From: a virus
Strand: one strand, 5' to 3'
DNA length: 21,542 nucleotides
IMG/VR virus record: IMGVR_UViG_3300033147_000096
Coordinates: 1 to 21,542 of that record
The position numbers were made by a program, and so were the translations under genes. Shown here one piece after another: positions 1 through 21,542 of this stretch. Every line of letters starts with the position of its first letter. The stretch's first letter is position 1. The notes below the pieces were generated by a model. It was not told the DNA's origin. It worked only from the letters and a program-made list of their open reading frames with translations, and did not search any database.

Positions 1-136
1 AGCTCTCTACCCGATGATTCTCGAGGCTATCCAATTGTGGCCGAAGGTAGCGCCTAAGCTCGAGGCCGCCGCCGCCGGCGACCCCGACGTCGCTCGGTTC
101 CGCGCTATCGTCGACGAGGTCGTAAAGGAGTTCTAA
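1..136 (+). CDS. 3' end of a small hypothetical protein, cut by the window start
   Basis: An open frame with codons starting at position 2 runs to the TAA at 134-136 and gives the last 44 residues of a protein: an amphipathic, Leu/Ala-rich stretch with an acidic tail (ending DEVVKEF). Codon use matches the neighbours. The stop sits inside the ribosome-binding region of the small terminase gene (AGGAG at 126-130), so the two genes are translationally close. I do not recognise the family. It may be the missing half of the gene that begins at 21468, because in HK97-like phages a few small genes commonly lie between HNH and the small terminase; that link is inference. Confidence 0.6.
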   Translation, partial: ALYPMILEAIQLWPKVAPKLEAAAAGDPDVARFRAIVDEVVKEF

Positions 137-625
137 ATGGTGCGGGGTCGTAAGCCTAAGCCGGTCGCTATGCACGTCGTCGAGGGTACGTATCGGAAGG
201 ACCGGCATGGACCGATACCCGACCAGGGGGCGCTATTCCCTCGAGTCGTTAAAGAGGTCGTCAAGCCGCCGGCGCCTAAGCACCTAAAGGGCACGTCGCT
301 ACGAATCTTTAACGAGACGGTCGACGCTCTCCTCGAGCTCGGCATACTCGACGGTTCCGACGTCGGGATAATTACGCTCTACGCCGACGCTCGAGCGGAG
401 CTCTCCTGGGCGACGTACAAGTTGCGGCGGGAGGGTAAGATCGTAACGACGGCCGCCGGCGGTATGAAACCTCACCCTGCAGTTAGCATCAAAAACCAGG
501 CCGCGATACGCGCCGGCAAGTTCGCCGCCGAGCTCGGGCTAACCCCGACGGCTCGAGCTCGGTTACAGCTTGGCGGCGGCTTCGGACCCGACGACCCGGA
601 CCCCGAGGAATCGGACCTAGATTGA
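137..625 (+). CDS. terS: terminase small subunit, P27 family
   Basis: A 162-residue protein that should bind the packaging start site on phage DNA and load the large terminase. The N-terminus has the GRKPKP signature of P27-type small terminases (residues 4-9), and the C-terminal third carries the family pattern HP...A...A.ELGLTP.AR.RL (about residues 112-143), followed by an acidic tail. Length is normal for the family. The ATG start is supported by an AGGAG at 126-130 with 6 nt spacing. The stop overlaps the start of the large subunit gene. Motif match is by eye from family knowledge; the DNA site it recognises is not visible. Confidence 0.9.
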   Translation: MVRGRKPKPVAMHVVEGTYRKDRHGPIPDQGALFPRVVKEVVKPPAPKHLKGTSLRIFNETVDALLELGILDGSDVGIITLYADARAELSWATYKLRREGKIVTTAAGGMKPHPAVSIKNQAAIRAGKFAAELGLTPTARARLQLGGGFGPDDPDPEESDLD

Positions 626-2226
626 CCGATTACCTCGAGGTCGCGCCGGGCTGCGAGGTACCGGCAAACTGGATTATCCCGAGCGATACGTATTACGACC
701 AGGGCGCCGCCGACCAGGCGGTAGACTTCTTTCCGCGCTACTGCGTACACGTTAAAGGCAAATGGGGCGGCAAGCCTTTCGAGCTCGCCGGCTGGCAGGC
801 GTCGCGTATTATCCGGCCTATATTCGGGCTCAAACGACCCGACGGTACCCGGCTCATACGGCGCGTATTTATTGAGATACCGCGAAAGAACGGTAAGTCG
901 CTCCTCGGCGCCGGCGTGGCACTCAAGATGCTATTCGCCGACGGGGAGCCGGGCGCCGAGGTTTATAGCGCCGCCGCCGATAAGGCTCAAGCCGCACTCG
1001 TTTACGACGTGGCGGCTCTCATGGTGGAGAAGTCGAAGCCGTTACGAGCTCGCTCCAAAATCACTCGAGGCAATAACCGCCAGATACTCAACGTAAAGAC
1101 TCACGGTATCTACCGCGTGATATCGGCCGATGCGAGGAGAGCTCACGGCTTTAACTCGAGCGCGATAGTCGCCGACGAGCTCCACGTATGGCAAGGGGGC
1201 TACGTCGGCTCGCTCCTCGAGGCGCTCGTAACGTCGACGGGCTCTCGAGAGCAGCCGCTACTTTTCGAGATTACGACGGCCGGTTACGACCATGAATCTA
1301 TCTGTTACCGGGAGTACGCTCGAGCCTGCAAAATACGCGACGGCGACCTCGAGGACGCGTCGTTTTTACCCGTGATATACGAGGCACCGAAAGACGCCGA
1401 CTTTGCCGACGAGGACGTATGGCGGGCCACAAATCCTAACCTAGACGTTTCGATTACTCGAGATTACCTCGCCGACGAGGCTTTACGCGCCGCCGAAGAT
1501 CCACAAGAGGAAAACGCGTTTCGGAGATTGCATCTAAATCAGTGGACCGAGCAAAAAGTACGCTGGATACCTCGCGATAAATGGGCGCTTTGTACCCTCG
1601 AGGACCTGGTCGTACCGGCTAACGCCGTCTGTTATTGCGGGCTCGATTTGTCGACCAAGGGAGATACGACGGCGTTCGTCTGGGCCTGGTACGACGGCGA
1701 CCGGGTCGGGGTCGGCTCGCATTTCTGGATTCCGGCCGATAACGCGGTACAGCGAGAAATGGCCGAGCAAGTTCCCTACCGGGCGTGGCGCGACGCCGGG
1801 CTTATCACGCTGACCGAGGGGAATGTCATCGACTATGAGGTCGTAACCGACTGGATTCTCGAGTTCTGCCGCTCACACGTCGTCGACCTGGTCGGGTACG
1901 ACCCGTATCAGGCGGAAATGGCCCGACAATACCTCGAGAAACAAGGGATAGAAACGGTCGCCTTTGGGCAAACGGCTAAGCATATGGGCCCGGCGACGGC
2001 CGAATTCTCGAGGTTATGGCGCTCGGCGAGGCTCGCTCACAACGGTAATCCGGTCCTAGCGTTCCAAGCGTCGAACGTCGCCGTACTCGAGGACAGTAAA
2101 GGCAATATCACGCCGGCTAAGAACCGGTCGGGCGACCGTATCGACGGTATTGTCGCCGCAATCATGGCGACATGGCTCCTGACGGCCGGCGAGCGGGGCC
2201 TAACGGCGGCCGACGTCGTCGCCTAA
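622..2226 (+). CDS. terL: terminase large subunit (ATPase and nuclease)
   Basis: A 534-residue packaging motor that pumps DNA into the prohead and cuts it to length. The ATPase half has a Walker A-like PRKNGKS at residues 87-93 and a Walker B segment ending in DE at 185-186. The RNase H-like nuclease half has GLDLS at 340-344 (Asp342), the YDPYQ segment at 426-430 (Asp427) and a late GDRIDG (Asp505, Asp508), the expected acidic metal ligands. Length is typical. The start is a TTG overlapping the small subunit stop (TTGA), with a weak GAGGA at 605-609. There is no in-frame ATG before the Walker A region, so the unusual start is the best choice. Complete and intact. Confidence 0.95.
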   Translation: MTDYLEVAPGCEVPANWIIPSDTYYDQGAADQAVDFFPRYCVHVKGKWGGKPFELAGWQASRIIRPIFGLKRPDGTRLIRRVFIEIPRKNGKSLLGAGVALKMLFADGEPGAEVYSAAADKAQAALVYDVAALMVEKSKPLRARSKITRGNNRQILNVKTHGIYRVISADARRAHGFNSSAIVADELHVWQGGYVGSLLEALVTSTGSREQPLLFEITTAGYDHESICYREYARACKIRDGDLEDASFLPVIYEAPKDADFADEDVWRATNPNLDVSITRDYLADEALRAAEDPQEENAFRRLHLNQWTEQKVRWIPRDKWALCTLEDLVVPANAVCYCGLDLSTKGDTTAFVWAWYDGDRVGVGSHFWIPADNAVQREMAEQVPYRAWRDAGLITLTEGNVIDYEVVTDWILEFCRSHVVDLVGYDPYQAEMARQYLEKQGIETVAFGQTAKHMGPATAEFSRLWRSARLAHNGNPVLAFQASNVAVLEDSKGNITPAKNRSGDRIDGIVAAIMATWLLTAGERGLTAADVVA

Positions 2227-2274
2227 ACCCCGCACTTAATCGGCGCACGGATTAACCATGCAGGGGTTTTATTT
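2225..2274 (+). terminator. terminator-like hairpin after the large terminase gene
   Basis: The arm AAACCCC-GCA (2225-2234) pairs with TGC-A-GGGGTTT (2259-2269) with a single bulged A. An inner stem TTAATC/GATTAA (2236-2241 with 2250-2255) closes an 8-nt loop. A T-rich tail (TTTTATTT, 2267-2274) follows. This is the best intrinsic-terminator shape in the window and overlaps the TAA stop of the large terminase gene. Termination itself is inferred. Confidence 0.65.
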
Positions 2275-2280
2275 CGTCGC

Positions 2281-2310
2281 TTGACGTGGTATAGGGGCTC
2301 GTTCTACCCT
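2281..2310 (+). promoter_or_regulatory. promoter-like sequence before the portal gene
   Basis: TTGACG at 2281-2286 resembles a sigma-70/SigA -35 box. TACCCT at 2305-2310 fits the loose TAnnnT form of a -10 box, with an 18-bp spacer. It lies just after the terminator-like hairpin and before the portal gene, a sensible place to restart transcription for the head genes. The -10 match is weak, so confidence is moderate. Confidence 0.4.
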
Positions 2311-2337
2311 CGTTAGTGGTGGGAACGGGTTAGAACG
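2300..2337 (+). promoter_or_regulatory. inverted repeat overlapping the -10 box and portal leader
   Basis: CGTTCTA-CCC (2300-2309) and GGG-T-TAGAACG (2327-2337) form an inverted repeat with one bulged T. It ends one base before the GTG start of the portal gene at 2339, and its loop holds the only purine-rich stretch (GGTGGGAA) that could bind ribosomes. It could be an operator over the -10 box, or an RNA hairpin limiting portal translation from upstream transcripts. The symmetry is seen; function is inference. Confidence 0.5.
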
Positions 2338-2338
2338 T

Positions 2339-4012
2339 GTGAGTTTTCTACAACGGCTCGCCGCCTTCCTAGACCCGGCCGGCACGTCTCGAGGTTCGTT
2401 AGAGGACCCCGGCGTACCGCTCTCCTCGCCTAATATCCTCTCGTATCTCGGGGTAAACCCGGTCGAGTCAGGCGTCGAGGTCACGTCGACAACCGCTATG
2501 CGGCTCGCCTGCGTGTTTGCATGTCTACGTGTCCGGGCCGAAGCGCTTGCGGCGCTACCCTGGGGGGTCTACCGGCGCCGTGGCGGCTCTCGAGTGGAGG
2601 TAGACGGGCATCCGCTCGGCGCTCTCCTGCGAGATATGACGAAGCGCGAAGCGCTCTCTATGCACGTCGACGGATGGGGTAACGGGTACCTCGAGCGGGT
2701 CGACTCGAGCTCGGGGGAGCTCCTCGAGCTCGATATGCTCTCGCCCGACCTGACGGGGGCCCGAAAGACAGCCGCCGGCCGGCTGTATTACGTGACCTGG
2801 ACCGAGGACCTCGGTAGCGAGCGAGCGATACCGGCCGACTCGGTCGTTCACGTCGCCGGGCCGGGATGGGACGGGGTTACGGGTTACTCGCTCCTCGCTA
2901 TGCATGCGGAGAGTATCGGCTACGGTATCGCCGCTCGAGATACCGGCGCTCGCCTAATGCGGAACGACGGCCGACCTCGAGGAGTTATCGAGGTCGCTCA
3001 CCGCCTGCAGGTCGGCGCCGGGGAGGGTATTCGCGATGAATTCGAGGCGGCTCAAGCCGGGGCAAACCAGGGGCGGATAGCCGTACTCGGGGCCGGCTCG
3101 AAGTATCAAAATATCTCGTTACCGCCTGACCAACTCCAATATATCGAGCAAATGAATCTGGCCTTACTCGACGTGGCTCGAATCTTTCTAACGCCGCCGC
3201 ACAAAATCGGATTTCTACGCGACGCCGGCGATAGAGCGAACATTGAGCATGAAAATTTACGCTTCGCGACCGACGTGCTCGTTCCTGCAAGCCGCCGGCT
3301 CGAGCTCGCCGTCGACGCTAAGTGTTTTAGCGAGAGCGAGCGCCGGGCCGGCTTCTTTACCAAAATCGACTTACGCGGGATGCTTCGCGGCGACTATAAA
3401 AGCCGAATGGAGGGGTACCGTATCGGTCGGGAAATGGGGCTCTATAACGCCGACGAGATACGAGCGCTTGAGGACGACGGGCCTATCGGGGGCCGGGCCG
3501 GCGAGACGTACCTCGTTCCGCTTAACCTGGTCGACGCCGCCGAGGAGCCGAAGGAGCCCGAGCCGATACCGGCCGCTTTGGTACCGGGGACCGAGCCGAA
3601 GGAGCCCGACCCGGAGCGCTTCCGGCCGCTATTCGTCGACGCCGCTCGTCGGCTCCTGCACCGGGAAGCCGAGGAGCTCGCCGCGATTGGGGGGCACGTC
3701 GGCCGGTACGGGGTCGCGGAACGGACGGCCGAGCGGTTCCGCCGGCTATGGGTAGGTCAACATCGGCGGCACCGGGAAACCTTTACGCCGCTCCTCGAGG
3801 CTATCGGCGACGGGTACGTAATCGGGCGCTCTGATACGTACGTACGCCGACACGCTGAGCTCGCCGAGCGGGTTATACGAGAGCACCGGGGCAACGCCCG
3901 AGCGACTGGCGAGGCTTTGGCGGCTCTCGCCGTCGGCCTGGTCGACGAATACGCCGAGCCGCTCGCCGAGCTCGAGCTCGAGGGGAAACAATGGAAGACG
4001 AGCGACGAGTAA
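2339..4012 (+). CDS. portal protein, HK97 family, with a C-terminal extension
   Basis: A 557-residue protein forming the dodecameric portal at the capsid vertex. The HK97-type core spans about residues 30-395: repeated small-residue helix (AMRLACVFACLRVRAEAL, 53-70), LPWGVYRR (73-80), WGNGYLERV (113-121) and the conserved VARIFLTPPHKIGFL (279-293). A Pro/Glu linker follows (about 400-425, with EPKEP twice), then a charged helical extension (426-557) seen as an appendage in some HK97-type portals. The GTG start at 2339 is chosen because no better start precedes the core; it has no clear ribosome-binding site, only GGTGGGAA inside a hairpin. The end overlaps the protease gene by 22 nt. Confidence 0.92.
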   Translation: MSFLQRLAAFLDPAGTSRGSLEDPGVPLSSPNILSYLGVNPVESGVEVTSTTAMRLACVFACLRVRAEALAALPWGVYRRRGGSRVEVDGHPLGALLRDMTKREALSMHVDGWGNGYLERVDSSSGELLELDMLSPDLTGARKTAAGRLYYVTWTEDLGSERAIPADSVVHVAGPGWDGVTGYSLLAMHAESIGYGIAARDTGARLMRNDGRPRGVIEVAHRLQVGAGEGIRDEFEAAQAGANQGRIAVLGAGSKYQNISLPPDQLQYIEQMNLALLDVARIFLTPPHKIGFLRDAGDRANIEHENLRFATDVLVPASRRLELAVDAKCFSESERRAGFFTKIDLRGMLRGDYKSRMEGYRIGREMGLYNADEIRALEDDGPIGGRAGETYLVPLNLVDAAEEPKEPEPIPAALVPGTEPKEPDPERFRPLFVDAARRLLHREAEELAAIGGHVGRYGVAERTAERFRRLWVGQHRRHRETFTPLLEAIGDGYVIGRSDTYVRRHAELAERVIREHRGNARATGEALAALAVGLVDEYAEPLAELELEGKQWKTSDE

Positions 4013-4605
4013 CGACTTGGGATAACTCGCTAATCGGGCGGTTCACCGTCGACCCGGCGGCCGAGCTCCGGGTCGCCCCCGACGGGACGCTCGAGGGGTA
4101 CGCCGTCGTTTACGACGCTCTCTCGCTCGACCTGGGCGGCTTTGTGGAGAGGTTCGCTCCGGCGTCGGTCGAGCTCGCCGGCGACGTGCTCGCGACCTTT
4201 AACCATTCCGTAGGCTCGATACTCGGGCGCTCGAGCTCGGGGACGCTGGCGCTCGAGCTCAACGAAACGGGGCTACGGTACCGGGTCAAGCTACCCGATA
4301 CCGGCGCCGGCCGGGACGTGAGGGAGCTCGTTCGCCGCGGCGACGTACGGGGCTCGAGTCTCACGTTTGACATGCTGGAAGAAAAATGGGGCAAGGTCGG
4401 CGAGGAAGCGTTACGGACCCTAACCCGAGTCAAGGTTAAAGAGCTCGGGCCGGTTACGCTTCCGGCCTATCCCGACACGACGGCGGCGGTACGCTCGCTA
4501 ACAGCTAACTGGGGAGGTTCCTCGCGAGGCGACCAGGTGCGGGCCGCTAACATGCGGCGGGCTCGACTTCGATACCTCGAGCTCGAGATTCGACGAGGGG
4601 AGTAA
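3991..4605 (+). CDS. prohead maturation protease, HK97/U35 type
   Basis: A 204-residue serine protease expected to cut the scaffold (delta) domain off the capsid protein inside the prohead. Family features: GYAVVY near residues 36-41, FNHSVGSILGR at 70-80 with the likely catalytic His72, GSSLTFDM at 121-128 with the likely catalytic Ser (122 or 123), and the ELGPVTLPAYPDT segment at 151-163. The ATG overlaps the portal end and has an AGGGGAAA ribosome-binding stretch. Next downstream is the capsid gene, its substrate, 2 nt away. Intact, normal length. Confidence 0.92.
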   Translation: MEDERRVTTWDNSLIGRFTVDPAAELRVAPDGTLEGYAVVYDALSLDLGGFVERFAPASVELAGDVLATFNHSVGSILGRSSSGTLALELNETGLRYRVKLPDTGAGRDVRELVRRGDVRGSSLTFDMLEEKWGKVGEEALRTLTRVKVKELGPVTLPAYPDTTAAVRSLTANWGGSSRGDQVRAANMRRARLRYLELEIRRGE

Positions 4606-4607
4606 TC

Positions 4608-5915
4608 ATGGCACTAGAGATTAGACGACTTGACGACCAGGCGAAGCGAGCGCTCTCGGAAGCTCGCGGCCTGCTAGAGCTCGCGACTCAGGAATCCCGC
4701 GATCTGACGAGCGAGGAGCAAACCCGGTTCGACGAGCTCTCGTCGGAATCGGAGCGCTGCGTGTCGATGCGTGAGCGACTGAAAGAGCTCGAGCAATCGG
4801 AGCGTCGCGACCTCGAGGCTACCGAGCTCGAGCGACGCACTCGGGAGGCGGCGGCCCGAAAGGGAAAGGCCGACCCGGAGAAAGGAAAACGCGACTACTC
4901 GGCGGCGTTCATGGCCTGGGCTCGAGGCGGCATTACGGCGCTCTCGGGTGAGCAACGGGCGACGATGGAGCGGGGGTTTAAGCCGCTCGACGTGGCGGCG
5001 GGTGAGCTCGGCGGGGAGCAGCGGGTACTGACCGGTAGCACCGGCGGCTCGCCGTACGGCGGGTACACGGTACCCGAGGATTTCATGGGGCAAGTAGAGA
5101 AAGTGATGGCGCAATACGGCGCAATCCTTTCGGCGCCGACGGGCAAGTTCAACACGTCGACGGGCGCGCTAATGCCGTGGCCGACTTCCGACGACACGGC
5201 TAACGCCGGGGAGCTCTTGAGTGAGACGAGCGGCACGGCGGCGGTTACGGCCGGCGACGTCGTATTCGACCGGATCGTATTCACGAGCTATACGCTCTCG
5301 AGCAAGATGGTAAAGGTCCAGCGGCAGCTACTACAGGACGAGGGCGTTAACTTGACCTCGTTCCTCGCCGACGCACTCGGCGAGCGGCTCGGGCGCGGTA
5401 TGGGCTCGTACTGCACGGTAGGTTCCGGTAGCGCGCAACCGACCGGTATCGTTACGGCGGCGGCCGACGCCGACTTAGACTTCTCACTGTCCGGCACGAA
5501 ACCGGACTACGCCGACTTCGTCGACCTGGTACACGCCGTCGACCCGGCGTATCGGGGGCAAGCGTCTTACGGGCTCATGTTCAACGATACCTGCCTCGTC
5601 TCGCTGCGTAAGCTCCTCGATACCACGGAGCAACCGATTTGGAATCCCGGCGGTATGGCGAATAACGCGCCGCCGACTTTGCTCGGCGTACCGTACTGGA
5701 TTAACCAGGACATGCCGGCGCCGACGGGTACGAATAAAGCCTATCTGGTCGGCGACCTCAGCAAGTTCAAAATCCGGCGCGTACAGCCGCCGATTATGCT
5801 GCGGCTCGAGGAGCGATATGCAGAGCTCCTGCAGGTCGCCTTTTTGATGTTTACCCGGTTCGACTCAAACCTCGTAAACGCTAACGCCGTTATGTACGCA
5901 TCGGTCGCGACCTAA
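4608..5915 (+). CDS. major capsid protein, HK97 fold
   Basis: A 435-residue shell subunit. Residues about 5-82 are a charged predicted coiled coil, the scaffold-like delta domain, followed by a Lys/Ala-rich linker (83-95) and a variable segment. The capsid domain begins near 137 (VLTGSTGG...GGYTVPEDF) and runs to the end, with the usual helices, beta sheet and a C-terminal strand around RFDSNLVNANAV. Protease cleavage should fall between about 95 and 140; the exact site cannot be read. Start ATG with AGGGGAG just upstream. Delta domain, protease and portal are adjacent, the HK97 arrangement in which no separate scaffold gene is needed. Confidence 0.94.
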   Translation: MALEIRRLDDQAKRALSEARGLLELATQESRDLTSEEQTRFDELSSESERCVSMRERLKELEQSERRDLEATELERRTREAAARKGKADPEKGKRDYSAAFMAWARGGITALSGEQRATMERGFKPLDVAAGELGGEQRVLTGSTGGSPYGGYTVPEDFMGQVEKVMAQYGAILSAPTGKFNTSTGALMPWPTSDDTANAGELLSETSGTAAVTAGDVVFDRIVFTSYTLSSKMVKVQRQLLQDEGVNLTSFLADALGERLGRGMGSYCTVGSGSAQPTGIVTAAADADLDFSLSGTKPDYADFVDLVHAVDPAYRGQASYGLMFNDTCLVSLRKLLDTTEQPIWNPGGMANNAPPTLLGVPYWINQDMPAPTGTNKAYLVGDLSKFKIRRVQPPIMLRLEERYAELLQVAFLMFTRFDSNLVNANAVMYASVAT

Positions 5916-5924
5916 CGTAAAACT

Positions 5925-5963
5925 CTCGAGGGGGCGCTCGACCAGGTCGGGCGCTCTCCCGAG
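5925..5963 (+). terminator. strong 39-nt hairpin directly after the capsid gene
   Basis: Positions 5925-5943 and 5945-5963 pair around A5944: 19 opposed positions with three G-T wobbles and one A-C mismatch (the innermost pairs would open to form a loop). No T tract follows, so it is not a classical terminator. It may be a partial terminator or an RNA stabiliser lowering or protecting expression beyond the capsid gene. Pairing is seen; the role is inferred. Confidence 0.5.
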
Positions 5964-5977
5964 CTCGAGGGGGTGGG

Positions 5978-6229
5978 ATGGTACGAGTAAAGGCACTCAA
6001 GGAAATTCAGTTTCGCGACCAGACGTACGAGCCGGGCGACGAGCTCGAGGTTATCGAGCGGCTCGCTAACGTATGGGTCGAGCGTAGCCTCGTCGCGATA
6101 ATCGGGCCGACCCCCGTCGACCCGGCACCGGTAGAGGTCGCCGCCGCCGAGCTCGAGGGCGAGGTCGCCGACGAACCGACGCCGGAAGCGAAACCTAGAG
6201 GCAAGGGCAAGGGCAAGGGAAAGGGGTAG
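5978..6229 (+). CDS. small head-associated protein with Lys-Gly tail
   Basis: An 83-residue protein immediately after the capsid gene. The first 40 residues follow a pattern common in small post-capsid phage proteins: VKALKEIQFRDQTYEPGDELEV, a short beta-rich module with a PGD turn. An acidic Pro/Glu region follows and the C-terminus is a basic Gly-Lys repeat (GKGKGKGKG). Ribosome binding could use GAGGGGG at 5966-5972. The exact role is unknown; a minor head or connector-associated role is guessed from position only. The Lys-Gly codons also supply the AAAGGGG ribosome-binding stretch for the next gene. Confidence 0.7.
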   Translation: MVRVKALKEIQFRDQTYEPGDELEVIERLANVWVERSLVAIIGPTPVDPAPVEVAAAELEGEVADEPTPEAKPRGKGKGKGKG

Positions 6230-6232
6230 GCT

Positions 6233-7150
6233 ATGGCCTGGTCGGGCGTAAAGAACGTCGAGCTAACGGTACGACACGCTGTACGGGATTCCGAGGGGGC
6301 GCTCGTTACTGGCGTCGCCGGCTCGGTCGCTACCGTACTCGTCGACCCCGACGGCGCCGGCTCGGCGATAACCGTAACGGTCGTCGAGATAGGTACGACC
6401 GGATGGTACGAGCTCGCCTTAACACTCGACGAGGCGGGGACCTGGATACTCACCATAACGAATCCCTCGGCACCGACGGCCGACGGCGGCGTATTCGACT
6501 ACCCGTTACAGATAAGCGAGGCCGGGCTCGCCGGCTACGGCGAGGGCTCCTTCGGGCTTACGACTCGAGCGCTCGTCAAGTCGCACCTGGGTTTAGGCGA
6601 TAGCTCGACGACTCATAACGTGCTAATCGACTCGCTCGTTACCGGGTTGAGCTCGCAGTTACAAAGCAGGTCGGGCCGGCACTTCGGCTCATGGGTGCAT
6701 ACCGAAACGTACGACGGGCTCGGGGTAGGTCGACTATGGCTCGAGCAAGGCCCGCTACAGTCGGTAACGTCTATCGAGGAGCTCTCGTATTCCGACGCCG
6801 GCGAGGCCGCTCTCGAGCTCGACGCGTGGCGGTACGAGGGGGTCGGCCGGTCGAGTGAGCTCGGCGGCGACGATAGGCGAGCGCATATCGTACGGCTCGA
6901 CGGCGGCAAGTTCTCGAGGGGCGTACGTAACTGGCGGGTTATCTATACGGCCGGCTACGTCAATATCCCGGCCGGGCTAACGATGGACTGTACGCGCCTG
7001 GTTGTCGCTCACTTCCGCCGGCGCGATATTGAGGGGCTCGTATCGAAAGGCTCGGTCGACCTATCGGCTACGCCGCTCGACCCGACCGACCTCGATAGGA
7101 TGGCTGACCGTATCGCCGCCCAGTGGCGACAGCGGCTCGGGATTATCTAG
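6233..7150 (+). CDS. head-tail adaptor with N-terminal Ig-like domain
   Basis: A 305-residue, two-part protein. Residues about 1-98 look like an Ig-like beta sandwich (KNVELTVRHAV..., GTTGWYELALTLDEAGTWILTIT, then a VFDYPL strand). Residues about 107-305 resemble HK97 gp6-type adaptors: TTRALVKSHLGL followed by a helix (LIDSLVTGLSSQLQSRSGR), a beta section and YTAGYVNIPAGLTMDCTRLVVAHF with a late amphipathic helix. Such adaptors bind under the portal and are usually about 100-200 residues without the N-terminal domain. The fusion is odd but the frame is continuous and no internal start looks better. Ends with TAG overlapping the next GTG. Confidence 0.7.
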   Translation: MAWSGVKNVELTVRHAVRDSEGALVTGVAGSVATVLVDPDGAGSAITVTVVEIGTTGWYELALTLDEAGTWILTITNPSAPTADGGVFDYPLQISEAGLAGYGEGSFGLTTRALVKSHLGLGDSSTTHNVLIDSLVTGLSSQLQSRSGRHFGSWVHTETYDGLGVGRLWLEQGPLQSVTSIEELSYSDAGEAALELDAWRYEGVGRSSELGGDDRRAHIVRLDGGKFSRGVRNWRVIYTAGYVNIPAGLTMDCTRLVVAHFRRRDIEGLVSKGSVDLSATPLDPTDLDRMADRIAAQWRQRLGII

Positions 7151-7725
7151 TGTCTAACCTCGAGCGCTACGGCTTCCGGCAAGGGCAGTTTAGCTCTGGC
7201 TCGAGGGGTCGCTCGAGCTCGGCGGGGCGCTCGGGCGCTCGAGGAGCCGGCGGCGGCGTCGAGCTCAAGATTACGACTATCCGGCTCAAGCAGGCCGCTA
7301 AGGAGCTCGGGGTCGCGCCGAAGGTACTCAAGCGAGAAATCCGGCAACGTATGAGGAAGCTCGGGCGCGTACTTCAAATGGCGTGGCGCGATGCTTTCGT
7401 CGGGCAAATGACCGACCCGGTATCGAGGCACCGTGACGATAACCTACCGGTACTCGGTACTTTCAGCGGCAAGAGCAAAAGGACCATCGGGGTCCGTACG
7501 AAGTTCCCTAACCCTAACAAGCCGGGGACTAGTGTCTTTAAGACGTTCGTAGGACCTCGAGGCGGCGCCGGCATACCGGGGCCCGGCTTTTATCTAGCGT
7601 TCCACGAGTTCGGCGACTCGTTCCACCCACGGCGACCCGTGGCGGCTGGCGTCAAGCGTCGTCACCAGGCGAGGATTAACCGAGAGCTCGAGGCCGTAGT
7701 TAATGAGATATTGCGAGGGTGGTAA
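7150..7725 (+). CDS. tail-completion or head-tail joining protein, HK97 gp10-like
   Basis: A 191-residue basic protein. The C-terminal third has the HK97 gp10 family look: GFYLAFHEFGDSFHPRRPV (147-164; HEFG at 152-155) then a charged helix. Residues 10-36 are a low-complexity Ser/Gly/Arg stretch. I chose the GTG at 7150, overlapping the adaptor stop (TAGTG); an earlier GTG at 7123 would add nine residues and overlap more, and neither has a good ribosome-binding site. It sits where the joining proteins of the head-tail interface are encoded. No separate head-stopper gene is visible before it. Confidence 0.6.
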   Translation: MSNLERYGFRQGQFSSGSRGRSSSAGRSGARGAGGGVELKITTIRLKQAAKELGVAPKVLKREIRQRMRKLGRVLQMAWRDAFVGQMTDPVSRHRDDNLPVLGTFSGKSKRTIGVRTKFPNPNKPGTSVFKTFVGPRGGAGIPGPGFYLAFHEFGDSFHPRRPVAAGVKRRHQARINRELEAVVNEILRGW

Positions 7726-8172
7726 GTGTACGCAAGCGAAACCATACGAGAGAAGATCGGGCTAGACCTCGCGAACATAGTTACGCCGGCGTACTCGTTC
7801 GACGTCGGGCAGATAGATACGACCTCGCTCGAGGACGCCTCGCTAATGGAATCGCCGTCGTTACAGTTAACCGCCGTCGACGGCTCGAGCGATCTCGAGT
7901 CGTTTAACTGGCGGATAGGCTCCGAGCGGTACGCGTTTCGGCTCGACCTGTTTGCGAAAGATGGCGACCTCGTTAGTACCGAGCGCGCCGCCGCCGACGT
8001 TCGTAACGTGCTCGAGACGGCCGACTCGGCGTTAAGGGCGGCCGGTATTGCCGCGCAAGTAGTTGTGGCAGAGTGGTCGTTTATCGAGGGCGACGAGGCG
8101 GCACGTAGCGCCGAGCACCGGGTTACGTTCCACCTTGAGGTAACACGTACGTATAATCGCGGCGACGCTTAG
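7726..8172 (+). CDS. probable tail terminator protein
   Basis: A 148-residue protein with a GTG start directly after the TAA of the previous gene and GAGGG at about -10. Content alternates helix and strand: an N-terminal helix, a beta segment (YAFRLDLFAKDGD), a helix (ERAAADVRNVLETADSALRAAG) and a final beta pair (HRVTFHLEVTRTYN). This layout and its position between the gp10-like gene and the tail tube gene match the slot of tail terminator proteins, which cap the tube. There is no single diagnostic motif, so the call rests mostly on order. Confidence 0.5.
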   Translation: MYASETIREKIGLDLANIVTPAYSFDVGQIDTTSLEDASLMESPSLQLTAVDGSSDLESFNWRIGSERYAFRLDLFAKDGDLVSTERAAADVRNVLETADSALRAAGIAAQVVVAEWSFIEGDEAARSAEHRVTFHLEVTRTYNRGDA

Positions 8173-8184
8173 GAGTAAAGCACA

Positions 8185-9114
8185 ATGGAAAACCATTTGG
8201 GAATTGGGGTAGAGAGTGTCTGGGATACGCCTATCGCGCCGGATATCTGGCTCGAGATTCTATCGGAAGCGATACGCCGGGAGCCGTCGTATCAACCGGT
8301 AGAGAGTATTCGCTCGGTCGGGCCGAGGGCGTACTCGCTAGGCTCGGTCGTATCGCGGGGGCCGTTCCGGGCGATCTGCAATTACCAGGATCTACCGTCG
8401 CTCGTCTTTCTCATGTTCGGCGATTCCGACCTCACCGACGCCGACCCTATCTATACCCATACGATACCTCAAGCATCGGCGCCGGCTTTCGTACGGCCGC
8501 CGCTAACCTTCGAGGTTCATCGAGACGAGGGCGGCTCTGGGCTCGCTCACAAATACTCGGGCGGTACGTTGACCGAGCTCGGTATTACGGTCGCCGTCGA
8601 CGAGCTCGTCGAGTGTACGGGCGCTATGCTCGGGTCGGGTACCGAGGGCGTCGGCTCGCCGAGTACGCCGGTGTATAACGCTTTCGACCTGATACAACCG
8701 ACCGAGGCCGTCGTCGAGTTCGACTCGACCGAAATTGACGTCGAGCGGTTCTCGGTTTCGATGGCGTGGTCGGCCGACGAGCCGAAGAAGCTCGGGGCGA
8801 CGACGCTGGCCCGACAACCGAAGGACGCCGGCTCTCTCATGGTTACGGGGTCGTTTACGCTCCTCGAGCATAACGCGGCGATCTGGACGAAGTTCGACAA
8901 CTTTAGCGAGGCGGTTCTACAACTCAAGGCGACCGCCGCCGCCGCTCGCGACTTCGAGGTTAACCTCGGTAACTGCGTACTCAACCAGGCGACGCCGGCG
9001 CTCGACGGGCGCAACGTGCCGAAACCTACGGTCGAGTTCTCATGCCGGCTCGACGATTCGCTCCTCACGCCGGTTCAATTTGTGGGTATTAACGGGCTGG
9101 CTACGCTACCGTGA
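8185..9114 (+). CDS. major tail tube protein
   Basis: A 309-residue, beta-rich protein. It begins ENHLGIGVESVWDTP, a start typical of tail tube proteins that line the DNA passage, and contains regular strands such as FRAICNYQDLPSLVFLMFG and EVHRDEGG...HKYSGGTLTELGITV. The ATG has AGGAG at 8171-8175, a strong signal for an abundant protein. It is followed by the assembly chaperone and tape measure genes, the standard neighbours of a tube gene. Longer than the lambda tube protein, possibly with an extra surface domain around residues 160-250. The stop overlaps the next GTG (GTGA). Confidence 0.8.
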   Translation: MENHLGIGVESVWDTPIAPDIWLEILSEAIRREPSYQPVESIRSVGPRAYSLGSVVSRGPFRAICNYQDLPSLVFLMFGDSDLTDADPIYTHTIPQASAPAFVRPPLTFEVHRDEGGSGLAHKYSGGTLTELGITVAVDELVECTGAMLGSGTEGVGSPSTPVYNAFDLIQPTEAVVEFDSTEIDVERFSVSMAWSADEPKKLGATTLARQPKDAGSLMVTGSFTLLEHNAAIWTKFDNFSEAVLQLKATAAAARDFEVNLGNCVLNQATPALDGRNVPKPTVEFSCRLDDSLLTPVQFVGINGLATLP

Positions 9115-9500
9115 AGCGAACAATTACCCTTTCCGATGGTACCGACGTCGAGATTAAGGCGCCGGGCATATCCTTCGAGCTCGAGGCGCTCGGCGGCGTT
9201 CCTAATCTCGGCCTACTCGGAAAGACGGGCGCCGCCGACCTCGAGTTTACGGCGGCCGACGAGCTCAAGCTACGGCTCCTCGGTATTTGTCATGGCGCCG
9301 TATCGCCTCGGTTCAGTATGGAACCGAAGCCGCCGGCCGGCTGGCGGTACGTCGGCGACCTGCTACCGCCTGACGTGCGGCTCTTGGGCGACGGGGTCGC
9401 CGAGCTACGCGTCGAAGCTATGGCCGAGGCCGAGGCTACGCTTAACCCTACGTCGGCCGGCGTCGAGAGCTCCGAAGCGCCGGCCAACTCGCTCAAGTAA
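9111..9500 (+). CDS. tail assembly chaperone, first product
   Basis: A 129-residue protein starting at a GTG that overlaps the tube gene stop. It opens with KRTITLSDGTDVEIKAPG, a short beta module, followed by helical text and an acidic C-terminus. Its place directly before the tape measure gene is that of lambda gpG-type chaperones, which coat the tape measure protein during tail assembly. The gene ends TAATG, giving a short second product (9500-9592) instead of the usual long -1 frameshift extension. Function is assigned from position and size rather than from a motif. Confidence 0.55.
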   Translation: MKRTITLSDGTDVEIKAPGISFELEALGGVPNLGLLGKTGAADLEFTAADELKLRLLGICHGAVSPRFSMEPKPPAGWRYVGDLLPPDVRLLGDGVAELRVEAMAEAEATLNPTSAGVESSEAPANSLK

Positions 9501-9592
9501 TGGGCGGGCGGCCGAGCGACTACTACGCCATTAAGGGCGACCTGGCCCGGCTCGTTTTCGACCTCGCCGCTTTACGAGCGCTAACGGAGTAG
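9500..9592 (+). CDS. tiny ORF between chaperone and tape measure (possible second chaperone product)
   Basis: ATG at 9500 overlaps the chaperone stop (TAATG). The 30-residue product begins MGGRPSDYYAIKGDLARLVF and ends LAALRALTE, with the tape measure ATG following 2 nt after the TAG. Its frame is -1 relative to the chaperone and is open upstream from about 9446, so a -1 fusion product is possible in principle, but I see no classical XXXYYYZ slippery heptamer. Stop-start coupling is the simpler reading. The position is that of the lambda T part of gpGT. Confidence 0.5.
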   Translation: MGGRPSDYYAIKGDLARLVFDLAALRALTE

Positions 9593-9594
9593 CT

Positions 9595-11385
9595 ATGGGT
9601 CGGCGAGCCTCAATAATCATATCGGCGATAGATCGAGCGTCGGCGACTCTAGGAAAGGTCGGCGGCGCCGTCGCCGTTATGGGAGCCGCCGCCGCCGCCG
9701 TCGGCGCGGTACAGTTCGGGCGCATTCTCGTTAACGGTATCGGGGCGGCAACCGAAGCCGCCGGCGTACAAGAGGCCGCCGAGGTCAAGCTCGCTAAGTC
9801 GATAGCGAATACGGGTCAAGCCGTCGCGACCGTACTCCCCGACCTTAAGACGTACGCCAGTACCCTGCAGGGACTAACCGGTATCGGCGACGAGGTTATT
9901 CTAAATAACCAGGCGCTACTTATCGCGCTCGGGAACCTCGAGGGCGAGGGGCTCAAGCGTGCGACTCGAGCCGCGCTCGACCTATCGGCCGCTAACGGCG
10001 TAGCGCTCAAGACTTCTTTCGAGCTCGTCGGCAAAGCCGCCGCCGGCGAGTTCGGTACTCTCTCGAGATACGGAATTATCATCGACGAGACGGTACCGAA
10101 AAGTCAGAAGTTCGCCGCCGCTCTCGAGCTCATAGAAGACCGGTTTGGGGGGCAGGCCGAAGCTAAGATGCAAACGTATCAGGGGCAGCTTGCCGGCCTG
10201 CAGGGGCACTTCGGCGACCTGCAGGAAGCGATAGGCGGGCCGTTCCGGGACGTGTTTACCGAGGTTATCAGTACGGTACTGTCCCCGATGATGCAGGAGC
10301 TAACCGGCGCCGCTACCAACTCGACTACGTTTACGTACGCACTACTCGACCTCGCCGACGGCGGCCTTATGGCTATCGCCGTATTGCAAGACCTGGTAAG
10401 CGAGCTCGGCGATATCGGCGACGCCGTCGGGGTACCCGACCTATTCATTCGGATGGGTACGACCGTTAAGCATATGGCTATCGCGACGGCGGCGGCGCTC
10501 GGTAGTACGACGGCGCAACTCGAGCAGGTCAAGCTATCACTCACGAAGGGAACGCCGGCCTACGAAGCCTTTATGGCCGGGCTCGAGCAATCGGCGATGG
10601 CTACCGGCAATCGTATCGCCGAGCTCCGGGCCAATATCGCTAAGCTACGAGAGGAAGTCGGGGAGGATACGGTACCCGACGTCGAGATACCCGTCGCTCC
10701 TAAGCTCGTCGAGTTCGATGCTAACGACTGGCTCGCCGAGCACTTCCCGGTCGACGACCCTATTAAGATACCGGTCGACCTGGCACCGCCGGAAGACCTA
10801 AGCGACTCCCAGTGGTTTAAGGACGTGCTAAAGGTCGAAGGCTATTGGAGCTCGAAGCACCTAGACGAAGCTAAGAAGCGAGGCGCCGCCGATAAGAAAG
10901 CCGGCGAGGAATCGGTACAAGCCTTGCAGTTATTCGGCGACGCCGCCGGCGACTTGTTCGGGCAGAATAAGTCGTTAGCCGTGGCGCAAGCGATAATCAA
11001 TACGTACGTCGGGGCGACGAAAGCGCTCGAGCAAGGCGGTATCCTCGGCGTGGCTATGATGGTGGCTGTTATCGCCGCCGGCATGGCTCAAGTTCAAAAG
11101 ATTCAGAGCACTAACCCGACGAAGGCCGCCGGCGGGTACGTGGTACCGGGCGAGCCTAACCGGGGCGACTCGGTACATGCACTACTCGCACCGGGCGAGA
11201 TAGTCTTAAACCAGGACCAACAGCGAGAGCTCCTCTCTGGCGGCTCCGGCGGGCCCATGACGGTACGCGTCGAGCTCGGGCCTAACCTACGTAACCTCGC
11301 CGACATGGTATCGGTAGAGGTACAGCGGGGCGGCGCTCGCCTGGTCGCTACCGAGCTCGCCGGCTCGAGGTATCGGAGAACCTAA
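9595..11385 (+). CDS. tape measure protein (short)
   Basis: A 596-residue protein that sets tail length. It is Ala/Gly-rich and mainly helical, begins GRRASIIISAIDRASATLGKV, and has hydrophobic stretches at about residues 23-50 and 475-500 (IINTYVGATKALEQGG...AMMVAVIAAGMAQVQ). The C-terminus carries AGGYVVPGEPNRGDSVHALL followed by APGEIVLN, a signature often seen at tape measure ends. At the usual rule of about 0.15 nm per residue the tail would be near 90 nm. No peptidase or transglycosylase domain is visible. The start has weak ribosome-binding support and probably relies on coupling to the tiny ORF before it. Confidence 0.9.
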   Translation: MGRRASIIISAIDRASATLGKVGGAVAVMGAAAAAVGAVQFGRILVNGIGAATEAAGVQEAAEVKLAKSIANTGQAVATVLPDLKTYASTLQGLTGIGDEVILNNQALLIALGNLEGEGLKRATRAALDLSAANGVALKTSFELVGKAAAGEFGTLSRYGIIIDETVPKSQKFAAALELIEDRFGGQAEAKMQTYQGQLAGLQGHFGDLQEAIGGPFRDVFTEVISTVLSPMMQELTGAATNSTTFTYALLDLADGGLMAIAVLQDLVSELGDIGDAVGVPDLFIRMGTTVKHMAIATAAALGSTTAQLEQVKLSLTKGTPAYEAFMAGLEQSAMATGNRIAELRANIAKLREEVGEDTVPDVEIPVAPKLVEFDANDWLAEHFPVDDPIKIPVDLAPPEDLSDSQWFKDVLKVEGYWSSKHLDEAKKRGAADKKAGEESVQALQLFGDAAGDLFGQNKSLAVAQAIINTYVGATKALEQGGILGVAMMVAVIAAGMAQVQKIQSTNPTKAAGGYVVPGEPNRGDSVHALLAPGEIVLNQDQQRELLSGGSGGPMTVRVELGPNLRNLADMVSVEVQRGGARLVATELAGSRYRRT

Positions 11386-11386
11386 C

Positions 11387-12016
11387 ATGGGCGCTCGGAT
11401 TAAATGGACCCCGATAGGCGAGAGCGGTACCGAGTACGTCGATTTTAGCGACTTCGGTATACAGCGGTTCGCCGGCGGCGAGCGTACCGACGCCGAGCGT
11501 ACGATTACGCCGGCCGGCTTTGGCGTCGTACTGTGGCATGACTCCTGGTACGAGTACGAGTTACACGTCGACGCAATCCACCGGATTACGGACACGGCGA
11601 CGTGGCACCAATTACAGAGTTTCCTCGCCCACGCGTCGGCCGGCGCGGCATTCTCGTTCGCCGGGGAGTCTACCGACGACTACGCCGCCGTACTTACGGC
11701 CGGCGCCGCTCGAGGGACTAACGATATCGTAGTAGCCGACACGTCGGGCGTGTCGTCGGGCGACTCTCTCGTACTCGAGCACGCGCTCGACCCCAGGCGA
11801 ATAACCGTATCGGTTACGGTCGTAACGTCGGCGACCGAGCTCCTGGTAACGCCGGCACTCCACCACTCGCTACCGGCCGGCTCGAGCGTCACTCACTGGG
11901 AATACTTCGAGACGTGTCGGGCTAACTCGAAGGACGTCAAGCTAACGGAGCGGGACGCCGGGCTCGGGGCTAACCTCTGGGACTTCCGTATCCGCTTCAG
12001 GACGCTACGGGGCTAA
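11387..12016 (+). CDS. minor tail protein, probable distal tail component
   Basis: A 209-residue protein starting one base after the tape measure stop. The first 90 residues are beta-rich (YVDFSDFGIQRF, WYEYELHVDAIHRI) with a TWHQLQSFLAHASAGAAFSFAG segment, then an inserted beta module around AARGTNDIVVADTSGVSSGDSL and a final strand region (WDFRIRFRTLRG). The arrangement resembles distal tail proteins that join the tube to the tip hub, and the gene order tape measure, distal tail, hub supports this. No motif settles the exact family. Confidence 0.55.
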   Translation: MGARIKWTPIGESGTEYVDFSDFGIQRFAGGERTDAERTITPAGFGVVLWHDSWYEYELHVDAIHRITDTATWHQLQSFLAHASAGAAFSFAGESTDDYAAVLTAGAARGTNDIVVADTSGVSSGDSLVLEHALDPRRITVSVTVVTSATELLVTPALHHSLPAGSSVTHWEYFETCRANSKDVKLTERDAGLGANLWDFRIRFRTLRG

Positions 12017-12017
12017 C

Positions 12018-13463
12018 GTGCTGGTAGGGAATGCTAACTGGAACGCCGAAGCCGCTAGGAGCGACCAGGCGCCGGTATACTTCGTCGAGATAGACGAGGT
12101 ATGGAGTACGATCTACTCGACCTCGCCGGTCTATAACCCGGTCGCGACCGAGCACGTAATTCTAGGCTTCCCGCAATTGTCGCCGGCGTCGATAGATATG
12201 CTCGAGGGTACGTGGACCGTCGGTAATATGAAGCTCTTGTTTCACGACGTAGCCGGCGAGGCTTCGGCGCTATTCGGCTCGGGCGCACCGGGCGCACCGG
12301 TCGGGACCTGGAAGAATAGACGGGTAACGCTGTACGGCGGCTACCGGGCTCTACAGAAAGCCGACTTCGTTAAGCTCTTTACCGGGCGGGTCGTCGGGCT
12401 CAAGGCTATGGGAGCGACGTACGAGCTCGAGGTCGTCGACTCAAGCTATCTACTCGACGCCGAGATTATGACGGGGGCGACCGAGGACAAGCCGACGACT
12501 ATAACCGGTAACGTCGTTAACGTATTCGTCTCGATCTTGCGCGGCACCTTTTCGGTATCAGACCCCGACTTCCCGCTCGAGAGTGTCTCGACCGATACCG
12601 GCTCGAGCTCGGCGCCGACGGGGCTCGGGCTCGCCGATACCGACCTCGAGCTCGTCGGTATGGCGGCCGAGCGGGATATATGGCGACCCGACGACTCGGT
12701 TACGGTCGTACTCACCGAGCCCGAGAGCGCACGGGAGTATCTACAGCGGGAATTCTTTCGGGTCTTTCAAGCTCGCCTGCAGGTATTCGGCGACGGGACG
12801 CTCGGTTTCCGGTTCAACGTACCGGCGCTACCGGCGACCTCGGCACCGGTCGTCGATATGACCGATATCGTCGGGCTCCGTTCCTGGGAGCAACTCATAC
12901 GAGAGCACCTAAACCGCTTTCGGATATGGGGCGATTACGACGCCGTCGCCGGCGAGTTTGTTACCGAGCTCCTCGGCACCGACTCGGCCGAGGATACCGC
13001 CGACCAGGCGGCGACCGACGAGGTCGTCGAGTACCTGGTCGAGAGTCGCTGGCTAACGGACGCACAAAACGGGGTAGCGCTCGCCGCCGAGCTCGCCGGC
13101 CGCTTGCGTCAAATGTGGTTACTCGGGCCGGCTCGAGTACAGCTTGCCGTTAGCTTTACTAACCGCCGTCTCGAGGTCGGCGACGTAATCGCCGTAACTC
13201 ACGCCGACTTGCCTAACCTTCTAACGGGGGCTCTAGGCGTCGACTCTAGGCTTATGTCTATCGTCGCGATTAACCCCGACCTCGAGGCGGGACTAGTTGT
13301 GCTCGACTGTCTCGACATTGGTACGCGCCGGTACGGGGTTATCGCCGAGTCGGGTACCGCGCTATACCCGGCGGCTACCGAGCTCGAGCGCTCGACGTTC
13401 GGGTACGCGACTAACTCGGCCGGGGCTCAAGCCGACGGCTCGGCCGGGCATAGGATGATATAG
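12018..13463 (+). CDS. tail tip hub / tail-associated structural protein
   Basis: A 481-residue protein from a GTG one base after the previous stop. The N-terminus (WNAEAARSDQAPVYFVEIDEVW) and the middle part (RRVTLYGGYRALQKADFVKLFTGRVVGL) look like the beta-rich hub proteins at the siphovirus tail tip. YLQREFFRVFQARLQVFGDG and SWEQLIREHLNRFRIWGDYD recur in hub-type proteins. The last 60 residues lose this pattern. I see no lysozyme or peptidase motif. It probably forms the trimeric hub to which the spike and fibre genes downstream attach. Family assigned from order and general texture. Confidence 0.6.
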   Translation: MLVGNANWNAEAARSDQAPVYFVEIDEVWSTIYSTSPVYNPVATEHVILGFPQLSPASIDMLEGTWTVGNMKLLFHDVAGEASALFGSGAPGAPVGTWKNRRVTLYGGYRALQKADFVKLFTGRVVGLKAMGATYELEVVDSSYLLDAEIMTGATEDKPTTITGNVVNVFVSILRGTFSVSDPDFPLESVSTDTGSSSAPTGLGLADTDLELVGMAAERDIWRPDDSVTVVLTEPESAREYLQREFFRVFQARLQVFGDGTLGFRFNVPALPATSAPVVDMTDIVGLRSWEQLIREHLNRFRIWGDYDAVAGEFVTELLGTDSAEDTADQAATDEVVEYLVESRWLTDAQNGVALAAELAGRLRQMWLLGPARVQLAVSFTNRRLEVGDVIAVTHADLPNLLTGALGVDSRLMSIVAINPDLEAGLVVLDCLDIGTRRYGVIAESGTALYPAATELERSTFGYATNSAGAQADGSAGHRMI

Positions 13464-13465
13464 GT

Positions 13466-13963
13466 ATGACTCTCCCGGCATGGACTGATATCCCCGATAC
13501 CGACGTCGACGTCGGCTCGCCGCTCAAGTCAACCGAGGTCGTCGGGGCGCTACGTGATAACGCTCGAGCCTGCAGGTCGTACCCTTTCGGCGTATCTATC
13601 GCCGAGGACCTGGTCGTCGCCGGCTCATGGACTGTGATAGCTAATTCCGACTTCGGGCTCTGGCTACCCGACTTCGTCGACTATACGGGTATCGCCCGAC
13701 GTGTCTTGCTATTCCCATCGGTTAAGGTCGACTCGGGTACGACGGGGTACGCTCGACTCTATAACTCGAGCGATGCGTACGGGGGCACGACGTCGGCGAT
13801 CATAAACGGTACGTCGTACGTCGCGCTCGAGCTCGAGCTCTCACTAGCACCGGCGACGCTCGGGCAACGGAGCGGCTTTTACCTGCAGGTCTACCGGGCA
13901 TCGGGCGCCGGTAACGTCTACCTCGAGGCGCCGCTAAATATGACCGGGCGAGTCGAATACTAA
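13466..13963 (+). CDS. small tail-tip protein, paralogue of the next gene
   Basis: A 165-residue protein. Its start, LPAWTDIPDTDVDVGSPLKS followed by TEVVGALRDNA, matches a short N-terminal module common to phage tail-tip and fibre proteins (a Trp-containing start, then 'SPL...LRDN'). The remainder is a predicted beta jelly-roll-like stretch (AGSWTVIANSDFGLW, VALELELSLAPATLG, GFYLQVYRASG). The next gene begins with a related module, so the pair probably arose by duplication. The ATG is 2 nt after the hub stop. Likely role: an accessory host-recognition protein; inferred. Confidence 0.55.
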   Translation: MTLPAWTDIPDTDVDVGSPLKSTEVVGALRDNARACRSYPFGVSIAEDLVVAGSWTVIANSDFGLWLPDFVDYTGIARRVLLFPSVKVDSGTTGYARLYNSSDAYGGTTSAIINGTSYVALELELSLAPATLGQRSGFYLQVYRASGAGNVYLEAPLNMTGRVEY

Positions 13964-14439
13964 TGGCGTGGGAGACTATCGGCGACGCCGCCGTCGCACC
14001 GTACGCACCGATAACGGCGCGACTGATACGGAAGCTACGCGACCGGTACGCCGCGCTCGCCCCGATGCTTACCCTTTTCCCTTTTCCATGGAACGGGTCG
14101 ACGAGCTCGACGACGGCGGTACCGCTCTCGACGGTCGCGGTATATCTCGACGACCGGTTAATAGGACCGGGCGGTACCCGGATAACCGTAGCCGTGTCGG
14201 CTTCGTACTCGTCGGGCGACGAGCCGCCTAACCCTATCGGGCGCACTCATATTCGACTTGACGGTACCGCCGGCGTCGTCGAGTTAGCGACGCCGGGTGA
14301 TAACTACGTTGGCGACCTGGTCGTCGAGGAAGTGTTAACCCCAGGGGTGTATACGCTCGAGCTCATGGGGCGGGCCGCCCATGCGACGCACTCGCTAAGC
14401 GTTACGCCGTACGAGGTTATGCTCGAGAGGATCGAATAA
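13963..14439 (+). CDS. small tail-tip protein, paralogue of the previous gene
   Basis: A 158-residue protein with an ATG overlapping the preceding stop (TAATG). It begins AWETIGDAAVAPYAPITARL then IRKLRDRYAAL, a variant of the module at the start of the 13466 gene. The C-terminal part is beta-rich with THIRLDGTAGVVELATPGDN and a closing VYTLELMGRAAHATHSLSV. It likely sits with its partner at the tail tip. Enzyme motifs are absent. Its own stop overlaps the spike gene start. Confidence 0.55.
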   Translation: MAWETIGDAAVAPYAPITARLIRKLRDRYAALAPMLTLFPFPWNGSTSSTTAVPLSTVAVYLDDRLIGPGGTRITVAVSASYSSGDEPPNPIGRTHIRLDGTAGVVELATPGDNYVGDLVVEEVLTPGVYTLELMGRAAHATHSLSVTPYEVMLERIE

Positions 14440-15749
14440 TGCGACGATACCAGGGCAAGCGCTACGCGGGGAATACGATTACCGTCGGGCCGTCGCCGGC
14501 CGACGACTATAGCGACCTGCAGGCCGCGCTAGATAACGCGCCGGCTGGCACGTACGACGCACCGACGACTATCCAGCTACGGCCGGGCGTGTTTACGACG
14601 TCGGGCGGCGACGGCTTCTACATGCAGAAAGACTGGACCCATGTCCGGGGCGCCGGGCCGATGGCGAGCATATTGCTTAAAAGCATACGCGGGACGTATA
14701 GCGAAACGGGGGCTCTAAACCTGTTTAACGACTACGTAACGACGCCGCTTGTCGGGGTGAGTGTGAGCGACCTCGGCATAGTCAATCAGTGGCCTATGGA
14801 GGGGCTCGGGGGACCGCAGAGAGCGTCAGGATTCGCGCCGGGCGCCGGGTTAATGATCGGGCTCTGGAGTTATATCGCGACCCATGACACGCGATATACG
14901 GCGTCGGGCGGGTCGGGCAATTACGAGGGGGTTACGATTACTAATTGTCGCCTGGTCGGGCAGCAAGCCGCCGCCGCCGTCGTCGGTAACTCGACCTCGA
15001 GAGGCCGGGTCGTCTTTCAAGGCTGCACGTTTGTCTCGTATCGTACCGGGCTGTTCATCGGCGCTCGAGGTACCATCGAGTCTATCGGCAATCGGTACGA
15101 AGTCGACCACGGTACCGAGGAGCCGTGGCTCGTTAACGCCGCTACGGTTTCGAGCAATAGCACCCCGGTCGCCGGGGTGTTATTCGACCAGAAAGCCGGG
15201 CTCGAGTTTGGGTGCGACGCCGCCGAGGATAGATTCTATTCGAGCGGGGACGTAATCTTTTGCAGAGCGTCCGACGATGCGATGATAGCTGCAGAGACGA
15301 GCGACATATCGAACGATACTAACTGTCAGGTCGCCGGGTTTATAGGTATGAACGTCGGCACCGGCAGATTCTACGGGGTACGTGTCGTCGATCCACAAAT
15401 CACAGTGGTTCAAGACGTCGACTTAGCTTTACGGGTCGGCGGCTTTATGCTGGCCGACGAGGTCGAGCTCGCCGAGGGCGAGTATTGCCTCGAGGGCGGC
15501 TCAATACGGGTCGACCAACTAAGCGCCGGGAGTAACCCGAAGGACGTCGGGTGTATTTCTAGCTGGTCTAATAGTGCGAGTACGATTCTAGTAACGGGGA
15601 CACAATGCTACGGCTCTAACGCCGCCGGTACGGATGTTTTCGCGTTACTCACTAAGCGAGGTAACGCGACGATTAAGGGCGCCGTCTATACCGACCTCGC
15701 GAATAGCTCGCCGCTCGGCACCTTGACCGCTCTGGCGCCGTCGCCATGA
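14439..15749 (+). CDS. tail spike with right-handed beta-helix (pectin-lyase-like fold)
   Basis: A 436-residue protein. After a short head (RRYQGKRYAGN) it shows the classic entry to a pectin-lyase-like helix: TITVGPSPADDYSDLQAALD, then PTTIQLRPGVFTT. Repeated short strands follow (VTITNCRLVGQ, RVVFQGCTFVSYRTGLFIG, GTIESIGNRYEV). Such spikes bind, and sometimes cut, surface polysaccharide. I cannot identify catalytic acids with confidence, so binding is safer than depolymerase. The start overlaps the previous stop (TAATG), and the end overlaps a small membrane-protein gene. Confidence 0.75.
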   Translation: MRRYQGKRYAGNTITVGPSPADDYSDLQAALDNAPAGTYDAPTTIQLRPGVFTTSGGDGFYMQKDWTHVRGAGPMASILLKSIRGTYSETGALNLFNDYVTTPLVGVSVSDLGIVNQWPMEGLGGPQRASGFAPGAGLMIGLWSYIATHDTRYTASGGSGNYEGVTITNCRLVGQQAAAAVVGNSTSRGRVVFQGCTFVSYRTGLFIGARGTIESIGNRYEVDHGTEEPWLVNAATVSSNSTPVAGVLFDQKAGLEFGCDAAEDRFYSSGDVIFCRASDDAMIAAETSDISNDTNCQVAGFIGMNVGTGRFYGVRVVDPQITVVQDVDLALRVGGFMLADEVELAEGEYCLEGGSIRVDQLSAGSNPKDVGCISSWSNSASTILVTGTQCYGSNAAGTDVFALLTKRGNATIKGAVYTDLANSSPLGTLTALAPSP

Positions 15750-15835
15750 CAACTCGAGGCCGGCGTAACGTACGGGTCGCTCTCCTCGTCGGGTTAACGG
15801 TCGCCTTACTCTGGGTACAATACTCATGCCGCTAG
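15746..15835 (+). CDS. 29-residue single-span membrane peptide
   Basis: ATG at 15746 overlaps the spike stop (ATGA); the TAG is at 15833-15835. The product starts MTTRGRRNVR, a basic head, then a hydrophobic run (VALLVGLTVALLWVQYSC) and one Arg. Codon use matches its neighbours and it overlaps the next gene by 10 nt, as real genes here do. The Cys near the end might be lipid-modified, but no proper lipobox with signal peptidase II context is clear. Its place at the head of a lysis-like cassette suggests a holin partner or regulator; that is a guess. Confidence 0.45.
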   Translation: MTTRGRRNVRVALLVGLTVALLWVQYSCR

Positions 15836-16068
15836 AACAATGGCACCTAGTCGTCGCGGGCTGCGCGCTAATCGGACCTGCAATTTTCTTGACGGGCGTT
15901 TTTGTCGGGACGATTCGCGGCTCGGTACGCGGGGCTCACCGTAGAATCGACAAGCTCGACAACATGTTAGCCACGGGATTTGAGGGGCTACGCGACTCGC
16001 TAGGGGAGGCAATACGGGAAGGGTGGCGCCATTGTCCGCTCGCGCAACGGGATACGCAACACAAATGA
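15826..16068 (+). CDS. small membrane protein, holin candidate
   Basis: An 80-residue protein with one clear membrane span at about residues 8-28 (LVVAGCALIGPAIFLTGVFVG), then a basic stretch (RGSVRGAHRRIDKLD) and an amphipathic helix. This is the shape of a class III-type holin or a holin accessory. Its stop overlaps the start of the M15 peptidase gene (ATGA), which fits a membrane protein plus lysin pair. The 18721 gene, with two spans, is an alternative holin, so which one makes the hole is open. Confidence 0.5.
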   Translation: MPLEQWHLVVAGCALIGPAIFLTGVFVGTIRGSVRGAHRRIDKLDNMLATGFEGLRDSLGEAIREGWRHCPLAQRDTQHK

Positions 16069-16385
16069 GAGTAACAATTAAGCGCGGGGTCGCGCTCGCC
16101 GGGCTACGCCCCGAGATAGTGCTCGCCTGCTTTGTAGTATTCCCGCTCCTCGAGGAATGGGGTCAACGGCTACGTATCACGTCGGGGACCGAGCGAGCCG
16201 TCGGGCGCGTCAAGCGTACGCTGCATATCGTCGGGCACGCGCTCGACTTCGGGCTCGAGAATATGACGCCGAGCGAGCGCGACGAGCTACGCGACCAGGT
16301 CGGCGACGCACTCGGCGACGAGTTCGACGTTCTTATCGCTTACAACCGTTTGCACGTCGAGTATCAACCGGAGGTACACCGTTGA
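16065..16385 (+). CDS. minimal M15-type D-Ala-D-Ala peptidase-like endolysin
   Basis: A 106-residue protein with the zinc-peptidase layout of small phage M15-like lysins. It opens VALAGLRPEIVLACFV, continues RLRITSG (35-41), then TLHIVGHALD (52-61) holding the HxxGxAxD metal motif (His54, Asp61), and closes with LHVEYQP (96-102), the conserved second His (97) and Glu (99). It should cut peptide cross-bridges in peptidoglycan. There is no cell-wall-binding domain, so it is about the bare catalytic unit. The ATG at 16065 is preferred because it overlaps the holin candidate stop; an upstream start at 16023 would run through that gene. The stop overlaps the next TTG. Confidence 0.7.
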   Translation: MRVTIKRGVALAGLRPEIVLACFVVFPLLEEWGQRLRITSGTERAVGRVKRTLHIVGHALDFGLENMTPSERDELRDQVGDALGDEFDVLIAYNRLHVEYQPEVHR

Positions 16386-16639
16386 CACGCTGGACCGGGC
16401 CGGCCGTCGATAAGCTCAAGGTCGAGCTCGAGGCGGCGCAAGAAGCTATCGAGACGGTTCAGGCGTCTAACGTAGCCTTTACGCCGTACTCGACGCTCTC
16501 GAGTATTACGGTTCAGGCCGCGATACAAGAGCTACTCGACGAGGGGGGCGGCGGCGGCGGCGGCGACGCTCGTCTCGACGGCGGCCGGGCTGACTCAACC
16601 TATACCGCCGACCAGGTACTCGATGGAGGGGGCGCCTAA
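16382..16639 (+). CDS. short fibre-linker protein with poly-Gly
   Basis: An 85-residue protein that I start at the TTG overlapping the peptidase stop (TTGA), as for the large terminase. It has a helical/coiled segment (VDKLKVELEAAQEAIETVQA), then VAFTPYSTLSSITVQAAIQE, a seven-Gly run and an ending (ARLDGGRADSTYTADQVLDG) of a type often seen near fibre attachment points. The stop forms TAATG with the fibre gene, so it may act as an adaptor for the fibre. A longer reading from 16157 would only add residues translated out of frame over the peptidase gene. Confidence 0.6.
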   Translation: MTRWTGPAVDKLKVELEAAQEAIETVQASNVAFTPYSTLSSITVQAAIQELLDEGGGGGGGDARLDGGRADSTYTADQVLDGGGA

Positions 16640-17508
16640 TGGCCGATATCATCCAATTTAGACGAGACACGGCGGCGGCCTGGACGTCGGCCGACCCGAC
16701 GTTAGCGGCCGGGGAGCTCGGGCTCGAGACTGATACCGGGAAGCGTAAATTCGGAGACGGCGTAACCGCCTGGGTATCGCTCGGGTACGAGGCCGGCGAC
16801 GCCGACGCTATTCACGATAACGTCGACGGCGAGATTAACGCTCTCACCCTGAAAGCCTCGCCGGTCGTCGGGGATATGCTGCTTATCGAGGACTCGGCGG
16901 GGACGTTCGACAAGCGTAAGTGTACGGTCGAGTCGTTACCTATCTCGGCGGCCGACGCCGACGCTATCCACGATAACCAGGCCGGCGAGATACAGCCGCT
17001 CACGCCGAAAGCCTCGCCGGTCGCCGGCGACGTGTTACTCCTCGAGGACTCGGCGGCGAGCTACGCGAAAAAGAGTCTATTGATATCGGCTCTCCCGGCG
17101 GGTACACCGGGCGCCGACTCGATTACGAATACCGAGCTCGCGAACATGGCTCAAGATACGCTCAAGGGGCGTACGACGGGGGCCGGTACCGGCGACCCGG
17201 TCGACCTGACGAAAGCGCAAGCGCTCGCGATACTCAACGTAACCGACGGGGCCGACCCGACGAGCGCGAACGAGACGTCGCACGGGGACGTCGTACAAGA
17301 CGGCGACTTCGGGAGTAACGGGTACCTCAAGCGTACCGGGGCCGGGGCGTATGGCGTACAGGCAACGCCGATACCGACGGCCGACACGGCGGCCAAGTGT
17401 ACCGACGCCGCCGCCGACGAGACGAGCGCGAACGAGACGTCGCACGGGAACCTAATTCATGACGACGTCGACGGGGAGCGAGACGTCGCACGGGAACCTA
17501 ATTCATGA
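16639..17508 (+). CDS. tail fibre / receptor-binding protein, N-terminal part (frame broken)
   Basis: A 289-residue open frame. Residues 1-50 form the fibre head common to many phages (IIQFRRDTAAAWTSADPTLA then AGELGLETDTGKRKFGDG). Next come two copies of a ~46-residue module built on IHDN..GEI..LT.KASPV.GD.LL.EDSA, then a second module type (ADSITNTELANMAQDTLKGR...GSNGYLKRTGAG). The natural frame ends inside a perfect 46-bp tandem duplication, after which 10 or so unrelated residues lead to TGA at 17506-17508. Removing one copy joins the frame to the ORF that follows. So this is the 5' part of a longer fibre gene, damaged in this genome or in this assembly. Confidence 0.8.
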   Translation: MADIIQFRRDTAAAWTSADPTLAAGELGLETDTGKRKFGDGVTAWVSLGYEAGDADAIHDNVDGEINALTLKASPVVGDMLLIEDSAGTFDKRKCTVESLPISAADADAIHDNQAGEIQPLTPKASPVAGDVLLLEDSAASYAKKSLLISALPAGTPGADSITNTELANMAQDTLKGRTTGAGTGDPVDLTKAQALAILNVTDGADPTSANETSHGDVVQDGDFGSNGYLKRTGAGAYGVQATPIPTADTAAKCTDAAADETSANETSHGNLIHDDVDGERDVAREPNS

Positions 17509-17983
17509 CGACGTCGACGGGGAGTTTACCGGGCTCGCCGATAAGGCGTCGCCGGTATCGGGCGACCTGCTACTCCTCGAGGATTCCGCGGCGAGCGGGG
17601 CTAAGCGTAAGCTCGAGGTCGGCAACTTGCCGGCGGGTACACCGGGCGCCGACTCGATTACGAATACCGAGCTCGCGAACATGGCTCAAGATACGCTCAA
17701 GGGGCGTACGACGGGGGCCGGCACCGGCGACCCGGTCGACCTGACGAAAGCTCAAGCGCTCGCGATACTCAACGTAACGGACGGGGCCGACCCGACGAGC
17801 GCTAACGAGACGTCGCACGGGGACGTAGTACAAGACGGCGACTTCGGGAGTAACGGGTACCTCAAGCGTACCGGGGCCGGCTCATACGACGTGCAGGCGA
17901 CGCCGATACCGACGGCCGACACGGCGGCCAAGTGTACCGACGCCGCCGCCGACGAGACGAGCGCGAACGAGACGTCGCACGGG
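17095..17983 (+). repeat. 354-bp near-identical direct repeat in the fibre gene
   Basis: Copy A is 17095-17448 and copy B 17630-17983, a shift of 535 bp. I count about 12 differences by eye, seven of them clustered near 17344-17364, so roughly 97% identity. Both encode the module running from PAGTPGADSITNTELANM to DETSANETSHG. The 18-mer AACGAGACGTCGCACGGG occurs in the middle and at the end of each copy (17269, 17431, 17804, 17966), plus one variant at 17477. Confidence 0.9.
17433..17524 (+). repeat. perfect 46-bp tandem duplication that shifts the fibre frame
   Basis: Positions 17433-17478 are repeated exactly at 17479-17524. Each unit starts CGAGACGTCGCACGGG and ends GACGTCGACGGGGAG. Forty-six is one more than a multiple of three, so the second copy moves the frame by one base, and the ORF before (codon phase of 16639) and after (phase of 17459) differ by exactly that. 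Removing one copy restores a continuous frame. Confidence 0.92.
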
Positions 17984-18229
17984 CCGCTCGAAGTCGATTA
18001 CGGTCGAGAGCCCGACGGCGAGCGAGGACATAGCCGTATTCTTTACCGACCGGGATATTACGCTCACCGCTATCCGGGCCGTAATCATAGGGACGTCGGT
18101 CGCCTGGTCGCTATACCACGGGAGCTCGAGAGCCTCGGTAACGAATCTAATCGACTCGAATACGACGACGTCGACGACGACGGGCGACGATATTACGTCG
18201 TTTACCGATGCGACGATACCGGCCGATAG
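17459..18229 (+). pseudogene. tail fibre, middle part displaced by a frameshift
   Basis: An open frame of 256 residues whose ATG lies in the first copy of the tandem duplication and is probably not a natural start. From 17479 to 17983 it reads as the continuation of the fibre: SHGNLIHDDVDGEFTGLADK, a third copy of the KASPV.GD.LLLEDSA module, then the 354-bp repeat module. From about 17984 to its stop the text is unlike any fibre (His/Arg/Tyr/Asp-rich) and is a shadow of the true C-terminal domain, which lies one base over. So only the first two thirds is genuine protein text. I treat it as a segment of the 16639 gene, not as a separate gene. Confidence 0.7.
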
Positions 18230-18302
18230 CTATATCGCACTCAAGACGACGGGGGCGACGGCGACCGAGCTACACCTAACGATCTACTACGACGAGGATT
18301 GA
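17985..18302 (+). pseudogene. tail fibre C-terminal receptor-binding domain, stranded without a start
   Basis: In the third frame, 105 residues lead to TGA at 18300-18302: RSKSITVESPTASEDIAVFF, TDRDITLTAIRAVIIGTSV, then a Thr/Ser-rich stretch, ITSFTDATIPADSYIALKTT and ELHLTIYYDED. This is the C-terminal domain seen at the end of many phage tail fibres ('SITIESPT..ED...F', 'ATIPADSFI...T', 'HVTIFYTED'). There is no ATG, GTG or TTG in frame from 17985 to the stop, so it cannot be made alone. The next gene starts at 18306, 3 nt after this stop, which supports this frame as the true gene end. Confidence 0.8.
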
Positions 18303-18305
18303 CCC

Positions 18306-18710
18306 GTGGCGAAGAAAGTCGGCTCGGTCGACGTAACCGACCCACTATTCGACCCGACGCCGGACGAAGAAACCTCGTTTACCATGTCGGGGCAAGCTAC
18401 CCAACAGGCCGGCGGCTCCGGTCCCGATTACGATATGTACTTCCAATGGGACGGGGGCGTCGGCTCCTGGGCTAACCTACCGAGCTCGGCTCAAAATGGG
18501 CTCTCGAGCGGTGACGTCGTCGCCTATTCCAACGTGTCCGACTATAACGAGAAGTCGATTACGGTCGACGCTAACGACGCCGGCTCGTACCAGATACGTA
18601 TGCGGACGATTGACCACCTTGACGGCGACGCCGAGGATCTATCGGCCGCCGTCGACGTTACGGTATCTGGCGTCGGGGGAGAGACGAGGCGCGTCTTTCT
18701 CGTCAATTAG
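18306..18710 (+). CDS. beta-rich protein of unknown function after the fibre gene
   Basis: A 134-residue protein from a GTG 3 nt after the fibre C-terminal domain. It reads as a single Ig/fibronectin-like domain: KVGSVDVTDPLFDPTPDEET, FTMSGQATQQAGG, a DYDMYFQWDGG strand, SYQIRMRTID and a closing AAVDVTVSG. There is no signal peptide or catalytic motif. Location suggests a structural accessory such as a fibre partner or a decoration protein; I cannot choose. The ribosome-binding site is poor, so translation may be coupled to the fibre gene. Confidence 0.6.
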   Translation: MAKKVGSVDVTDPLFDPTPDEETSFTMSGQATQQAGGSGPDYDMYFQWDGGVGSWANLPSSAQNGLSSGDVVAYSNVSDYNEKSITVDANDAGSYQIRMRTIDHLDGDAEDLSAAVDVTVSGVGGETRRVFLVN

Positions 18711-18720
18711 AGGGGGTCGT

Positions 18721-18909
18721 ATGAAGCACCTGTTTAGCTGGCTCTGGAACGGCGAGAACGTCGGTAAGAGGCTCGCTCTCGGTATCGGAGCGGTCGCGGC
18801 ATACGTCGTCGGCGCCGGCTGGCGACCCGACGACCCTACGTACTGGGCGGCCGGGGTGGTCGTCGCGATGGCGGCGGCGGCGTCGAAACCGAGTACAAGT
18901 AAGACTTGA
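18721..18909 (+). CDS. two-span small membrane protein, holin candidate
   Basis: A 62-residue protein from an ATG with AGAGGGGG about 7 nt upstream. After a charged head (MKHLFSWLWNGENVGKR) come two hydrophobic spans (about 18-33, LALGIGAVAAYVVGAG; about 42-56, YWAAGVVVAMAAAAS) and a short polar tail. Two short spans, small size and late position are typical of class II-type holins and small phage membrane proteins. The peptidase gene lies 2.3 kb upstream, so the lysis functions would be split around the fibre. The stop codon is inside the -35 box of the next promoter. Confidence 0.55.
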   Translation: MKHLFSWLWNGENVGKRLALGIGAVAAYVVGAGWRPDDPTYWAAGVVVAMAAAASKPSTSKT

Positions 18910-18935
18910 CACGGCGTACCCGGCGGGCCTAGATT
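18906..18935 (+). promoter_or_regulatory. strong sigma-70-type promoter for the right-hand genes
   Basis: A perfect TTGACA (18906-18911), an 18-bp spacer and TAGATT (18930-18935) form the best promoter in the window. It sits at the junction between late structural genes and the small-gene block and should start transcription near 18942, leaving a very short leader for the gene at 18955. The -35 box overlaps the stop codon of the preceding gene. A housekeeping-type host sigma factor would be expected to use it. Confidence 0.7.
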
Positions 18936-18954
18936 CGTCGATGGGAGTACGCCG
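18912..18954 (+). promoter_or_regulatory. 8-bp inverted repeat flanking the -10 box, possible operator
   Basis: CGGCGTAC (18912-18919) and GTACGCCG (18947-18954) are perfect inverted copies, 27 bp apart, enclosing the -10 box and the probable start of transcription. The second arm touches the ATG at 18955. Such symmetry could be a dimeric repressor or activator site. No repressor gene is visible here, so a host protein would be needed. Symmetry seen, function inferred. Confidence 0.4.
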
Positions 18955-19149
18955 ATGCAATCAATTCCACCGACAGCTAACCAGCGTCTCGAGGAGTTTG
19001 TCGACCTGGTCGAGCTCATGCGCGACGCTCAACGCGCCTACTTCGAGAGCCGGCAACCGAGCGCACTCAACGCCGCTAAAGCTATCGAGCGCCGGGTCGA
19101 CTTACGGTGTGCGCTGTACCGAGCTCCTAAGCTACCGCTCGACCTATGA
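18955..19149 (+). CDS. small protein, first gene of the right-hand operon
   Basis: A 64-residue protein from an ATG with GGGAG at 18943-18947. It is predicted mostly helical, with RLEEFVDLVELMRDAQRAYF then ESRQPSALNAAKAIERRVD. The pattern 'RQPSALNAAKAIERRVD' recalls short proteins found near replication genes of many phages, whose function is not known to me. It is the first gene behind the strong promoter at 18906-18935 and overlaps the next by 4 nt (ATGA). Confidence 0.7.
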   Translation: MQSIPPTANQRLEEFVDLVELMRDAQRAYFESRQPSALNAAKAIERRVDLRCALYRAPKLPLDL

Positions 19150-19391
19150 GCTCGCACAGTGGTTACACCGATACGAAAGTAGACGAGGCACTCGGCCGCC
19201 TTAACATGGCGGTAGCGTGCGGGCTATGCGCGACGTGCGACTCGGCCGGCAAGTTGTGTCCTATTTGCGGACGCTGCGGAGCGTGCCATACCGCGCTCGG
19301 GTGTACCGCCGCCGGCGCGTTACGTGACATATGCGGGTGCCTGGAATGCGTGACGATTACCGCTATGTATGGAACGGGCGAGGGCCCATAA
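19146..19391 (+). CDS. cysteine-rich small protein, probable zinc-binding
   Basis: An 81-residue protein with 11 Cys, all between about residues 25 and 67: CGLCATC, LCPICGRCGACH, GCTAAG and ICGCLEC. Several CxxC pairs suggest two or three zinc sites, or a rubredoxin/ribbon-like knot. No DNA-binding helix is obvious. It overlaps the preceding gene by 4 nt. Function unknown. The count of Cys in so small a protein is unusual, and two of the next three genes also carry Cys pairs. Confidence 0.65.
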   Translation: MSSHSGYTDTKVDEALGRLNMAVACGLCATCDSAGKLCPICGRCGACHTALGCTAAGALRDICGCLECVTITAMYGTGEGP

Positions 19392-19407
19392 CGACGTGGG
19401 AGGTAAC

Positions 19408-19641
19408 ATGGCCGAAGAAACGGAGCGCCGACTAAAGGCGCTCGAATCCCGACTATTAGAAACCGAAGGGTTTACCGCGACCGTCGGTACGCGGGTCGCT
19501 ACGCTCGGCGATAATCGAGCGGACGACCTGAAGCGTATCGCGACGCTCGAGGGCGGGCTCGCCGCCGCCGTCGAGATACTCCGGGAACTATGGGCCAAGC
19601 GTGAGGTACCAGGCCGCCGACCAGTGAACGGGGGCAACTAG
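19408..19641 (+). CDS. small coiled-coil protein
   Basis: A 77-residue protein from the ATG at 19408, which has a strong GGGAGG at 19398-19403; an in-frame start at 19369 would read through the previous gene's end and lacks such a site. Residues about 1-60 form a heptad-like coil (ETERRLKALESRLLETEG, LKRIATLEGGLAAAVEILRE), then a basic Pro/Arg tail. The TAG overlaps the next GTG. Its text resembles that of the next gene's first half, so the two may be partners. Function unknown. Confidence 0.65.
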   Translation: MAEETERRLKALESRLLETEGFTATVGTRVATLGDNRADDLKRIATLEGGLAAAVEILRELWAKREVPGRRPVNGGN

Positions 19642-19943
19642 TGGGAATTAACGTAACGCTAGGCTCGATATCGGCTCGGATCGACAAAACGTACGCCTGG
19701 ATAGAGGCACTTAACAAACGGCTCGAGCTCCTCGATAACCGGCTCGAGAGCCGGGTTAAAGCGCTCGAGGCTCATAGCGCATTCTCGCCGGCCGGGCGGC
19801 CGGAAGTGATAAGCGAAGCCGTTACGCTATGTCCGCATAATCGGCCGGCTCACGATTGCGACGACTGCGATAGGCAAGGCGACCAGGGGTACGACGCCGC
19901 TCGAGAGCAAGCCGCCGCCGGCCGTACTCGAGGCCGGGACTAG
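19641..19943 (+). CDS. coiled-coil protein with a Cys/His motif
   Basis: A 100-residue protein from a GTG overlapping the previous stop (TAGTG). Residues 8-45 form a coil (ISARIDKTYAWIEALNKRLE, LLDNRLESRVKALE). Then comes CPHNRPAHDCDDC (about 64-76), three Cys and two His that could hold one zinc ion, and a charged tail. Function unknown. Coil plus zinc motif is a common build for small phage proteins that bind a host factor; that is speculation. Confidence 0.6.
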   Translation: MGINVTLGSISARIDKTYAWIEALNKRLELLDNRLESRVKALEAHSAFSPAGRPEVISEAVTLCPHNRPAHDCDDCDRQGDQGYDAAREQAAAGRTRGRD

Positions 19944-20203
19944 TGCGTCGGCAACGGGAGCTCTTTACGTGGCCCGATGACGGCCGATGTTTACTTTGCT
20001 CGAAACCCCGTATGCTCGACCCTACGAAGGGCGGTTGTGAGTGTATCGGGCCGACGGCGCTCGAGCTCACCGAGTACGACCGACGCTGCGAGGAGTACGA
20101 GCGACCGCCGCTACTGCTACTCGTCGGTTACTTGCTGGCGACTCTGGCGCTCGGGGGCGGCCTGCTATACGCCGCCGCCTGGGTAGTCTCGAGGTTCCTA
20201 TAA
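19943..20203 (+). CDS. zinc-finger-like membrane protein
   Basis: An 86-residue protein from a GTG overlapping the previous stop. The N-terminal half holds CLLC (about 16-19) and CEC (about 32-34), enough for a small zinc knuckle. The C-terminal 32 residues are strongly hydrophobic (LLLLVGYLLATLALGGGLLY then AAAWVVSRFL), one long or two short spans. The product would be anchored with a soluble, metal-binding head. It closes the operon started at 18955; a 129-bp non-coding stretch with DnaA-box-like repeats follows. Function unknown. Confidence 0.6.
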   Translation: MRRQRELFTWPDDGRCLLCSKPRMLDPTKGGCECIGPTALELTEYDRRCEEYERPPLLLLVGYLLATLALGGGLLYAAAWVVSRFL

Positions 20204-20277
20204 ACATCGGGCCGGCGACCGTCGTACGGTGTACTCCCACTACGCCTAAGCGGGGGTCGTCGCGCCCGGTTCTAGCC

Positions 20278-20392
20278 TGTGGAAAAGCCTGTGGAAAAGT
20301 TGTGGATAAGTAGCAGAAAGGAGGCGCCGCTAATGTCCCGTGTTAAGGTCTGCGAGTTTTCCTCAAGATATCCGCGAACTTATCCACAACTT
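20278..20392. other. DnaA-box cluster with 15-bp inverted repeat, candidate replication origin
   Basis: Within the 129-bp non-coding stretch 20204-20332 and the start of the RusA gene there are three same-direction 9-mers: TGTGGAAAA at 20278 and 20290, and TGTGGATAA at 20301 (the complement of TTATCCACA). A fourth box in the opposite direction, TTATCCACA, is at 20380. The two perfect boxes belong to a perfect 15-bp inverted repeat: AAGTTGTGGATAAGT (20297-20311) and ACTTATCCACAACTT (20378-20392). Spacing of the tandem boxes is 11-12 bp, about one helix turn. TTATCCACA is the standard DnaA box; very GC-rich actinobacteria usually prefer TTGTCCACA. The repeat could also fold in RNA around the RusA start region. 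The rest of the stretch (20204-20277) shows nothing I can name. Confidence 0.55.
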
Positions 20393-20794
20393 ACTAACAG
20401 GCGATATCGGGTCGAGATACAGTATCCACCGGAAGCTATCCGGCCTAACGGGCGGGCTAATAGATGGGCTCGAGCGAGGGCTATAGCGTCGTACCGTAGG
20501 GACTGTGGATGGAGCGCTCGAGAGACGCTCTCTAGCAAGCCGCCGCCGCTCATTAAGGCCGCCGCTATATCTATCTATGTACCGGCGACCAGGCGGCGCA
20601 TGGATACCGACAACCTAATAGCCTCGCTCAAGGCGGCATTCGACGGCTTCCAGGACGCCGGGCTACTGGCCGATGATAGGGCGCTCGACTTCACTATTCG
20701 ATACACCGACCAGGTGCATAAGCATAGGCTCGTACTGTACGTGACCGAGATATCCACGCCCCCTACTGCTGCTAGTCTCTCCCCTAATGCATAA
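20333..20794 (+). CDS. rusA: RusA-type Holliday junction resolvase
   Basis: A 153-residue nuclease that cuts four-way DNA junctions, probably to free branched DNA before packaging. The entry YPPEAIRPNGRANRWARARA (31-50) matches the RusA N-terminal pattern. The core MDTDNLIASLKAAFDGFQDA then GLLADDRALD holds the acidic residues expected for metal binding (Asp91, Asp93, Asp104, Asp114, Asp115) and Lys100. The ATG at 20333 is chosen because AAAGGAGG lies at 20317-20324; an earlier in-frame GTG at 20279 would translate the DnaA-box repeats. It overlaps the HNH gene by 8 nt. Confidence 0.85.
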   Translation: MSRVKVCEFSSRYPRTYPQLTNRRYRVEIQYPPEAIRPNGRANRWARARAIASYRRDCGWSARETLSSKPPPLIKAAAISIYVPATRRRMDTDNLIASLKAAFDGFQDAGLLADDRALDFTIRYTDQVHKHRLVLYVTEISTPPTAASLSPNA

Positions 20795-21197
20795 GGGTAA
20801 GCATCTTTGCAGAGGGTGTAAATCGGTACCCGTTGTGATCGGGACGGTATGCTCGGCCTGCAAGCAAACCCGGCCCGACCTGGTACGACCGAGCGCAAGC
20901 GCTCAAGGGTACGGCCGAGCATGGCAGCGGCTACGGCGGGTGATACTCCTGCGGGATTCATGGTGCGTAGCGTGCGGGCGCCGACCTGCTATCGAGGTCG
21001 ACCATATCCTACCGAAGCGCGCCGGCGGGCTCGACGAGCTCGCTAACCTGCAGGGATTGTGTAAGCCGTGTCACTCGAGGAAGACGGCCGGCGAATGCTT
21101 ACAATCGAGCTCGAGGCCGGCGGGAGGGGGGGCCAAAGCTCAAATGGAACCTTCTGCAGAACGCACTCCCAGGGAATACACACGTCGGCGTAAATAA
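20787..21197 (+). CDS. HNH endonuclease, packaging-associated type
   Basis: A 136-residue protein. An N-terminal zinc site (Cys8, Cys11, Cys22, Cys25) is followed by GYGRAWQRLR (41-50), a common lead-in for phage HNH proteins. The HNH core has CVAC (60-63), VDHILPKRAGG (71-81; Asp72, His73), Asn88 in NLQGLCKPCH and CKPCH (92-96). The C-terminal tail is basic and low-complexity. In HK97-like phages such HNH proteins work with the terminase and are encoded beside it. Here the terminase genes are at the other end of the window, consistent with a circular genome. The start overlaps the RusA end. Confidence 0.85.
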   Translation: MHKGKHLCRGCKSVPVVIGTVCSACKQTRPDLVRPSASAQGYGRAWQRLRRVILLRDSWCVACGRRPAIEVDHILPKRAGGLDELANLQGLCKPCHSRKTAGECLQSSSRPAGGGAKAQMEPSAERTPREYTRRRK

Positions 21198-21228
21198 CTT
21201 TTCGATTTGATATAGGGAGGCTTTTCTA

Positions 21229-21471
21229 ATGGGAGCCAAAAAGGACGCTGGCGGCGACGTAATCGCGCCGAGCGACTTCGCGGTATTCGACGCCGGCCGG
21301 CAACTCGCCGCCGTACTGGCGTCGCTCGACGACGTACGGATCGAAGCCGCCGACGTCGCTCGAGGATTCAAGATTCGTCGAGAGGAGCTCGAGCTCCGGG
21401 CTAAAGAGCTCGTCAAGCAAATCCGTACCGGCGAGGTACAAACGCTAATTCACTTCAAGGGGGAACCATGA
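21229..21471 (+). CDS. small hypothetical protein between HNH and the window end
   Basis: An 80-residue protein from an ATG with a strong AGGGAGG at 21214-21220. It is charged and helical: SDFAVFDAGRQLAAVLASLD, then VARGFKIRREELELRAKELV, with a short beta end (VQTLIHFKG). No family is recognised. It may be a partner of the terminase or HNH, by location only. The 31-bp gap before it (21198-21228) is locally AT-rich. Its TGA overlaps the ATG of the next, cut gene. Confidence 0.65.
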   Translation: MGAKKDAGGDVIAPSDFAVFDAGRQLAAVLASLDDVRIEAADVARGFKIRREELELRAKELVKQIRTGEVQTLIHFKGEP

Positions 21472-21542
21472 AAGCTACCGAGATATTTGCTCTCTTGCCG
21501 TTCGTCGCGCAACTCTTGACGCTATTCGGCGGCAAGAAAACG
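21468..21542 (+). CDS. 5' end of a small protein, cut by the window end
   Basis: ATG at 21468 overlaps the preceding stop (ATGA). The 25 visible codons give MKATEIFALLPFVAQLLTLF then GGKKT: a short hydrophobic helix followed by a basic turn, up to the last base of the window. It may be the first half of the gene whose end occupies 1-136; together they would make about 69-70 residues. A direct join is one base out of frame, and shortening the AAAA run at 21537-21540 by one A would restore it. Confidence 0.6.
   Translation, partial: MKATEIFALLPFVAQLLTLFGGKKT

Follow-up and report, generated by a model that had tools for sequence, protein, structure and literature searches.

A perfect 46-bp tandem duplication breaks the reading frame of the tail-fibre gene in the phage record IMGVR_UViG_3300033147_000096 and, judged from the sequence, it is probably a local assembly error within a repeat-rich gene. 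This explanation is favoured because the gene carries two lesions, which lie at the ends of internal repeats, and because there is no homology at the borders of the duplication. It is further strengthened by the combination of the second break, the repeat context in which both breaks occur and the unbroken state of the related genes. If the breaks are indeed assembly errors then receptor-binding genes that are rich in repeats can falsely look inactivated in metagenomic phage genomes, an appearance that would mislead the inference of host range.

The fibre gene and its three reading frames

The window, which is the whole stretch of DNA analysed here, consists of 21,542 bases with a GC content of 61.9%, contains no Ns and is without a terminal repeat or a tRNA. 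It houses a head and tail module in the order small terminase, large terminase, portal, major capsid protein and tape measure, with the remaining predicted genes of the module also intact by appearance. The tail-fibre gene region is found on the forward strand at 16639-18302, from an ATG at 16639 to a stop codon at 18300-18302, and the downstream gene begins just past this stop at 18306. No continuous open frame extends to the C-terminal domain, since the coding sequence switches frame twice and thus occupies three successive frames, all on the forward strand. The first open frame (16639-17508, 289 aa) encodes an N-terminal Mtd_N head (PF18454, above its Pfam cut-off with an E value of 1.4e-13, residues 5-43), two KASPV.GD.LL.EDSA modules and the first copy of a long repeat, before closing with out-of-frame residues past the duplication. 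Phage tail-fibre families are matched by the start region of the protein, and the repeated KASPV.GD.LL.EDSA and DVVQDGDFGS modules are like those of related fibres. The middle segment (17479-17983, within the mechanically called ORF 17459-18229) lies in the second frame and contains a further KASPV module together with the second copy of the long repeat.

The first frame break is the duplication itself. The unit at 17433-17478 is followed immediately by a second copy at 17479-17524, with the two copies abutting at 17478/17479 (TRF score 184, 100% match). The unit is exactly 46 bases long; copy 1 is preceded by a base other than the one that ends the unit, and copy 2 is followed by a base other than the one that begins it, so that there is zero microhomology at the borders. 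The initial annotation had described this exact duplication, a frame that moves by one base across it, and a third KASPV.GD.LL.EDSA module on its far side. The first is borne out letter for letter, the second at the junction and the third by the frame reading, which brings the number of such modules in the fibre to three. When the window and the related loci, the latter being partly overlapping contig stretches amounting with the window to about 425 kb, were scanned for tandem units 15-599 bp long that match over 20 bp or more, this was the sole exact tandem duplication, and as the only such case it is not attributable to chance. A codon-usage likelihood, for which 18 other genes of the window served as the training set, places the first frame change at 17477-17478, with positions 17453-17500 falling within 3 nats. 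An exact search of viral contigs with an internal 23-mer of the unit returned 0 matches, and hence no other copy-number state or single-copy allele was seen there.

There is also a second frame break, at 17984-17996 (17973-18025 within 3 nats), which the initial annotation missed. It had correctly taken the fibre modules to continue past the duplication, but its interval stops at 17524 and so takes in the gene's first part only, the end being at 18302. Beyond about 17983 the second frame turns into arginine-rich nonsense, while the third frame, read from 17982, gives GRSKSITVESPTASEDIAVFFTDRDITLTAIRAV...LHLTIYYDED and reaches its stop at 18302. A three-frame model with switches at 17478 and 17996 scores 95.4 nats, the best model with one switch scores 67.5, and any single frame taken across the whole gene has a strongly negative codon likelihood; a protein-coding signal is present in all three frames. 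There is no long homopolymer at the second break, which is therefore not a typical sequencing error and in that respect speaks against an artefact.

The segment of the third frame at 17991-18302 (SKSITVESP...YYDED) is homologous to the fibre C-termini of five other viral contigs, namely those of the related loci L008, L009, L013 and L017 (tblastn E values from 8e-20 to 3e-8) and to that of L060. The third frame evidently encodes real protein, and specifically the true C-terminal domain of the fibre. This domain was predicted by AlphaFold2, using an alignment of six sequences, to form an eight-stranded beta-sandwich (pLDDT 88), and in a fold comparison it resembled domains of phage proteins, among them two that contain an Mtd_N domain and one annotated as a tail fibre protein. 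A search of PDB sequences with a profile of the domain gave weak, irrelevant matches only, its fold matches in the PDB were generic jelly rolls, and by tblastn it had no match in cultured phages. The third frame has no ATG, GTG or TTG start that would yield at least 20 aa. As for the second frame, comparison of the tail of ORF 17459-18229 with the related loci gave nothing significant (best E value 1.8).

Some other features of the window can be recorded here. The tail module includes a 436-aa protein, encoded at 14439-15749, that has no Pfam or PHROG match and no relative in cultured phages; by eye it is like a beta-helix spike, and its single-sequence fold prediction is unusable (pLDDT 32). 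A short tandem repeat at 20274-20311, with about 3 copies of the 12-bp unit AGCCTGTGGAAA, sits at the beginning of ORF 20279-20794; this frame is by eye RusA-type resolvase-like, and ORF 20787-21197 is by eye HNH endonuclease-like.

Internal repeats and related fibres

Central to the interpretation of the two breaks is the repeat structure of the gene. A long direct repeat of 354 bp is present on the forward strand as copy A at 17095-17448 and copy B at 17630-17983, the two being offset by 535, and it holds exact runs of 92 and 84 bp. Each break in this 1.66-kb gene adjoins the right-hand boundary of one copy of the 84-bp exact repeat: the 46-bp duplication begins inside copy A (17365-17448), 15 bp short of its right end, and the second break comes directly past the right end of copy B (17900-17983). 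Two random points both fell within 16 bp of the right end of one or other long repeat in 0.6% of trials, a figure that is post hoc. A 28-bp motif also occurs three times in the gene.

With the first frame applied to copy A of the long repeat and the second to copy B, the two differ at 11 of 117 codons, and nine of these 11 differences are synonymous; in the alternative frames synonymous changes account for 0 of 10 and 0 of 11. That the differences are mostly synonymous implies that both copies have been selected as protein. On this comparison of codons, the modules diverged before the frame was split, or else the split is not real. The fibre itself has therefore grown by duplication of the 354-bp module under purifying selection.

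Relatives of the fibre modules are encoded on about 40 viral contigs. A single ORF holds both the shared modules and the C-terminal domain in L008, L009, L013 and L017, and no within-gene frame break was found in the relatives examined (39 loci), many of which offered few or no separate module joins and so provide only a modest base rate. The lone apparent frame change among neighbouring module matches is in L032, where it was rejected as a broken fibre: the second match opens at query residue 5, where the Mtd_N head starts, so that a further fibre gene is taken to begin there. At the DNA level no match to the fibre gene was found in cultured phages, and a terminase search for close sister phages identified only three relatives, with 39-41% identity. 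Fibre-module relatives, with a best segment of 63%, were also observed at L061:3943-5169 on contig JAUVHR010000007.1 from a Candidatus Thorarchaeota MAG bin, which may represent viral DNA that has been binned with that MAG.

Probable misassembly and the alternatives

How might an assembler have produced this arrangement? It would have to pick between continuations wherever one of the two 84-bp runs comes to its right-hand end. At the first site two overlapping pieces could have been placed end to end with their 46-base overlap left unmerged, and at the second site a small indel could have been introduced, in which case no phage molecule would have the arrangement that was deposited. Zero microhomology at the borders is as expected from an unmerged overlap, although random breakpoints are likewise often free of it. 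Unmerged overlaps that leave duplicate sequence and wrong local repeat numbers are known errors of metagenome assembly, as is the artificial concatenation of identical sequence, which has been described in deposited phage sequences (Chen et al. 2020, PMC7111523). Repeats are, however, hot spots for real slippage and recombination too, and proximity to a repeat cannot by itself tell an error from a mutation.

A real and recent inactivation is a possible but distinctly less likely account. Here the population would carry both lesions, the fibre would stop after about 280 residues without its C-terminal domain, and the phage would depend on another adsorption protein. The deposited sequence is unambiguous, frameshifts in a dispensable fibre are known from the side tail fibre gene stf of lambda PaPa (PMC9659904), and the traces of purifying selection in all three frames would fit a very recent loss; upstream tail genes, such as the putative one at 14439-15749, could serve in adsorption. 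Set against this, two separate frame-breaking events are required in one gene while the rest are seemingly intact, the relatives examined showed no break within the gene, lambda PaPa represents a laboratory variant as opposed to an environmental consensus, and the model of the putative second fibre at 14439-15749 is unusable. The initial annotation's reading of a truncated fibre is supported for the sequence as deposited, but its suggestion of a reversible switch, in which gain or loss of a 46-bp copy through slippage or recombination toggles the fibre C-terminus in a mixed population, fares poorly and is very unlikely. An exact tandem unit of 46 bp, a length not divisible by three, does alter the frame with copy number, and exact tandem repeats can revert, but the break at 17984-17996 keeps the C-terminal domain out of frame at any copy number. 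As this second break is independent and downstream, gaining or losing the 46-bp unit could not by itself toggle the full fibre. Nor did the 23-mer search of the viral collection reveal another copy-number state, and a resolvase or invertase, a reverse transcriptase and a long near-perfect inverted repeat were likewise not found in the record.

A broader version of such variation, more doubtful still, is that the natural population is truly broken at two repeat-associated sites and that recombination between the internal repeats continually makes and unmakes the breaks, leaving the C-terminal adhesin domain absent from most particles and present in a minority, as a repeat-driven contingency system. 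Two established routes to fibre variation were also considered and rejected. An invertible cassette of the Mu/P1 type has no resolvase/invertase-family match in the 21.5-kb record, where the inverted repeats are weak, imperfect and scattered with no long near-perfect pair, and a diversity-generating retroelement of the Bordetella Mtd type is without a reverse transcriptase (RVT_1) match in the same record, which is possibly a fragment. Least likely of all is that programmed frameshifting joins the three frames or that the later pieces are made from internal starts. All three frames do have the appearance of coding sequence, and the ATG of ORF 17459-18229 falls within the first ORF. Yet a programmed frameshift within a perfect duplication would have the same 15 residues encoded twice, and the relatives need no frameshift; with internal starts, the third frame is the one that has matches but lacks a usable ATG, GTG or TTG, whereas the ORF that does have a start carries a tail with no significant match among the related loci.

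Comparison with known systems

Duplications within tail fibres have precedent. Short duplications of a small domain in the gp37 adhesin of T4 are associated with host range, as reportedly described by Tetart et al. in 1996, and these reportedly keep the reading frame and expand the host range. The tail-fibre frame in the present record differs from those in-frame T4 duplications in that it is lost. Enterococcus phage EfV12-phi1 similarly has tandem duplication inside a putative tail-fibre gene, which arose under host resistance and was detected by coverage and long reads (PMC6365445). Its duplications are 1.8-kb in length, in-frame and leave the fibre open, in contrast to the 46-bp, frame-breaking unit described here.

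With respect to errors of assembly, the scaffolding error outlined by Chen et al. 2020 (PMC7111523) usually leaves Ns, whereas the fibre junction is without them. Finally, the closest likeness in outcome to a broken fibre gene is with stf of lambda PaPa, where a fibre gene has been frameshifted into truncated frames (ORF401/ORF314) and intact versions exist elsewhere (PMC9659904). Were the breaks real, the present record would add one more phage to those with a disabled fibre, of which lambda already provides an example. The lambda case, though, involves a single frameshift in a cultured phage, while the gene described here has two breaks, one of which is a 46-bp duplication, in an uncultured assembly.

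Follow-up and report, generated by a model that had tools for sequence, protein, structure and literature searches.

The window analysed in this work (one whole IMG/VR virus record of 21,542 bases) contains, in front of the gene for a RusA-like Holliday junction resolvase, a cluster of four DnaA boxes that is very likely a binding site for host DnaA, judging from its sequence and geometry. The single likeliest function of this cluster is that of a DnaA-dependent replication start site, to which we assign a probability of about 40%, below even odds, and which we rank above regulation of the RusA operon.

DnaA boxes, inverted repeat and surrounding DNA

Three of the boxes are arranged head to tail, with start-to-start spacings of 12 and 11 bp, and the fourth is placed 70 bp beyond them in the opposite orientation (Table 1). 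All four fit TTWTCCACA and they are the only exact TTWTNCACA sites in the 21.5 kb, packed into 111 bp (20278-20388), against a mean of 0.13 sites per window expected from dinucleotide-preserving shuffles. None of 1000 such shuffles had even two boxes within 111 bp, so the cluster is beyond chance, and the original prediction of three TGTGGA(A/T)AA 9-mers plus a reversed one was accurate in both positions and spacing. The boxes starting at 20278, 20290 and 20301 form double boxes, in the sense of two same-strand TTATCCACA-like boxes separated by 2-3 bp. In vivo, E. coli DnaA binds pairs of boxes that are 2 or 3 bp apart and binds single boxes poorly (PMC11317965). The agreement of these gaps with those of the window, whose host may be another bacterium, is the strongest argument for a DnaA site here. 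The double boxes of bacterial chromosomes (in E. coli oriC, DARS2, polA, purH and others; PMC11317965) are the same 9-mers in the same orientation with 2-3 bp gaps, although here they are found in phage DNA, as three in a row plus an inverted one, in a putative DnaA site.

Table 1. Positions of the DnaA boxes, the inverted repeat and other features of the window
Feature	Positions	Strand	Description
DnaA box 1	20278-20286	minus	TTTTCCACA; plus-strand letters TGTGGAAAA
DnaA box 2	20290-20298	minus	TTTTCCACA; plus-strand letters TGTGGAAAA; 3-bp gap to box 1
DnaA box 3	20301-20309	minus	TTATCCACA, perfect consensus; plus-strand letters TGTGGATAA; 2-bp gap to box 2
DnaA box 4	20380-20388	plus	TTATCCACA; orientation opposite to boxes 1-3; within the RusA reading frame
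Inverted repeat, left arm	20297-20311	plus	AAGTTGTGGATAAGT; perfect 15 bp; imperfect extension from 20287
Inverted repeat, right arm	20378-20392	plus	ACTTATCCACAACTT; perfect 15 bp; imperfect extension to 20402
Longest non-coding gap of the contig	20204-20332	none	129 nt by our gene list; contains boxes 1-3
Least stable 40 bp near the array	20357-20396	none	0.11% of contig windows as unstable or more
RusA ribosome-binding site	20317-20324	plus	AAAGGAGG; in the loop of the inverted repeat
RusA-like Holliday junction resolvase	20333-20794	plus	phrog_34, E 1.5e-19
HNH endonuclease	20787-21197	plus	PF01844, E 1.3e-10; downstream of RusA
Protease	3991-4605		Separate gene
Capsid	4608-5915		Separate gene

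The array had been placed in the longest non-coding stretch, which is correct for boxes 1-3, box 4 being coding. The segment 20294-20393 is among the AT-richest 0.17% of the 100-bp windows of the contig. Like a bacterial oriC with the basal unwinding system (PMC8287927), the array has tandem boxes beside relatively unstable DNA, but it differs from it in three respects. Firstly, although the DNA beside the boxes belongs to the least stable 0.11% of the contig, its AT content is only 60-63% (63% in the best 30 bp), and no strong AT-rich unwinding stretch of the oriC type is evident at the array. Secondly, no DnaA-trio run was found there by the rule of a box followed, after 0-16 bp, by at least three NAN trios, an element also missing in about 15% of the bacterial genomes examined (PMC8287927). 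Thirdly, the GC-skew check that had been suggested for an origin at 20.2-20.4 kb revealed no minimum or turn near 20.3 kb; along the contig, the cumulative skew climbs in step with the direction of the genes, and after detrending it has its minimum at 14271 and its maximum at 8361. Scans for tRNAs, Rfam families and terminators gave nothing useful.

The perfect arms of the inverted repeat, separated by a loop of 66 nt, are the inner part of an imperfect repeat of 25 nt (20287-20311 and 20378-20402, 84%). The two boxes that had been predicted to lie inside the perfect repeat are boxes 3 and 4, while box 2 is only in the imperfect extension, and the repeat does enclose the ribosome-binding site and the start (ATG at 20333) of RusA, as was claimed. 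A perfect inverted repeat of at least 15 bp within 130 bp appeared in 4 of 200 shuffles, which makes the repeat modest evidence when taken by itself; the strong evidence comes from the boxes. The repeat could work at the RNA level, as a stem-loop of the mRNA that surrounds the ribosome site and start codon of RusA and tunes its translation, the likeness to DnaA boxes being incidental. The RNA stem is indeed more stable than expected (z -4.1, with none of 200 shuffles equally stable), but the ribosome site is in the large loop, outside the main stem, the repeat has no Rfam match, and the spacing and orientation of boxes 1 and 2 would be left unexplained, which makes this explanation very unlikely in our view.

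The single DNA strands also fold better than shuffles, both of them (z -3.1 and -4.1), which is consistent with a hairpin priming site similar to the A-site of the ABC-primosome, whose hairpin stem contains a DnaA box (PMC6127211). Folded on one strand into a stem with a duplex DnaA box, the repeat could let DnaA load DnaB there and thereby serve, together with RusA, in lagging-strand or recombination-dependent synthesis. The window has the box within a perfect 15-bp stem, and four other viral array loci, among the matches listed, contain an inverted repeat of at least 13 bp with a box in the arm. However, it differs from the known A-site in its 66-nt loop, long for a hairpin that has to form in SSB-coated DNA, and in the additional tandem boxes outside the stem; moreover, most phage arrays contain no inverted repeat. 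We give this possibility equally poor odds.

The RusA gene, its neighbours and the extent of the contig

The RusA protein contains the acidic motifs D-x-D-N and D-D, its DTDN and DD aligning with those of E. coli RusA and relatives. Residues 1 to ~26 (20333 to ~20410) form an N-terminal extension missing from two aligned RusA relatives, and both box 4 and the right arm of the inverted repeat fall within this extension, where the constraint imposed by the protein is likely weak. Upstream, 23 bp separate the end of box 3 from the RusA ATG. This location, together with that of boxes 1-3 in the longest inter-gene gap, is also what would be expected of a gene switch, in which DnaA bound to the leader boxes represses or activates the RusA-HNH transcript (perhaps extending into the terminase genes) and ties the expression of resolvase and packaging functions to DnaA-ATP or copy number, with no origin involved. 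Most DnaA-bound double boxes of E. coli are upstream of genes (nrdA, polA, purH and dnaA among others; PMC11317965), but the switches of that bacterium usually have two boxes and not three plus an inverted one, box 4 is inside coding sequence, and a consensus scan found no promoter-like site in the region. Such a switch is, on balance, somewhat unlikely, though it ranks close behind the start site.

No close relatives were detected by blastn of the region or by tblastn of RusA against cultured phages. Searches of viral contigs with RusA, TerL and capsid gave either no match or relatives at only ~30-40% identity; no relative of TerL was found among genomes, nor any plasmid sharing the region. 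A general pairing of RusA with arrays was considered and rejected, since no box cluster lies near RusA at any of the nine RusA loci that a profile search recovered. Three of 50 viral records with arrays contain a phrog_34 RusA, and in the one case whose distance was worked out, it and the array are ~3.4 kb apart.

At its right end the contig carries RusA, HNH and two small ORFs, the second of them truncated by the contig end, and at its left end a truncated ORF, TerS, TerL, portal, protease, capsid and tail genes. The original prediction spoke of a genome with no visible replication protein. This is correct in that none of the ORFs scanned in the record was recognised as a replication protein, although a complete genome is not established, because the record is classified by IMG/VR as linear and without end repeats, and the replication module may simply be missing from the contig. 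On the other hand, the complete genomes of RRH1, Schiebs, Coeur, Decurro, Kels and EricDab end with HNH and have their terminase genes at the start or close to it. By that layout the contig could be an almost entire unit, interrupted between HNH and TerS; its completeness is thus plausible. The open frames truncated by the contig ends (1-136 and 21469-21542) are possible halves of one small protein encoded between HNH and TerS, which hints that only a short stretch is missing from an otherwise almost complete genome. Their frames are not directly continuous (joining them needs at least one extra base), and no informative match pointed to a single gene. Elsewhere in the contig, two adjoining tail-fibre ORFs (16639-18229) contain long near-identical repeats, such as AGTPGADSITNTELANMAQDTLKGRTTG, which suggest a recent internal duplication.

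Box clusters in other phages

Small cultured phages offer a comparison for a lean replication strategy. Ten of them, of 14-18 kb, were considered (RRH1, SallySpecial, Schiebs, McGonagall, GMA5, Coeur, GRU3, Decurro, Kels and EricDab). Three of them, McGonagall, GMA5 and GRU3, do have a replication-related gene, annotated as encoding a DNA polymerase III subunit; the other seven have no annotated replisome gene. None of the ten contains two or more exact TTDTNCACA boxes, and only one contains a single box. The idea that lean phages use DnaA as a general rule was consequently rejected. Such phages get by with no recognisable array of DnaA boxes, so a missing replication gene is in itself no pointer to boxes of this kind. 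Siphophages of the RRH1 type and of clusters AN, EE and CW/DM (14-18 kb) resemble the contig in consisting mostly of structural genes and, in most cases, in having an HNH gene at the right end, next to the terminase, and no annotated replisome; cluster AN has been described as devoid of genes for DNA metabolism (PMC5513430). They differ from it in the absence of a DnaA-box cluster (10 genomes), and the RRH1/AN/EE group also in its fused protease-capsid gene, the two being separate genes in the contig.

In viral contigs, the pattern TGTGGANAAG-NN-TGTGGANAA was found in at least 120 stretches, and 50 of the 120 listed loci have at least three boxes within 150 bp. When the variable positions are A or T (106 listed loci), 35-67 loci are non-coding, depending on the ORF cut-off, versus 11-27 expected by position. 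Among the matches listed, box pairs are therefore over-represented about threefold in non-coding viral DNA (35 versus 11 expected, or 50 versus 17.5, by ORF cut-off). Primase and helicase matches are commoner in the ORFs neighbouring arrays than in control ORFs of the same contigs, a coarse comparison because the families overlap and terminases occur in both the neighbour and the control sets.

A large family of phages related by their TerL (564 stretches found; L161-L240) was fetched by protein and not by boxes, and 44 distinct loci with 900 bp upstream were compared. At least two boxes are present in 26 of the 44, mostly 430-540 bp upstream of TerL, and none in 17 (hand count), indicating that the clusters are maintained but dispensable in this family. 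Ten of the 11 longer records encode a primase or helicase, and primase and DnaB-like genes are present with or without boxes, and members with no cluster exist, so that phages free of replication genes neither require such clusters nor are the only ones to have them. The roughly fixed distance of the clusters upstream of the terminase, with the primase/helicase genes kilobases away, speaks for the gene switch considered above. An alignment of seven loci of the family with invariant boxes was discarded as proof, these loci having been fetched by the box pattern. The members with and without clusters make up a natural comparison set for cluster function.

A blastn search with the array also detected intergenic tandem boxes in Microvirus mar31 and mar39, Arthrobacter phage Tiff81 and Streptomyces phage MeganTheeKilla. 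In mar31 (MZ089777, an ssDNA phage; L153, 1501-1623), ~12 tandem 11-bp units of CCTGTGGAAAA, similar to DnaA boxes, are located between the capsid and pilot genes, and in mar39 (L154, ~1490-1535) four CTGTGGATAAG units adjoin Rep; DnaA-dependent second-strand priming or titration of DnaA are possible roles of these boxes. Tiff81 (50530 bp; L156, ~1975-2025) contains four tandem DnaA-like boxes between its terminal HNH gene and the genome end, near the packaging end, and MeganTheeKilla has tandem boxes in a 1.8-kb non-coding gap. Two further viral stretches (L021, ~1710-1900, and L040, ~1930-2120) share a similar layout, with 11-12 boxes on both strands in less than 200 bp and 13-bp inverted repeats. 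The clusters of the TerL family, mar31, mar39, Tiff81 and MeganTheeKilla resemble that of the contig in their tandem TGTGGA(A/T)AA units, their period of 11-12 bp and their location in non-coding DNA, but have other neighbour genes.

The presence of clusters in many unrelated phages, some with replication genes of their own and one (mar31) with about a dozen units, would also fit a sink similar to datA, which titrates host DnaA and delays initiation of the host chromosome during infection while taking no part in replication or transcription locally. For this purpose four boxes per genome are a small number unless the copy number is high, and nothing in the sequence points specifically to titration; we consider it quite unlikely for the contig.

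The cluster as a candidate replication start site

As a replication start site, the region would be a cis-acting cluster of host-DnaA sites in locally unstable DNA at the head of the RusA-HNH gene group. DnaA would occupy boxes 1-3 and oligomerise on them, and box 4 would close or bound the complex across the AT-richer DNA between 20310 and 20390. With strand opening, this complex would then seat the helicase and the polymerase of the host, starting the replication of a phage in whose record no replication gene of its own was recognised. Of the replication origin originally proposed, the elements that hold are a cluster of DnaA boxes beyond chance, gaps preferred by DnaA and unstable DNA; the local instability, the position of the cluster and the fact that no other initiator was recognised all favour an origin, as do the non-coding bias of comparable viral arrays, the primase/helicase matches among their neighbours and their maintenance in one phage family. 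A turn in skew and a DnaA-trio did not appear, nor was a strong unwinding stretch of the oriC type evident, and these absences weigh against an origin together with the lean phages that have no cluster.

The proposal that a lean phage recruits host DnaA directly fares similarly. The boxes beyond chance, their DnaA-preferred geometry and the locally AT-rich DNA agree with it, but its logic is weakened by the cluster-free lean phages (0/10) and by the TerL family, whose members with clusters mostly have a primase or helicase. In its full form, namely a complete tailed phage of ~21.6 kb, devoid of replication proteins, that brings host DnaA to a four-box origin in the leader and first codons of RusA and couples origin use, resolvase expression and the inverted repeat, the proposal is unlikely. 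The element is a well-formed example of a type that is widespread in phages and not a proven new replication strategy.

This candidate start site bears on how tailed phages without DNA-replication genes start their replication. Tandem DnaA boxes recur in the non-coding DNA of phages across unrelated groups, including the ssDNA microviruses, and are maintained in the one family examined, and they deserve systematic study.
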